Source: Streptacidiphilus sp. PB12-B1b
GTDB lineage: Bacteria > Actinomycetota > Actinomycetes > Streptomycetales > Streptomycetaceae
Direction of reading: 5' to 3'
Assembly: GCF_014084125.1 (NCBI RefSeq)
Contig: NZ_CP048405.1
Span: forward strand, 6,138,001 to 6,202,000
Length of the DNA: 64,000 nt
In this document: in pieces, positions 1-64,000 of the stretch
Layout of the letters: each line of letters begins with the position of its first letter
Position numbering within the stretch: the first letter of the stretch is position 1
Made by a program: the position numbers and the translations under genes
The notes under the pieces: model-generated
The model's input: only the letters and a program-made list of their open reading frames with translations
Told to the model about the DNA's origin: nothing
Databases searched by the model: none

Positions 1-1149
1 CTCCAGGGCGGCCAGGGTACGCCGGACCTGCTCCTCGGGCGGGAAGCCCACCGAGGCGAAGTACGCCCAGATGGCCTCGTCCTCCCGGCCGGGCAGCAGC
101 AGCACATCCGCGTGGTCCACTCCGCGCCCGGCGCGCCCGACCTGCTGGTAGTAGGCGATCGGGGACGAGGGCGAGCCGAGGTGCACCACGAACCCCAGAT
201 CCGGCTTGTCGAAGCCCATCCCCAGCGCCGAGGTCGCCACCAGCGCCTTGACCCGGTTGGCCAGCAGGTCCTCCTCGGCCTGCAGCCGGTCGGCGTTCTC
301 GGTCCGGCCGGTGTAGGAGGCGACCGGGTAGCCGCGCTGGCGCAGGAAGGCCGCGACCTCGTCGGCCGCGGCGACGGTCAGCGTGTAGATGATCCCCGAT
401 CCGGGCAGCTCCCCCAGCCGCTCCCCCAGCCAGGCCAGCCGGTGGGCCGCGTCCGGCAGCTGGAGCACCCCCAGCCGCAGGCTCTCCCGGTCCAGCGGCC
501 CGCGCAGCACCAGCGCCTCGGCGCCGCCGGTCCCCAGCTGCTCGGCGACGTCGGCGGTGACCCGCGCGTTGGCGGTCGCCGTGGTGGCCAGCACCGGGAC
601 GCCGGCCGGAAGCTCGGCCAGCATGGTGCGCAGCCGCCGGTAGTCGGGGCGGAAGTCGTGCCCCCAGTCGGAGATGCAGTGGGCCTCGTCCACCACCAGC
701 AGGCCGGTGGTGGCGGCCAGCCGGGGCAGCACCGCCTCGCGGAAGTCCGGCGAGTTCAGCCGCTCCGGGCTCACCAGCAGCACGTCCACCGTGCCCGCCT
801 CGACCTCGGCCTGCACGGCGTCCCACTCCTCCGGGTTGGCCGAGTTGATCGTCCGCGCGGCGATCCCGGCCCGGGCGGCGGACTCCACCTGGTTGCGCAT
901 CAGCGCCAGCAGCGGCGAGATGATCACCGTCGGTCCGGCCCCGCGCTTGCGCAGCAGCGAGGTGGCCACGAAGTACACCGCAGACTTGCCCCAGCCGGTG
1001 CGCTGCACCACGAGCGCCCGGCGGTGGTCCACCACCAGCGCCTCGATGGCCTGCCACTGGTCCTCGCGCAGCCGCGCGGTATCGCCCGGGCGCCCCACCA
1101 GACGGGCAAGCACGGCATCGGCCTCGGCACGCAACCCCAGATCGCTCAT
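1..1149 (-). CDS. recQ: RecQ-family ATP-dependent DNA helicase, C-terminus beyond the left edge
   Basis: A 3'-5' DNA helicase acting in recombinational repair. The first 383 residues are visible. Helicase motifs appear in order: a Walker A of the form RTGWGKS (about residue 52), the Walker B and RecQ aromatic loop DEAHCISDWGHDFRP (about residue 155), TTATA (motif III), GMGFDKPD (motif V) and QQVGRAGRG (motif VI). The Trp in Walker A follows an actinobacterial variant of RecQ as I recall it. Zinc-binding and HRDC domains, if present, lie outside the window. The ATG start has only a weak GGGGG upstream. The gene is read away from a 387-nt intergenic gap shared with a divergent gene. The family assignment is secure; full length cannot be judged. 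Confidence 0.93.
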   Translation of the reverse strand, partial: MSDLGLRAEADAVLARLVGRPGDTARLREDQWQAIEALVVDHRRALVVQRTGWGKSAVYFVATSLLRKRGAGPTVIISPLLALMRNQVESAARAGIAARTINSANPEEWDAVQAEVEAGTVDVLLVSPERLNSPDFREAVLPRLAATTGLLVVDEAHCISDWGHDFRPDYRRLRTMLAELPAGVPVLATTATANARVTADVAEQLGTGGAEALVLRGPLDRESLRLGVLQLPDAAHRLAWLGERLGELPGSGIIYTLTVAAADEVAAFLRQRGYPVASYTGRTENADRLQAEEDLLANRVKALVATSALGMGFDKPDLGFVVHLGSPSSPIAYYQQVGRAGRGVDHADVLLLPGREDEAIWAYFASVGFPPEEQVRRTLAALE

Positions 1150-1536
1150 GCCCCCATGCAACCGGACGGCACCGACATCGCGCGAACCGGCGGGCCCGCC
1201 GCACGGCTGCGGGGCCCGGCTGACGCGAACGGCCCAGTGCCGCCGAACGATGGCTGTCGGCCGCCCGGCGGGGCGCTGCGCAGGGCGTTCCGCAGCCGGT
1301 ACCAGGGCGCGCCGGGGCCGGGGGCCGGGCGGGGCGTTCTCGGGAGCGCCTCCGGCATCATGATCCAGAACAGTGCTGGAATATAACCGTCAAAGCACGT
1401 GATCAAGGACATCTCCGACAGACCCGCCGTTGCCGCATCCGCGCCCGGGACGTGAGAATTGTGCCGTGTTCCGGTGGTGCTGATCGCCCTTCCGGGGCAC
1501 CGAGGTGCCCTGCGCGGGTACGGGGAAGGAGTGGCC
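1150..1536. other. Intergenic region between divergent recQ and a conserved unknown gene
   Basis: I see no convincing gene here: open frames on either strand lack the strong G/C third-position bias of the neighbours. The stretch should hold both divergent promoters. A patch unusually rich in A and T for this genome lies at 1376-1390 (GGAATATAACCG) and would suit a promoter reading towards recQ. A clear ribosome-binding site, GGGGAAGGAG, ends just before the right-hand gene. Confidence 0.4.
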
Positions 1537-2157
1537 TTGATCATCGTCTCCACCGCCGTGGAATCCGCGGCGATGAACCGGTCGCTCTCCGCCGCGAGCT
1601 GGGCCGAGGTCGGCTCGCCCATGCTCCGCGACCCCCGGGCCCTGGTCGCCGACCTGCACCGGGTGCACCGCCCCGCGCCGGGCACGGTCGTCGTCGGGGT
1701 GCTGGACCAGCTCGGACGCGTGGCGGCCGGGGCCTCGTTCCCGGCGGCGCAGGGCAGCCAGCGTCCGGGCGGCGGCGACGGCTGGCAGTACCGCAACGCC
1801 CTGCTGGCCCATCTGCGCCGGATCATCCCGCACGACCTGCGCCGCCCCAGCCCGGTCCGCACCGCGGTGCTGATGCTGTGCCGCCGCGGCGGCCGCAACT
1901 GGACCGCCGAGGACGGCGCCTGGATGTGGGCCCTGCACGACGCCAGCACCCTGCACGGACTGCGCTGCGGCGCCTACGTCACGCTCACCGACGAGGGCTG
2001 GCAGGTGCTCGGCGACGGACGCCGCGGTCGCACCCCGCACGCCGGCTCCTGGGCGCACGAGACCGTCCGCACGGTCAGCGCGCTGCCCGTGCGGGCCATC
2101 GGCGGCGCCGTCCGGGCGCACGGCGCACCCGGCGCGGTACGCGCGGGCACCCGCTGA
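1537..2157 (+). CDS. Conserved actinobacterial protein of unknown function
   Basis: About 206 residues with no domain I can name. The sequence is soluble in character, without signal peptide or membrane segments. It has a conserved-looking centre (SAASWAEVGSPMLRDPRALV, then HRPAPGTVVVGVLD) and a moderately basic, Ala/Gly-rich C-terminus. The TTG start is chosen because GGGGAAGGAG ends five bases before it; a GTG two codons upstream overlaps that site and is less likely. The gene is divergent from recQ. Codon use is typical for the window, so it is a real gene. No function is proposed. Confidence 0.7.
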   Translation: MIIVSTAVESAAMNRSLSAASWAEVGSPMLRDPRALVADLHRVHRPAPGTVVVGVLDQLGRVAAGASFPAAQGSQRPGGGDGWQYRNALLAHLRRIIPHDLRRPSPVRTAVLMLCRRGGRNWTAEDGAWMWALHDASTLHGLRCGAYVTLTDEGWQVLGDGRRGRTPHAGSWAHETVRTVSALPVRAIGGAVRAHGAPGAVRAGTR

Positions 2158-2196
2158 CCGGCCGGGCCGGAACCGCAGGCCGGACCCGGGCGCGGG

Positions 2197-2943
2197 CTAG
2201 CGGGCGTCGCCGCAGATCACCAGCAGGCTCGCGGCATGGCCGCGCGCGGCGGCGACGGCCCGCTGGACAGCGGCGGCGGAGCCACCGTTGACGACCAGGA
2301 CGACGACCTCGCGGCGGACCGGACGGCAGCTCGCGGCGTCCGCGTAGAAGACGTCCTGCGCCTCGTCCAGCTGCGCCCAGTAGCGCTCGGCGCCGAAGGA
2401 CTCCTCGTGCTGCTGCCACGGGTGGCGCGGGCCGGTGGTCAGCACCAGGACCTGGCCCGGGACGCGTCCGGCTTCGAGCAGCAGGTCGAGGACCTCGTCC
2501 GCGCGCTCCAGGGCGGTGTCGGGCCGGGCGGCGACGCGCTGGACCTCCACCTCCGGGAAGGCGGGGGCGGCGGCCTGCTCGACGACGGGGGCAGCCGGTC
2601 TGCGCGGCGCGGGACCGGGCTTGGGAACGATGCGCGCGGGGCCCGAGTCGGGGCGCCGGACCGGCGGACCCGGACGCGGGGCCACCCGTGGAGAGGTAGC
2701 GGCAGGAGAAGGGATGACGGGTGCGACAGGTGATACGGAAGGCGTGGTGCGGGCCGTCGTGTCCGTCTCGTCGTTGGACGTTACGCAGGGGCCCGGGGCG
2801 GTCTTGTGGATCTCCAGCTCCTCGGCAGAATCTGGCGGCACACCGGATGGCGTCGCACAGCGCCCAGAGCTTACTCGCTGCCGTCGAACGGCCGGTAGGG
2901 GGGCGGTCCGATCGTTGGCCTGGCCTGCGACAAGCCTTCGCAC
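2197..2943 (-). CDS. Conserved hypothetical protein with Pro-rich N-terminus
   Basis: Unknown function. The N-terminal half is low-complexity and rich in Pro, Ala and Arg. The C-terminal 110 residues look folded, with alternating hydrophobic strands (QVLVLTTGPRHPWQQHEESF, REVVVLVVNGG, ASLLVICGDAR). That pattern suggests an alpha/beta fold, and the protein may be cytoplasmic. The start is uncertain: the GTG used here gives 248 residues but has no visible ribosome-binding site, and a GTG at 2843 would give 215 residues. Three 11-bp direct repeats lie just upstream. The gene ends 39 bp from the convergent unknown gene and is followed at a distance by no obvious partner. Confidence 0.6.
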   Translation of the reverse strand: MRRLVAGQANDRTAPLPAVRRQRVSSGRCATPSGVPPDSAEELEIHKTAPGPCVTSNDETDTTARTTPSVSPVAPVIPSPAATSPRVAPRPGPPVRRPDSGPARIVPKPGPAPRRPAAPVVEQAAAPAFPEVEVQRVAARPDTALERADEVLDLLLEAGRVPGQVLVLTTGPRHPWQQHEESFGAERYWAQLDEAQDVFYADAASCRPVRREVVVLVVNGGSAAAVQRAVAAARGHAASLLVICGDAR

Positions 2944-2976
2944 GGACCGCGAACGGACCGCGAACAGGCCGCGAAC
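2944..2976. repeat. Three 11-bp direct repeats
   Basis: Two perfect copies of GGACCGCGAAC lie head to tail and are followed by a third copy, AGGCCGCGAAC, with two changes. The 11-bp period is one helical turn, so the three GCGAAC cores face the same side of the DNA. They sit between rnhB and the hypothetical gene read leftwards, in its likely promoter region. A binding site for a regulator is possible; the regulator is not known. Confidence 0.55.
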
Positions 2977-3014
2977 TCACCGTGTACGAAGCCCGCCCGG
3001 GAGGCGACGGACCG

Positions 3015-3695
3015 TCAGAAACCCAGCGACAACTGCTCCGAGTCGACCTGGCTGCGGGTGGTCTTCAGGTGCCGCCAGGCCGGGAGGTCGTCCAGATAGG
3101 CCCAGGACATCCGGTGGTGCGGCGTCGGGCCCAGCTCGGAGAGTGCCTCGCGGTGCACCGGCGAGGGGTAGCCGGCGTTGGCCTCGAAGGCGAACGCCGG
3201 GTACTGGCCGCCGAGTTCGGCCATCATGGCGTCCCGGCGGACCTTGGCGATGACCGAGGCGGTGGCGACGCTGACGCAGGACTGGTCGCCCTTGATCACC
3301 GTCCGCACCCGCCACGGGCCGCCCAGGTAGTCGTGCTTGCCGTCGAGGATGACCGCGTCCGGCCGCTGCGGCAGCGCCTCCAGGGCGCGGACGGCGGCCA
3401 GCCGCAGCGCGGCGGTCATGCCCAGTTCGTCGCACTCCAGCGGCGAGGCGTGGCCGAGCGCGTAGGCGTGGGCCCAGTCCGCCAGCAGCGGGGCGAGTTC
3501 GGCGCGGCGGCGCGGCGTGATCAGCTTGGAGTCGGTCAGCCCCTCGGGGGCGCGGCGCAGCCCGGTGACGGCGGCGCACACGGTGACCGGACCGGCCCAG
3601 GCGCCCCGGCCGACCTCGTCCACCCCGGCGACCAGCTGGGCGCCGGCCCGGCGGAGCGAGCGTTCGACGCTGTGCGTGGGGGGTGCGATCGGCAT
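3015..3695 (-). CDS. rnhB: Ribonuclease HII
   Basis: Removes ribonucleotides from DNA and cuts the RNA strand of RNA-DNA hybrids. The N-terminal active-site motif [14 protein letters not shown] supplies the first Asp and Glu (about residues 26-27). LTDSKL and DGKHDYLGG follow, and further acidic residues complete the DEDD-type metal site. At 226 residues it matches bacterial RNase HII. The ATG start is followed by a short non-conserved segment. The next gene upstream on the same strand is an FMN-binding protein 27 bp away, so the two may share a transcript, though their functions are unrelated. Confidence 0.93.
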
Positions 3696-3722
3696 GGCCC
3701 AAGCCTACGCGGCCCCCGGGGG

Positions 3723-4202
3723 TCAGCTTCGCTCGACCAGGCGCACCTCCCCGCCCTCGCGCCAGGCGCGGATGTCCAGGTGGTCGCCGGCGGGCTGGAC
3801 GAAGGACAGGCCGGTCACCTCCACCCGGAACACCTGGCACTCCTCGGGCTCGAATCCGGTGGCCGCGCTCAGCGCGTCCAGGTATGCCTGGCAGCGGCCC
3901 TCGTCGGTGACCTCCTCCGCCCGGCCGGCGATCTTGGCGTCGCCGTGCGTGACGTCCTTGTCCTCGGTCGCGCTGTGCAGCGCCAGCCGGGGGTCGCGGC
4001 GCAGGTCCGCCCCTTTGAGCGAATCCGGCATCATCCCCAGCCACAGCTCGCCCAGTGCGAACAACGGCTCGATTCCGCTGATCCTCGGCGAGCCGTCCCG
4101 CCGCAGCGTGGCCAGCAGGCCCATTCCGTGCGCCTCGAACCGGCCGCGCACCGCGGCTGCGAGTTCGGGCGCGACCGCCTCGGTCTCACTCCAGGTACTC
4201 AT
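3723..4202 (-). CDS. Pyridoxamine 5'-phosphate oxidase-like FMN/F420 split-barrel protein
   Basis: A small split-barrel flavin-binding protein of 159 residues. Family features are the opening segment GLLATLRRDGSPRISGIEP, which forms the first barrel strands, then LRRDPRLALHSAT and a C-terminal strand HLDIRAWREGG. Members are oxidoreductases or flavin/F420 carriers, and many in actinomycetes are uncharacterised. It lacks the full length of true PdxH, so vitamin B6 synthesis is not implied. The start is the ATG giving MSTWSETE. The gene is divergent from the DapA-family gene across a 125-nt gap. Confidence 0.8.
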   Translation of the reverse strand: MSTWSETEAVAPELAAAVRGRFEAHGMGLLATLRRDGSPRISGIEPLFALGELWLGMMPDSLKGADLRRDPRLALHSATEDKDVTHGDAKIAGRAEEVTDEGRCQAYLDALSAATGFEPEECQVFRVEVTGLSFVQPAGDHLDIRAWREGGEVRLVERS

Positions 4203-4327
4203 GACCCCATCGTCGCCCCCGGGTCTGACACTCGGCCCGCGGCGGCGCAACCGTTCAGCAAGGCTGAAGGGTTCCATGAAGAACACGGTGCTGGTGCTTC
4301 AGTGCCAGGGGCGGCAGGCTCAGCGGC

Positions 4328-5251
4328 ATGCAACTGCCCTTCGGACGTGTCGCCGCCGCCATGGTCACCCCCTTCCGCCCCGACGGCGCCCTGGACGCCG
4401 ACGGCGCGCAGCGCCTGGCCGCGCACCTGGTCGACTCCGGCTGCGACGGCCTGGTCCTGAATGCCACCACCGGTGAGGGGCCGACCACCACCGACGCCGA
4501 GAAGGACGCCCTGCTGCGGGCCGTCCTCGAGGCCGTCGGCGACCGGGCGGCGGTCACCGCGGGCGTCGGCAGCAACGACACCCGGCACACGCTGGAGCTG
4601 GCCCGGGCCGCCGAACGCGCCGGGGCCGACGGCCTGCTGGTGGTCACGCCGTACTACAACCGGCCGGGCCAGGAGGGCATCCGCAGCCACCTGGCGGAGG
4701 CGGCCGACGCCACCGGGCTGCCGGTCATGCTCTACGACATCCCCGCCCGCACCGGCAGCAGGCTCAGCCGGGACACCCTGTTGCGGCTGGCCGAGCACCC
4801 CCGGGTGGCCGGGGTCAAGGACGCCGCCTACGACCTGCTGGGCAGCGCCCGGGTGATCGCCGAGACCGGGCTGCACTACTACTCCGGCGCGGACGAGCTG
4901 AACCTGCCGCTGTACGCGGTCGGCGCGGTGGGCGCGGTCAGCACCGTCGCCAATGTCGCCCCCGGCGGAACCCGGGCGGTGCTGGAGGCCCACGCCCGGG
5001 GCGACAACGCCGCCGCGCTAGCGCTGCACCAGCGGCTGCTGCCGCTGATCGAGGCGATGATGACCACCGATCCGGGCACGGTCACGGCCAAGGCGCTGCT
5101 GCGCCGGCTGGGGCTGCCCGGCGGACCGGTCCGCCGCCCGCTGCTCGACGCCGGACCGGAGCTGGCGGCGGCGCTGGCCGGAGCGCTGACCGCGGCCCTG
5201 CCGGACACAGCGCCGCACGAGGCCGCCCTGCCGGAGGCTGCCGCCCGCTGA
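4328..5251 (+). CDS. dapA: 4-hydroxy-tetrahydrodipicolinate synthase family (DapA-like) aldolase
   Basis: A class I aldolase of the DHDPS/N-acetylneuraminate lyase family, which condenses pyruvate with an aldehyde through a Schiff-base lysine. Visible features are NATTGEG for the pyruvate-carboxylate loop (the TTGE motif), YYNRPGQEGI, the YDIPARTG segment carrying the catalytic tyrosine, and GVKDAAYD containing the catalytic lysine (about residue 164). Length (307) is typical. Streptomyces carry more than one dapA-like gene. This copy stands alone here without dapB, although dapF lies 20 kb away. A true lysine/diaminopimelate role is plausible but a paralogous aldolase function is possible. 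It ends 9 bp from the convergent phosphatase gene. Confidence 0.82.
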   Translation: MQLPFGRVAAAMVTPFRPDGALDADGAQRLAAHLVDSGCDGLVLNATTGEGPTTTDAEKDALLRAVLEAVGDRAAVTAGVGSNDTRHTLELARAAERAGADGLLVVTPYYNRPGQEGIRSHLAEAADATGLPVMLYDIPARTGSRLSRDTLLRLAEHPRVAGVKDAAYDLLGSARVIAETGLHYYSGADELNLPLYAVGAVGAVSTVANVAPGGTRAVLEAHARGDNAAALALHQRLLPLIEAMMTTDPGTVTAKALLRRLGLPGGPVRRPLLDAGPELAAALAGALTAALPDTAPHEAALPEAAAR

Positions 5252-5260
5252 CGGCGGCCG

Positions 5261-5899
5261 TCAGCCCCAGGACCAGCGCTCGAACGGCCGGTCCATGGTG
5301 TACTTGCCGTCCGCACCCAGCAGCAGCGTCCGGGACTCCCCGTTGCAGGGGTTGGACAGCGCCTCGAACTCGTCCACGCTCCAGTGGAACCAGCGCATGC
5401 AGAACAGCCGCATCAGCAGCCCGTGGGTGACCAGCACCACGTTCGGCGGGTAGTCGGGGCGCTCGAAGTTGCGGTGCAGCGTCTCGAAGAACGCGCCCAC
5501 CCGGTCGTAGACGTCGGCGCCCGACTCGCCCTGGGTGAAGCGGTAGAAGAAGTGCCCGTAGGCGGCCCGGGCCTGGCGCTGGCGGTGGATGTCCTCGACG
5601 TCCTGGAGGTTGCCCCAGTCCTGCTCGCGCAGGCGCGGCTCCTCCATCACCCGCAGCGAGGAGCGGTGCAGCGCCAGCAGCTCGAAGGTCTGCCGGGTGC
5701 GCAGGTACGGCGAGACGTACGCCTGCACCGGCTCGGCGCCGAGGACGGCCCGCAGCTCCTCCCCGGCCGCGATGGCCTGCTTGCGGCCGCGCTCGGTCAG
5801 TTCCAGGGCGTGGTCGGGCACCCGCTCGTAGATCGTCTCGTCGGTGTTCCCCTCGGACTCACCGTGTCTGACCAGGACAATGCGTTGTGGACGCGCCAT
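5261..5899 (-). CDS. Histidine phosphatase (phosphoglycerate mutase-like) family protein
   Basis: A branch-1 histidine phosphatase. The catalytic RHG motif is in IVLVRHGESEGN (His about residue 11). A second conserved His is in LVTHGLLMRLF, and the arginine of SPYLRTRQT also contributes to the phosphate pocket. At 212 residues it is a standard-length cytoplasmic enzyme. Substrate cannot be told from the sequence. The second in-frame ATG (MARPQR) is preferred over one three codons earlier because family members begin close to the IVLVRHG strand. Confidence 0.85.
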   Translation of the reverse strand: MARPQRIVLVRHGESEGNTDETIYERVPDHALELTERGRKQAIAAGEELRAVLGAEPVQAYVSPYLRTRQTFELLALHRSSLRVMEEPRLREQDWGNLQDVEDIHRQRQARAAYGHFFYRFTQGESGADVYDRVGAFFETLHRNFERPDYPPNVVLVTHGLLMRLFCMRWFHWSVDEFEALSNPCNGESRTLLLGADGKYTMDRPFERWSWG

Positions 5900-5976
5900 G
5901 TCGGCCACGGTAGTCCAGCCGCCCCGCCGGTCCGCGCAGCACCCCGCCGTTCCTCGGCCGCAGCGGAGATCACAGG

Positions 5977-6010
5977 ACCGGGGGGAGCCGGCGGACCGGC
6001 TCCCCCCGGT
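5977..6010 (-). terminator. Hairpin terminator downstream of nrdJ
   Basis: A perfect 15-bp stem (ACCGGGGGGAGCCGG with its complement) closes a four-base loop, 21 bp beyond the nrdJ stop. No T tract follows, as is usual in this GC-rich genome. It lies between nrdJ and the phosphatase gene, which are transcribed in the same direction, so it should stop nrdJ transcripts. Confidence 0.75.
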
Positions 6011-6030
6011 TCAACGGGCGGCGGCTGCTG

Positions 6031-8952
<2,922 letters not shown>

Positions 8953-9115
8953 TGCCGCCTCCTCCTGGGCAAACGCCCTGAGCGCCCCACTGCTTCCCGG
9001 GGTCGCCCGTCGTGTCCGCACTTCTTCGTTCCACGCAGGCGGCAGCCCGCTGAGGGGTGTCCGCCGTACGTCCTGCTCGGGGGTCCTGATGGTCTGTGGG
9101 CGTGCAGCGGTCGGG

Positions 9116-9610
9116 CTACTGCGACGCGGGGGCGGACGCGGGCGCGCCCGGTTCGGCTGCGGTGAGCGGTCCGGCACGGAGCTCGGCGATCGCAGCCTCG
9201 AAGTCCTCCAGCGATTCGTAGGCCCGGTAGACCGAGGCGAACCGCAGGTAGGCGACGACGTCCAGATCCTTGAGCGGGCCGAGTATGGCCAGGCCCACGT
9301 CGTGGGTGGACAGCTCGGCGCTGCCGGTGGCGCGCAGCGCCTCCTCGACCCGCTGGCCGAGCTGGGCCAGCGCGTCCTCGGTGACCGGGCGGCCCTGGCA
9401 CGCCTTGCGCACCCCGCTGATCACCTTCTCCCGGCTGAACGGCTCGGTCACGCCGCTGCGCTTGACCACCATCAGTGCGGCCGTCTCCACCGTGCTGAAA
9501 CGGCGGTTGCAGTCGGGGCACTGGCGGCGGCGGCGAATGGCGGTGCCGTCGTCGGTGGTGCGCGAGTCGACGACCCGGCTGTCCGAGTGGCGACAGAAGG
9601 GGCAGTGCAT
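9116..9610 (-). CDS. nrdR: Transcriptional repressor NrdR of ribonucleotide reductase genes
   Basis: A nucleotide-sensing repressor with an N-terminal zinc ribbon (HCPFCRH and CPDCNRRF supply the four cysteines) and an ATP-cone domain ([15 protein letters not shown] onwards). ATP or dATP bound to the cone controls DNA binding to NrdR boxes of nrd operons. The ATG start giving MHCPFC is the usual one. The protein is 164 residues, with a short Ala/Pro tail after the cone. It is the first gene of the nrdRJ operon and probably represses itself through the two candidate boxes about 110-160 bp upstream. Confidence 0.96.
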
Positions 9611-9721
9611 GTCCTTCAACCCCTCCTCGTTCAACGCTCCGGATGCCCGGATCAGGCTCTGCCGACTGGCGCGCCGCAGCTAAGTCTAGGTGATGCCCAG
9701 GGGTGACTCACCCCCGGGTGA

Positions 9722-9769
9722 CCACAACCTGTGGCCTCCGAGGACCTATGTAACCACTACATCTAGGGT
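9722..9769. promoter_or_regulatory. Two candidate NrdR boxes upstream of nrdRJ
   Basis: Two 16-bp sites start exactly 32 bp apart, about three helical turns, the spacing known for paired NrdR boxes. The nearer-lexA site, CCACTACATCTAGGGT, matches 12 of 16 positions of the consensus ACACTATATATAGTGT as I recall it. The other, at 9722, contains the dyad CCACA-ACC-TGTGG. Their position upstream of nrdR fits autoregulation. The match was scored by eye only. Confidence 0.55.
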
Positions 9770-10022
9770 GCCTGGCAAGCTTCGGCCATCGCGTGTCGGT
9801 AGTCCCGGACTCACGCCCAGCGATCATCGCAGGTCAACGCGGAGCGCCTGCGGCAAGCTCACCCGGATGGCCCGGAGCAGCCCGGGCGGGGTGAATTTTC
9901 GGGCTTGCCGGTCCATGCGCGGGGGTTTCATGAGACGCTGCCGCTCGAACAAACGAGCGCTTCGCACATGCGGCCGTACACCTACAACCTTGATCACGTC
10001 AGGCATTCGGGCAATAATTCAC

Positions 10023-10064
10023 TCGAACGTGTGTTTGGCGCAACCTTTCGATAGGACCTACCGT
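10023..10064 (+). promoter_or_regulatory. lexA promoter with overlapping SOS box
   Basis: A LexA-binding site TCGAAC-GTGT-GTTTGG (10023-10038) matches the Gram-positive/actinobacterial SOS box CGAAC-N4-GTTCG except at the right end. It overlaps a promoter with -35 TTGGCG (10035-10040) and -10 TACCGT (10059-10064), 18 bp apart. LexA bound here would block its own transcription, the classic autoregulation. Confidence 0.75.
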
Positions 10065-10104
10065 TGGCCTATTCAAGGGAGAACGTCCATCGAGAGGGGC
10101 CGCC

Positions 10105-11007
10105 GTGACCAGCGCAGAAAGTAGCACCGTCCCGGTGCAGGAACGCTCCCAGAACGGCCAGCTGTACAGCACCCACCATGGCAGCCAGGAAGACCTCCGG
10201 AAATCCGCCGCCGGGCTCGTCCCGGGACAGGTCTCGGGCGCCTCCGCTCCGCACTCCTCGGGACTCTCCTTGGGCACTGCAGATGATCCGGCTCTGAATC
10301 CCGCACTCGTCGACGATCTCGCCGATCAGGCTCCGACGCGCTCGCTGCCCGGCCGTCCACCGGGCATCCGGACCGACGAGGCCGGGCTCACCGAGCGCCA
10401 GCGCCGGGTGATCGAGGTCATCCGGGATTCCGTGCAGCGGCGCGGCTACCCGCCGAGCATGCGCGAGATCGGCCAGGCCGTCGGCCTGTCCAGCACCTCC
10501 TCCGTCGCCCACCAACTGATGGCGCTGGAGCGCAAGGGCTTCCTCCGCCGCGACCCGCACCGTCCGCGCGCGTACGAGGTGCGCGGCATGGACGTCGTGC
10601 GCCCCGTCCCGGAGAGCACCACCGGCCGCCCGGCCACCTCCTACGTGCCGCTGATCGGGCGGATCGCCGCCGGCGGGCCGATCCTGGCCGAGCAGTCGGT
10701 CGAGGACGTCTTCCCGCTCCCCCGGCAGCTGGTCGGCGACGGCGAGCTGTTCGTGCTCAAAGTGAGCGGCGACTCCATGGTCGAGGCCGCCATCTGCGAT
10801 GGCGACTGGGTCACCGTCCGCCGCCAGCCGGTCGCCGAGAACGGCGACATCGTCGCCGCGATGATCGACGGCGAGGCCACGGTGAAGCGCCTCAAGCGCG
10901 AGGACGGCCACATCTGGCTGATGCCGCACAACGCGGCGTACGAGCCCATCCCCGGCGACAGCGCGACCATCCTGGGCAAGGTCGTCGCGGTGCTGCGCCG
11001 GCTCTGA
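10105..11007 (+). CDS. lexA: LexA, SOS repressor
   Basis: Repressor of the DNA-damage response that cleaves itself when stimulated by RecA filaments. The winged helix begins at [16 protein letters not shown] (about residue 97), with the recognition region in [16 protein letters not shown]. The cleavage site is the Ala-Gly of IAAGGPI. The catalytic Ser is in VSGDSMVEA and the Lys in EATVKRLKR. At 300 residues it is about 40 longer than the Streptomyces LexA I recall. The extra length lies in a low-complexity segment before the [10 protein letters not shown] stretch. The GTG start ([12 protein letters not shown]) has GAGAGGGG upstream, and its first residues resemble the usual N-terminus, so the extension looks like an internal insertion. 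Confidence 0.95.
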
Positions 11008-11022
11008 GCAACGACGGCAACC

Positions 11023-11068
11023 ACCCCGGCCGGGGCCGCCGACCTACGGTCGCGGCCCCGGCCGGGGT
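11023..11068. terminator. Bidirectional terminator between lexA and dinG
   Basis: A perfect 17-bp stem, ACCCCGGCCGGGGCCGC with its complement, around a 12-base loop. It lies between the convergent ends of lexA and the helicase gene and can serve both. It begins 15 bp after the lexA stop and ends 16 bp before the helicase stop. Confidence 0.8.
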
Positions 11069-11084
11069 TCGCGGGCTGCGGGCG

Positions 11085-13298
11085 TCAGCGGCTGCGCGGG
11101 GGCGGCGCCGAGGCGTCGATGGCCGCCAGCGAGCGGCGCACCTGGTTGCGGTCGGTGGTGAACCAGAAGTCCGGCATGGACGAGCGGAAGAACCCGCCGT
11201 AGCGGGCCGTGGCCAGCCGGGAGTCCAGCACCGCGACCACCCCCCGGTCGTCCGCCGCCCGGATCAGCCGCCCTGCGCCCTGCGCCATCAGCAGCGCCGC
11301 ATGGGTCGCCGCCACGGCCATGAAGCCGTTGCCGCCGTGCTGTTCGACGTCCCGCTGGCGGGCGCTCATCAGCGGGTCGTCCGGCCGGGGGAAGGGGATC
11401 CGGTCCATGACCACCAGCTGGCAGGCCGAGCCGGGGACGTCCACGCCCTGCCACAGCGACAGCGTGCCGAACAGGCAGCTCTCGGCGGAGGCCGAGAAGG
11501 TCTTGATCAGTTCGCCCAGGGTGTCCTCGCCCTGGAGCAGGATCTCCCCGGGGACACGCTCGCGCAGCGCCTCGGCGGCCGCCTGCGCGGCCCGCATCGA
11601 GGAGAACAGCCCCAGGGTGCGGCCGCCGGCGGCCTGGATCAGCTCGGCCAGCTCGTCCAGCATGGCTGGGCGGTCCGGCTCGCGGCCGGGCGGCGGCAGG
11701 TGCTTGGCGACGTACAGGATGCCCTGCCGGGGGTAGTCGAACGGCGAGCCGACGTCCATCGCCCGCCACAGCGGCACCGGCTCGCCCGCGCCGGACAGGC
11801 CGGGGGCCGCGGCGGGAGCCTGGGCGCGGTCGTCCGGGAGCCGGCCGTCCGGGCCGAGGCCCAGCGACAGCGCCACGCCGGTGAAGTCGCCGCCGAGCTT
11901 GAGCGTGGCCGAGGTCAGCACCACCGAGCGCTCCTTGTAGAGGCTCTCCCGCAGCAGCCCGGAGACGCTCAGCGGGGCGACCCGCAGCGAGGCCGCTCCG
12001 GGGCCGAAGCGGTCCCGGTCCTCGATCCACAGCACGTCGTACTCGGAGCCCTCCAGCATCCGGTCGGCGGTGTCGTGGATGTTCTCCACCGAGGCCAGGG
12101 CCTGCTTGCGGACGGCGTCCTCGTCGCTGACGCCCTTGTCGCGGATCTCGCCGATGGAGGTGATCACCGCACGGGACGCCTCGCGGATCGCGGCGACGGC
12201 GTAGCCGATGTTCTCCGGCAGCTCCTCCAGACGGCCGGGCTGGGCGATCTCCATCAGGCCGTGGTAGTTCTCGGCGGCGGCCTGGAGCGCGTCCACGGCC
12301 TTCTCGTTGGCCAGCTTCGCGGCCCGCTTGACCGCCCGGTTGACCGCCCCGGTGGTGAGCTCGGCGGTGGCGATCCCGGTCACCCGCGAGACCAGCTCGT
12401 GCGCCTCGTCCACGATCAACAGCTCGTGCTCGGGCAGGACCGGCGCGCCCTCCAGGGCGTCGATGGCGAGCAGCGCGTGGTTGGTGACCACCACGTCCGC
12501 CAGCTTGGCGCGCTCGCGCGCGGCCTCGGCGAAGCACTCGCCGCCGTAGGGGCACTTGCCGGCGCCCAGGCACTCCCGGGAGCTGACCGACATCTGCGCC
12601 CAGGCCCGGTCGGAGACGCCCGGGGACATGTCGTCGCGGTCGCCGGACTCGGTCTCGTCGGCCCAGTCGCGCAGGCGCAGGATGTCCTTGCCGAGCTTGC
12701 TGCTGGGGCCGCCCAGGGCCTCGGCCGGATCGAACAGGCCCTCGCCCTCGTCGCTCGGCGCGCCCTCGTGCACCCGGTGCAGGCAGAGGTAGTTGGAGCG
12801 CCCCTTGAGCATGGCGAACTGCGGGCGGCGGCGCAGCTGCGGCCGCAGTGCCTCGACCGTGCGCGGCAGGTCCCGCTCCACCAGCTGCCGTTGCAGGGCC
12901 AGGGTGGCGGTGGCGACCACCACCCGGTCGCCGTGCGCCAGCGCCGGGACGAGGTAGGCGAGGGACTTGCCGGTGCCGGTGCCCGCCTGGACCAGCAGCT
13001 GTTCGCCGGAGTCGACGGCGGCGGCGACGGCCTCGGCCATGGCCACCTGCCCGGGGCGCTCCACGCCCCCGACCGAGGTCACGGCGGCGTGCAACAGCTC
13101 CCGCAGGCGCGACCCCGGCACGGCCTGCGGCCGGTCCGCGCCGCCGCCCGGAATCCCGTCCGGATTCTCGTCCGGATGCCCTTCAGCCGCCGGGGAGTTG
13201 TCCTCGGGACCGGCCTCGGCGGGGGCCGCGTCCGAGGGATCGTCGAGGGGGTCGGCTGAGGGTTCGGGGGCGGTGCCCCGAGAAGGCAGAGTAGTCAT
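11085..13298 (-). CDS. dinG: DinG/XPD-type ATP-dependent DNA helicase
   Basis: A superfamily 2 5'-3' helicase of the DinG/YoaA family, linked to damage response and R-loop or structured-DNA processing. Walker A is VQAGTGTGKSLAYL (about residue 109), with DEAHEL as Walker B (about residue 295). Between them lie four cysteines typical of an iron-sulfur cluster (CLHRVHEG, then CLGAGKCPYGGEC). C-terminal helicase motifs include FGTLSLWQGVDVPG and QGAGRLIR. The 737-residue length fits. The gene is convergent with lexA. It starts 39 bp after the nitrilase-like gene on the same strand, so it may be read from the siderophore operon transcript or from its own promoter. No SOS box is seen directly in front of it. 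Confidence 0.92.
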   Translation of the reverse strand: MTTLPSRGTAPEPSADPLDDPSDAAPAEAGPEDNSPAAEGHPDENPDGIPGGGADRPQAVPGSRLRELLHAAVTSVGGVERPGQVAMAEAVAAAVDSGEQLLVQAGTGTGKSLAYLVPALAHGDRVVVATATLALQRQLVERDLPRTVEALRPQLRRRPQFAMLKGRSNYLCLHRVHEGAPSDEGEGLFDPAEALGGPSSKLGKDILRLRDWADETESGDRDDMSPGVSDRAWAQMSVSSRECLGAGKCPYGGECFAEAARERAKLADVVVTNHALLAIDALEGAPVLPEHELLIVDEAHELVSRVTGIATAELTTGAVNRAVKRAAKLANEKAVDALQAAAENYHGLMEIAQPGRLEELPENIGYAVAAIREASRAVITSIGEIRDKGVSDEDAVRKQALASVENIHDTADRMLEGSEYDVLWIEDRDRFGPGAASLRVAPLSVSGLLRESLYKERSVVLTSATLKLGGDFTGVALSLGLGPDGRLPDDRAQAPAAAPGLSGAGEPVPLWRAMDVGSPFDYPRQGILYVAKHLPPPGREPDRPAMLDELAELIQAAGGRTLGLFSSMRAAQAAAEALRERVPGEILLQGEDTLGELIKTFSASAESCLFGTLSLWQGVDVPGSACQLVVMDRIPFPRPDDPLMSARQRDVEQHGGNGFMAVAATHAALLMAQGAGRLIRAADDRGVVAVLDSRLATARYGGFFRSSMPDFWFTTDRNQVRRSLAAIDASAPPPRSR

Positions 13299-13337
13299 GG
13301 CCTGCCCAGGGTAGACGCAGCCGCTGACATCCTGAGA

Positions 13338-14171
13338 TCAGCCGAGCGTGTGGCTGCTGCGCGCGCGCCGGGGCGCGGTCAGCGAGGGGTCGTTCAGCAC
13401 CGGCTCCTCGGCGCGGACCGCCGCCAGGACGGCCGGGTCGAGCCGCGCGGTGGCCAGCCCGGGGTCGTCGCTGCCCGCGTCGGCGAGCAGGCCGCCGTCG
13501 GGGCCCCAGACCGCGCTGCCGCCGCAGCCCTGGTACGGGCCGGAGCGGCCGCTGTGGTTGGCCAGCACGGTGTAGCAGGTGTTGTCGAGGGCCCGGGCCG
13601 GGAAGACCACGGCCCGCTGCCGGGCCCCGCCGCCGCGCCCGAACATCGCACCGACCAGGTAGGCGTCGCAGCCGTCCAGGGCGGCGGCGCGGGCGTGCTC
13701 GGGGAAGCCGCTGTCCCAGCAGATGCCGAGGCCCAGCCGCCAGCCGTCGAGGGTGAGGGTGCAGCCCCGGCTGCCGGGGGCGAATCCGGCGGCCCGCTCG
13801 GCGGGGGTGGCGTGCTGCTTGTCGTACCGGGCGGCGGGGCGGCCGGTACGGTCCAGGACCAGGGCGGAGATGTGCAGCGCGCCGGTGTCGGCGTCCCGGG
13901 CGGGCGTCCCGACCACGACCGCGGTGCGGGTCTGCGCGCAGGCGGCGGCCAGGGCGTCCAGCCGGGGGTCGTCGGCGGCCGGGGCGAGCCGGTCGGGGTC
14001 GGCGGCGACCGCGGGCAGTTCGTAGCCGGTGAGGAACAGCTCGGGCAGGACCACCAGGTCCGCGCCCCGGTCGGCGGCGCGGCGCAGCAGCGCGGCGGCG
14101 GTGGCGGCGTTGGCGGCGACGTCGAGCGGGGCGCAGGCGGCCTGGGCGGCGGTGACGGTGAGGGCGTCCAT
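13338..14171 (-). CDS. Carbon-nitrogen hydrolase (nitrilase superfamily)
   Basis: An amidase-type enzyme with the Glu-Lys-Cys triad: Glu in LPELFLTGYE (about residue 44), Lys in RYDKQHATPAE (about residue 115) and Cys in LGICWDSGFPE (about residue 149). At 277 residues it is a single-domain member, cytoplasmic, and cleaves a carbon-nitrogen bond in an unknown substrate. It starts 6 bp after the stop of the siderophore N-hydroxylase, so it is almost certainly co-transcribed with the siderophore genes. It might process or recycle an amide intermediate or siderophore, but that is inference from position alone. Confidence 0.88.
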   Translation of the reverse strand: MDALTVTAAQAACAPLDVAANAATAAALLRRAADRGADLVVLPELFLTGYELPAVAADPDRLAPAADDPRLDALAAACAQTRTAVVVGTPARDADTGALHISALVLDRTGRPAARYDKQHATPAERAAGFAPGSRGCTLTLDGWRLGLGICWDSGFPEHARAAALDGCDAYLVGAMFGRGGGARQRAVVFPARALDNTCYTVLANHSGRSGPYQGCGGSAVWGPDGGLLADAGSDDPGLATARLDPAVLAAVRAEEPVLNDPSLTAPRRARSSHTLG

Positions 14172-14177
14172 GGGCCG

Positions 14178-15596
14178 TCAGCGTAGTGGTGCCTGGGGCA
14201 CCAGCTCCGGGCCGGGCCGGGCGGTGCCCGGTCGGCCCGGGGTGCGGTGCCGGGGCGGGCCGAAGGTGGTCCAGGCGGTGCGCCCGGGCAGCCGGTGGAC
14301 GGTCCGCCCGGCGACGGCGTTCAGGATGACGGCGGCGCGGTGGGCGCCCAGGCCCAGGTCGGGGGTGCCGACGCCGTGGGTGTGCAGTTCGGCGTTCTGC
14401 ACGTACAGCCCGGCGGTGACGTCGGGGCGCAGCCCGACCCGGTGGTCCAGGCCGACCCGGTAGCGGCCCTGGTCGTCCCAGTCGACCAGGTCGGCCAGCG
14501 GGTCGAGCAGGGCGGGGCGGCGGGCGGCGTAGCCGGTGGCCAGGACCAGGGCATCGGTGCGCACGGTGTGGGCGGCCCCGGTCTGCCGGTGCCGGCAGTG
14601 CAGTTCCAGGCCGCCGTCGGCCCCGGCGCGGGCGCCGCGCACCTCGGTGCCGGGCAGGATCTCGGCGTCGGCCGGGGCGCCGCCGGTGGTGCGCTCGTAC
14701 AGGGCGGCGTGGATCTCGGCCAGGGTCTCGGCGCTGGCGGCCTTGTAGAGCTGCCACTGCTCGGGGACGAGCCGGTCGCGGACGTCCTGGGGCAGGGCGT
14801 GGAAGTAGCGGGTGTAGTCGGGGGTGAAGTGCTCCAGGCCCAGCTTGGAGTACTCCATCGGGGCGATGGCGGGGGTGCGGGTGATCCAGCGCAGGTGCTG
14901 TTCCGGCAGGTCGCCGCGGGTGCGCAGCAGGTCCAGGAAGACTTCGGCGCCGGACTGGCCGGAGCCCAGGACGCTGATGTCGGCGGCGGAGGACAGGGCG
15001 TGCCGGACGTGCAGGTACTCCTCGGCGTGGTGCACCAGCCCGCTGCGATGCAGCTCGCGCAGGGCGGGCGGGACCACCGGCTCGGTGCCGACGCCGAGGA
15101 CCAGGTTCCGCGCGGCCACCCGGGCGCCGTCCGGCAGGGCGACCCGGAACACCCCGGCCCGGCCGTCCCAGGAGACGGCCTGGACCGGGCTGCCGAAGCG
15201 GCAGTGCGGCAGCTGCTGGGAGACCCAGCGGCAGTAGTGCTCGTACTCGCGCCGGGAGAGGTGGCTCTGCTCGCTGAAGTAGAACGGGAACAGCCGGTCG
15301 TGGGCGCGCAGGTAGGCCAGGAAGGACCAGCGGCTGGTCGGGTCCACCAGGCTGACCAGGTCGGCCAGGAAGGGCACCTGCATCCGCGCGCCGTCCAGCA
15401 GCAGCCCCGGGTGCCAGCTGAACTGCGGCTTGGCCTCGAGGAAGAGGCTGCGCAGCCCGGGGACGCCGTCGGCGAGCGCCGCGAGCGAGAGGTTGAACGG
15501 ACCGAGGCCGACGCCGACCAGGTCGTACGGAGCGGGGGCGTCGGCGGGGCCGGGGGCGGCCGGGGTGCGGGGCGCGGCGGGCGTGGGCTCGGGCAT
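14178..15596 (-). CDS. Siderophore diamine N-hydroxylase (lysine/ornithine N-monooxygenase family)
   Basis: An FAD- and NADPH-dependent N-hydroxylase that turns a primary amine into the hydroxylamine of a hydroxamate. The FAD site is GVGLGPFNLSLA (about residue 28), the NADPH site VLGSGQSGAEVFLD (about residue 207), and the conserved LATGY is near residue 347. FSWHPGLLLDGARMQ and the MEYSKLGLEHFTPDY region match the IucD/AlcA/RhbE family. Given the diamine-forming genes upstream, 1,3-diaminopropane is the likely substrate, not lysine. The start is the ATG of MPEPTPAA, 106 bp after the acyltransferase stop. The long Pro/Ala N-terminus (about 22 residues) is not conserved. Confidence 0.92.
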   Translation of the reverse strand: MPEPTPAAPRTPAAPGPADAPAPYDLVGVGLGPFNLSLAALADGVPGLRSLFLEAKPQFSWHPGLLLDGARMQVPFLADLVSLVDPTSRWSFLAYLRAHDRLFPFYFSEQSHLSRREYEHYCRWVSQQLPHCRFGSPVQAVSWDGRAGVFRVALPDGARVAARNLVLGVGTEPVVPPALRELHRSGLVHHAEEYLHVRHALSSAADISVLGSGQSGAEVFLDLLRTRGDLPEQHLRWITRTPAIAPMEYSKLGLEHFTPDYTRYFHALPQDVRDRLVPEQWQLYKAASAETLAEIHAALYERTTGGAPADAEILPGTEVRGARAGADGGLELHCRHRQTGAAHTVRTDALVLATGYAARRPALLDPLADLVDWDDQGRYRVGLDHRVGLRPDVTAGLYVQNAELHTHGVGTPDLGLGAHRAAVILNAVAGRTVHRLPGRTAWTTFGPPRHRTPGRPGTARPGPELVPQAPLR

Positions 15597-15702
15597 GGGC
15601 GGCGGGGTCTCTCTCGGGCGGCTCTGGACGAAACGGGGGCGGCGGGCGGGCTTCGGCGGGGTGCGGGCTTCGGCGGGCGGGCTCGGCGGGGGGTGGACCG
15701 GT

Positions 15703-16380
15703 TCAGTGGCGGTCGTGGACCAGCAGGGCCGCGTGCTTGCCGGGCAGCGGCAGGTCCCGGTCGTAGCGGAAGCCCGCCTTGAGGAACGCCCGGATCGAGG
15801 GGACGTTGCGGACGTCCGGCTCGGCGACCACGCGCCGGGCGAAGTGCCGTTCGCGCAGCGCCCGTTCGGCCACGGCCCGGATCAGCACCCCGCCGGTGCC
15901 CCGGCCGCGCTGCTGGGGCGGGCCGAGCAGCAGGTGCACGCCGGTGTCGTGCGGGCGGGCCGGGTAGTGCCGGGCGATGGGGTCGAGGTCGGCCCGGTAG
16001 ATCTCCCAGTAGCTCATCGGCGTGCCGTCGAGCAGGCCCAGGCAGGGCACGCTGCGGCCGTCCCCGTCGAGCTGGGACTGGATATGACGCTCCGTCAACT
16101 CCGCTGGCCCGGACAGTTCCCAGAAGGCGGCGACGACCGGGTCGTTCATCCACTGCAGCAGCAGCCGCAGATCGCGCGGCAGCCGCACCGGCTGCAGCCG
16201 GAACGCGCCGAGCCGGGTCTCCATGACGCCCCAGCGGGCCACGCCGTCCAGCAGGTCCGCGCCCTGGCGGCGCAGGGCGGGCAGCGGCCGGCGCGGCGCC
16301 TGCGCGCGCGGCTCCTGCGCGGGGAAGGCCGGCGGGTGCGGCGCGTCGAGGGAGCCGTGCGGGCGGTGCCGGTGGTTCAC
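15703..16380 (-). CDS. Siderophore hydroxylamine N-acyltransferase (GNAT, RhbD/IucB-like)
   Basis: Acetylates or acylates the N-hydroxy-diamine to form the hydroxamate. The central WMNDPVVAAFWELSG and QLDGDGRSVPCLG, followed by HLLLGPPQQRGRGTG (acyl-CoA loop) and EPDVRNVPSIRAFLKAGF, are typical of the Acetyltransf_8 group used in hydroxamate siderophores. The GTG start overlaps the stop of the synthetase gene (GTGA), so the two are translationally coupled. The protein is 225 residues; the first 50 or so are poorly conserved, and an internal start near the MET of GVMETRLG is possible. Confidence 0.87.
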   Translation of the reverse strand: MNHRHRPHGSLDAPHPPAFPAQEPRAQAPRRPLPALRRQGADLLDGVARWGVMETRLGAFRLQPVRLPRDLRLLLQWMNDPVVAAFWELSGPAELTERHIQSQLDGDGRSVPCLGLLDGTPMSYWEIYRADLDPIARHYPARPHDTGVHLLLGPPQQRGRGTGGVLIRAVAERALRERHFARRVVAEPDVRNVPSIRAFLKAGFRYDRDLPLPGKHAALLVHDRH

Positions 16381-18245
16381 GGGGTCGCCCCGGCGGCCTG
16401 GCGGGGGTGCCGGTCGGCGCTGCGGGCACCGGCGGCGGACGCGCCGGGGGCGAGCGGGTTGGCGAGGGCCACGTACACGGACTGGGTCTCGACCGGGCCG
16501 ACCAGCTCGTCCAGGCCGCGCAGCCGGGTGAGCAGGTTGGCCTTGCAGGGCAGCGTGGGCGCGTCCAGCAGCAGCTCCGGCAGGCGCGAGCCGGTGGCCG
16601 CGGCGGCCGGGCCGCCGAGGAACCGGCGCAGCGCGGCCAGCAGGACCCGCTCGTCCACCAGGCCCTGCGCGCCGAACGCGCCGACCAGGCCGAGCAGGTG
16701 GTTGACGCCGAGGTAGTAGCCGAAGCGCTCGTCGGCGACCCGGTCGGGGACGAAGGTGTCGCTGAGCGCGCCCAGGCCGGGCAGCCGGGAGCGCAGCGCC
16801 TCGGTGTGCGACGCGCGGAAGTAGTAGCCCTGGTTGTCGCGGTAGCGCCCGCCGACGGGCCAGCCCTGGGCGTCCAGCAGCACCAGGCTGTTCTGCTGGT
16901 GCGCTTCGAGGGCGATCCCGGCCCGGCCGTCGAGCCAGAGCAGCGGCAGGACCACGGCGTCGAGGTAGCGCAGGAACCACTCGGCGCAGACGGTGGCCGC
17001 CGGGCGGCCGGTGCGGTCGGCGAGCGCCTGGACCAGGCCGCCCAGGCGGGAGCGGGTGGGCGTGCCGGAGACCAGCCCGGCGACGCAGTGCACGCGCTCC
17101 CGGGGGCCGAAGGGGTTCTGCCGGACGACGGTGTCCAGGCCGGGCACCGGCCCGGCGGCCAGGCCGGCGGCGGGCAGGCCGGAGGCAGCGGGCCCGGTGC
17201 CGGGCAGGTCCGCGCCGATCCAGGCCGGGTCGCGGACGATGTCGAACGCCGGGTGCGCCGCGTGCCACTCCCGGCCGAGGCCGGACTCCAGCAGCCGGTG
17301 CACCTCCAGCCCCCGGTGCAGCTCCTTGCGCAGGTTCTCCCGGCGGGAGTTGGTGATGGCCAGGCCCAGCGACAGCTTCAGCATCCAGGGCGAGTCGGGC
17401 CGGTAGACCGTGCGCACCGAGGAGGTCGGGTACCACAGCGGGCCGTGCGGGCCGAGGTCATGCAGCTGCCCGGCGTCCAGTAGCGCTCGGACGTCGGGCC
17501 GGTGCGCCAGCTCGCGGGCCTGCCAGGGGTGCAGCGGCAGGGCGACGGTGCCCGGCGGCAGTTCCGGGGCGAGCGCGGCGGTGACGGCGGCGGCGTCCTG
17601 CGGCAGGGCGGAGTCCCCGGCGGCGAGTTCGGCCGCCACGGCGAACCAGTGCAGCGGGTGCGCGCCGCGCAGCTCGGGCGAGTAGGCGGCGGTCTCGGCC
17701 TCGCCGAGGCCCTCCCGGCTCTTGGGCGCGGGGTGCAGCGGATGGCCGAGCAGCAGGTCCTGCTCGGACGCCAGGAAGGGCGTGGTGCCGGGCGCGGGCA
17801 GCGGCGCGTCCCGGCGGTCGGCGATGAAGCGGGCGGTGCGGCGCACCGAGTCGGCGACCCGCCCGGCGAGTTCGGCGGTGTGGCGGGGGGAGCCGGCGTC
17901 GGTGCCCCGGCCTCGGGCGAGCAGGGCTGCGACGGTGACCGCGTCCACCGGGTGGCCCGGGCCGGGGCCGGAGTCGGGCCGCAGCCGGGCCCGGCCGAAG
18001 CGGTGCCAGCCGCTGGGCGACCAGTGCCGGACGGGCACGGTGAGCCGCAGGCCGTCGCCGAGGGCGAGGGTGAGCAGGCCGCCGGGCGGCTCGCCGAGGC
18101 CGGTCTCGCGGACCCAGCAGCGCAGCAGGTTCTCGGTTCCGGCGCAGTCGGCGGCGACGGCCGGGTCCGGGTGCAGCAGCGGGTCCTCGGAGTCGCCCGC
18201 GTCCCGGGCCTGGGCGGGGAGTCCGCTGGCGGCGGCAGTGCTCAC
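16377..18245 (-). CDS. IucA/IucC-family NRPS-independent siderophore synthetase
   Basis: Uses ATP to join a carboxylate (usually citrate) to a hydroxamate-bearing amine. Family motifs are EQDLLLGHPLHPAPKSREG (about residue 158), LPLHPWQ, SSVRTVYRP, KLSLGLAITNSRRENL and IALEAHQQNSLV. The C-terminal FerrIC-like fold is present (FGYYLGVNHLL). The 622 residues make a complete enzyme. The GTG start abuts the TAA stop of the decarboxylase, with AGAGGAG inside the end of that gene. Only one synthetase is encoded in the cluster, while rhizobactin and aerobactin clusters carry two; it may act twice, or a second enzyme may be elsewhere. Confidence 0.94.
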   Translation of the reverse strand: MSTAAASGLPAQARDAGDSEDPLLHPDPAVAADCAGTENLLRCWVRETGLGEPPGGLLTLALGDGLRLTVPVRHWSPSGWHRFGRARLRPDSGPGPGHPVDAVTVAALLARGRGTDAGSPRHTAELAGRVADSVRRTARFIADRRDAPLPAPGTTPFLASEQDLLLGHPLHPAPKSREGLGEAETAAYSPELRGAHPLHWFAVAAELAAGDSALPQDAAAVTAALAPELPPGTVALPLHPWQARELAHRPDVRALLDAGQLHDLGPHGPLWYPTSSVRTVYRPDSPWMLKLSLGLAITNSRRENLRKELHRGLEVHRLLESGLGREWHAAHPAFDIVRDPAWIGADLPGTGPAASGLPAAGLAAGPVPGLDTVVRQNPFGPRERVHCVAGLVSGTPTRSRLGGLVQALADRTGRPAATVCAEWFLRYLDAVVLPLLWLDGRAGIALEAHQQNSLVLLDAQGWPVGGRYRDNQGYYFRASHTEALRSRLPGLGALSDTFVPDRVADERFGYYLGVNHLLGLVGAFGAQGLVDERVLLAALRRFLGGPAAAATGSRLPELLLDAPTLPCKANLLTRLRGLDELVGPVETQSVYVALANPLAPGASAAGARSADRHPRQAAGATP

Positions 18246-19721
18246 TTAGGAGTGCTCCTCTTGTGCTCCGGCCGCGAGGACGAGCGCCAGCAGGCGGTCC
18301 ACGTCGGCTTCGGTGGTGTGCGGGTTGAGCAGGGTGAGCTTGAGCCGGACGCTGCCGTCGGCCAGCTCGGTGCGGCCGACGACGGCCTGACCGGCGGCGA
18401 GCAGGCGGCGGCGCAGCCCGGCGTTGACGGCGTCCGCCGGGGCGTCCGGGGTCTGCGGCAGGTACCGGAACAGCACGCTGGTGAGGACGGGTTCGGCGGT
18501 GAGCTCCAGCCGGGGCTCGGCGGCGATCCCGGCGGCGGCGTGGCGGGCCAGGTCGTGGCAGCGGTCGACCAGCGCGCCCAGGCCCGCGCGGCCCAGGGCG
18601 CGCAGGGTGACCGCGACCTTGAAGGCGTCCGGACGGCGGGTGGTGCGCAGCGAGCGGCCGAGCAGCGAGGTGTATCCGGCCTCCTCGTCGTCGGCCGGGT
18701 TGAGGTAGGCGGCGCGCTGCCCGAGCGGGGCCAGCAGCGCGGGATCGCGCACCAGCAGGGCTCCGGCGGCGACCGGCTGCCAGCCGAGCTTGTGCAGGTC
18801 CAGGCCGATGGTGTCGGCCAGCTCCAGCCCGTCCAGCAGCGGCGCCAGGCGGCGGGAGAACAGCGCGCCCGCGCCGTAGGCGGCGTCCACGTGCAGCCGG
18901 GTGCCGTGTCTGCGGGCGACGGCGGCGACCGCGCGCAGCGGGTCGACGGCGCCCCGGTCGGTGGTGCCCGCGGTGGCGACGACGGCGAGCGGCGGGCGGC
19001 CCTCGGCGCGGGCGTCGGCCAGGCCCCAGTCCAGGACGCGCGGGTCCATGCGGCCGTCGGGGGCGGTGTCGACCGGGACGACGGCGTCCGGGCCCAGCCC
19101 GAGCACGGCGGCGGCGCGGCCCACCGAGAAGTGGGCGTCGGCCGAGCAGTGGACGCTGAACCGGCCGCCGCGCTGCTGCTCGCGCGAGACCGCGTCCCGG
19201 GCCAGCAGCAGCGCGGTCAGGTTGGACTCGGAGCCGCCGGTGGTGAAGACGCCGGTACCGGAGGCGGGGAAGCCGACCAGCTCGACCAGGGTGCGCAGGA
19301 CGGCCAGTTCGACCGAGGTGGCGCCGGGGGCCTGGTCCCAGGAGTCCAGCGAGGGGTTGACGGCGGCCACGGCCAGGTCGGCGGCGACGGCGACGGCCAG
19401 CGGCGGCGCGTGCAGGTGGGCGGCGCAGGCGGGGTCGGCCGGGTCGGCGGCGGTGGCGGCCAGGGCCTCGGTGAGCAGCCGCAGGGCGTCCGGATCGCCG
19501 TGGTCGGGCAGCAGCGCGCCGGACGTGAGCAGCCCGGCGAGACCGGCGGCGACGGCGTCCGGGCCGCCTGCGGGCAGCGGGCCGCCGCGCCGGGCCGCTC
19601 CGGCGCCCAGGGCGTCCAGCACGGTGGCGACCAGCGGTGCGAGTGCCTGCGGGCCGTCGGCGCCGCCGGCCAGCGGTGGCAGCGGCGCGGGCGGTTCCTG
19701 GTCCGGGGTGCGGGCGGTCAT
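18246..19721 (-). CDS. PLP-dependent L-2,4-diaminobutyrate decarboxylase
   Basis: A group II PLP decarboxylase predicted to convert 2,4-diaminobutyrate to 1,3-diaminopropane. The PLP lysine is in IGLDLHKLGWQP. HVDAAYGAG supplies the cofactor-binding Asp, VVATAGTTDRGAVDP the preceding strand, and FTTGGSESNLTALL the substrate loop. The 491-residue length and strong match to the RhbB/Dat-Ddc partner type support the substrate. The ATG start overlaps the aminotransferase stop (ATGA). It is the second gene of the siderophore operon and needs the aminotransferase product. An aromatic or tyrosine decarboxylase role is less likely in this context. Confidence 0.88.
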   Translation of the reverse strand: MTARTPDQEPPAPLPPLAGGADGPQALAPLVATVLDALGAGAARRGGPLPAGGPDAVAAGLAGLLTSGALLPDHGDPDALRLLTEALAATAADPADPACAAHLHAPPLAVAVAADLAVAAVNPSLDSWDQAPGATSVELAVLRTLVELVGFPASGTGVFTTGGSESNLTALLLARDAVSREQQRGGRFSVHCSADAHFSVGRAAAVLGLGPDAVVPVDTAPDGRMDPRVLDWGLADARAEGRPPLAVVATAGTTDRGAVDPLRAVAAVARRHGTRLHVDAAYGAGALFSRRLAPLLDGLELADTIGLDLHKLGWQPVAAGALLVRDPALLAPLGQRAAYLNPADDEEAGYTSLLGRSLRTTRRPDAFKVAVTLRALGRAGLGALVDRCHDLARHAAAGIAAEPRLELTAEPVLTSVLFRYLPQTPDAPADAVNAGLRRRLLAAGQAVVGRTELADGSVRLKLTLLNPHTTEADVDRLLALVLAAGAQEEHS

Positions 19722-21142
19722 CGGTTCTCCCCCTGGGGTGGGACGCCGCCGGGTGCGGCGCAGGCGGCGGCGACGGCGTCGGCCAGCCGGTCCAGGACGG
19801 CGGCGGCCTGCTCGTCGGTCATGGTGAGCGGCGGCAGCAGCCGCACCACACTGCTGTGCCGGCCGCCCAGCTCCACGATCAGGCCCCGGCGCAGCGCCTG
19901 GGCCCGGACCTCGGCGGCGAGCCGGGGTGCAGCCGGGCGGGTGCCGCGCGGGTCGGGCTCGGCCTCGGGATCGACCAGTTCGACGCCGAGCATCAGGCCG
20001 CGCCCCCGGACGTCGCCGATGGCGGGCTGCTCCCCGGCCAGGGCGCGCAGCCGGTCGAGCAGGCGCCGGCCGAGCTCGGCGGCGCGGGCGGCCAGGCCCT
20101 CGGTGCGGATGTGCCGCAGGGTGGCCGCACCGGCGGCCATGGCCAGCTGGTTGCCCCGGAAGGTCCCGGCGTGCGCGCCGGGGGCCCAGACGTCCAGCTC
20201 GCCCCGGTAGACGATGGCGGCCAACGGCAGGCTGCCGCCGATGGCCTTGGAGACCACCATGACGTCCGGGATGATCCCGGAGTGCTGGACGGCCCAGAAC
20301 ATCCCGGTCCGGCCGACGCCCGTCTGCACCTCGTCCACGATCAGCGGGATGTCCCGGGCGGCGGTGATCCGGCGCAGCTCGCGCAGCCAGTCGTCGGGCG
20401 CGGGGACGACCCCGCCCTCGCCCTGGACCGCCTCGACGATCATGGCGGCGGGCGGTTCGATGCCGGCCTTGGGGTCGTCCAGCAGGGTGGTGGTCCAGTG
20501 CGCGGAGAGCCGGGCGGCCTCGGGGCCGCCGACCCCGAACGGGCAGCGGTAGTCGTAGGGGAAGGGCAGCCGCACCGGCTGCTGAACCGTTCCACCGAGC
20601 CCGGCCCGGACCGCCGTGTCGCTGCCGGCCGCCAGCGCGCCGGCCGTCATGCCGTGGTAGGCGCCGGTGAAGGCCAGCAGGCCGCTGCGGCCGGTGGCGG
20701 TGCGCACCAGCTTCAGCGCGGCCTCGACCGCGTCGGTCCCGGCCGGGCTGCAGAACTGGATCCGGGCGCCGTCGGCGAAGCGCGGCGGCAGGCTTTCGAA
20801 CAGCTCGGTGGTGAAGGCGTCCTTGACCGGGGTGGCCAGGTCCAGCACGTGCAGCGGCGCACCGGAGTCCAGCACCCGGCGGAGCGCGGCCAGCACCACC
20901 GGGTGGTTGTGGCCGAGGGCGAGGGTGCCGGCGCCGGAGAGGCAGTCCAGGTACTGGCGGCCGTCCGCGCCCTCGACGGTCATGCCCTGGGCGCGCACCG
21001 GGACGACGGGCAGCGAGCGCGCGTACGTCCGGGCGGCGGACTCGCGGGCGGCCTGGCGGGCCAGGACGGCCTCGGCGACGGTCTCGCCGGGCGCGGCACT
21101 GGGGGCGTTCTCGGCGGGCGGCGGTACGACGGGCAGGTGCAC
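19718..21142 (-). CDS. Class III aminotransferase, diaminobutyrate--2-oxoglutarate type
   Basis: A PLP aminotransferase predicted to make L-2,4-diaminobutyrate from aspartate semialdehyde with glutamate as donor, the first step of the siderophore diamine. DEVQTGVGRTG holds the PLP-ring Asp, and VVSKAIGGSLP contains the PLP lysine (about residue 299). GTFRGNQLAMAA is also characteristic. The start is the GTG (VHLPVVPP) with GAGGAG ten bases upstream; an upstream ATG beside it is out of frame. It is the first gene of the operon, 160 bp beyond the hflX terminator. I looked for a DmdR/IdeR iron box upstream and did not see a convincing one. Confidence 0.88.
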   Translation of the reverse strand: MHLPVVPPPAENAPSAAPGETVAEAVLARQAARESAARTYARSLPVVPVRAQGMTVEGADGRQYLDCLSGAGTLALGHNHPVVLAALRRVLDSGAPLHVLDLATPVKDAFTTELFESLPPRFADGARIQFCSPAGTDAVEAALKLVRTATGRSGLLAFTGAYHGMTAGALAAGSDTAVRAGLGGTVQQPVRLPFPYDYRCPFGVGGPEAARLSAHWTTTLLDDPKAGIEPPAAMIVEAVQGEGGVVPAPDDWLRELRRITAARDIPLIVDEVQTGVGRTGMFWAVQHSGIIPDVMVVSKAIGGSLPLAAIVYRGELDVWAPGAHAGTFRGNQLAMAAGAATLRHIRTEGLAARAAELGRRLLDRLRALAGEQPAIGDVRGRGLMLGVELVDPEAEPDPRGTRPAAPRLAAEVRAQALRRGLIVELGGRHSSVVRLLPPLTMTDEQAAAVLDRLADAVAAACAAPGGVPPQGENR

Positions 21143-21301
21143 GGGCTCGCATCTCCTCACGACAGAGGGGGCAGCCTCACGGGTGAGGACCCCTCCAGGT
21201 CCCCGGGCCATGCACTCCTTTGGAATGACGCCCACTTGGTCAAACGACCCAGGGCCGCGTTGATCACGCATCAACCGGGGAGCACACATAGTTCACACAA
21301 A

Positions 21302-21348
21302 ACGGCCGCCGACCGCCCCTCCGGGCGGGAGGGGCGGTCGGCGGCCGT
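21302..21348 (-). terminator. Strong hairpin terminator after hflX
   Basis: A perfect 19-bp stem (ACGGCCGCCGACCGCCCCT and its complement) with a nine-base loop. On the hflX-coding strand it is followed by TTTTGTGTG, a rare T-rich tail for this genome, making it a good intrinsic terminator. It separates hflX from the siderophore operon. Confidence 0.85.
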
Positions 21349-21369
21349 CTGCGACAGCGCTCACGGGTG

Positions 21370-22881
21370 TCAGCCGGTGTGGGCCGCCACCGCGAAGCGC
21401 TCCAGCTCGGCGGCGAGATCCGGCAGGACCCGCGCGGTGAGCTGGGTGCCGTCGTTGGTGTGCTCCTCGGAGAGCACCTCGCCCTCCTGGTGGACCCGGG
21501 AGACCAGGTCGCCGCGGGTGTACGGGACCAGCGCGACCAGCTCCACCGAGGGCCGGGGCAGCTGGTCCTCCAGCAGCCGCAGCAGCTCGTCCATGCCCTG
21601 CCCGGTGCGGGCGGAGACCACGATGGCGTGCGGCTCGCGGCGGAGCAGCCGCTGCAGCACGTCGGGATCGGCCGCGTCCGCCTTGTTGATCACCACGATC
21701 TCCGGGACCTGCTGGGCGTCGACCTCCACGATGACCTGCCGTACGGCGGCCAGCTGGGACTCCGGCTCGGGGTGCGAGCCGTCGACCACGTGCAGGATCA
21801 GGTCGGCGTCGGCGACCTCCTCCATGGTGGAGCGGAACGCCTCGACCAGGTGGTGCGGCAGGTGCCGGACGAAGCCGACGGTGTCGGCCAGGGTGTAGAC
21901 CCGACCGCCCGGGGTCTCCGCGCGGCGGACCGTCGGATCCAGAGTGGCGAACAGCGCGTTCTCGACCAGTACCCCGGCCCCGGTGAGCCGGTTGAGCAGC
22001 GAGGACTTGCCCGCGTTGGTGTACCCGGCGATGGCCACCGAGGGCACCTGGTGGCGGCGCCGCTCCTGCCGCTTGGTGTCGCGGCCCTTCTTCATGTCGG
22101 CGATCTCCCGGCGGAGCTTCGCCATCTTCTCGCGGATCCGCCGCCGGTCGGTCTCGATCTTGGTCTCACCGGGACCGCGGGTGGCCATGCCACCGCCGCC
22201 GCCGGCCGAGGAGCCGCCGCCACCACCCATCTGCCGGGAGAGCGACGCACCCCAGCCGCGCAGCCGGGGCAACATGTACTGCATCTGGGCGAGCGAGACC
22301 TGCGCCTTGCCCTCCCGGGACTTGGCGTGCTGGGCGAAGATGTCCAGGATCAGCGCCGTCCGGTCGACGACCTTGACCTTGACCACGTCCTCCAGGTGGA
22401 TCAGCTGGCCGGGGCTCAGCTCACCGTCGCAGACCACCGTGTCCGCGCCGGTCTCCAGGACGATGTCGCGCAGCTCCCGGGCCTTGCCGGAGCCGATGTA
22501 GGTGGCCGGGTCGGGCCGGTCGCGGCGCTGGATCACGCCGTCCAGCACCTGCGATCCGGCGGTCTCGGCGAGGGCGGCCAGCTCCGCCAGGGAGTTCGCC
22601 GCCTCCTCGGCCGTGCCGTCGGTCCAGACGCCGACGAGGACGACGCGCTCCAGTCGGAGCTGCCGGTACTCGACCTCGGTGACGTCCTGCAGTTCGGTGG
22701 ACAGCCCGGTGACGCGGCGCAGGGCGGCACGGTCGGTCCGGTCGTACTGGTCACCGTCGTAGTCGTTGTCGCGGTAACCGCCGCCCATGCCCAGCCCGAG
22801 TCCTCCCGCGAGGTCCTCGTCCATCAGTGCCTCAGCCCGACGGGGCTCGGCGGTGTCGCGGGGTTCGAACGTGGAGGTCAT
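21370..22881 (-). CDS. hflX: GTPase HflX
   Basis: A ribosome-associated GTPase that splits stalled or hibernating ribosomes. The N-terminal HflX domain includes YIGSGKARELRD and the glycine-rich loop that precedes GPGETKIETDRR. The G domain has G1 GYTNAGKSSLLNRL (about residue 290), G2/G3 with DTVGFVRHLP and G4 NKAD. The protein is 503 residues; the N-terminal 50 are variable. Its ATG overlaps the stop of the RelA/SpoT-like gene (ATGA), so the two are co-translated. A strong terminator follows. Confidence 0.95.
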   Translation of the reverse strand: MTSTFEPRDTAEPRRAEALMDEDLAGGLGLGMGGGYRDNDYDGDQYDRTDRAALRRVTGLSTELQDVTEVEYRQLRLERVVLVGVWTDGTAEEAANSLAELAALAETAGSQVLDGVIQRRDRPDPATYIGSGKARELRDIVLETGADTVVCDGELSPGQLIHLEDVVKVKVVDRTALILDIFAQHAKSREGKAQVSLAQMQYMLPRLRGWGASLSRQMGGGGGSSAGGGGGMATRGPGETKIETDRRRIREKMAKLRREIADMKKGRDTKRQERRRHQVPSVAIAGYTNAGKSSLLNRLTGAGVLVENALFATLDPTVRRAETPGGRVYTLADTVGFVRHLPHHLVEAFRSTMEEVADADLILHVVDGSHPEPESQLAAVRQVIVEVDAQQVPEIVVINKADAADPDVLQRLLRREPHAIVVSARTGQGMDELLRLLEDQLPRPSVELVALVPYTRGDLVSRVHQEGEVLSEEHTNDGTQLTARVLPDLAAELERFAVAAHTG

Positions 22882-25310
22882 TGTGTCCTTAGGGTCGGCG
22901 ATCCGCTCGGATGCGGGCTTGCAGGGGAAAACGCCGCGGGCTCACCGCTCATTCCCGTCGTTCCCGCTGACGATGGTCGCATGCCCGCTCCGGCGGGGTC
23001 ATCCCCATTTTCCGGCCCGTCCGAACCCTGCGGCCCGGCCCGGTAGACGTCGTACACCCCGGCCACCCGCAGCATGGCCCGCATCAGCTCGGGCAGCGCC
23101 CCGGCGTCGGGCAGCTCCACGGTGTAGGTGTGCCGGACCCGCAGCTCCTGCGGGGGCTCGACGGAGGCGGAGACGATGTCCACTCCGGTGGCGGACATGG
23201 CCGCGGTCAGGTCGGCCAGCAGCCGGGGGCGGCCCAGGGCGTCGGCCTGGACCGTGACCCGGTAGCCGCTGGGGGCGGCGTCCCGGGCCCAGGCGACCTG
23301 GACCGGGGTGCGGCCGCCGACGGCCATGCCGATGCCGGTGCGGCAGTCCCGGCGGTGCACGGCGACCGCGCCGCCGCGGATGGCGAAGCCGACCAGGGCG
23401 TCCGGCGGGACCGGGGTGCAGCAGCGGGCGAGCCGGACCGGCGCGTCCGGCAGCCCGGCAGCGACCACCGCCGCCGACTGCGACTGCCGGGGCGCCTCGG
23501 CGGCGGAGGCGGCGGCTCTGGGCGCGGACGCCCGGGGCGCGGCAGTTCTGGGCGCGGCGGCCGGGGGCCCGGACGGCGGGTGCTCCTGGTCGGCCGGGGG
23601 CTGCGGGGCGGCCGGGTGTTCGGCCAGCCAGCGTTCGATGGCGATGCGGGCCGAGGGCGTCCGGGCGTGGGCGAGCCACTCCGGATCGGGACCGCCCGGT
23701 TCGCCGCCGGGCTCGCCCGGTTCACCGGACTCGGTGAGGACGTCCACCGCGTCGCCGTCGCGCAGCAGGGTGGACAGGGCGGTGAGCCGGCCGTTGACCC
23801 GGGCGCCGATACATCGGTGGCCGACGTCCTCGCCGAGGGCGTAGGCGACGTCCACACAGCTGGAGCCGGAGGGCAGCTGGAGCGTGCCGCCGCCCTCGGT
23901 GACCACGGTCAGCTCGCCGTCGCCGGAGAGGTCGGCGGTGAGGGCGGACCAGAAGGTGTCGGCGTCCGGGGTCTCCCGCTGCCAGTCGAGCAGCCGGGCC
24001 AGCCAGCCGGGCCGGGCCGGGTCGGTGCGGTCCAGCTCGTCCCGCTCGGGCGTGGAACCGGGCCCGGCGCCGTCGCCGCCCTCGGCGGGCTGCTCCTCGG
24101 CGGTGCCGCCCCCGGGGGTGTCCAGCGCGACCACGCCGAACTCGGCGACCCGGTGCATGTGTTCGGTCCGCACCAGGACCTCGACCACCTGGCCGGGGCC
24201 GGTGGTGACGGCGGTGTGCAGCGACTGGTAGAGGTTGAACTTGGGACCGGCGATGAAGTCCTTGAACTCCCCCGGCAGCGGCGTCCAGCAGGTGTGCAGC
24301 TCGCCCAGGACGGCGTAGCAGTCGGCGTTCTCCTCGACCACGACCAGCAGCCGGCCGAAGTCGCACGGCGTCAGCTCGGTGCGGTGGAGCAGGGCGCGGT
24401 GCACCGAGACGCAGTGCCGGGGGCGGACGGTGACCTCGGCCTGGATCCGGGCCTCGCGCAGCTGCCGCCGCAGCAGCCCGGCGAACTCGCCGAGCGGATC
24501 GGCCTCGGCGCGTTCGTGGGCGGCGAGGAGCTCCTGGGTGCGGGCGTACTCCTCCGGGTGGAGGGTGGCGAAGACGATGTCCTCCAGCTCGGTCTTGACC
24601 ACCTGGATGCCGAGCCGTTCGGCGAGCGGGATCAGGACGTCCCGGGTGACCTTGGCGATGCGCACCTGGCTGGCGGGCTTCATGTGCCGGATGGTGCGCA
24701 TGTTGTGCAGCCGGTCGGCGAGTTTGATGACCATCACCCGGACGTCCTCGCCGGTGGCCAGCAGCATCTTGCGGAAGGTCTCGGCCTCGGCGGCGGCGCC
24801 GAAGTCGACCTTCTCCAACTTGGTGACGCCGTCGACCAGATAGGCGACCTCGTCGCCGAAGCCCGCGCGCACCTGATCCAGGGTCACCGCCGTGTCCTCG
24901 ACCGTGTCGTGGAGCAGCGAGGCGACCAGCGCCGTGGTCTCCGCGCCCAGTTGGGCGAGGATCATGGTGACCGCGAGCGGATGGGTGATGTAGGGCTCGC
25001 CGCTCTTGCGGGTCTGCCCGCGGTGGGAGGCCTCGGCAACCTCGTAGGCCCGCCCGAGCAGGGCGATGTCGGCCCCGGGGTGGTGGCTGCGGTGGGCCCG
25101 GACGACGGGCTCCATGGCGTCCGCGAGCTGCGGTCTGGGGCCGCCCGCGAGCAGCGCGGCGAAACCGGCGCGGCCCAGCCCGGAGCGGGCCCGGGCGCGG
25201 CGCAGGGCGCCGCCGCCGCGCGGCGCGGCGGTCGGCGGTGAGACGGCCCGGCGGCCGTCCAGCGGGATGACGGGCGGGATGACGGGAAGATCACCGGCAT
25301 TGATGTTCAT
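22878..25310 (-). CDS. rshA: RelA/SpoT homologue (second RSH protein, RshA-like)
   Basis: Controls (p)ppGpp. The hydrolase domain looks intact: THPLAV, LLHDTVEDT (catalytic HD and ED, about residue 137) and DRLHNMRTI. The synthetase domain follows (about residues 285-390) with GEFKDFIAGPKFNLYQSLHT, but several positions differ from active enzymes: GRPKH is VRPRH, the RxKD motif reads EFKD, and the adenine-stacking Arg appears to be Leu. TGS (QLPSGSSCVDVAYALGEDVG) and a C-terminal ACT domain (LADLTAAMSATGVDIVSAS) are present, separated by a long Pro/Ala linker. The ATG is chosen because GGAGG lies five bases upstream. The gene is coupled to hflX. It is distinct from the main relA of Streptomyces, which normally lies elsewhere. 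Confidence 0.9.
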   Translation of the reverse strand: MNINAGDLPVIPPVIPLDGRRAVSPPTAAPRGGGALRRARARSGLGRAGFAALLAGGPRPQLADAMEPVVRAHRSHHPGADIALLGRAYEVAEASHRGQTRKSGEPYITHPLAVTMILAQLGAETTALVASLLHDTVEDTAVTLDQVRAGFGDEVAYLVDGVTKLEKVDFGAAAEAETFRKMLLATGEDVRVMVIKLADRLHNMRTIRHMKPASQVRIAKVTRDVLIPLAERLGIQVVKTELEDIVFATLHPEEYARTQELLAAHERAEADPLGEFAGLLRRQLREARIQAEVTVRPRHCVSVHRALLHRTELTPCDFGRLLVVVEENADCYAVLGELHTCWTPLPGEFKDFIAGPKFNLYQSLHTAVTTGPGQVVEVLVRTEHMHRVAEFGVVALDTPGGGTAEEQPAEGGDGAGPGSTPERDELDRTDPARPGWLARLLDWQRETPDADTFWSALTADLSGDGELTVVTEGGGTLQLPSGSSCVDVAYALGEDVGHRCIGARVNGRLTALSTLLRDGDAVDVLTESGEPGEPGGEPGGPDPEWLAHARTPSARIAIERWLAEHPAAPQPPADQEHPPSGPPAAAPRTAAPRASAPRAAASAAEAPRQSQSAAVVAAGLPDAPVRLARCCTPVPPDALVGFAIRGGAVAVHRRDCRTGIGMAVGGRTPVQVAWARDAAPSGYRVTVQADALGRPRLLADLTAAMSATGVDIVSASVEPPQELRVRHTYTVELPDAGALPELMRAMLRVAGVYDVYRAGPQGSDGPENGDDPAGAGMRPSSAGTTGMSGEPAAFSPASPHPSGSPTLRTQ

Positions 25311-25472
25311 GCGCACCTCCGGCAGCGATCACCGGAGTGGGCAGGCACCCCGATGGTCCATCCTACCGAGTGGAGCACGCTGGGCGACGCCGTGTATTCC
25401 CAACGTCACCTTGATCACCCATTCGGGGGATTTGAAACGCTTGCGAAGTGGCAAGGCTTTGAGGTTGCGGCG

Positions 25473-26363
25473 TCAGCCGGCGGCGAGCCAGTCGGCGTCC
25501 GCCACGCCCTCGGCCAGGACCACCGCCGGGCCGGTCATCTCGACCGTGCCGTCCGGCAGTTCGGTGATCTCCAGGCGTCCGCCGGGGACGTCCACGGTGT
25601 AGCTGGCGGGCTGCCCGGTGACGGCGGGGTCCAGGCCGTCGCGGCGGGCGGCGGCGACCATGACGGCGCAGGCGCCGGTGCCGCAGGAGCGGGTCTCGCC
25701 GGAGCCGCGCTCGTGCACCCGCATGGCCACGTGGCGCGGGCCCCGGTCGACCACGAACTCAACGTTCACGCCGGTCGGGTAGACCCCGGCCGGGGCGACC
25801 GGCGGGGCGGTCAGCAGGTCGCCCGCGTGGTCGAGGTCGTCCACGAAGGCGACCGCGTGCGGATTGCCCATGTTGACGTTGAGTGCGGGCCAGTTGCGCT
25901 CGCCGACGGTCACCCGGATGCCGTCCGGGCCGGGCAGGTCGGCGCGGCCCATGCGTACCGTGACCGGGGCGGGGCCGTCCGGGCCGTCGGCGGCGAGCCG
26001 GGCCCGGCGGATTCCGGCCCGGGTGGCGACGGCCAGCTCGCCCGGCTCGGCGAGCCCGGCCAGGACCAGGTAGCGGGCGAAGACCCGGACGCCGTTGCCG
26101 CACATCTCGGCGATGCTGCCGTCGGCGTTGCGGTAGTCCATGAACCACTCGGCCTCGTCGGCCATGGCCCGGGCCTCCGGGTGGGCGGCGGAGCGGACGA
26201 CGCGCAGCAGGCCGTCGCCGCCGATCCCGGCGCGGCGGTCGCACAGCCGGGCCACGGCGGCCGGTCCCAGCTCGATCCGGCCGTCCGGGTCGGGCACGAT
26301 GACGAAGTCGTTCTCGGTGCCGTGCCCCTTGAGGAACCGCAGGCCCTTCAGCATCTCGCTCAC
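25473..26363 (-). CDS. dapF: Diaminopimelate epimerase
   Basis: Converts LL- to meso-diaminopimelate for lysine; Streptomyces walls mainly use the LL form, so the product chiefly feeds lysine. Both catalytic cysteines are present: EMCGNGVRVFARYL (about residue 87) and RSCGTGACAVMV (about residue 228). KGHGTENDFVI at the N-terminus is the substrate loop. The 296 residues match the family. The start is an ATG; a second one three codons later (MLKGLRF) is equally possible. A small membrane protein gene lies upstream on the same strand. Confidence 0.96.
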   Translation of the reverse strand: MSEMLKGLRFLKGHGTENDFVIVPDPDGRIELGPAAVARLCDRRAGIGGDGLLRVVRSAAHPEARAMADEAEWFMDYRNADGSIAEMCGNGVRVFARYLVLAGLAEPGELAVATRAGIRRARLAADGPDGPAPVTVRMGRADLPGPDGIRVTVGERNWPALNVNMGNPHAVAFVDDLDHAGDLLTAPPVAPAGVYPTGVNVEFVVDRGPRHVAMRVHERGSGETRSCGTGACAVMVAAARRDGLDPAVTGQPASYTVDVPGGRLEITELPDGTVEMTGPAVVLAEGVADADWLAAG

Positions 26364-26402
26364 CCGCCCATCCTACGGGGGCGGTACCGGCGCGGCGGCC
26401 GG

Positions 26403-26849
26403 TCAGCCGTTGATGCGGGCGACCCGCCAGACCGCCAGTGCCAGCAGGAACGCCGCGATCGCGGTGTACGCCAGCAGCGCCCGCCAGTCGGCCGCGCGGC
26501 CGGACCCCTGCCGGGGCAGACCCGGCCAGGCGTACCCGGCGCGCCGGGTGGCCATGGCGGCCCAGCCGGCCGAGGCGGCGGTGAGCAGCAGCCCGAGCAT
26601 GCCGACGACCGCGCCGCCGCCGCCGGACTCGAACGCCAGCGGGAAGGCGAACATCAGCGAGCCGATGGTGGCGACCGCGATGATGGGGATGATCTGCCAC
26701 AGCCTCAGACGCCCTACGGGGCGCAGCTCGCGCTCGGTGACCGGGCCGATCTCCAGGCCCTGGCCGGGCAGCGGTTCGGAGTCGAGGCCGTCGGGCCCGA
26801 ACGGGTCGCCGTGCAGCCGATGGATCTCGGGGCCGGTATCCATGGACAC
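26403..26849 (-). CDS. Small membrane protein of unknown function
   Basis: About 148 residues. The N-terminal 50 are hydrophilic. Three membrane segments follow: IIPIIAVATIGSLMFAFPLA, GAVVGMLGLLLTAASAGWAA and LLAYTAIAAFLLALAVW. No family is recognised. The GTG start (VSMDTGPE) has AGGGAGG four bases upstream; the ATG two codons later is the alternative. It lies between miaA and dapF on the same strand and may be co-transcribed with dapF, 39 bp away, but no functional link is evident. Confidence 0.7.
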   Translation of the reverse strand: MSMDTGPEIHRLHGDPFGPDGLDSEPLPGQGLEIGPVTERELRPVGRLRLWQIIPIIAVATIGSLMFAFPLAFESGGGGAVVGMLGLLLTAASAGWAAMATRRAGYAWPGLPRQGSGRAADWRALLAYTAIAAFLLALAVWRVARING

Positions 26850-27003
26850 GCGGCCTCCCTGTGCGCTGGTGACCGACGGCCGCTGCGACCCGGTCTGCTG
26901 AATCTCGATGATTGATGATGGCACGTGCACCTCATCTCTCGGGGCTCGTACGGGCCTCGGCGGTGATCCGTGGCCATGACGTGATCAGGCCGTAACACCC
27001 CAC

Positions 27004-27939
27004 CTACCGCCCGCTCACGTGCACCCGTTCGAGAGCCCGCCCCACCAGCACAGATGGATGCTCGTCGGCGCTCCGGGAGAGCCAGTGCACCCGGGGGTCG
27101 CGGCGGAACCAGGACTCCTGACGGCGCGCGAATCGCCGGGTGGCGCGCACGGTCTCGGCGCGCGCCTCCTGCTCGCTGCACTCCCCGTCGAGCTGGGCCA
27201 GGGCCTGCTGGTAGCCGAGGGCGCGGGAGGCGGTGCGCCCGTCGCGCAGGCCCACCGCCGCGAGCGCCTCGACCTCCTGGACGAGCCCGGCCTCCCACAT
27301 CCGGTCGACCCGCAGCGCGATCCGCTCGTCCAGCTCCGGCCGGGGCAGCTGCACCCCGATCTGCACGGTGTCGTACACCGATTGGTGGCCGGGCAGGTTG
27401 GCGGTGAAGGACTTGCCGGTGATCTCCACGACCTCCAGTGCCCGGACGATCCGGCGGCCGTTGCTGGGCAGGATCGCCTGCGCCGCCGGCGGGTCGACCT
27501 CGGCGAGCCGCCGGTGCAGCGCGCCGGAGCCCTCGGCCTCCAGCTCGGCCTCCAGCCGCGCCCGGACCTCCGCATCCGTGCCGGGGAACTCCAACTCGTC
27601 CACGGCTGCCCGGACGTAGAGCCCGGAGCCGCCGACCAGCACCGGCGTCCGGCCCTGGGCGAGCAGCGCGTCGATCACCTCGCGGGCCATCCGCTGGTAC
27701 TCCGCGACGCTGGCGGCGACGGTCACGTCCCAGACGTCGAGCAGGTGGTGCGGCACTCCCCGGCGCTCCTGCGGCGTGAGTTTCGCCGTGCCGATGTCCA
27801 TGCCCCGGTAGAGCTGCATGGAGTCGGTGTTCACCACCTCGCCGCCGAGTTCCAGCGCCAAGGCCACGCCGAGATCTGACTTTCCGGCGGCTGTTGCGCC
27901 GACGACGGTGATGACACGCGGGATACGGGGGATGTTCAC
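27004..27939 (-). CDS. miaA: tRNA dimethylallyltransferase
   Basis: Transfers a dimethylallyl group to A37 of tRNAs reading UNN codons; MiaB, encoded 1.2 kb away, then thiomethylates it. The P-loop is VVGATAAGKSDLGVALA (about residue 10). Next come VNTDSMQLYRGMDIGTAK, the substrate Asp segment, and GGSGLYVRA. SRALGYQQAL and the basic FARRQESWFRRDP tail are also diagnostic. About 311 residues. The GTG start (VNIPRIPR) gives the usual N-terminus; a TTG seven codons upstream is possible. Neither has a strong ribosome-binding site. Confidence 0.94.
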   Translation of the reverse strand: MNIPRIPRVITVVGATAAGKSDLGVALALELGGEVVNTDSMQLYRGMDIGTAKLTPQERRGVPHHLLDVWDVTVAASVAEYQRMAREVIDALLAQGRTPVLVGGSGLYVRAAVDELEFPGTDAEVRARLEAELEAEGSGALHRRLAEVDPPAAQAILPSNGRRIVRALEVVEITGKSFTANLPGHQSVYDTVQIGVQLPRPELDERIALRVDRMWEAGLVQEVEALAAVGLRDGRTASRALGYQQALAQLDGECSEQEARAETVRATRRFARRQESWFRRDPRVHWLSRSADEHPSVLVGRALERVHVSGR

Positions 27940-28065
27940 CGGGACAGTCTCGCAAATCAACGATTCATCCAGTGCACGGATCAGGCACGGCTCGTACGCT
28001 ATGACCGACTAGGGGTGCTTTGCCCGCTTCGCGGCGGTACCCGGACCCACTACGAAGGAGCCGCC

Positions 28066-28320
28066 ATGGGCATCTCCGACAGCCTCAAGGACGCCTTGGG
28101 CCAGGCCAAGGACAAGGCCACCGAGCTCGCGGGGAAGCACAGCTCGACCATCGACTCGGGCCTGGACAAGGTCGGTGAGATGGCCGACAAGGCGACCAAG
28201 GGCAAGTACAGCGACCAGATCCTCAGCGGTCGTGACAAGGCCAAGCACGCATTGGACAACCTGGCCGCCGACAAGCCCGTGGTGCCGGGCGAGACGGTGA
28301 CCCCGCCCGAGTCCCCCTGA
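28066..28320 (+). CDS. Small antitoxin-like protein (MT0933/Rv0909 antitoxin family)
   Basis: 84 residues, highly charged and almost certainly helical, with Lys/Asp/Ala-rich repeats (DSLKDALGQAKDKATELAGK, then DKVGEMADKATKGKYSDQI). This resembles the MT0933-like antitoxin family, named after the antitoxin of an M. tuberculosis pair. No toxin gene sits beside it: the neighbours are miaA and a LigB-like gene on the other strand. In this setting it may be a general small helical protein rather than half of a toxin pair. The ATG has GAAGGAG five bases upstream. Confidence 0.75.
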   Translation: MGISDSLKDALGQAKDKATELAGKHSSTIDSGLDKVGEMADKATKGKYSDQILSGRDKAKHALDNLAADKPVVPGETVTPPESP

Positions 28321-28334
28321 CCCGAGCGGCAAGG

Positions 28335-28363
28335 GGGCGCGGCCCGGACTCCGGGGCGCGCCC
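28335..28363. terminator. Possible hairpin between convergent genes
   Basis: A seven-bp GGGCGCG/CGCGCCC stem encloses a smaller CCCGGA/TCCGGG pairing. It lies between the convergent ends of the antitoxin-like gene and the LigB-like gene. It is weaker than the other terminators in this window. Confidence 0.35.
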
Positions 28364-28393
28364 TCGCCGTCCCAGAGCTCGGCTCCGGGCGGC

Positions 28394-29131
28394 TCAGCTC
28401 CAGGCGGCCACGAAGTAGCCGACGCCGTAGGGCGCGGCCTCGTACAGCAGCTCGGCCTTCAGCCGCCCGGCGTCGTCCGGCCCGGCCGCACCGGCCAGGA
28501 CCTGCCAGGGCGCGCGGCCGGAGGCCATCAGTTCGAAGGCCAACTCGTCGTCCAGCGAGGCCAGTCCGCCGTCCGGGTCGGTCCTGGTCAGGCTGCGGGC
28601 GATGCGCGCGTCGAAGCCCTCGGCCCGCTCGTCCAGGTAGCCGGGGGCCTTCACCGAGCGGCGGGCGCTGCCCTCGCCGAGCACCAGCAGCCCGACCCGC
28701 TCGGCGGAGTCCGCCAGGTGCAGGCCGTTCTCGGCGCACACCCGCGGCTCCAGGTAGTCCGGGACGGCCAGCGCGCGGACCGCGCCCGCCCAGCCGGCCC
28801 GCTCCAGCAGCCACGCGCCGACCGCCAGCGACGGCGGCAGCGCCTCGGCGGCGTCCGACCCGGGATCGGCCTGCCCGGCGGCGGCACCGGCCCCGAGCCG
28901 GACCGGCAGGTCCACGCCGAACGGCTGGAAGCCGCCCGGCGCGCCCTGCTCGAAGGTCTCGTGCCGGGCCCCCGGCCCGACCGCCACGATCAGCTGCGGC
29001 CCGGCCGCGAGCACCGTGCGCAGCGCCGCGTCACAGGCCGCGCGCAGCTCGTCCAGTTCGGGTGCGGCGCCCGAGGCGACCTCGGGGACCAGCAGCGGCG
29101 GGCAGGGGCAGACGGCAGCGGCGACCAGCAT
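28394..29131 (-). CDS. LigB-like class III extradiol dioxygenase-fold protein
   Basis: 245 residues related to the catalytic B subunit of class III extradiol ring-cleavage dioxygenases. It begins directly with MLVAAAVCPCPPLLVPEVA, the strand that normally ends in a metal-binding His. Here the expected His-Pro motif reads CPCPP, so one iron ligand may be lost or replaced. Similar stand-alone proteins sit next to miaB in many actinomycetes and none has a known substrate, as far as I recall. It ends near a convergent antitoxin-like gene and follows miaB by 20 bp, probably in the same transcript. Confidence 0.78.
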   Translation of the reverse strand: MLVAAAVCPCPPLLVPEVASGAAPELDELRAACDAALRTVLAAGPQLIVAVGPGARHETFEQGAPGGFQPFGVDLPVRLGAGAAAGQADPGSDAAEALPPSLAVGAWLLERAGWAGAVRALAVPDYLEPRVCAENGLHLADSAERVGLLVLGEGSARRSVKAPGYLDERAEGFDARIARSLTRTDPDGGLASLDDELAFELMASGRAPWQVLAGAAGPDDAGRLKAELLYEAAPYGVGYFVAAWS

Positions 29132-29151
29132 GAGGACGACCCTACCGGGCG

Positions 29152-30645
29152 TCAGCGACAGGCCGGAGCGTCCGACGGCGGCAGCGGCGCGGGCACGCCG
29201 ATGCCCGGCAGGCCCAGCATCACCCCGGCGGGCTTGGCCGCCGCCTCGCTCTGCCGCTTCTCCCAGGCGTCACCCGCGCGCGTGCGGCGCACGGCCAGTG
29301 GGGCGCCCTCGGCGAGCAGGTGGTGCGGGGCGGCGTAGGTGAGCTGGACGGTGACCATGTCGCCCGGCCGGACGGGCTCGCTCGGGCGGGTGAAGTGGAC
29401 GAGCCGGCTGTCCGGCGCGCGGCCGGAGAGCCGGTCGGTGTGCTGGTCCTTGCGGCCCTCGCCCTCGGCGACCAGCACCTCCACGGTCCGGCCGACCTGC
29501 TTCTTGTTCTCCTCCCAGGAGATCTCCTCCTGGAGCGCGACCAGGCGCACGTACCGCTCCTGGACGACCTCCTTGGGGATCTGCCCCTCCATCTCGGCGG
29601 CCGGGGTGCCGGGACGCTTGGAGTACTGGAAGGTGAACGCCTGCGCGAACCGGGCCTCCCGGACGACGTGCATGGTCTGCTCGAAGTCCTCCTCGGTCTC
29701 GCCGGGGAAGCCTACGATGATGTCGGTGGAGATCGCCGCGTCCGGCATGGCCGCGCGGACCTTCTCGATGATCCCGAGGTAGCGCTCCTGCCGGTACGAG
29801 CGCTTCATCGCCCGCAGCACCGCGTCCGAGCCGGACTGCAGCGGCATGTGCAGCTGGTGCATCACGTTCGGGGTCTCGGCCATGGCCGCGATGACGTCGT
29901 CGGTGAAGTCCTTGGGGTGCGGCGAGGTGAACCGCACCCGCTCCAGGCCCTCGACCTCGCCGCAGGCGCGCAGCAGCTTGCTGAACGCCTGGCGGTCGCC
30001 GATGTCCTGGCCGTACGCGTTGACGTTCTGCCCGAGCAGGGTCACCTCGACCACGCCCTCGGCCACCAGCGCCTGCACCTCGGCGAGGATGTCGCCGGTC
30101 CGCCGGTCCTTCTCCTTGCCGCGCAGCGCCGGGACGATGCAGAAGGTGCAGGTGTTGTTGCAGCCGACCGAGATCGACACCCACGCCGCGTACGCCGACT
30201 CGCGCCGGGTGGGCAGCGTCGAGGGGAAGACCTCCAGCGACTCCAGGATCTCGACCTGGGCCTCCTCCTGGACCCGCGCGCGTTCCAGCAGCGCGGGCAG
30301 GTGGCCGATGTTGTGGGTGCCGAAGACCACGTCCACCCAGGGGGCGCGCTTGACGATGGTGTCGCGGTCCTTCTGCGCGAGGCAGCCGCCCACGGCGATC
30401 TGCATCCCGCTCTTGACCGCCTTCACCGAGGCGAGCTGGCCGAGGTTGCCGTAGAGGTGGTTGTCGGCCTTCTCCCGCACCGCGCAGGTGTTGAACACCA
30501 CGACGTCGGCGTCGGCCCCCCGGGGTGCGCGCAGATACCCCGCGTCCTCCAGCAGGCCGGACAGCCGCTCGGAGTCGTGGACGTTCATCTGACATCCGTG
30601 GGTACGGATCTCATAGGTCCGTGGGGTTTCAACCATGCTCGTCAT
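29152..30645 (-). CDS. miaB: tRNA-2-methylthio-N6-dimethylallyladenosine synthase
   Basis: Radical-SAM methylthiotransferase that modifies A37 after MiaA. The UPF0004 domain contributes three cysteines ([32 protein letters not shown]). The radical SAM cluster is [18 protein letters not shown] (about residues 160-170). A TRAM domain lies at the C-terminus ([13 protein letters not shown] to VTVQLTYAA). At 497 residues it is typical. The first ATG gives MTSMVETP, and an ATG three codons later could also serve. Its relative RimO is encoded at the right edge of the window. Confidence 0.96.
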
Positions 30646-30742
30646 AGATCCACATCAAACGGTCGAGAGTGTCGCCTAGGCCGCGCTCGGAGAGCGTCTC
30701 TCCCAAGAGTCTACGGTCGCCCGACACGTTCGGTCCCTCCGG

Positions 30743-30988
30743 TCACGGCCACTCGCCCGGGAGGACGACGCGGTAGTCGGAGACTGTGTGCAGGTATCGG
30801 GCGTGGCGGGTCCGCAGGAAGTGGTCCTCGATCCACTGCTCACGTTCGGCGACGCTGAAGGCGGCCTCGGACTGCTCGCCGCACTCGGCCTCCTCGCCGG
30901 AAACACAGGTCGCCTGGTACGTCGGGACGCTCATCGGGTCAGCCATGATCATGAAACTCCGGGAAAGGTAGGTCTGCGTGTCCCCCAT
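30743..30988 (-). CDS. Small hypothetical protein of WhiJ/DUF397-type loci (DUF7848-like)
   Basis: 81 residues. The core YQATCVSGEEAECGEQSEAA and QWIEDHFLRTRHARYLHTVS resembles a small Streptomyces protein family (DUF7848 by my recollection), with paired cysteines and a His-rich segment that could bind metal. The ATG overlaps the stop of the preceding small gene (ATGA), so it is the last of three coupled genes read away from the WhiJ-type regulator. Function is unknown. Miscalling as noise is unlikely because the coupling and codon bias are both present. Confidence 0.68.
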   Translation of the reverse strand: MGDTQTYLSRSFMIMADPMSVPTYQATCVSGEEAECGEQSEAAFSVAEREQWIEDHFLRTRHARYLHTVSDYRVVLPGEWP

Positions 30989-31176
30989 CAGTGCGCCCGC
31001 CCCAGATGCCGTCGCAGGTGGACGCGGGCGTCCGCAGCGGCGGACTGGTCGCGCGCGCGGGCCGCAGCCCTCTCCTGCGCCTTGAGCCGCAGGCATTCGG
31101 CGCACCCGGGCGCGGGCTGCGGCGCGGGCAGCGGGAAGTAGCGGAACTCGTCCGAGCCGGGCTCGTCGCCGATCAC
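30988..31176 (-). CDS. Very small hypothetical protein in a coupled three-gene unit
   Basis: 62 residues with PGCAECLRLKAQERAAARARD in the middle, a CxxC-like pair followed by an alpha-helical basic stretch, and a C-terminal DARVHLRRHLGRAH. Similar CAEC proteins commonly accompany WhiJ-type regulators in Streptomyces. The GTG start overlaps the stop of the gene before it (GTGA), and its own stop overlaps the start of the next (ATGA). Function is unknown. Confidence 0.66.
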   Translation of the reverse strand: MIGDEPGSDEFRYFPLPAPQPAPGCAECLRLKAQERAAARARDQSAAADARVHLRRHLGRAH

Positions 31177-31403
31177 AGCACGCCCCCGCTGCTCGCCGCG
31201 TTCAGGTCGGCCAGCCGGGCCCGGAAGTCGTCCCTCTCGTCGGCCGGCGCCACGTCCTCCGGCCGGGCCTCCCACTCGCAGCCGCCGCCCTTGGGCCGCA
31301 GGAAAACCATTCCGAAGAGGTGCGCCTGCACCACCCCGACGCGATCCCGCCGGGTGTCGCGCACCAACGCGCCGAGGGGGTGGCGCCGTGCATTCTCGTC
31401 CAT
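31173..31403 (-). CDS. Small hypothetical protein, first gene of a coupled three-gene unit
   Basis: 76 residues. A beta-rich core (ALVRDTRRDRVGVVQAHLFG, then FLRPKGGGCEWEA) suggests a small barrel, and an acidic helical tail follows. The start MDENARRH is chosen because GAGG lies seven bases upstream; an ATG five codons earlier is in frame. It is divergent from the WhiJ-type regulator gene across 173 bp that contain two short palindromes, so the regulator may control it. Function is unknown. Confidence 0.65.
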   Translation of the reverse strand: MDENARRHPLGALVRDTRRDRVGVVQAHLFGMVFLRPKGGGCEWEARPEDVAPADERDDFRARLADLNAASSGGVL

Positions 31404-31443
31404 CGTTCCGCCTCGCATCCACTGATTGCGGATAACTGTCTGT

Positions 31444-31551
31444 AATCCAAGGATTGCCCTGCGGAACGGCGAGGAACAGTATTGACTAGCTGCCAGTGCC
31501 CCGGCTGCACATGAGTACGGGGCAACACTTGCACACCTTGACGGAACGTCA
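31444..31551. promoter_or_regulatory. Two short palindromes in the divergent promoter region of the WhiJ-type locus
   Basis: AATCC-AA-GGATT (31444-31455) and TGACG-GAA-CGTCA (31539-31551) are both perfect inverted repeats. They lie between the three small genes and the regulator gene, so either could be the operator of that helix-turn-helix protein. The right palindrome overlaps a possible -35 TTGACG. The surrounding sequence is noticeably richer in A and T than the genome average. Confidence 0.4.
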
Positions 31552-31576
31552 GCACAGCACGTATCAGGGGGTTTTC

Positions 31577-32632
31577 ATGAGCCGCCGTAACGGGGAGTCC
31601 GGGGAAGCGGACACGGCAGCCGAACTGTTCGGCATGTTCGTCCGCCGCCGCCGCGAGGCAGCCGGGTACTCGCAGGTCCGCATGGCGCAGGAGCTGCACT
31701 ACGACCGCACCCGCTACGTCAAGGTCGAAACCGGCAAACAGGTTCCGGCCCTGGCCCTGGTCCGGGCCATGGACGTGATCCTCAAGACCGAGGGCCTGAT
31801 CGAGGAGATGTGGCACGGGGTCAACTGGTACCCCGAACTCGACTACCACCCCGACTGGTTCAAGCGCCGCGCCGACATGGACGCAAAGCTCGTCGAACTG
31901 CTCGAGTACCAGACGCAGTTGATCCCAGGATTGCTGCAGACGACGGAGTACGCCCATGCCCTGTTCACCAGGGCAACCCACTCGGACGGCACTACGGTCA
32001 ACGATCAGGTCAAGGGTCGAATCAGTCGACAGACGCGGTTTTTGGAACCGGACGGGCCTACCTACATCGTGCTCTTGGATGAGAGCTGCATTCGCAACAT
32101 CATCGGTAGCCGAGACGTCATGTACCGTCAGCTGAAACACCTGATCGCCGTCGGCGAGCTGCCCAACATCCGCATCCAGATCATCCCGTACGGCCTCTCG
32201 CATGTGGCGGTGCCGAACACGCCTATGTCCCTGATCGCCATGCCCGATGACACACGCTACGTGTACTCGGAATCGCTGGACGGAGGGCACTTCAGCGAGC
32301 ATCCGAACGTGCTCGCCAAGCACCAACGCACCTATGATCTGTTGCGTGCGGACGCGCTACCGGCCCGCGAATCTGCCGCTGTCATCAGGGAAGCTATGAG
32401 AGGGCACATCAACATGAACAACTACCCCAGCCTGAACAACGCCCCATGGCGCAAGTCCAGCTACAGCGGCGACAACGGCGGCAACTGCATCGAGGCCGCC
32501 CCCGGCTTCCTCCCCGGCGCCGTCCCGATCCGCGACAGCAAGGATCCGAACGGCCCCGCGCTGGTCTTCCCCACCGATGCGTTTGCGTCGTTCGTCGCCG
32601 CAGTCAAGGCAGGCGAGTTCCCCACCGCCTGA
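31577..32632 (+). CDS. WhiJ-type helix-turn-helix regulator (DUF5753) fused to a DUF397 domain
   Basis: 351 residues with three parts. An XRE helix-turn-helix comes first (ELFGMFVRRRREAAGYSQVR, about residues 16-75). A DUF5753 sensor domain follows (about 95-265; LIPGLLQTTEYAHALF, IRIQIIPYGLSH). The last 65 residues are a complete DUF397 (LNNAPWRKSSYSGDNGGNC to AVKAGEFPTA). In most Streptomyces the DUF397 protein is a separate gene next to the regulator, as in WhiJ/BldB-like loci. Here the frame runs straight through. An in-frame ATG at 32414 with AGAGGG upstream begins exactly where a free DUF397 protein would, so both fused and free forms may be made. The ATG start follows AGGGGG. Confidence 0.9.
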   Translation: MSRRNGESGEADTAAELFGMFVRRRREAAGYSQVRMAQELHYDRTRYVKVETGKQVPALALVRAMDVILKTEGLIEEMWHGVNWYPELDYHPDWFKRRADMDAKLVELLEYQTQLIPGLLQTTEYAHALFTRATHSDGTTVNDQVKGRISRQTRFLEPDGPTYIVLLDESCIRNIIGSRDVMYRQLKHLIAVGELPNIRIQIIPYGLSHVAVPNTPMSLIAMPDDTRYVYSESLDGGHFSEHPNVLAKHQRTYDLLRADALPARESAAVIREAMRGHINMNNYPSLNNAPWRKSSYSGDNGGNCIEAAPGFLPGAVPIRDSKDPNGPALVFPTDAFASFVAAVKAGEFPTA

Positions 32633-32650
32633 CCCGCACCAACGCACCAC

Positions 32651-32680
32651 AGAGGCCCCCGGATACGCTCGGGGGCCTCT
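32651..32680 (+). terminator. Hairpin terminator after the regulator-DUF397 gene
   Basis: A perfect 11-bp stem, AGAGGCCCCCG and its complement, with an eight-base loop. It begins 19 bp after the stop codon and lies before the ribosome-binding site of the second DUF397 gene, so that gene may depend on read-through or its own promoter. Confidence 0.75.
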
Positions 32681-32748
32681 GTACGAACCGCTCCGGCGGC
32701 CACAGACTGGGGGTGATGAACCCCCGGCCCAGCCAAAGGAGTTCGCAC

Positions 32749-32964
32749 ATGAGTCAGCCTGATCTGAGCAACGCCCCCTGGCGCAAGTCCAGCCACAGCG
32801 GCGACAACGGCGGCGACTGCATCGAGGTCGCGCCCGGCTTCCTCCCCGACGCCGTCCCGGTCCGCGACAGCAAGGACCCCCACGGCCCCGCCCTCGTCTT
32901 CCCCGCCGACGCGTTCGCCGCGTTCGTCGCGGCGGTCAGGGCGGGCGAGTTCCCCGGCGCCTGA
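32749..32964 (+). CDS. DUF397 (BldB-like) small protein
   Basis: 71 residues, a stand-alone DUF397 domain: LSNAPWRKSSHSGDNGGDC, PVRDSKDPHGPALVF and FAAFVAAVRAGEFPGA. It is very similar in protein and DNA to the DUF397 segment fused to the upstream regulator, so the two probably arose by tandem duplication. DUF397 proteins include BldB-type small partners of WhiJ-like regulators and are thought to counter or modify them. AAAGGAG lies seven bases before the ATG. A terminator separates it from the regulator gene. Confidence 0.88.
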   Translation: MSQPDLSNAPWRKSSHSGDNGGDCIEVAPGFLPDAVPVRDSKDPHGPALVFPADAFAAFVAAVRAGEFPGA

Positions 32965-33022
32965 TGGGCGGGCGGCGGTAGCGTGCAGGTCGAGGGCATG
33001 GGCCGGGCGCGAGGGGAGAGCA

Positions 33023-33934
33023 GTGGTCAGCGACGTGGCGCCGGCCGTCTGGCGGGCGGTCGGGGTCGCCTGGCGTGATGGGGCGGCGGTGCTGACGTGG
33101 TGGGCTCCCGGCGGGGGCGCACCCCGGTCGAGTCGCCTGGACCTGGGCGCCGAGCTGGCCTTCACCACCGGGGCCGACCGGCTGTGCACCGGGGTGTGGC
33201 GCGCGGGGCGCCGCCACGGCTGCCCCACCGGCGCGCACCTGGCAGCGTCCGCCCGCAGCGCGCAGTGCCCGGCCTGCCAGGCGATCGACCGCGCCGACTC
33301 CATCGCCGCCGACACCCGCCTGCATGACCCGCGCCCCTTCGCGGTGTACCTGGCCCACCACGGCGGCGCGGTCAAGGTCGGCATCACGGCGGTCGAGCGC
33401 GGCGATGCCCGGCTGCTGGAACAGGGCGCGCTGGCCTCCGCCGTCATCTCCAGCGGTACGCTGACTGCCGCCCGCCGGGTGGAGAACCTGCTGGGCGCGG
33501 CCCTGGGCCTGCCCGACCGGATGAGCGCCACGCGCAAGCGGGCGGCCCGGGTCCGCCCCGGTACGGCTGCCGAGCGCGCTGCGGACCTGCTCGCCGCAGC
33601 CGAGCGCACGCAGGCCCTGACCTGGCCGGAGGGGCAGACCCGCCGGGAACCGCTGGTCGCCGACCACGCCGCCGCCTACGGCCTGCCCGCGCGCGGGCTG
33701 CAGCCGGTCGCCGCGATGCTGCCACCGGGCCCCGGCGAGGTGATCGCCGGGCGGATCGCCTGCCGGATCGGCTCCGATCTCTACCTCGACGCGGAACCGG
33801 GTCTGGTGCTGCTGGACACCCGCCTCCTGGCCGGGTGGGCGCTGGGCCGCGCCGAGCCGGGCGCAGCCCTCACCGTCCCGCTCGAACCCTGCGCGGCGCC
33901 CGATCGTCCGGACGATCAGGACGCGCTGTTCTGA
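33023..33934 (+). CDS. DUF2797 domain protein
   Basis: 303 residues of a family with no known function. Features are CTGVWRAGRRHGCPTGAH, then CPACQAIDRADS, which together give four cysteines in a likely zinc site (about residues 55-95). The conserved centre is DPRPFAVYLAHHGGAVKVGI, then LLEQGALASA and ISSGTLTAARRVENLL. It is cytoplasmic. The start is the GTG preceded by GAGGGGAGAG. Its last 19 bases overlap the end of the convergent padR gene. Confidence 0.85.
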   Translation: MVSDVAPAVWRAVGVAWRDGAAVLTWWAPGGGAPRSSRLDLGAELAFTTGADRLCTGVWRAGRRHGCPTGAHLAASARSAQCPACQAIDRADSIAADTRLHDPRPFAVYLAHHGGAVKVGITAVERGDARLLEQGALASAVISSGTLTAARRVENLLGAALGLPDRMSATRKRAARVRPGTAAERAADLLAAAERTQALTWPEGQTRREPLVADHAAAYGLPARGLQPVAAMLPPGPGEVIAGRIACRIGSDLYLDAEPGLVLLDTRLLAGWALGRAEPGAALTVPLEPCAAPDRPDDQDALF

Positions 33935-34479
33935 CCCGACCCGGCGGGGCGGCGGGCGGCGTCGCGGGCGTTCAGTTGGGCGACGGCCCAGTCGGTCCAC
34001 TCGCGGTGCATGGCGTCGAGCCGGAGGCCGTACTCGAGGGCGAGCCGGCCGTGGACGGCGAGGTCGTCCGCCTCCCAGTCGGCGGTGCGCTCGATCTCGC
34101 GGAAGCGCTCGTCGCGGCGGCTGATCACCTCGGCCTCCTGTTCGAGGTAGCCGACGGCCTGGTCGCGGGTGAGGTTGCCGAGGAAGAAGATCCGCAGGAG
34201 CGTCTCGTTGCGGCGTACCCGGTTGGGCTCGGTGTCGGCGAGCCAGTGGACCAGCTCGGCGCGGCCGGAGTCGGTGATCGAGTACTCCTTGCGGCCCCGG
34301 GGGCCCTCCGCGCTGACGCACAGCAGCCCCGCCTCGGTGAGGCGGTTGAGCTCGCCGTACACCTGGCTCTGGGTGGCGGGCCAGGTGTGCGCGAGCGTGG
34401 TGTCGAACGTGCGCATCAGGTCGTACCCGCTCGCCGGCTTGTCGTTGAGCAGGCCCAGCAGCGCATGTCGAAGGCTCAT
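33916..34479 (-). CDS. PadR-family transcriptional regulator
   Basis: 187 residues. The N-terminal winged helix SLRHALLGLLNDKPASGYDL, then SQVYGELNRLTEAGLL and GRKEYSITDSGRAEL, is typical PadR. A C-terminal helical dimerisation domain follows (the Vir_act_alpha_C type, from LTRDQAVGYLEQEAEVI). No ribosome-binding site is visible and a possible -10 (TACGAT) lies within about 15 bases of the ATG, so the mRNA may be leaderless. It is divergent from the TAXI gene and may regulate that gene and itself. Its 3' end overlaps the DUF2797 gene. Confidence 0.88.
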   Translation of the reverse strand: MSLRHALLGLLNDKPASGYDLMRTFDTTLAHTWPATQSQVYGELNRLTEAGLLCVSAEGPRGRKEYSITDSGRAELVHWLADTEPNRVRRNETLLRIFFLGNLTRDQAVGYLEQEAEVISRRDERFREIERTADWEADDLAVHGRLALEYGLRLDAMHREWTDWAVAQLNARDAARRPAGSGQNSAS

Positions 34480-34574
34480 GCCGCCATCGTATCTTCCACT
34501 GTTGACAGGTCGAGCAGGCGTGCTTCGGCGAGACGCGGGTTCCGTTCGGGCTGCGGGGCTGGCAGGATCGCGGC

Positions 34575-35600
34575 ATGTCGACCGCCTCCGCCATCGTCCG
34601 GTACGCGTTGCAGTCGCGGCTGGTGCGGGTGGTGACGGCGCTGGCGGTGCTGGCCGCAGCGGGGCTGGCCTGGTGGCTGGCGGCCCCGGACGGGGTGGCC
34701 TACCCGACCGGGACGTTCGGCATGGCCACCGGCTCGGCAGGGGGCGTCTACGCGCTGTACGGCAAGCTGCTGAAGCCGGTGGTGCAGCGCGAGATGCCGG
34801 GGGTCAGGCTGCAGCTGGACCCGACGGCGGGCGGCCCGCAGAACCTGCAGCGCATCCTGGCGGGCCAGGACGACTTCGGCATCGCCACGGCGGACGCGGT
34901 GGCGCACTTCACCGGGCCCGGCGCGGGCCGACTGCGGGCGCTGGGGCGGCTGTACGACGACTACGTGCAGCTGGTCGTGCCCAGCGACTCGCCGATCCAC
35001 TCGGTGCAGGACCTGCGCGGCAAGCGGGTCGGGGTGGGCCAGGCGGACTCCGGGGTGATGCTGATCGCCCAGCGGGTGCTCCAGGTGTCCGGCCTGGATC
35101 CGAGCAAGGGCGACCTGACCCCGCTGCCGCTGGGCATCGACGACTCGGCGACGCAGCTGCGCGAGGGCAACATCGACGCCTTCTTCTGGTCCGGCGGGCT
35201 GCCCAGCAGCGCGGTGGCCCTGCTGTCCAAGCAGATGCACGTGCGGCTGATCCCGCTGGGGCAGCTGGCGCCCGCGATGGACGCGCTGGCCGGTGCGGAG
35301 GACCCGGGCGCCCGGGACACCCAGATCTACCGCAGCTCCACCATGCCGACCAGCGCCTACCCGGCGACCGTGCCGGACGAGGCGGTGCAGACGCTGGCCG
35401 TGGCCAATCTGATGGTCACCCGCGCGGACGTGCCGACCGGGCTGGTCGAGCGGATGACCGGGGTGCTGCTCGACAGCCGGGACGAGATCGGCGTCCAAGT
35501 GCACTCGGCGCAGACCGTGGACATCCGCTCGGCGATCTACACCGACCCGCTGCCGCTGGCCGAGGGCGCGCGCCGGTACTACGTCTCCGTCAAGCCCTGA
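34575..35600 (+). CDS. TAXI-family TRAP transporter solute-binding protein
   Basis: 341 residues with one N-terminal membrane segment (VVTALAVLAAAGLAWWLAA), used as a signal anchor. The binding domain begins GTFGMATGSAGGVYALYG and continues with DDFGIATADAVAH, LRGKRVGVGQADSGV and NIDAFFWSGG, all hallmarks of the TAXI type that binds glutamate, glutamine or other small acids. No TRAP membrane subunits are encoded nearby. From memory, in related Streptomyces this gene sits by a histidine kinase and response regulator; here those genes lie 6 kb downstream. It may serve as a sensor rather than a transporter part. It overlaps the merR gene by 22 bp, tail to tail. Confidence 0.88.
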   Translation: MSTASAIVRYALQSRLVRVVTALAVLAAAGLAWWLAAPDGVAYPTGTFGMATGSAGGVYALYGKLLKPVVQREMPGVRLQLDPTAGGPQNLQRILAGQDDFGIATADAVAHFTGPGAGRLRALGRLYDDYVQLVVPSDSPIHSVQDLRGKRVGVGQADSGVMLIAQRVLQVSGLDPSKGDLTPLPLGIDDSATQLREGNIDAFFWSGGLPSSAVALLSKQMHVRLIPLGQLAPAMDALAGAEDPGARDTQIYRSSTMPTSAYPATVPDEAVQTLAVANLMVTRADVPTGLVERMTGVLLDSRDEIGVQVHSAQTVDIRSAIYTDPLPLAEGARRYYVSVKP

Positions 35601-36427
35601 CGGGCGGGCCCGCCCGACTCCCGCACGGCCGGCTCCCGCACGGCCGACTCCCGGCCGCCCAGCTCCTTGCCGACCAGCTCCCGCAGCGGACCGGCGACGG
35701 CGGCGTCCAGCAGCCGGGTGGCCTCGCTGCGCATCGCCCGGGCCAGCTCGGCGTCGACCACGGACTGCGCCAGCGGCCGCAGCCTGCGGACGGTGCCGAC
35801 GGCCTCGGCCGCCTCCTCGTCGGTGAGCTGGTGTCCCGCATAGCGGACGAAGATGTGGACGGCGCTGAACTCCACGAAGCGCCGGGCCAGATGGTCGATG
35901 TCGCCGCGCAGCTCCTCCAGGTGCGCCACGATCGCCGCCAGCGGGACGCCCAGCTCGTGCAGCTCCATGGCGACGGCGAGCAGCCCGGGGCTGGGCACCA
36001 CGAACGAGTCCGGCTCCTCCGGCTGGAGCACGCCGAGCCGTACGGCGGCGGCGATGGCCTGCTCGTCCTCGACGCCGTGGAAGGAGGCGACCAGGGCGGC
36101 GCGGGTGAGCCGCACCGGCTCCTCGTCCGTCCAGGGGGCGGTGACCTCGGAGACCAGGCCGAGCACGCCGCCCAGGCCCCGGCCGCTGTCCCAGGCGTCC
36201 AGGAGTTCCTTGATCCCGGCCAGGGTGTGGCCCCGGTCCAGGAGTTGGGCGACCATGTGCAGCCGGTCCAGGTGCTCCTGGCGGTAGACGTTGGCCCGGC
36301 CGCGCCGTACGGCGGGCGGCAGCAGTCCGCGATCCTGGTAGGCGCGGACATTGCGGACCGTGGTCCCGGCGGCCCGTGCCAGATCGTCTATGCGGTACTC
36401 CGTGCGCTGCTGCGGCACAGTGGTCAC
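35579..36427 (-). CDS. MerR-family transcriptional regulator
   Basis: 282 residues. The MerR helix-turn-helix is YRIDDLARAAGTTVRNVRAY followed by QDRGLLPPAVRRGRANVY and QEHLDRLHMVAQLLDRGHTL. The large C-terminal domain (about 200 residues) is a non-metal type of effector domain. The last 25 residues contain a small imperfect repeat (VREPAVRES). The GTG start has GGGGAGGG upstream. The gene lies 32 bp downstream of the epoxide-hydrolase-like gene and is co-transcribed with it, so it probably governs that gene through the dyad in front of the pair. Confidence 0.88.
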   Translation of the reverse strand: MTTVPQQRTEYRIDDLARAAGTTVRNVRAYQDRGLLPPAVRRGRANVYRQEHLDRLHMVAQLLDRGHTLAGIKELLDAWDSGRGLGGVLGLVSEVTAPWTDEEPVRLTRAALVASFHGVEDEQAIAAAVRLGVLQPEEPDSFVVPSPGLLAVAMELHELGVPLAAIVAHLEELRGDIDHLARRFVEFSAVHIFVRYAGHQLTDEEAAEAVGTVRRLRPLAQSVVDAELARAMRSEATRLLDAAVAGPLRELVGKELGGRESAVREPAVRESGGPARQGLTET

Positions 36428-36459
36428 GCCGAGCCCTCCCCCCGCTGCCGTACCCGTGC

Positions 36460-37416
36460 TCAGTGCGGCACTGAGCGTACCGCCGGGGTGGTGCCGGGCG
36501 AGACGGAGGGGATGCTTCCGGCTCGAACGGCGTCGACGAACTCGCCGATCCAGTCGGCGAGCTGGGCCGGGCGGGTGAGCGGGAGCCAGTGCCCGGCGTC
36601 CACCGTGCGGCGGCGCAGCACCGGGGCCCAGCGGTCCAGGTCGTCGTACAGCCGGGGCGACAGGTAGGGGTCGCGGGTGGGCACGACCAGCTGAACCGGG
36701 ACGGTGGCGATCCGGTCCGGCCGGGGGTGGCGCATCCGCTCGCGGACGTTGGCGCGGTAGAGCCAGGCGCCGTTGGCGGCGTCCTCGGGCAGCGTCGGCG
36801 AGCTGCGGTCGTCGGCGGCGGCGAGCCCCTCCACGGATCGGCGCAGGGCGGGCCAGCGGCGGCCCAGCGGCCCGCGCCACAGGGCCTCCGGCAGCCGGGG
36901 CGTGTGCAGGGCGTAGACGTACCAGGAGCGCAGGCCCTGGCCGAGCAGCTGCGGCAGCCGGGCGGCGGTGGGGTGGCGCAGCCGCTCGCCCAGCCACAGG
37001 CCGACGTGGTCCAGGCAGGGGCCGGAGACGCTGGTGAAGGAGGCCAGTCCGCCGCGCAGCCGGGGCGAGGTGGCGAACTCCCAGCCCTGCACCGAGCCCC
37101 AGTCGTGGCCGACGAGGTGGACCGGGCCGTAGGGGGCGAGCGCGTCGAGGACGGTCAGCAGGTCGTCCTCCAGCCGCTCCAGCCGGTAGCTGTCGGCGCG
37201 GGGGGCGGGCGCGGTGGAGTGCCCGGCGCCGCGCACGTCGTAGGCGACGACGTGGTAGCGGGCGGCCAGCAGGCTCATCACCGGCTCCCAGACCTCCTTG
37301 GTGTCCGGGTAGCCGTGCAGGAACAGCAGCGTGGGCCGGGTCGGATCGCCCGCCTCGACCACGGCCAGCTCGACGTCCCCGGAGCTGACCCGGTACTCCC
37401 TGGCCTCGGCGATCAT
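36460..37416 (-). CDS. Alpha/beta-fold hydrolase, epoxide-hydrolase-like
   Basis: 318 residues. HGYPDTKEVWEPV supplies the oxyanion region. The nucleophile elbow GHDWGSVQG carries Asp (about residue 104), as in epoxide hydrolases and haloalkane dehalogenases rather than Ser-type esterases. The catalytic acid is probably in PTRDPYLSP and the His in DAGHWLPL (about residue 286). The protein is cytoplasmic and the substrate unknown. The adjacent MerR regulator suggests induction by a small hydrophobic compound. A 20-bp dyad, flanked by a possible -35, lies about 50 bp upstream. Confidence 0.88.
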   Translation of the reverse strand: MIAEAREYRVSSGDVELAVVEAGDPTRPTLLFLHGYPDTKEVWEPVMSLLAARYHVVAYDVRGAGHSTAPAPRADSYRLERLEDDLLTVLDALAPYGPVHLVGHDWGSVQGWEFATSPRLRGGLASFTSVSGPCLDHVGLWLGERLRHPTAARLPQLLGQGLRSWYVYALHTPRLPEALWRGPLGRRWPALRRSVEGLAAADDRSSPTLPEDAANGAWLYRANVRERMRHPRPDRIATVPVQLVVPTRDPYLSPRLYDDLDRWAPVLRRRTVDAGHWLPLTRPAQLADWIGEFVDAVRAGSIPSVSPGTTPAVRSVPH

Positions 37417-37464
37417 CGGGCTCCTCCCCCGCCGGCTCCCTCGCCGACGCTCTCACCCGTCAAT

Positions 37465-37484
37465 GTGTCAGTGACCACTGGCAC
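37465..37484 (-). promoter_or_regulatory. Candidate MerR operator in the hydrolase-merR promoter
   Basis: The dyad GTGCCAGTG-GT-CACTGACAC (nine-bp arms, one mismatch) follows a -35-like TTGACC on the coding strand and precedes ATTGAC. MerR proteins typically bind dyads placed between promoter elements that are spaced too widely, which fits this layout. The -10 element is not clear, so the promoter assignment is tentative. Confidence 0.5.
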
Positions 37485-37625
37485 GGTCAATGACCTGGAC
37501 CGAACCCCCACCCCCGGCCACCCGTTCGGCGACCATCATGCGAGACAGTTCTTCTCGCTGGGCGAGACGTCTCCTAGAGTCGCAGCTACCGGCAACGCTG
37601 CTGACCCACCGCCAGGAGGCACTCC

Positions 37626-38435
37626 GTGACACCCAAGGACGCCGTCTACACCCATGGCCACCACGCTTCGGTACTGCGCTCGCACACCTGGCGCACGGCC
37701 CGGAACTCGGCCGAGTACCTGCTGCCCGAGCTGCGCCCCGGCCAGCAGCTGCTGGACGTCGGCTGCGGCCCCGGCACGATCACCGCCGACCTGGCCGCCC
37801 TGGTCGCCCCCGGCCGGGTCACCGGCGTCGAGAACACCCCCGGCATCCTGGAGCAGGCCGCGTACAACGCCGCCGAGGCGGGCGCGGAGAACACCGTGTT
37901 CGAGGTCGCCGACGTGCACGCGCTGCCCTACGCCGACGACTCCTTCGACGTGGTCCACGCCCACCAGGTGCTGCAGCACGTCGCCGACCCGGTGCAGGCG
38001 CTGCGCGAGATGCGCCGGGTGTGCCGCCCGGGCGGGGTGGTCGCCGTCCGCGACGCCGACTACGCGGCCTTCTTCTGGTACCCGCAGATCCCGGCGCTGG
38101 ACGAGTGGCTGCGGCTGTACGAGCGCACCGCCCGCGCCAACGGCGGCGAGCCGGACGCCGGGCGGCGGCTGCACGCCTGGGCCCGGGAGGCGGGCTTCAC
38201 CGACGTCACCCCCGGCAGCAGCACCTGGACGTACGCCACCGAGGCCGAGCGCACCTGGTGGGGCGAGCTGTGGGCGGAGCGGGCGACGGTCTCGCCGTTC
38301 GCCGCGCACGCCGTCCGCAGCGGCTTCGCCACCCCCGCCGACCTGCAGCGGATCGCCGAAGGCTGGCGCGCCTGGGCGGCCGACCCGGACGGCTGGCTGA
38401 CCATCCCGCACGGCGAGATGCTGTGCCGCCCCTGA
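37626..38435 (+). CDS. Class I SAM-dependent methyltransferase
   Basis: 269 residues with the Rossmann methyltransferase fold. Motif I is LLDVGCGPGTITADLA (about residue 40), the acidic residue at the end of strand 2 is in VTGVENTPGIL, and motif II is DSFDVVHAHQVLQHV. HTWRTARNSAEYLLPELRPG precedes the domain, as in UbiE/Coq5-like family members acting on small molecules. The substrate is unknown. The GTG start (VTPKDAVY) has CAGGAGG upstream. It stands alone between divergent and downstream units. Confidence 0.88.
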   Translation: MTPKDAVYTHGHHASVLRSHTWRTARNSAEYLLPELRPGQQLLDVGCGPGTITADLAALVAPGRVTGVENTPGILEQAAYNAAEAGAENTVFEVADVHALPYADDSFDVVHAHQVLQHVADPVQALREMRRVCRPGGVVAVRDADYAAFFWYPQIPALDEWLRLYERTARANGGEPDAGRRLHAWAREAGFTDVTPGSSTWTYATEAERTWWGELWAERATVSPFAAHAVRSGFATPADLQRIAEGWRAWAADPDGWLTIPHGEMLCRP

Positions 38436-38545
38436 CGGCGAGCGCGGGCGGTGGTTGTTGCGGGCGTGCTGCGAGTACGTGAAGCCGTGGCCGGAAAGGG
38501 CCGCAGGGCAGCGCAAAAGCGGCGTCGCGGTCTATGCTCACCGCC

Positions 38546-38620
38546 ATGACCGTCCTTGTCAGCCGCCGCCACGTGGACTACGGGCGCAGCACCAGCACCG
38601 GCTGTAGCAGCCCCAGCTGA
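38546..38620 (+). CDS. Putative cysteine leader peptide upstream of metY-metX
   Basis: A 24-residue reading frame, MTVLVSRRHVDYGRSTSTGC and four more residues. It matches a Streptomyces leader-peptide type that I recall in front of sulfur-metabolism genes: a short basic N-terminus, an RRHVD motif and a cysteine codon near the end. A -10-like TATGCT ends seven bases before the ATG, which would put the transcript start at or next to the start codon, so the mRNA may be leaderless. An in-frame ATG four codons earlier is the alternative. Slow translation of the Cys codon would report low cysteine and alter expression of metY-metX 194 bp downstream. No clear -35 is seen. Confidence 0.72.
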   Translation: MTVLVSRRHVDYGRSTSTGCSSPS

Positions 38621-41409
<2,789 letters not shown>

Positions 41410-41435
<26 letters not shown>

Positions 41436-42825
41436 CGGTCAGGCCGCTCGGGCCGGGGACACCCTCCGGCGTGCGCGGGGTGAAGCCGAGCGAGCCGCCG
41501 GACGCCGCCATCAGCGTCCGGGCGATGGACAGGCCCAGGCCCGAGCCCTGGACGTTCTGGTGGCGCGGGCTGCGCCAGAAGCGGTCGCCGATCCGCTGGG
41601 TCTCCTCCTCGGTGAGGCCGGGCCCGGCGTCGGTGACCGCCACCGCCACCTGCTCCGCCGTCGCCGTCAGCACCACCGTGACCCGCTCGCCGGGCGGGGT
41701 GAACTTCAGCGCGTTGTCGATCACCGCGTCCAGGGCGCTGCCGAAGCCCACCGGATCGGCCAGCGCCATCACCGGTGCGGGCGGCAGCTCGCACACCAGC
41801 TCGACCCCGCGCTCCCGCCCCAGCGGACGCCAGCCCCCGGCCCGCTCCTCCGCCAGCCGCACCAGGTCGGTCGGCTCCGCGCTCGGCCCCGAGTGCTCGG
41901 CCACGGCCAGACCCAGCAGGTCGTCCAGCACCCGGGCCAGCCGCCTGCCCTCCACCCGCACCCCGGCCAGCTCCTGCTCGTGGCCCTCGGGCAGCTCCAT
42001 GCCCATGGCCTCGATCCGCAGCATCAGCGCCGCCAGCGGATTGCGCAGCTGGTGCGAGGCGTCCGCGACGAACGCCCGCTGCTGGTCCAGCACGGCCTCC
42101 ACATGGTCCGCCATCTCGTTGAACGCCTGGGCCAGCCGGCGCAGCTCCGGCGGGCCGCCGGCCGGGGCGACCCGGGAGGCCAGCCGGCCGGTGGCGATGT
42201 CGTGGGTGACCTTGTCCAGATCCTGCACCGGGCGCAGCACCCACGCCGTCAGCATCACCGCCGCCGCCACGGCCACCAGCACCGCCGCCGCCTCGCCCCC
42301 GGCCAGCACCAGCCAGCGGTGCAGGATGCGCGCGCCCAGGCCGCCGGTCGGCGACTCGGTCACCACCACGGCCACCACGTCGCCGTCCCAGACCACCGGC
42401 GAGGCCACCACCATCAGCCGCCCCGTCTGCCACGGCCACACCTGCGCCGGATTGCTGCTGCGCCGGCCGTCCAGCGCCTCGCTGAACGCCTGCGCGGAGA
42501 TGCCGCGCGCCGCGTCGGTCCAGTCGGCGGGCTGGTCGGTCAGCGGGCGGCCGCTCAGCTGGAACACCCCGACCCGGCCGCCGTACACCTCGTAGTAGCG
42601 CTGGATCTCCGACTGGAGCGTGCGGATCTGCTCGTCGGCGGTCGGCGTGCCGGACTGGCCGATGGGGTTCTGCGCCAGTTCGGCGAAGCGGGCGGTGTCG
42701 TCGATCCGGTCGACCAGCGTCTGCTGCTGCTCGGCGGCGGCCTCGCTGACCGCAAGCGGCAGCCCGAGGGCGACCAGGACGCAGGCCATCAGGGCGAGCA
42801 GGATCCCGAGGAGCCGGGTGCGCAT
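41410..42825 (-). CDS. Two-component sensor histidine kinase
   Basis: A membrane sensor of 471 residues. Membrane segments are [20 protein letters not shown] (N-terminal) and [19 protein letters not shown] (about residue 180), with an extracellular sensor region of about 130 residues between them. A HAMP domain follows. The H box is [17 protein letters not shown] (about residue 258), the N box [12 protein letters not shown], and the G boxes [10 protein letters not shown] and [12 protein letters not shown]. The start overlaps the response-regulator stop by one base (TGATG). From memory, the pair lies where Streptomyces has a kinase/regulator near the gluABCD glutamate operon, suggesting a nutrient signal. 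This is inference. Confidence 0.92.
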
Positions 42826-43619
42826 CAGCCCGCGTCCGCCGGGCCGGCGGCGGGAGCGCCCTGTTCGGGACCGGCTTTCGTGGCGGCGGGGTCAGCGGTG
42901 GCGGCGGGGTCCTCCGGGACGACCAGCCGGTAGCCGATGCCCCGGACCGTCTCGATCAGCGCGGGCACCGCCAGCTTGTGCCGCAGCGAGGCGACGTGGA
43001 CCTCCAGCGTCCGCGCCGTCCCCTCCCAACTGCTGCGCCACACCTCGCTTATGATCTGCTCGCGGCGGATCACCACGCCCGGGCTCTGCGCCAGCAGCGC
43101 CAGCAGGTCGTACTCCTTGCGGGTCAGCGCCACCTCCCGGCCGCGGACCGTGGCCCGGCGGGCGGAGGTGTCCAGCACCAGGCCGCAGCGGGCCAGCAGC
43201 CGCTCGGCCCGGGAGCCGGCCGCGCCCGGACCGTCCGCCACCGCGGCCGGGGCGGTGCCGCGCCGGGCCACGGCATGGATGCGGGCCAGCAGCTCGCCCA
43301 TGTCGTACGGCTTGACGACGTAGTCGTCCGCGCCCAGATTCAGGCCGTGGATACGGGAGTTGATGTCGGAGCGGGCGGTGACCATGATCACCGGTATCCC
43401 GCCGCGCAGCCGGATCTGGCCGCAGACCTCGAAGCCGTCCCGGTCCGGCAGCCCCAGATCCAGCAGCACCACCCGGTACGGTCCGCGGCCGTCGGGAACC
43501 AGCGCGTCCAGCGCCTCGTTCCCGGTACGGGCATGCCGGACCTCGAAGCCGTGCTTGGTCAGCACCGCCACCAGGGCGGCGGCCACATGGTCGTCGTCCT
43601 CGACGAGCAGCAGGCGCAC
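42825..43619 (-). CDS. OmpR-family response regulator
   Basis: 264 residues. The receiver domain begins VRLLLVEDDDHVAAALV with the acidic pocket. The phosphorylated Asp is in VLLDLGLPDRDG (about residue 54), Thr in VMVTARSD and Lys in VVKPYDMGELL. The winged-helix output domain follows (EVALTRKEYDLLALLAQSPG to VRGIGYRLV). The GTG start is chosen because GAGGAGG precedes it; a longer N-terminus would not be conserved. It is partnered with the kinase gene directly downstream. The Pro/Ala tail of about 30 residues is unusual but not telling. Confidence 0.93.
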   Translation of the reverse strand: MRLLLVEDDDHVAAALVAVLTKHGFEVRHARTGNEALDALVPDGRGPYRVVLLDLGLPDRDGFEVCGQIRLRGGIPVIMVTARSDINSRIHGLNLGADDYVVKPYDMGELLARIHAVARRGTAPAAVADGPGAAGSRAERLLARCGLVLDTSARRATVRGREVALTRKEYDLLALLAQSPGVVIRREQIISEVWRSSWEGTARTLEVHVASLRHKLAVPALIETVRGIGYRLVVPEDPAATADPAATKAGPEQGAPAAGPADAG

Positions 43620-43881
43620 GTCGCCTCCTCTTCCGGTCTGCGGTGGAATGGGCTGTGGACATACGGCCTGTGAAGCCCACCGCGCCGAGCGCCTCCAGGT
43701 CAAGGGCTGCCCCCTGCTGCCCGGCCTACCGTTATGCAGCTGCGATCAACCGCACCCGGGGCATCCTCAAATCCAGCTCAGATCATTCGGGGTGATCGCT
43801 GAGCAGGCATATGGTTGTCAGGAGGAACAGCCAGGGGCACTCATGACATGCCGGCCCCGCGACCTGTCACGGGGGGCCCGC

Positions 43882-44622
43882 ATGGCGCAGCGTGCTGCTG
43901 CCGATGCCCCCATGCTGGTGCAGCTGAGGGGCGTCAACAAGCACGTCGGCATGGTGCAGGTGTTGAACGACATCGACCTGGACCTGGCCCGGGGCGAGAT
44001 CGTGGCCGTGCTCGGCCCGGCCGGCTCGGGAAAGTCCACGCTCTGCCGCGCCATCAACGGCGCCGAGCGGATCGACTCCGGCCGGATCACCGTCGACGGG
44101 CAGCCGCTGCCCCGACGCGGCCGGGAGCTGGCGCGCGTCCGCGCGGGCATCGGCGGGGTCTTCGAGCCGTTCAACCTGGTCGCCTGCCGCACCGTGCTGG
44201 AGAACGTCACCGCCGGGCGGCTGGCCTGGTGGAAGGCGGCCGCGCCCGGCGCCCGCCGCCGGGCCGACGCGCTGCTGGAGCGGGTCGGGGCGGCCGAGCA
44301 CGCGGCCAAGTACCCGTGGGAGCTGTCCGAGGAGCAGCAGCAGCGGGTGGCCACCGCCCGGGCCCTGGCCCGCGACCCCAAGCTGATGCTGTTCGACGGG
44401 CCCAACCCGGCGCTCTCGGCAGAGCTGGCCCGCAGCCTGGCCGACGACGGCCTCGGCCTGCTGCTCGCCACCGACCGGCCCGCACTGGCCCGCTCCGCAG
44501 CCGACCGCGTGGTCTTCATGGACGGCGGGCGGATCCTCGAACAGTCCCCGCCGAGCGAGTTCTTCACCGTGCCCCGCACCGTACGGGCCCGGGACTTCCT
44601 GGCCCGCGCCCACGACAGCTGA
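43882..44622 (+). CDS. Degenerate amino-acid-type ABC transporter ATP-binding protein
   Basis: 246 residues with the length and fold of GluA/GlnQ-type ATPases. Walker A is intact (LGPAGSGKSTLCRAING, about residue 48). Other catalytic positions have changed: the Q-loop Gln is Glu (VFEPFNL), the signature LSGGQ is LSEEQ, the Walker B catalytic Glu is Gly (LMLFDGPNPAL), and the switch His is absent (LATDRPALARS). ATP hydrolysis is therefore unlikely, though nucleotide may still bind. No permease or binding-protein genes follow. From memory, this position in Streptomyces carries gluABCD next to a two-component system, so it may be a relict or repurposed GluA. The frame is intact and codon bias is normal. 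The start is the ATG of MAQRAAADA. Confidence 0.85.
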   Translation: MAQRAAADAPMLVQLRGVNKHVGMVQVLNDIDLDLARGEIVAVLGPAGSGKSTLCRAINGAERIDSGRITVDGQPLPRRGRELARVRAGIGGVFEPFNLVACRTVLENVTAGRLAWWKAAAPGARRRADALLERVGAAEHAAKYPWELSEEQQQRVATARALARDPKLMLFDGPNPALSAELARSLADDGLGLLLATDRPALARSAADRVVFMDGGRILEQSPPSEFFTVPRTVRARDFLARAHDS

Positions 44623-44780
44623 CCCCCTTCCCGTCCGCCCGCCGAGGGCGCGCGGGCCTGGCGCGCCACGAACCGGCGTACAACCGACGCTGCTTGACGC
44701 CACACCAGCTGATCTGTTGCAGTGCTCGGTATGACTGGCGCAGCCCTGGGCGAAACCCGCAGGTCCACGGAGGGACGTCC

Positions 44781-46382
44781 GTGGACCCCGTGATCATCGT
44801 CGGCGCCGGGCCGGTGGGACTCACCCTGGCCCTGGCGCTCGCCCGCCACCAGGTGCCGAGCATCGTCCTGGACGAGGGCAGCGGGGTCTGCCCCGAGGGC
44901 GTGCGCTCCAGCGTGCTGCGCGCCGACACCGCCGCCCTGCTCACCCGCGTCGGCTACCAGCGGGTCGCCGCCGACGGACGCGGCTGGACCGGCTGGCGGA
45001 CCCAGCGCCGCGGCCGCGAGCTGATCCACCTGCCGCTGGCCCCCGGCGAGGCGGTGCACCTCTCGCAGCACCGGCTGCAACGCGGGCTGCGGGACGCGGT
45101 GTCGGCCACCCCGCTGATCCAGCTGGTCCACGACTCCGCCGTGGTCGAGTTCGAGCAGGACCAGGACGGCGTCAACGTCCGTACCGCGCGCACCTGGTGG
45201 CGCGGAAGCCACCTGGTCGGCTGCGACGGCCCGCGCTCGGGCGTGCGCAAGCAGCTCAAGGTGCGCTTCCCCGGGCACGCCGCCGCCGACCACTACGCCG
45301 TCGCCACCATCCGCGCCGACCTGCCGCTGCCCGGCGAGGCCCGGCTGCACCGCGACCCGCCCCGCTCCCCGGGCGCGCGCGAGGTCACCGCCCGGCCGCT
45401 GCCGGACGGCGTCTGGAGGCTCGACTGGCGGCTGCCGGTGCGCCAGGCGCCGCTCACCCCCGACGCCCTGATCGAACACCTGCGCTCGGCCCTGGCCGAC
45501 TGGAACGACGGCGCGGTGCCGCCGTACGAGCTGATCTCCACCGCCGACCACGTCGTCCAGCAGCGCCTGGCCACCCGCTTCCAGCTCGGCCGCGCCTTCC
45601 TGGCCGGCGACGCCGCGCACCTGCTCGGCTCGCTCGGCATGCAGAACCTGGACGAGGGCCTGCGCGACGCCGACAACCTCGCCTGGAAACTCGCCCTGGT
45701 CTGGCACAACTGCGCCACCGAGCGGCTGCTCGCCAGCTACCAGCAGGAGCGGCGCGCCGCCGTCATCGCCCGGCTGCGCTCGGCGGACCAGGCCAGGCCG
45801 CTGCTGCAGCCCAGCACCCCGCTGCTGGAGGTGCGCCGCAGCGTCCTCTCCGGCTCGCTGCGGCGCAACGCCACCCTGCTCTCCGACGGCAGCCTGGGCA
45901 CCGGGCGGCTGGGCTCGGCCCCCGCCTACCCGGGCGCCGGGCGGGCCGCGCTCAGCCCGAACCTGCCGCCGACCAGCCCCGGGGTGCTCGTCCCCGACGT
46001 CCCGGTGGTGACCGCCGACGGCGCCACCGACCGGCTCCGGGCCAGGCTCGGACGCGGCTTCCTGGTGGTGCTGGTCGCCCCGGGCACGGCGGTGTGGGCC
46101 AGCGACTACTGGCTCGGCGCCGGGCTGATGCCGCAGCTCACCGAGGCCACCCGGGCGCTGCCGCTGCCGGCGGAGCTGCTGGTGACCGAGGAGTACCCGA
46201 CCGCGGCCCCGCACACGGTGCTGCTGATCCGCCCGGACGGGCACCTGGTCGCCGCGCTGCGCGGCTGCCACCCGGACGACCTGTGGACCCTGGCCGACCG
46301 CGCCCGGGGCGGCTCCGCCGACCTGCCGCTGCCGCGCACCGACACCGTCGCCGCCGCCCGCGTCCCCGCCGACCGCCCTTGA
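44781..46382 (+). CDS. FAD-dependent monooxygenase (aromatic hydroxylase type)
   Basis: 533 residues. The Rossmann FAD motif is VIIVGAGPVGLTLALALARH (about residue 4). VGCDGPRSGVRK is the DG motif and FLAGDAAHLLGSLGMQNLDE the GD motif (about residue 275), continuing into RDADNLAWKLAL. The C-terminal 100 residues form a thioredoxin-like domain seen in phenol- and polyketide-hydroxylase relatives. The GD motif lacks the usual PP/GGxG form (LLGSLGMQN), so substrate binding may differ. The GTG start has GGAGGGA upstream. The gene stands alone; the next unit begins 32 bp later with a leader peptide, so the substrate cannot be inferred. Confidence 0.87.
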   Translation: MDPVIIVGAGPVGLTLALALARHQVPSIVLDEGSGVCPEGVRSSVLRADTAALLTRVGYQRVAADGRGWTGWRTQRRGRELIHLPLAPGEAVHLSQHRLQRGLRDAVSATPLIQLVHDSAVVEFEQDQDGVNVRTARTWWRGSHLVGCDGPRSGVRKQLKVRFPGHAAADHYAVATIRADLPLPGEARLHRDPPRSPGAREVTARPLPDGVWRLDWRLPVRQAPLTPDALIEHLRSALADWNDGAVPPYELISTADHVVQQRLATRFQLGRAFLAGDAAHLLGSLGMQNLDEGLRDADNLAWKLALVWHNCATERLLASYQQERRAAVIARLRSADQARPLLQPSTPLLEVRRSVLSGSLRRNATLLSDGSLGTGRLGSAPAYPGAGRAALSPNLPPTSPGVLVPDVPVVTADGATDRLRARLGRGFLVVLVAPGTAVWASDYWLGAGLMPQLTEATRALPLPAELLVTEEYPTAAPHTVLLIRPDGHLVAALRGCHPDDLWTLADRARGGSADLPLPRTDTVAAARVPADRP

Positions 46383-46407
46383 CGATCTTGCAGGCCCGTG
46401 CTTCACT
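46379..46407 (+). promoter_or_regulatory. Promoter of the cysteine dioxygenase unit
   Basis: A -35 TTGACG and a -10-like TTCACT are spaced by 17 bp, overlapping the stop codon of the monooxygenase gene. Transcription would start about at 46414-46415, exactly at an ATG, which suggests a leaderless leader-peptide mRNA. The -10 lacks the usual TA start, so this is a prediction. Confidence 0.5.
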
Positions 46408-46414
46408 GGCGCCC

Positions 46415-46588
46415 ATGCGGCAGCAGTACAGGTGGCTCCGGCCACTCGGTGTCTCGGCGGAGGGCTCAAGCGTCGCCCCCCGGGATGTAGGCATGCTGTC
46501 CGCGAGCCCCCTGACCGGCATCGTCCTGGTGCGTCGCACCCATCTGGACCTGGTCAGGTACCTCGGCTCGCTCTGTACACCCGGCTAG
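46415..46588 (+). CDS. Putative cysteine leader peptide upstream of cysteine dioxygenase
   Basis: A 57-residue frame whose C-terminal part, IVLVRRTHLDLVRYLGSLCT, matches the same leader-peptide type as the metY one: LVxRR(x)H(L/V)D, then a single late Cys codon. The ATG used here coincides with the predicted transcript start. A shorter version from an ATG at 46493 (31 residues, MLSASPLTGIVLVRR) is possible. The stop is followed by 231 nt of C-rich leader before the dioxygenase gene. Presumably ribosome behaviour at the UGU codon senses cysteine. The product itself probably has no function. Confidence 0.68.
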   Translation: MRQQYRWLRPLGVSAEGSSVAPRDVGMLSASPLTGIVLVRRTHLDLVRYLGSLCTPG

Positions 46589-46819
46589 CCGAACGCTAGC
46601 CGACGAGCCCCCGCGCCCTCTGCGCGGCCGGGCCCGTCCCCCTTCACCCGCGCCTTCACCGCACGGCACCGCGCATCCGCGCGGGCGTCCGCGTATCCGC
46701 ACCCCCCGCACAGCCACCGCGCAGCGCCGCGCGCGACCGGCTGCGCGACCGTGCACCCGCGCCCACACGCCCCTGGGCAGTCCGGCACACCCCGAACGCC
46801 ATCGCCGAAGGACTCTGCC
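46589..46819 (+). promoter_or_regulatory. C-rich untranslated leader before cysteine dioxygenase
   Basis: No plus-strand gene is seen. By hand count 93 C and 53 G occur in 46621-46800, a skew like that in front of metY. It may be a Rho-loading region or hold competing hairpins for attenuation. A short CGAACGCTAGCCGACGAGC block just after the leader stop contains a GCTAGC palindrome. Confidence 0.48.
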
Positions 46820-47389
46820 TTGTCCGAGACCCTCACCCGAGCGGATTCCGCGCCAGAAGCGGACCAGCCCGCCGCCGCCGACCGCCCCGCCCGGGAGGAC
46901 GTCCCCGCCCTCGCCGACATGCTCGCCTTCGCCCGGGCAGCCGCGGCCGACCCCGAGGTGATCAGCCGGCTCCCGCTCCACCCCGAGGAGCGCACCTGGG
47001 TACGGCTCGAAGGCCCGGGCGGCTGCGAGGCATGGCTCATCGGCTGGCCGCCCGGCTCCGAGACCGGCTGGCACGACCACGGCGGCTCCAGCGGCGCGTT
47101 CGTCACCGCCGAGGGCGAGCTCAGCGAGCTCTCGCTGGGCGTGCCCATCCCCACCGACGGCTGGCGCAGCCTGGAGCTGGAGGACGGCGTCGACCGGCAG
47201 CGCAGCCTGCCCGCGGGCACCGGCCGGGCCTTCGGCGCGCACCACGTCCACCAGGTGGTCAACCCCTCGGACGACCGGCACGCCGTCTCGGTGCACTGCT
47301 ACTACCCACCGCTGCCCAAGATGCGGCGCTACGCCCGCAGCGGCGACGTGCTGCGGCTGTCCCAGGTCGAGATCCCCGAGGAGTGGTGA
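46820..47389 (+). CDS. Cysteine dioxygenase
   Basis: A cupin-type iron enzyme oxidising cysteine to cysteine sulfinate, the first step of cysteine breakdown. Iron-binding residues are in GWHDHGGSSGAFVTAEGELS (two His, about residue 85) and AHHVHQVVN (third His, about residue 142). About 189 residues, like other bacterial members. The TTG start (LSETLTRA) has GAAGGA seven bases upstream. It is followed by a rhodanese gene 2 bp later. A leader peptide with a cysteine codon precedes it, consistent with induction by excess cysteine. The N-terminal 40 residues are variable. Confidence 0.9.
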   Translation: MSETLTRADSAPEADQPAAADRPAREDVPALADMLAFARAAAADPEVISRLPLHPEERTWVRLEGPGGCEAWLIGWPPGSETGWHDHGGSSGAFVTAEGELSELSLGVPIPTDGWRSLELEDGVDRQRSLPAGTGRAFGAHHVHQVVNPSDDRHAVSVHCYYPPLPKMRRYARSGDVLRLSQVEIPEEW

Positions 47390-47391
47390 CC

Positions 47392-47895
47392 GTGCCCGAG
47401 CCAGGCACGCCGCCGGGCGGCACCGAACCGCGCGGCACCGAACCGCGCGGCACCGAACCGCGCGGCATCGACGGGCTGATCGAGCGGGAGCGCGCCCGGC
47501 TCGACCGGCTGACGCCGCAGCAGGCCGCCGAGGCGGTCCGGACGCACGGCGCGCTGCTGGTGGACATCCGCTACGCCGCGCTCCGCGACCGGGACGGCAC
47601 CATCCCCGGGGCGGTGATCGTCGAACGCAACGAGCTGGAGTGGCGGCTCGACCCGCGCGGCGACCACCGGCTGCCCGAGGCCACCGGGGACGACCTGTGG
47701 GCGGTGGTGGTCTGCAACGAGGGCTACGCCTCCAGCCTGGCCGCGCGCTCGCTGCACGCCCTCGGCCTGCACCGGGCCACCGACCTGGTCGGCGGCTTCC
47801 AGGCGTGGGCGGCGGCCGGGCTGCCGGTCACCGCCCCGGTGCCGGGAGCGCCGGTCCCGCTGTCCGCGCCGATCAGCGGCTGGTCTGCGAGCTGA
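47392..47895 (+). CDS. Rhodanese-like sulfurtransferase domain protein
   Basis: 167 residues. The rhodanese fold is recognised from LLVDIRYAALRDRDGTIPGA, the active-site loop VVVCNEGYASSLAARSL with the catalytic Cys (about residue 105), and DLVGGFQAWAAAGLPV. It probably handles sulfane sulfur from cysteine breakdown. The GTG start at eight bases from GAGGAG is preferred over one two codons earlier that overlaps the dioxygenase stop. Three perfect 15-bp tandem repeats encode a GTEPR run near the N-terminus. It is co-transcribed with the dioxygenase. Confidence 0.88.
   Translation: MPEPGTPPGGTEPRGTEPRGTEPRGIDGLIERERARLDRLTPQQAAEAVRTHGALLVDIRYAALRDRDGTIPGAVIVERNELEWRLDPRGDHRLPEATGDDLWAVVVCNEGYASSLAARSLHALGLHRATDLVGGFQAWAAAGLPVTAPVPGAPVPLSAPISGWSAS
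47419..47463 (+). repeat. Three perfect 15-bp tandem repeats in the rhodanese gene
   Basis: GGCACCGAACCGCGC is present three times head to tail and encodes GTEPR three times. The unit length is a multiple of three, so copy-number change would keep the frame. It lies in a variable N-terminal tail, not in the catalytic domain. Confidence 0.9.
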
Positions 47896-47958
47896 TCCGC
47901 CGGGCCGGGCCCGGCCTGGCGCCATGGCCAGGGCCTGGCACCGCCGGGGCGGTGCGGC

Positions 47959-49359
47959 TCAGCGGGCGAACTCCGTCGCCCGGCTCTCGCGTATCACCGT
48001 GATCCGGATCTGGCCCGGGTAGGTCAGCTCCTCCTCGACCTGCTTGGCCACGTCCCGCGCGATCACCTGCGCCTGCAGGTCGTCCACGGCGTCCGGGAGC
48101 ACCATCACCCGGACCTCGCGCCCGGCCTGCATGGCGAACACCTTGTGCACCCCCTGGTGGCCCCGGGCGATCGACTCCAGCCGCTCCAGCCGCCGCGTGT
48201 ACAGCTCCAGCGACTCCCGCCGCGCCCCCGGACGGCCGCCCGAGCAGGCGTCGGCCGCCTGCGTCAGCACCGCCTCCAGGGTCTGCGGCGCGACCTCGTT
48301 GTGATGCGCCTCTATCGCGTGCACCACGTCCTCGGACTCGCCGTAGCGCCGGGCCAGCTCGGCGCCGATCAGCGCATGGCTGCCCTCCACCTCGTGCGTC
48401 AGCGCCTTGCCGATGTCGTGCAGCAGGGTGCAGCGCCGCACCAGCGCGGCGTCGGCCCGCAGCTCCGCCGCCATCATCCCGGCGATGTGCGCCGACTCCA
48501 GCAGGTGCCCCAGGACGTTCTGCCCGTACGAGGTCCGGAAGCGCAACCGGCCCAGCAGCCGCACCAGTTCGGGGTGCATGTCGGTGATGCCGACCTGCTC
48601 CAGCGCGTCCTCCCCCGCGCGCGAGCAGACCCGCTCCACCTCGACCAGGCTGCGCTCGTACATCTCCTCGATCCGCAGCGGATGGATCCGGCCGTCCGAG
48701 ATCAGCGCCTCCAGCGTCAGCCGCCCCACCTCGCGGCGCACCGGGTCGAAGCAGGACAGCACCACCAGCTCCGGCGTCTCGTCGATCACCAGGTTCACCC
48801 CGGTGACCGCCTCGAACGAGCGGATGTTGCGGCCCTCGCGGCCGATGATCCGGCCCTTCATGTCGTCGCCGGGCAGCCGCACCGCGGTCACCACCGCATC
48901 CGCGGTCTGCTCGACCGCGACCCGCTGCACCGCCGTGGCGACGATCTCGCGCGCCCGGGACTCCGCCTCGGCCTGCGCCCGCGACTCGATCTCCCGCGCG
49001 CTGCGCACCGCCTCGCGCTTGGCCTGCTCCTCGATCGTCCGGACCAGCTCGGCGCGCGCGGCGGCGGCCGTCAGCCCGGCGATGCGCTCCAGTTCGAGCC
49101 GCCGCTCGGTCTCGGCGCGGGCCTGCTCGGCCCGCAGCTCCTCGCGCCGGCGGGCCAGCGCCGCCTGCGCCTCGGCCGTCTCGACGGCGCTCTCGCGCAA
49201 CCGCCGCTGCTCGGCATCGAGCATCGCCTCCCGCTCGGCGCCGCGCTGCTCACGGCGTTCGCACTCGGCGACCCGTTCGCGTGCACCGCGCAGCAGCAGC
49301 CAGCCCATCAGCAGCACGGCCACGAGGACGACCGTGCCCGCAGCAAGCGCGATCTCCAT
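47959..49359 (-). CDS. rny: Ribonuclease Y (membrane-anchored endoribonuclease)
   Basis: Initiates mRNA decay at the membrane. It has one N-terminal anchor (ALAAGTVVLVAVLLMGWLLL), a long coiled coil rich in Glu/Arg/Ala (about residues 30-140), a KH RNA-binding domain (GRIIGREGRNIRSFEAVTG, about residue 170) and the HD domain with LLHDIGKAL plus HAIEAHHNEV. About 466 residues, slightly shorter than Bacillus RNase Y. The ATG (MEIALAAG) precedes the anchor directly. It lies upstream of nothing on this strand and ends near the convergent rhodanese gene. recX-recA lie just upstream on the same strand. Confidence 0.9.
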   Translation of the reverse strand: MEIALAAGTVVLVAVLLMGWLLLRGARERVAECERREQRGAEREAMLDAEQRRLRESAVETAEAQAALARRREELRAEQARAETERRLELERIAGLTAAAARAELVRTIEEQAKREAVRSAREIESRAQAEAESRAREIVATAVQRVAVEQTADAVVTAVRLPGDDMKGRIIGREGRNIRSFEAVTGVNLVIDETPELVVLSCFDPVRREVGRLTLEALISDGRIHPLRIEEMYERSLVEVERVCSRAGEDALEQVGITDMHPELVRLLGRLRFRTSYGQNVLGHLLESAHIAGMMAAELRADAALVRRCTLLHDIGKALTHEVEGSHALIGAELARRYGESEDVVHAIEAHHNEVAPQTLEAVLTQAADACSGGRPGARRESLELYTRRLERLESIARGHQGVHKVFAMQAGREVRVMVLPDAVDDLQAQVIARDVAKQVEEELTYPGQIRITVIRESRATEFAR

Positions 49360-49511
49360 CGGCCATCCCCCTGCTTCGCTCCTCCAAGGGATCGCGGGCA
49401 TGCCGAAGGAACACATCCCAGCTCAGCAGCGCCCGCAGTGATCCCTCACTACGGGTGAGACTAGGTCCAGGTTACGAAACGGTCAAGATAACGACCCAAT
49501 CTGATCGACTG

Positions 49512-50264
49512 TTACCAGCCTTCTCCCAGGCCCTCGTCAGGCAGGCCCTCGTCAGGGTTCCCCTCCTCGTCCAGGGCCTGCCGGACCACCCGCAGCGCCA
49601 GGCCCTCGGAGTAGCCGCGCCGGGCGAGCATCCCGGCCAGCCGACGGATCCGCACCTGGCGGTCGAGGCCGGACGTCGAGCGCAGCTTGCGCTCCACCAG
49701 CGCCCGGGCCGTGGCCGCCTCCTGCTCGGGATCGAGCCGGGCGACCGCCTCGGCGACCACCGCGTTGTCCACGCCCCGGCTGCGCAGCTCGGTCGCCAGC
49801 GCTCGGCGGGCCAGCCCCCGGCCCCGGTGCCGGGACTCCACCCAGGCCCCGGCGAAGGCCGCGTCGTCGATCAGCCCGACCTCCTGGTAGCGGGAGAGCA
49901 CCTCGTCGGCGACCTCCTGCGGGATGTCGCGCTTGCGCAGCGCCTCGGCGAGCTGCCCCCTGGTCTTGGCCGACCCGGTGAGCAGCCGCAGGCAGATCGC
50001 CCGCGCCCGCTCCGCCGGATCGACCGGCCCCCGCGCCTCCGGCGGCGACTGCGGCTCCACCCGGCGCTCCGACCGCCACCCCGACCGAGGCTGTGACCGG
50101 CGCTCCGGCCGGGGCTCCGGCCCGGGCCGGTCGAAGCCGTCGGGCTCCTCGAAGCCCTCCGGCTCCTCGAAGCCGTCGTCTCCGTCGGCGGGGAGGGCGG
50201 TGAGCTCCTCCCCGCCGACGCCGTTGGCGCACCAGTCGAGCGGCCCCCAGGCGTCCTGTGCCAC
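49512..50264 (-). CDS. recX: Recombination regulator RecX
   Basis: Limits RecA filament growth. Three-helix repeats of the RecX fold appear in the C-terminal 160 residues: AICLRLLTGSAKTRGQLAEA, YQEVGLIDDAAFAGAWVESR and RGLARRALATELRSRGVD. The N-terminal 75 residues are acidic then Arg/Pro-rich, a common Streptomyces extension. It starts with GTG two bases after the recA stop, so the two are co-transcribed. The 3' end carries a small direct repeat (PDEGLPDEGLGEG). Confidence 0.94.
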   Translation of the reverse strand: MAQDAWGPLDWCANGVGGEELTALPADGDDGFEEPEGFEEPDGFDRPGPEPRPERRSQPRSGWRSERRVEPQSPPEARGPVDPAERARAICLRLLTGSAKTRGQLAEALRKRDIPQEVADEVLSRYQEVGLIDDAAFAGAWVESRHRGRGLARRALATELRSRGVDNAVVAEAVARLDPEQEAATARALVERKLRSTSGLDRQVRIRRLAGMLARRGYSEGLALRVVRQALDEEGNPDEGLPDEGLGEGW

Positions 50265-50266
50265 CG

Positions 50267-51442
<1,176 letters not shown>

Positions 51443-51554
51443 TGATTCCACCCTGGGGGTCTGTGCTGAGCGCTTCATCACCAAAGACGCTAGCGCGCGC
51501 CACTGACAATCGTCCCCGAAGGGGCCTGAGCCTGTGGATAACTCGCCGCCGCCC

Positions 51555-51574
51555 AGTATAAGGAACATCAGTTC
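51555..51574 (-). promoter_or_regulatory. recA promoter -10 with SOS box
   Basis: A LexA site read GAAC-TGAT-GTTC on the coding strand (51563-51574, flanked by TCGAAC on the left arm) lies just upstream of a perfect-looking -10, TATACT (51555-51560). LexA binding there would cover the spacer of the promoter. The -35 is weak. The transcript would have a leader of about 105 nt. Confidence 0.75.
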
Positions 51575-51630
51575 GAATCAGCGGCCGCCGACCGTCCGGA
51601 CCGCTCCGTGTCGGGCCCCGGCCCGGGCGA

Positions 51631-51825
51631 TCAGCGCTGCGAGGCGGGCAGATCCATGGCCGTGCACACCGCGCGCCAGACGTCCTTGGCCTCCCAGCCG
51701 GCGTCCAGGGCCTGCCACACGGTGCGTCCGCCCAGCTCGGTCATGACGTGGTCGCGGGCGAAGCTGTCGGCGTAGGAGGAGCCGAAGTGGTCGTTCATCT
51801 TCTTCCAGAACTCCGTCAGACGCAT
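51631..51825 (-). CDS. DUF3046 protein
   Basis: 64 residues: MRLTEFWKKMNDHFGSSYAD, the core FARDHVMTELGGRTVWQALD, and VWRAVCTAMDLP at the end, which is the DUF3046 signature. The protein is conserved next to recA in actinomycetes and its function is unknown. It is read in the same direction as recA and lies in front of the recA promoter. Length is that of the family. Confidence 0.9.
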   Translation of the reverse strand: MRLTEFWKKMNDHFGSSYADSFARDHVMTELGGRTVWQALDAGWEAKDVWRAVCTAMDLPASQR

Positions 51826-51862
51826 GGTCCGATGGTAGGCGAGCCCACGGACAGCCCGGCGG

Positions 51863-51985
51863 TCAGACCAGCCGGACCAGGGCGGTGACCACCACCGCCA
51901 CCAGCACCACGACCAGGAACGGCGCGCACCGCCACAGCGCCACCCCGGCGGCGGCCAGGCCGAGCGCGCGGGCGTCCAGGGTCAT
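51863..51985 (-). pseudogene. azlD: Truncated AzlD-like remnant (40 residues)
   Basis: MTLDARALGLAAAGVALWRC, then the hydrophobic APFLVVVLVAVVVTALVRLV. This resembles only the C-terminal third of AzlD, the small membrane subunit that works with AzlC to export branched-chain amino acids. From memory, Streptomyces normally have azlC-azlD next to the DUF3046 gene. Here azlC is absent and azlD is cut short, with the MFS gene beginning 43 bp away. An AGGAGGG lies four bases before the ATG, so a 40-residue membrane peptide could still be translated. I therefore call it a remnant, not proven inactive. Confidence 0.6.
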
Positions 51986-52028
51986 CGGCCCTCCTGCCTG
52001 CATCCTCGCACCGCTGCCGACAGGCCGG

Positions 52029-53651
52029 TCAGTGCGCGGGCACCGGCCGCGGACCGGCGTCGGCGCCGTCCTCGGAGCCGGCCAGCGCGCTGGCGTGCAG
52101 GTCGCTGCGGCGGATCAGCAGGAAGCCGATGACGGCGGCGACGGCGGCGATGCCGGCGCCGACCATCAGCACCTGGTCCAGGCTGTGGACGAAGGCGGTC
52201 CGGGCGGCCTCGGCCACCGGCCGGGCGATCCGCGCGGGCAGGGTGCGGGCGAGCTGGTCGCCGCCGCCGGAGGCCACCGCCCGGCCGGCGGCACGGGCCT
52301 GCGGGCCCAGCTCGCGCCCGGCCGCGGAGGCGGAGAACTGGCTGGTCACCCGGGACTGGAAGAGCGCGCCGAGCCCGGCGATGCCGATGGCGATGCCGAC
52401 CTGCTGGAAGGTCTCGCCCATGCCCGCCGCCATCCCGGCGCGGCCGGGCTCGACGACGGCGATGGAGAGCGAGGCCCGGGGCGGGTTGAACATGCCCATT
52501 CCGGCGCCGGTGACGATCATGCTGGGCAGCAGCGCCGTCCACGAGCTGTCGACGGTGACCAGCGAGACCAGGGCCAGCCCGGCGGCGATCAGCGTGAGCG
52601 ACACCCCGACCAGGATGCGCGGCGCGATCCGCACGGTGAGGCTGCCGGTGACGGCGGCGACCACGAACAGCGTCAGCGTCATCGGCAGGTAGCGCACGCC
52701 CGCCGTCAGCGGCGAGGCCCCGAGCACGTTCTGCATGTACGAGACCTGAAGGAAGATCGCCGACATCCCGGCGGCGTTGGAGAGCAGGGTGGCGGCGGAG
52801 ATGCCGTTGAAGGTGCGGATGCGGAACAGCGACAGGTCGAGCATGGCGTGCTCCCCGGCCCGGCGCTCGATGACGGCGAACAGCGCCAGCAGCGCCGCCG
52901 CGCCGGTGAACATGGCCAGGATCGGGGCGCTGGTCCAGCCCTGGTCCTCACCCCGCAGGAAGCCCAGGACCAGCAGGATCAGGGCGGTGGAGAAGGTGAC
53001 CAGCCCGGCCCGGTCGACCCGGTGCGCACCCGGCTCGACCGACTCCCGCAACCGCAGGCCGCCCAGGACCATGGCGACGATCCCGATCGGGACGTTGACC
53101 AGGAAGATCCACCGCCAGCTGAGCCCCTGGGTGAGGCTGCCGCCGATGAGCGGGCCGAAGGCGATGGCCAGCCCGGAGACGCCGCCGAAGACCCCGAAGG
53201 CCATGGCCCGGTCCTTGCCGCGGAACTCCTGTCCGAGCAGGGCCGGGCCGACCGCGAACAGCACGGCCGCGCCGACGCCCTGGGCGCCGCGGGCGAGGTT
53301 GAGCGCGAGGATGCCGGGGGCGGCGCCGGCCGCCAGCGAGGAGAGGGTGAAGATGGCGAATCCGGCGGTGAAGACGCGCTTGCGGCCCAGCCGGTCGGCC
53401 AGCGATCCGCCGGTGAGCAGGAAGGCGGCCAGGGTGAGCGCGTAGGCGTCCAGCACCCACTGCAGGTCGGAGAAGCCGGCGTGCAGGGCGGTGCGCAGGT
53501 CGGGCAGGGCGACGTTCACCACGGTGAGGTCGAGCATCAGCATGAAGGTGGCGATCGACACGATCGCCAGCGTCCACCAGCGGTTTCCGCTCGGTGCGGG
53601 GTCCGCCGGTACCGGCGGCCCGGCGGTCGTGGAGGTGGTGACGGCAGACAT
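52029..53651 (-). CDS. MFS drug exporter, DHA2 (14-helix) family
   Basis: 540 residues with about 14 membrane segments, beginning WWTLAIVSIATFMLMLDLTV. Family motifs are LDLTVVNVALPDLRTALH (motif D1), SDLQWVLDAYALTLAAFLL, GGSLADRLGRKRVF (motif A) and the glycine/proline-rich region GLAIAFGPLIGGSLTQGLSW (motif C). It is an antiporter pumping out drugs or dyes. The ATG (MSAVTTST) has AAGGGGA upstream. It is divergent from a TetR gene; two palindromes between them are the probable operators. It takes the place normally held by azlCD. Confidence 0.93.
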   Translation of the reverse strand: MSAVTTSTTAGPPVPADPAPSGNRWWTLAIVSIATFMLMLDLTVVNVALPDLRTALHAGFSDLQWVLDAYALTLAAFLLTGGSLADRLGRKRVFTAGFAIFTLSSLAAGAAPGILALNLARGAQGVGAAVLFAVGPALLGQEFRGKDRAMAFGVFGGVSGLAIAFGPLIGGSLTQGLSWRWIFLVNVPIGIVAMVLGGLRLRESVEPGAHRVDRAGLVTFSTALILLVLGFLRGEDQGWTSAPILAMFTGAAALLALFAVIERRAGEHAMLDLSLFRIRTFNGISAATLLSNAAGMSAIFLQVSYMQNVLGASPLTAGVRYLPMTLTLFVVAAVTGSLTVRIAPRILVGVSLTLIAAGLALVSLVTVDSSWTALLPSMIVTGAGMGMFNPPRASLSIAVVEPGRAGMAAGMGETFQQVGIAIGIAGLGALFQSRVTSQFSASAAGRELGPQARAAGRAVASGGGDQLARTLPARIARPVAEAARTAFVHSLDQVLMVGAGIAAVAAVIGFLLIRRSDLHASALAGSEDGADAGPRPVPAH

Positions 53652-53689
53652 GGCTGTCCCCTTAGAGGGTGCGTCGGCAGGAGGTGAAG

Positions 53690-53745
53690 AATGCGAGTCA
53701 ACGCTCGCATTCAGTGGGCCGAGAATACGAGTCATTGCTCGCATT
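53690..53745. promoter_or_regulatory. Paired TetR operators between the MFS exporter and tetR
   Basis: Two 22-bp dyads share the form AATxCGAG-N6-CTCGCATT. The first, at 53690-53711, is a perfect palindrome. The second, at 53724-53745, has one mismatch. Their starts are 34 bp apart, a little over three helical turns. They occupy the divergent promoter region, so one TetR dimer (or a pair) on each could repress both genes. Confidence 0.8.
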
Positions 53746-53813
53746 AGTCAATGCGCCTAGAATTGCGCCAGGCCCGAGGGGCCGGACCAGGGACGAGCGG
53801 GGGCAGGCGGCGG

Positions 53814-54476
53814 GTGGAGAGCGTGGCGCAGCAGGCGGAGACCGCGCGGACGGAGCGCCCCCAGGCCACGGCCGCCCCCCGGAAGCGCCAGGCGCGCGGC
53901 GAGCGCCGGATGGCGGAGCTGCTGCGCGCGGCGGGCGAGGTCTTCGCCCAGTCCGGCTACTCGGCCGCGACCACCAACGCCATCGCCGCCCGGGCGGGCG
54001 TCTCCCCCGGCACGCTCTACCAGTACTTCCCCAACAAGGACGCCATCGCCGACGCGGTCGCCGAGCAGTACACCACCGAGCTGCGCGCGGTCATGGACAG
54101 CGTCCTCGGCAGCGCCCCGCAGGGGATGCCGCTGCCCGAGCTGCTGGACGTGATCATCGACCCGCTGGTCGCGTTCCACATCGCCCACCCGGCCTGCATC
54201 GTGCTGTTCGTCGGCCCGGACTCGCCGCAGCACCTCACCGAGCTGCACCTGCCGCTGCACGCCGCCATGCTGGAGCGGATCGGGGCGCTGCTCGCCGTGC
54301 TGGCCCCGCAGCTCCCGGCCGAGCGGCTGCAGCGCTCTGCCGAGGTGGCGGTGCACATGTTCAAGGGCGTGATGCCGCTGGTGCTGGCCTCCGCGCCGCA
54401 GGACCGGCCGGCCTACGTCGCCGAGCTGAAGCTCACCTTCGAGGGCTACTTCGGCCTGCTGCTCGACCTGCCCTGA
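53814..54476 (+). CDS. TetR-family repressor of the adjacent MFS exporter
   Basis: About 220 residues. The TetR helix-turn-helix is GERRMAELLRAAGEVFAQSG, then SAATTNAIAARAGVSPGTLY and QYFPNKDAIADAVAEQY. The C-terminal ligand domain is helical. The start is uncertain: the GTG used here (VESVAQQ) or a GTG three codons later, both in a GGTGGAGAGC context; an ATG at 53751 lies next to the operators and gives a non-conserved extension. It is divergent from the exporter and should release its operators when a drug binds. Confidence 0.88.
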   Translation: MESVAQQAETARTERPQATAAPRKRQARGERRMAELLRAAGEVFAQSGYSAATTNAIAARAGVSPGTLYQYFPNKDAIADAVAEQYTTELRAVMDSVLGSAPQGMPLPELLDVIIDPLVAFHIAHPACIVLFVGPDSPQHLTELHLPLHAAMLERIGALLAVLAPQLPAERLQRSAEVAVHMFKGVMPLVLASAPQDRPAYVAELKLTFEGYFGLLLDLP

Positions 54477-54509
54477 CCGCCGCTCCCGTGGGCCCGCCCC
54501 GAGCCCGGC

Positions 54510-55985
54510 TCAGTGGCGCGGGACCTCGACCATCCCGTAGCCGAAGTACGCCCCGCCCAGGCAGTCCGGGCCGGTGAGCCGGCCGGAGGGGCAGTCCACC
54601 CGCAGCGCCGCGGCCTCCAGGTCGTGCGCCACCTCGGCGCTGCCCGCGCCGGGGTGCAGCGCCGCCTCGACCGCCGCCGCGCCGCTGACCGCGGCCGCCG
54701 CCATGGACGTCCCGGCCAGTGCCGCGTAGCCGCCGCCGGGCCAGTCGGAGACCACGGCCTGGCCCGGGCCGCCGTCCGGGTCGCCGCCGGGGGCGGCCAA
54801 CTGCACCTGTCCGGCACCCCAGTTGGAGTATCCGGCCAGGTTGCCGTCGCGGTCCACGGCGGTCACGTCCAGCACCCCGGGCAGCCCGCCGGGCAGCCGG
54901 ATGCACTCCGGGCCCAGGTGGCGGACGGACGGCCGGACGCTGTCCGCGTGGTCGTTGGGGCTGCGGTCGTCGGTGCGGGCCGCGCCCAGGTTCTGCGCGT
55001 CGTTCCCGGCCGAGGCGACCACGACCGCGCCCCGGCCCTGGGCGTAGCCGACGGCCCGGCCGACGGCGGCGATGATGGCCGCCTGGTCGGCGTTCTCCGG
55101 GCAGTTGTACTTCCACGGGTCGGCGAAGTAGCTGTCGTTGATCACCCGGGCGCCGTGGTCGGCGGCCCACAGGAAGCCGCAGACCATGTTCTCGCCGTAG
55201 TACTGCCCGACGCCGCCGAGCAGCCGGACCGCCGCGATCCGCACGCCCGGCGCGATCCCGGCCACCCCGTCGCCAGGGCGGTCGGCGGCGATGATGCCGC
55301 TGACGTGGGTGCCGTGGCCGCTCTCGCCCACCGCCGGGTCGGGCCGCCAGGCGCCCGGGCTGGTGTCCGGGGCACCGGTCGCGCAGGAGGCGGAGCGGCT
55401 GGGATCGACGGCGGCGCGCAGGTCCGGATGGGTGTCGTCGACGCCCGAGTCGAGCACGGCGACGACGGTGTCGTGCAGCTGGGCGCGGTCGGCCGAGGCC
55501 CCGCCCATCATCCGCAGGCCCCACTGCGGGCGTCCGTGCGGATCGGCGGCGGCGGGCACGTCGTCGGCCGGGAGCAGCGGCGCGGGCCTGCCGTCGGCGG
55601 ACCGGCGCGGCACCCCGGGCGCGGGCAGCCGCGCCCAGGCCCGGCCCTGCGGTTCGGGCAGCGGGACGGTGTGGCTGGCCCCGGCGGCGGCGATGTCGGG
55701 CTGGGCGCGCAGCCGGGTGACGAAGCCGGCGCCGGGGCCGTCCGCGAGCACCACGCCGATCTGCGGGTAGGTCCGGGCGACCCGGCCGCCGGCGGCCTGG
55801 ACGGCGGCCTGTGCGGCGGGAATGCCGGCCGGGCCGTCCTCGCGGGCGACCACCAGGTAGGGCAGGTAGGCGCGGGCGGTGCCGCCGATGTACGGCACGG
55901 CGCCGCTGAGCAGGAGCACCGCCAGCACCAGCACGATCCCGCAGCGGGCGAGCGGAAGGGAGTGGCTTCGCTGACTGGGCCGCAC
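54510..55985 (-). CDS. Secreted or membrane-bound subtilisin-like serine protease (S8)
   Basis: 491 residues with an N-terminal signal/anchor (GIVLVLAVLLLSGAVPYIGG). A pro-region runs to about residue 150. The catalytic triad is Asp in VAVLDSGVDDTHPDL (about residue 176), His in GHGTHVSGIIAA (about residue 224) and Ser in LAGTSMAAAAVSG (about residue 430). No C-terminal membrane segment is seen, so it differs from mycosins and is probably released or held by the N-terminus. The GTG start has GGAGGCG upstream. It is divergent from lhr across an AT-rich palindrome. Confidence 0.9.
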   Translation of the reverse strand: MRPSQRSHSLPLARCGIVLVLAVLLLSGAVPYIGGTARAYLPYLVVAREDGPAGIPAAQAAVQAAGGRVARTYPQIGVVLADGPGAGFVTRLRAQPDIAAAGASHTVPLPEPQGRAWARLPAPGVPRRSADGRPAPLLPADDVPAAADPHGRPQWGLRMMGGASADRAQLHDTVVAVLDSGVDDTHPDLRAAVDPSRSASCATGAPDTSPGAWRPDPAVGESGHGTHVSGIIAADRPGDGVAGIAPGVRIAAVRLLGGVGQYYGENMVCGFLWAADHGARVINDSYFADPWKYNCPENADQAAIIAAVGRAVGYAQGRGAVVVASAGNDAQNLGAARTDDRSPNDHADSVRPSVRHLGPECIRLPGGLPGVLDVTAVDRDGNLAGYSNWGAGQVQLAAPGGDPDGGPGQAVVSDWPGGGYAALAGTSMAAAAVSGAAAVEAALHPGAGSAEVAHDLEAAALRVDCPSGRLTGPDCLGGAYFGYGMVEVPRH

Positions 55986-56034
55986 TCACGCCTCCACTGC
56001 TCGGGAACCCGCGGGACTCCCGACCCAGGCCGGG

Positions 56035-56049
56035 ATATTCATACAATAT
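56035..56049. promoter_or_regulatory. AT-rich palindrome between the protease gene and lhr
   Basis: ATATT-CATAC-AATAT is a perfect inverted repeat and one of the most A/T-rich spots in the window. It lies about 50 bp upstream of the protease gene and may be part of its promoter or an operator. Confidence 0.4.
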
Positions 56050-56141
56050 GGGTGGATATGTGATCACGCTCGCGCTTGCCGCCGCCCGGTACCGCCGCAG
56101 TCGCCCGGTCAGCAGTCGCCTTGTCAGTGGTGCGGTGCACC

Positions 56142-59100
56142 ATGGGAGGCATGGCCGGACCGAAGACCCCGCGCGGGCACACCCCCCGCCCGCCCGAAGC
56201 CGTCGAGCAGGACCCGATGGCCGGCTTCTCCGCGCCCGCGCGGGCCTGGTTCACCGGCGCCTTCCCCGCGCCCACCGACGCCCAGTCGGGCGCCTGGCGG
56301 GCCATCAGCGAGGGCTCCGACGTGCTGGTGGTCGCCCCCACCGGCTCCGGCAAGACCCTCGCCGCGTTCCTCTCCGCACTGGACCGGCTCTCCGTCACAC
56401 CACCACCCGCGCAGCCGCTCAAGCGCTGCCGGGTGCTCTACGTCTCCCCGCTGAAGGCCCTGGCTGTGGACGTCCAGCGCAATCTGCGCGCGCCCCTGGC
56501 CGGGCTGCGGCAGGCCGCCATCCGGCTCGGGCTGCCCGAGCCGGAGATCGAGGTCGGCATCCGCTCGGGCGACACCCCCGCCGCCGAACGGCGGCGTTTC
56601 GCCACCCACCCGCCGGACATCCTGATCACCACCCCCGAGTCGCTGTTCCTGCTCCTCACCTCCGCCGCCCGCGAGGCGCTGCGCGGCGTGGAGACGGTCA
56701 TCCTGGACGAGGTGCACGCCGTCGCCGGGACCAAGCGCGGCGCGCACCTGGCGCTCTCGCTGGAGCGGCTGGACGAACTGCTGCCCGCGCCCGCCCGCCG
56801 GATCGGCCTGTCGGCCACCGTCCGCCCGGTGGACGAGGTCGCCCAGTGGCTGCGCAGCGGCAGCCCCGACCCGCAGCACCGGATGACGATCGTTCAGCCG
56901 CCCTCGCAGAAGCGCTTCGACCTGTCCGTGGTGGTCCCGGTCGAGGACCTGGGCGAGCTGTCCGGCGGCCGCCCCGGCGAGGAGAACCCGGAGCAGTCGT
57001 CCTCGATCTGGCCGCACGTCGAGGAGCGGATCACCGACCTGATCCAGGCGCACCGCTCCACCATCGTCTTCGCCAACTCCCGCCGCCTGGCCGAGCGGCT
57101 GTGCGGGCGGCTGAACGAGATCGCCCACGAGCGGGCCACCGGCGAGACGCTGCCGCACCCCGGATCGCCCGCCCGGCTGATGGCCCAGGCGGGGTCGTCC
57201 CGGGCGGCCCCACCGGTGCTGGCCCGGGCCCACCACGGCTCGGTCTCCAAGGAGCAGCGCGCCGACGTCGAGGAGCAGCTGAAGTCCGGTCAGCTGCCGG
57301 CCGTCGTCGCCACCTCCAGCCTGGAGCTGGGCATCGACATGGGCGCGGTGGACCTGGTCGTCCAGGTGGAGTCGCCGCCCTCGGTGGCGTCCGGGCTGCA
57401 ACGGGTCGGCCGGGCCGGGCACCAGGTCGGCGCGGTCTCCACCGGCGTGGTCTTCCCCAAGTACCGCGGCGACCTGGTGCAGTCCGCGGTGGTCACCGAG
57501 CGGATGGCGGCCGGCGCGATCGAGGCGCTGCGGATCCCGCGCAACCCGCTGGACGTCCTGGCCCAGCAGATCGTCGCCATGACCGCCCTGGACACCTGGG
57601 ACGTGGACGAGCTGCTGGCGCTGGTCCGGCGGGCCGCGCCGTTCGCCGCGCTGCCGCAGTCGGCCTTCGACTCGGTGCTGGACATGCTGGCCGGGCGCTA
57701 CCCCTCGGACGCCTTCGCCGAGCTGCGCCCGCGCGTGGTCTGGGACCGGGTGGCGGGCACCGTCACCGGCCGCCCCGGGGCGCAGCGGCTGGCGGTGACC
57801 TCCGGCGGCACCATCCCGGACCGCGGCCTGTTCGGCGTCTTCCTGGCCGGGGCCGACCCCAAGAAGGGCGGCGGCCGGGTCGGCGAGCTGGACGAGGAGA
57901 TGGTCTACGAGTCGCGGGTGGGCGACGTCTTCACCCTCGGTACGTCCTCCTGGCGGATCGAGGACATCACCCACGACAAGGTGCTGGTCTCCCCCGCGCC
58001 CGGGGTTCCGGGCAAGCTGCCGTTCTGGCACGGCGACTCGCTGGGCCGCCCGCTGGAGCTGGGCCGGGCCGTGGGCGCGTTCCTGCGCGAGCTGGGCGGC
58101 CTGGACGAGGCCGCCGCCACGGCCAGGCTGGGCGCGGCCGGGCTCGACGGCTGGGCGGCGTCCAACCTGCTCTCCTACCTGGCCGAGCAGCGCCAGGCCA
58201 CCGGCCACCTGCCGGACGACCGCACCATCGTGGTGGAGCGCTTCCGGGACGAGCTGGGCGACTGGCGGATCGTCGTCCACTCCCCCTTCGGGGCGCAGGT
58301 GCACGCCCCCTGGGCGCTGGCGCTGGGGGCGCGGCTGGCCGAGCGGCACGGCCTGGACGCCCAGGTGATGCACGCCGACGACGGCATCGTCCTGCGGCTG
58401 CCCGACGCCGACCTGCTGGACTTCCCCGACCTGGACGACGACCCCGGCGCCCCGGGCGGCGGCCGGGGCGCCGGGCCCGCCGAGGAGGCCCCGATCGGGG
58501 CGGACGCCGCCGTGTTCGACCCGGCGGAGATCGAGCAGACCGTCACCGAGCAGGTCGGCGGCTCCGCCCTGTTCGCCTCCCGCTTCCGCGAGTGCGCCGC
58601 CCGCGCCCTGCTGCTGCCCCGGCGCAACCCCGGGCGCCGCACCCCGCTGTGGCAGCAGCGCCAGCGCTCGGCGCAGCTGCTGCAGGTCGCCGCCGAGTTC
58701 GGCTCGTTCCCGATCGTGCTGGAGGCCGTCCGCGAGTGCCTGCAGGACGTCTTCGACGTGCCCGGCCTGGTCGAGCTGATGACCGACATCGAGTCGCGCC
58801 GGGTCCGGCTGGTCGAGGTCACCACCCCGGAGCCCTCGCCGTTCGCCCGCTCGCTGCTGTTCGGCTACGTCGCCCAGTTCCTGTACGAGGGCGACTCGCC
58901 GCTGGCCGAGCGGCGCGCCGCCGCCCTGGCGCTGGACTCCCGGCTGCTGGCCGAGCTGCTCGGCCAGGCCGAGCTGCGCGAGCTGCTGGACCCGGCCGTC
59001 CTGGCCGAGCTGGAGGCCGAGCTGCAGCGGCTCACCCCGGAGCGCCGGATCAAGGACGCCGAGGGCCTGGCCGACGCGCTGCGGCTGCTCGGCCCGCTGA

Positions 59101-61015
59101 CCCCCGCCGAGCTGGAGCAGCGCGGCTGCGAGCCGCCGTGGCCCGGGGAGCTGGAGTCCGCACGGCGGATCATCGGCGTGCGGATCGCGGGCGAACAGCA
59201 CTGGGCCGCCGTCGAGGACGCCGGGCGGCTGCGCGACGCCCTGGGCACCCCCTGCCGGTGGGCGTCCCCGAGGCGTTCACCGAGCCGGTCAAGGACCCGC
59301 TCGGGGACCTGCTGGCCCGGTACGCCCGCACCCACGGCCCGTTCGCCGCAGCCGAGGCCGCCGCCCGCTTCGGCCTGGGCCCGGCCGTGGTGCAGGGCGC
59401 TCTGCAACGGCTGGCCGTCACCGGCCGCCTGGTCCAGGGCGAGTTCCGGCCGGGCGGGGCAGGTGCGGAGTGGTGCGACAGCGAGGTGCTGCGGCGCCTG
59501 AGGCGGCGCTCGCTGGCCGCGCTGCGGCACGAGGTCGAACCGGTGCCGCCGCGCGCGCTGGCCGCGTTCCTGCCGCAGTGGCAGCACCTGGGCAGCCACC
59601 GGCTGCGCGGGGTGGACGGGCTGCTGCGGGTGGTCGAGCAGCTCCAGGGCGCGCTGGTGCCCGCCTCCGCGCTGGAGCGGACCGTGCTGCCCTCCCGGGT
59701 GAGCGACTACACCCCGGCGCTGCTGGACGAGCTGACCGCCTCCGGCGAGGTGCTGTGGTCCGGCGCGGGGGCGCTGCCCGGCAAGGACGGCTGGGTGTCG
59801 CTCTGCCCGGCGGACTCCGCCCCACTGCTGCGGCCCGCCCCGCTGCCGCTGGAGCTCGGCCCGCTGCACCAGGCCCTGCTGGCGGCGCTGGCGCCCGGCT
59901 ACGGGCTGTTCTTCCGGCAGCTGGCCGAGCAGGTGCAGCAGCAGGGCCTGACGCCCGCACCGCCCGAGCTGGCCGCCGCGCTGTGGGATCTCGCCTGGTC
60001 CGGACATCTCACCAATGACACCCTGGCGCCGCTGCGCTCGCTGCTGGGCTCCGGGCGCACGCCCGGCTCCACCGCGCACCGCGCGCCCCGCTCCGCGCCC
60101 CGCCCGCGCTACGGCTCCGCCCGGCCCGCGCCGCGCTCCACCGCGCTGCCCACCACCGCCGGGCGCTGGTCGCTGCTGCCCGCGCCGCTGGCCGACCCGA
60201 CGCAGCGGGCCCACGCACTGGCGCAGACCCTGCTGGACCGGCACGGCGTGGTCACCCGCGGCGCGGCCCAGGCGGAGCGGGCCCCGGGCGGCTTCGCGGG
60301 CGTCTACCGGGTGCTGGCGGCGTTCGAGGAGAACGGCCGGGTCCGGCGCGGCTACGTGGTCGAGGGGCTGGGCGCGGCCCAGTTCGCCGGTGACGGCGCC
60401 ATCGACCGCCTGCGCGCCGTCAGCGCCGCCCTCACCACCGCCGCCGAGGCCGGCCCGACCGGTTCGGACGCCGGCGGCTACGGCCCCGAGGGCTTCGGCC
60501 GGACCGGCGGACAGCGCGGCCCCGGCGGCCCGAGCAACGGCGGCAGCGGCCCGGACAGCTTCGGCGCAGGCGGAGACGGCAGCGGGGGCTTCGGCCGGGC
60601 CGGTGGCAGCGGCGGGTACGGCCGGGCCGGGGAGGCGGGGGCGGCCGGGCTGGTGCTGGCGGCTGCTGATCCGGCCAACGCCTACGGTGCGGCCCTGCCC
60701 TGGCCGGAGGCCCCGACTGCGGCTGCCTCCGGCCACAAGCCGGGCCGCAAGGCGGGCTCGCTGGTGGTCCTCCTCGACGGCGAGCTGACCTGCTACCTCG
60801 AACGCGGCGGCCGCTCCCTGCTCTCCTGGGCGCCGACCCCGCAGGCCCTGGCCAGGGCCTGCGCCGCGCTCGCCCGGGGCCTGCAGGACGGCCTGCTGCC
60901 GGATCTCACCATCGAGCGGATCAACGGGGAGCCCGCGCTCACCTCAGAGCTCGGTGCCGCCTTCGAGGCCGCCGGGTTCCACCCCACCCCCAAGGGGCTC
61001 AGGCTGCGGCGCTGA
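56142..61015 (+). pseudogene. lhr: Lhr-type ATP-dependent helicase, interrupted by a one-base frameshift
   Basis: A large superfamily 2 helicase of DNA repair and RNA-DNA unwinding. Walker A is VVAPTGSGKTLAAFLSALD (about residue 66), then TTPESLFLLL, DEVHAVAG as Walker B, LSATVRP (motif III) and QRVGRAGHQ (motif VI). Up to about 59248 the coding frame is that of the ATG; from there it continues one base over (VGVPEAFTEPV to the final GLRLRR). One extra C in the C5 run at 59248-59252 would restore a single 1,624-residue protein; as read, the product is about 1,120 residues with a foreign tail, then a stop. This could be a sequencing error or a true mutation. The linker after about residue 1430 is Gly-rich. 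The start is the ATG of MGGMAGPK, with an ATG three codons on as the alternative. Confidence 0.9.
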
Positions 61016-61216
61016 GCGGGCCCGGGCCAGCCGCCGGGTGCTGTGGATCGGCAGCAGGCTGAGCGTCCAGCCGCCGGCGAACAGCAGGCCCACGCCGTGC
61101 GGCGAGCCGAGCACACCCGCCAGCAGCAGCCACCACAGCCCGCCGGTCAGCAGCAGCGCCGCCGCCCAGCCGAGCGGGCGGCGCCGCACCGACGGTCGGA
61201 GCCTCCGGGACCACAA
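60944..61216 (-). CDS. Small membrane protein overlapping the 3' end of lhr
   Basis: 90 residues with two membrane segments (GWAAALLLTGGLWWLLLAGV and GVGLLFAGGWTLSLLP) and a basic N-terminus. Codon third positions are almost all G/C until about residue 68 and then lose that bias where the gene runs into lhr on the other strand, so the last 20 codons look like a read-through extension. The start used is a TTG without a good ribosome-binding site. Function is unknown. Confidence 0.58.
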   Translation of the reverse strand: MWSRRLRPSVRRRPLGWAAALLLTGGLWWLLLAGVLGSPHGVGLLFAGGWTLSLLPIHSTRRLARARSAPQPEPLGGGVEPGGLEGGTEL

Positions 61217-61431
61217 CAGAGCACACCACCTCGCGGTCCAGGGGCGGGCCCCCGCCGTGCGAGGGCGCGGAGACGACCCGACACGGGGACAGAAATTTCA
61301 TCCTAAGCGTATTCCGGCAATTCCGACATGCGAGACACTCCGGACAGAATCCTCAGCGAGCGCTCCCGCAACGCACCGATGGCCCCGTCCCGTTCGGGAG
61401 GGGGCCATCGGCACACGATGCGAGGAGGGGG

Positions 61432-61788
61432 TCAGGCGGCGACGACATCCATCGCGCTGGCCTTGGGCATGAGCGAGGGCATCCGCTCGGAGGCCCCGGC
61501 GGGCACCGTCACCGGCTCCACCAGAACCGGGCGGACCGGCTCGCTCGCGGCGAGTTCGGCGAGCGACAACTCGTCGCTGACCTCGCGCATCACCTCGGAC
61601 ATCCGCACGTCCAGGGCGTAACAGATGGCGGAGAGCAGCTCGGAAGAGGCTTCCTTCTGGCCGCGCTCGACCTCGGACAGGTAGCCGAGGGAGACCCGCG
61701 CAGCAGCAGAGACCTCGCGCAGGGTGCGGCCCTGGCGCTGGCGCTGCCGACGCAGGACGTCACCCAGCAGACGACGGAGCAGGATCAT
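61432..61788 (-). CDS. clgR: ClgR-type transcriptional activator of protease genes
   Basis: 118 residues. The XRE helix-turn-helix runs from [20 protein letters not shown] to [20 protein letters not shown] (about residues 12-52), followed by [13 protein letters not shown]. The extreme C-terminus ends VAA, a hydrophobic/alanine tail that Clp protease recognises; in Streptomyces ClgR is itself removed by ClpP, giving feedback. It activates clp and related genes. AAGGAGGG precedes the ATG. It lies downstream of cinA on the same strand, which fits the conserved order. Confidence 0.92.
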
Positions 61789-61852
61789 CGGTGGCTCCCT
61801 CCTTGGACCGCGGCTCGACACGTCACTGCCCCACCGTACCGCTTGAGCCGCA

Positions 61853-62458
61853 TCACGTGCGGGGAGCCCGGTCGTGTTCACTCTGGGCTGTATCCATGGC
61901 CCCTCCCCTGATGTTCGCGGTATGGACGCTGGAGCTTTCCGGTGCGTCACTTGTCCTATTCCCGGCGGGACCACTCCCACTAACCCCTGGGGAGCGCACA
62001 GCATCGCCCAGAAGTTCGAGGGCGGCCCGCACAGCCCTTCGTCGGATTGTGGCACGGCCCGGAGACAGCCGGAGCGAAGAGTGGGATAGTCCCCCCGGTC
62101 CAGCGACCGCAAGGTGTACCGTGCCCACCGGCTGCCCGTCCTGCGGGTCGGGACCGGCAACGCCGGTGGTGGCGACGCCGTAGTCGGCGCCCAGGAGCCG
62201 ACGCACGCCCTCGGCCATCTCCCCGGCGACCCGCGCGTCCACCGCCCCTCGATCGGCCAACAGCTCCGCGTCCACGCCCAGCACGGACGCCTTGAGGTCG
62301 GTCGCGTAGGCGGTCACCGAGCCCCGGAACGCGCGGGAGGCGCCCGGCACGGCCACCAGCTCCGCCGCCAGCAGGCCCCCGGTCAGCGACTCGGCCACGG
62401 CCACGGTCGCCCCGGCCCGCTCCAGCGCGGCCAGCACCCCGGCGGCGTCGGCGGTCAC
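61853..62458 (-). CDS. cinA: CinA-family protein, nicotinamide-nucleotide amidase (PncC) type
   Basis: Only the amidohydrolase half of CinA is present. Features are [20 protein letters not shown], the catalytic Ser-like segment (about residue 24), then [19 protein letters not shown] and [18 protein letters not shown]. It deamidates nicotinamide mononucleotide in NAD salvage. 201 residues, about 35 more than usual; the extra is a C-terminal Ser/Gly tail that reaches into the clgR upstream region. The GTG start overlaps the pgsA stop (GTGA), so translation is coupled. Confidence 0.92.
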
Positions 62459-63156
62459 GCGCCCTCGCCTCTGGCCCGGGCCAGGCCCGCCCGGCGCAGC
62501 TCCACGGCCTGCTTCACGTAGTCCAGGCCGGTCACCACGGTCAGGATCACGGCCACGCCCATCAGCCAGGCCCGGGCAGTGGCCAGCGGGCCGGTCAGCA
62601 CCAGCACGTACATGCCCACGGCGATGCCCTGGGTCAGCGTCTTGATCTTGCCGCCGCGGCTGGCCGGGATGACGCCGTGCCGGATCACCCAGAAGCGCAT
62701 CAGGGTGATCCCGATCTCACGGACCAGGATGACGATCGTCACCCACCAGGCGAGATCGCCCAGCGCCGACAGCGCGACCAGGGCGGTGCCCATGATGGCC
62801 TTGTCCGCGATCGGGTCGGCGATCTTGCCGAAGTCGCTGACCAGGTTCATCCGCCGGGCCAGCTCGCCGTCGAAGAGATCGGTGATCATGGCGATGGCGA
62901 AGGCGGCCCAGGCCACCGAGCGCCACTTGGGGTCGTGCCCGCCGCCGGCGAGCAGCAGCAGCGCGAAGACCGGCACGATCAGCAGCCGGACCATGGTCAG
63001 CAGGTTGGGGATGTTCCACAGGCTGGGCTGTGGCGTCCCGGACGGCCCGGCGGCGACGGCCACGGGTACCACGGCCTCCGGTTCGGCGGTCGCACCGTTG
63101 TGGGCGCCGCCCGCGAGGCCGCGGCCTCTGGCTCCCCCCTCCGAGCCTGATGTCAC
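62455..63156 (-). CDS. pgsA: CDP-diacylglycerol--glycerol-3-phosphate 3-phosphatidyltransferase
   Basis: Makes phosphatidylglycerol phosphate, the precursor of phosphatidylglycerol and cardiolipin. The CDP-alcohol phosphotransferase signature is present: [10 protein letters not shown], then [13 protein letters not shown] (metal-binding Asp residues, about 100-125). Four to six membrane segments are visible ([46 protein letters not shown]). The GTG start (VTSGSEGG) overlaps the rimO stop. 233 residues, with a non-conserved N-terminus of 45. Confidence 0.94.
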
Positions 63157-64000
63157 GCGCCCACCCCGAGACCGAGCGGCTCGGCGACCAGATCGACGCC
63201 CTCGCTCGCCACCACCTTGGCGGCGACCAGGTCGCCGACCCGCACCGCGTCCGGAGCGCACAGCAGCGTGGTGCTGCCGTCCGTCTCCGGGGCCTGGTGG
63301 TCGGCCCGGCCGACCACGCCGTCCTCCTCGTCGATGGACTCCACCAGCACCGTCACGCTGCTGCCGATCCGCTCCTCGGCCCGCCGCGCGGTCACCTCCT
63401 CGGCGAGGCGGCTGATCTTCGCCAGCCGCTCGGCGACCACGTCCTCGGGCAGCTTGCCCTCGTAGGTCGCCGCCTCGGTGCCGTCCTCGTCGGAGTAGCC
63501 GAAGACGCCGATGGCGTCCAGCCGGGCGTGGGTGATGAAGCGTTCCAGCTCGGCCAGGTCCGCCTCGGTCTCGCCGGGGAAGCCGACGATGAAGTTGGAC
63601 CGGGCCCCCGCCTCGGGGGCCTTGGCGCGGATGTCGTCCAGCAGCCCGAGGAACCGGTCGGTGTCGCCGAAGCGGCGCATCCGGCGCAGCACCTCCGGCG
63701 CGGAGTGCTGGAAGGACAGGTCGAAGTAGGGCACCACGCCCGGCGTCGAGGTCAGCGCCTCGACCAGGCCCGGGCGCATCTCGGCGGGCTGCAGGTAGCT
63801 CACCCGCACCCGCTCGACGCCGTCGATCGCGGCGATCTCCGGCAGCAGCGTCTCCAGGAGACGAATGTCACCCAGGTCCTTGCCGTACGAGGTGTTGTTC
63901 TCGCTGACCAGCATCACCTCGCGGACGCCCTGCCCGGCCAGCCAGCGGGCCTCGTTCAGCACGTCCGAGGGGCGGCGGGAGAGGAACGACCCGCGGAACG
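63153..64000 (-). CDS. rimO: Ribosomal protein S12 methylthiotransferase RimO, N-terminus beyond the right edge
   Basis: Radical-SAM enzyme that thiomethylates an aspartate of ribosomal protein S12. The visible C-terminal part (about 282 residues) starts within the radical-SAM domain ([20 protein letters not shown]). It continues with [46 protein letters not shown] and [20 protein letters not shown] domain closes the protein ([20 protein letters not shown]). It is related to the MiaB encoded 33 kb away; DLSFQHS and YGKDLGD indicate RimO. The stop overlaps pgsA. Confidence 0.94.

Follow-up and report, generated by a model that had tools for sequence, protein, structure and literature searches.

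The window, as we call the whole stretch of 64,000 nucleotides analysed here, belongs to a 7.67 Mb genome of the Streptacidiphilus type. It carries a short leader open reading frame (ORF) in front of genes for a cysteine dioxygenase (CDO) and a rhodanese-domain protein. The features of the locus, together with a second leader used for comparison, are the following.

38552-38578, + strand: metY leader, match to NCBIfam NF042934 in the RRHVDYGRSTSTGC region (L017), for comparison in the same window
46379-46407, + strand: predicted promoter, TTGACG (46379-46384), a 17-nt spacer and TTCACT (46402-46407), read directly
46415-46588, + strand: leader peptide ORF, predicted to be leaderless, with the ATG at or next to +1
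46415-46528, + strand: N-terminal extension of the leader, codons 1-38, restricted to Streptacidiphilus clade A; reads in frame and shows partial conservation (RPLGVSA..G..VAPRDVG)
46532-46576, + strand: conserved core RRTHLDLVRYLGSLC with H(-11), D(-9), R(-6), and Cys(0)
46574-46576, + strand: UGU Cys codon, putative pause codon, invariant across the leaders of CDO and of other genes of the family
46583-46601, + strand: hairpin GGCUAGC-CGAAC-GCUAGCC around the leader stop, its 5' arm 9 nt past the first base of UGU; putative role
46589-46819, + strand: intergenic region between leader and CDO, 231 nt, C-rich and T-poor (117 C, 65 G, 30 A, 19 T)
46804-46808, + strand: likely CDO Shine-Dalgarno sequence AAGGA, read directly, position approximate
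46820-47389, + strand: cysteine dioxygenase type I (CDO; cupin thiol dioxygenase), 189 aa, TTG start; PF05995, E 1.2e-37
47386-47895, + strand: rhodanese-domain protein, GTG start at 47386 overlapping the CDO stop, alternative start GTG 47392; PF00581, E 1.9e-11

The leader ORF, read directly from the sequence, encodes 57 amino acids (MRQQYRWLRPLGVSAEGSSVAPRDVGMLSASPLTGIVLVRRTHLDLVRYLGSLCTPG) between the ATG at 46415 and the TAG at 46586-46588, and contains a single Cys codon, TGT at 46574-46576. The -10 element TTCACT is separated from the ATG by 7 nt, and transcription is predicted to start at the ATG or one base before it, placing the start codon at promoter +1, as in the relatives. The initial annotation had proposed this promoter with its transcript start at the ATG, and the arrangement is indeed repeated in relatives. 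The promoter falls below the threshold of a strict sigma-70 scan of the 46300-47450 region. An ATG at 46493 was also considered as a start and was dropped, as it is not conserved and most other clade A relatives have Val or Thr there. It is the ATG at 46415 that is conserved, and its homologues are the leaderless starts of other CDO leaders.

The upstream gene ends in a TGA that overlaps the -35 box. This gene is flavin monooxygenase-like, spans 44800-46382, and lies between transporter genes and the CDO leader, an arrangement apparently kept in some relatives (L024, L031, and L034-L036).

The catabolic nature of the target, claimed in the initial annotation, is supported; the two downstream products match PF05995 and PF00581. 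The best solved relatives of the window CDO are 8qfr and 8qfl. A rhodanese match follows CDO in 44 of the 55 named loci. In the window, the part of the rhodanese gene that encodes the N-terminus contains a short tandem repeat, GCGGCACCGAACCGC at 47417-47470 (GTEPR repeated). No Rfam cis-regulatory RNA matched above the gathering score anywhere in the window.

Conservation of the leader and its family

Of the 165 CDO loci examined in Streptomycetaceae and a few relatives, 150 have a leader with this motif upstream of the gene, which gives 120 distinct leaders. The loci lacking it are those of Streptacidiphilus clade B, contigs too short to include the region, and one distant locus from Lapillicoccus. 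The seven clade B genomes have a diverged peptide behind the same promoter (MGIIVLRSVRSTRLDVVRCPRLFCTPG and similar). Among the diverged leaders of the clade B loci L028 and L031-L036 (MGIIVLRSVRSTRLDVVRCPRLFCTPG; ..CCTSFCASFCTQG), some have gained extra cysteines. The promoter, an ATG 5-8 nt behind it, and then the leader frame were found in all 14 Streptacidiphilus genomes searched. In Streptomyces, where VTDTDVRLWRRVHMDLVRYAGCVCRPSC is an example of the peptide, promoters of the TTGACC-N17 type are conserved.

Relative to other leaders, those of clade A are extended at the N-terminus by ca. 26-30 codons. The RNA of this extra stretch (46415-46528) contains a hairpin of the GUGGC-UNCG-GCCAC type.

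In the window's clade of Streptacidiphilus, the pS/pN values were 0.278/0.138 for the whole leader, 0.334/0.065 for the core, and 0.248/0.182 for the N-terminal extension, and the signal vanished or reversed in shifted frames. This indicates protein-level constraint on the core. Judged from these comparisons, the CDO leader is conserved and coding, and the Cys-codon leader proposed in front of CDO and rhodanese holds up. Open frames are abundant in high-GC DNA, and this one might have arisen by chance and have no function; however, the comparative data contradict this, as both the amino acids and the codon are constrained across genera, and we regard such an origin as extremely improbable. In many Streptomyces-type leaders (L060-L105 and others), the RVHxDL codons form a strong hairpin, AGGGUCC AUxU GGACCU, and part of the DNA conservation there may therefore reflect RNA structure.

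By its core, with R.H.D..R.....C close to the C-terminal end of a short ORF, the leader matches NCBIfam NF042934 (cis_reg_atten, 'putative leader peptide'). CDO leaders share with this family the core just before the stop and the sulfur genes downstream. The window peptide differs in its long N-terminal extension and in its score, which lies below the cut-off (15.5-17.3 bits against 27; 16.1 bits in the genome scan). The CDO leaders of three Streptomyces genomes score above it, at 35-37 bits; hence CDO leader peptides have already been catalogued, their role aside. Going by its name, the family entry describes neither a mechanism nor a catabolic role.

The window genome has ca. 14 leaders of the NF042934 type. 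The genes behind them encode a sulfurtransferase, two luciferase-like monooxygenases, a sulfite reductase, a CysO-like sulfur carrier, and MetY, and further targets are a sulfatase-like gene, an amino-acid transporter, carbonic anhydrase, and others, some of these assignments having been made by reading translations rather than by domain search. Family leaders also precede cysO/cysM and sulfonate-use genes. NF042934-type leaders are a sulfur regulon, and CDO is a member of it. The kinship of the CDO and metY leaders, already proposed in the initial annotation, is supported by R(-13), H(-11), D(-9), R(-6), and UGU(0), which are common to both. The carbonic anhydrase gene, with the family leader MTVLVRRRHVDFGRLSSAACRAHR (L011, G000:C1:3211198-3211251), was an unexpected target.

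A second CDO paralogue, CDO2, was found in all 121 family genomes searched; we take SCO3035 to be its orthologue. In 30 of 30 loci, CDO2 is preceded by a short ORF that ends in clustered cysteines and is unlike the NF042934 peptides. In the window genome, this peptide is MSEHRATTRSLHGALRRGSSALCCRCCS (..SSALCCRCCS*; G000:C1 about 1200900-1201500, minus strand; L002), and it starts close behind a TTGACA promoter-like sequence; elsewhere (L218-L246), the CDO2 leaders end in ..NCCCPCRCR or ..FSCRCHHSCCR. Of their Cys codons, 93 of 125 are TGT. Since both paralogues have Cys leaders with different peptides, the link between a Cys leader and CDO arose, or was kept, twice.

The UGU codon and the RNA downstream of it

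The codon for Cys(0) is TGT in 120 of 120 distinct CDO leaders and in 36 of 36 leaders of other sulfur genes, while in ordinary genes TGT makes up 7 of 83 Cys codons (∼8%). As the searches were run on protein sequence, this codon bias is not a product of how the leaders were picked. The number of cysteines varies: the window leader has one, most Streptomyces CDO leaders have two (C.C), and runs of cysteines occur only in the CDO2 leader. At Cys(-2), 106 of 109 CDO leaders use TGC, and in Streptacidiphilus the residue is Ala or Ser.

Among 33 distinct CDO cores, D(-9) and R(-6) are invariant, and so is H(-11), which is also common in the leaders of other genes. The leaders of other genes were picked by the pattern D..R.....C and the CDO leaders by a looser core motif, so that the invariance of the residues is partly aided by selection. 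In the CDO set, the distance to Cys(0) was free to vary by two residues, and no variation was seen. Arrest in the late His/Leu/Arg run, the other option raised in the initial annotation, would also be conceivable: these residues are invariant, but the UGU codon is invariant as well. A rare UGU kept at one distance from fixed nascent residues has the expected appearance of a pause site. The proposal that UGU is the likely pause site is borne out to this extent.

In Streptomyces-type CDO loci, the codons directly after UGU (CGN CCG TCC TGC TGA) can form a helix, in most cases of 8 bp, with the CDO Shine-Dalgarno sequence. The predicted minimum-energy fold is built around this helix of CCGUCCUG in the leader with CAGGACGG at the Shine-Dalgarno. 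Across the loci, 95% of cells are paired, with 53 distinct pairs, a level reached by 8 of 5000 permutations in a test run on related sequences with small variation. Better evidence than the permutation figure is the reappearance of the helix in altered sequences: CCGUCCCG/UGGGACGG, GGCCGUCCUG/CAGGACGGCC, CCCGUCCG/CGGACGGG (Actinospica, L098), and UGUCACCGCC/GGUGGUGACA (Wenjunlia, L100), each with p of 0.002-0.006 by shuffling. The helix is weakened in several Streptomyces (L169, L180, L184, and L185) and is absent from the leaders of other genes, where the best score was 16.6 vs 22.

A similar device is known in mycobacteria, where polycysteine leaderless short ORFs act as attenuators (Canestrari et al., 2020, cited in PMC9094748 and PMC13236596). 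According to PMC13236596, mycobacterial cysteine genes are under translation attenuation, and stalled ribosomes break a pairing between the upstream ORF and the Shine-Dalgarno sequence. Like the systems outlined there, the CDO leader is a predicted leaderless ORF with Cys codons near its stop. Leader pairing with the Shine-Dalgarno is seen in Streptomyces-type loci and not at the window's own locus. The CDO leader differs in having one fixed UGU and a conserved peptide instead of a Cys run, and CDO as the target; the CDO2 leader resembles the mycobacterial attenuators more than the CDO leader does.

The sequence that has to be covered to free the CDO Shine-Dalgarno in Streptomyces-type loci sits just 3' of UGU. 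When the ribosome footprint was imposed on the folding, the modelled mean openness of the Shine-Dalgarno core, 0.06 in the ribosome-free RNA, was 0.09 when Cys(-2) occupied the A site, 0.25 when UGU(0) did, and 0.29 when the ribosome stood at the stop codon. In this model, UGU would therefore be the first Cys position where a waiting ribosome frees CDO. The modelled opening is partial and slightly higher at the stop, so that anatomy alone does not fix the sign of regulation.

The rise in openness from Cys(-2) through UGU to the stop would also suit a leader that senses passage of ribosomes: starvation would stall them at UGC(-2) and keep the Shine-Dalgarno paired, and replete ribosomes would reach UGU or the stop and switch CDO on. 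Most Streptomyces CDO leaders do have Cys(-2). Still, this position is Ala or Ser in Streptacidiphilus, and its codon is nearly always the common UGC, which is wrong for a starvation gate. Together with the short residence of ribosomes at a stop codon and the co-induction of CDO with cys genes (see below), this makes such a sensor very unlikely.

At the window's own locus and in its clade, pairing of the leader with the Shine-Dalgarno was not found, and there was no consistent partner; Shine-Dalgarno sequestration was therefore dropped for this clade. The hairpin around the leader stop keeps its stem in L024 and L027, where the loops differ, and is shortened in L025; in 18 Actinacidiphila-type sequences, it is nearly invariant and thus gives little covariation. 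The folding z-score of the whole leader, -2.2, is uninformative by itself. No intrinsic terminator with a U-tract, the mark of a transcription attenuator of the trp type, was found in 46300-47450. A Rho-dependent step at the C-rich intergenic region is possible; the composition would suit Rho and is not evidence for it.

In Kitasatospora-type (ACCGUCC at -24) and Actinacidiphila-type (CCACCUGG at -34) loci, core codons may pair with the Shine-Dalgarno, in registers that differ and are not separable from chance. In the Kitasatospora-type loci L050, L096, L102, L153, and L167, a Leu-to-Thr change in HLDTVRY makes the ACCGUCC, which is complementary to the CDO Shine-Dalgarno GGACGGU and lies 24 nt upstream of UGU, not just after it.

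Sign of regulation

By locus numbers in the recA neighbourhood, SCO5772 of Streptomyces coelicolor is presumably the ortholog of the window-type CDO. It has been named a putative cysteine dioxygenase (PMC3087709). In RNA-seq data from S. coelicolor treated with 0.15 mM H2O2, SCO5772 was 8-fold up, and the same rise included SCO6094-6102 (ssu, cys; cysIHCDN-ssu), SCO4164 (cysA), SCO2910-2912 (cysM), and metNIQ (PMC4991794). In the Streptomyces genomes that we scanned, the counterparts of the ssu/cys, cysA, and cysM operons carry family leaders. This co-induction favours the same sign, and the published mRNA data under H2O2 suggest that the CDO and cysteine-synthesis leaders are switched in the same direction. 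The initial annotation had argued that the CDO and metY leaders, if sensing the same amino acid, must act with opposite sign; the joint rise of SCO5772 and the cys genes speaks against this (PMC4991794). Other conditions have been reported as well: diamide induces cysI, cysA, and cysM independently of NdgR, and in Streptomyces SCUT-3 grown on feathers, a cysteine-rich substrate, cdo1 was 50-fold and cdo2 8-fold up.

The H2O2 induction of SCO5772 and the cys genes was lost in an hbpS-senS-senR mutant (PMC4991794). As the response needs HbpS-SenS-SenR, it may not be leader-driven and could act via promoters. The leader could then be translated and play a minor role, with the main control being transcriptional, e.g. 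through a SenR-dependent pathway acting at the promoter, which is conserved. This would leave the invariant UGU, the invariant residues, and the helix with the CDO Shine-Dalgarno unexplained, and we consider it quite improbable.

We lean, with moderate confidence, towards a cysteine attenuator that is leaderless, gated by UGU, and of the same sign as the biosynthetic leaders. The conservation, the promoter and start, the invariant codon and residues, and the Streptomyces pairing come from the sequences themselves, and to these the model would add translation of the CDO leader, pausing, a cysteine signal, and a physiological reason. Translation of the leader ORF would begin at the very 5' end of the mRNA, and the ORF would serve as a cysteine sensor of the cis_reg_atten family. 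When charged tRNA-Cys is scarce, a ribosome would wait at the single invariant UGU; the nascent-chain residues H(-11), D(-9), and R(-6) would probably make this pause stronger or set its timing. The waiting ribosome would cover the RNA just 3' of UGU, which without it would serve as the 5' strand of a stable helix. In Streptomyces-type loci, the pause would block this helix and leave the CDO start site free. In the window's clade, the corresponding RNA would be the hairpin around the leader stop, with Shine-Dalgarno access or Rho as candidate downstream steps. CDO and rhodanese would thereby be co-induced with the cysteine regulon, perhaps as a safety valve against cysteine overshoot; another conjectured purpose is thiol or sulfite handling, or action on thiols other than cysteine.

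Several points speak against the same-sign attenuator. Destruction of cysteine under scarcity seems wasteful, the cdo genes of SCUT-3 rise on feather, the H2O2 induction depends on hbpS-senS-senR, and the Shine-Dalgarno pairing is missing in the window's clade and weakened in several Streptomyces. The partial modelled opening and the score of the window peptide below the NF042934 cut-off count against it as well. The main alternative is cysteine-induced arrest of the opposite sign, in which excess cysteine or a derivative would arrest the ribosome on RRxHLDLxRY..C at or near UGU and open CDO, and the biosynthetic leaders would use other downstream RNA folds. The model for it is TnaC of the tryptophanase operon (PMC10941005), likewise a leader of a catabolic operon with conserved nascent residues spaced from the arrest site. 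The fixed distance of H(-11), D(-9), and R(-6) from Cys(0) in the CDO cores is as expected for residues in the exit tunnel. As the helix of the leader tail with the Shine-Dalgarno occurs only in CDO leaders, the sign could differ by RNA architecture. CDO genes rise on feather keratin, and a CDO opened by plentiful cysteine is metabolically sensible. However, the identical residues and UGU also precede biosynthetic genes, the invariant rare UGU hints at decoding speed or tRNA charging, and SCO5772 rises with the cys genes under H2O2. TnaC arrests on excess tryptophan, whereas the mRNA data for CDO point to the other sign. On balance, we hold such arrest to be rather unlikely.

A combined reading has one sensor of nascent peptide and UGU serving both cysteine synthesis and breakdown, with the 3' RNA fold setting the direction and the CDO version arrested by excess cysteine. 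Cysteine would be sensed here as charged tRNA or as a free ligand, via the conserved arrest motif. This reading is unlikely, too.

Novelty and meaning of a catabolic target

Seliverstov et al. (2005; PMC1262725) predicted Cys-codon leaders upstream of cys operons and cbs. These are similar to the CDO leader as candidate cysteine attenuators of Actinobacteria without terminators, and differ in coming from Mycobacterium, Propionibacterium, and Bifidobacterium, with none reported there for Streptomyces or CDO. Neither the peptide family nor cysteine attenuation in Actinobacteria is new. In a limited literature search, we found no paper on a CDO leader peptide, and likewise no report of leaders on both CDO paralogues, of an obligatory UGU, or of leader codons after UGU complementary to the Shine-Dalgarno. 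The initial claim that a catabolic use of this leader type is new stands insofar as no description was found in the literature searched, and has to be qualified because NF042934 already scores CDO leaders above its cut-off.

Known cysteine attenuators serve genes of synthesis or import, and leaders before both CDO paralogues break the rule of a biosynthetic product. They pose a clean test: does a sensor of cysteine starvation also switch on an enzyme that destroys cysteine? The invariance of UGU across more than 150 leaders provides a simple handle on cysteine sensing. One group has concluded that a further regulator must exist for the co-induction of Streptomyces cysteine genes by oxidative stress (PMC4340878). 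For this co-induction, the leaders offer a candidate mechanism that acts after transcription.
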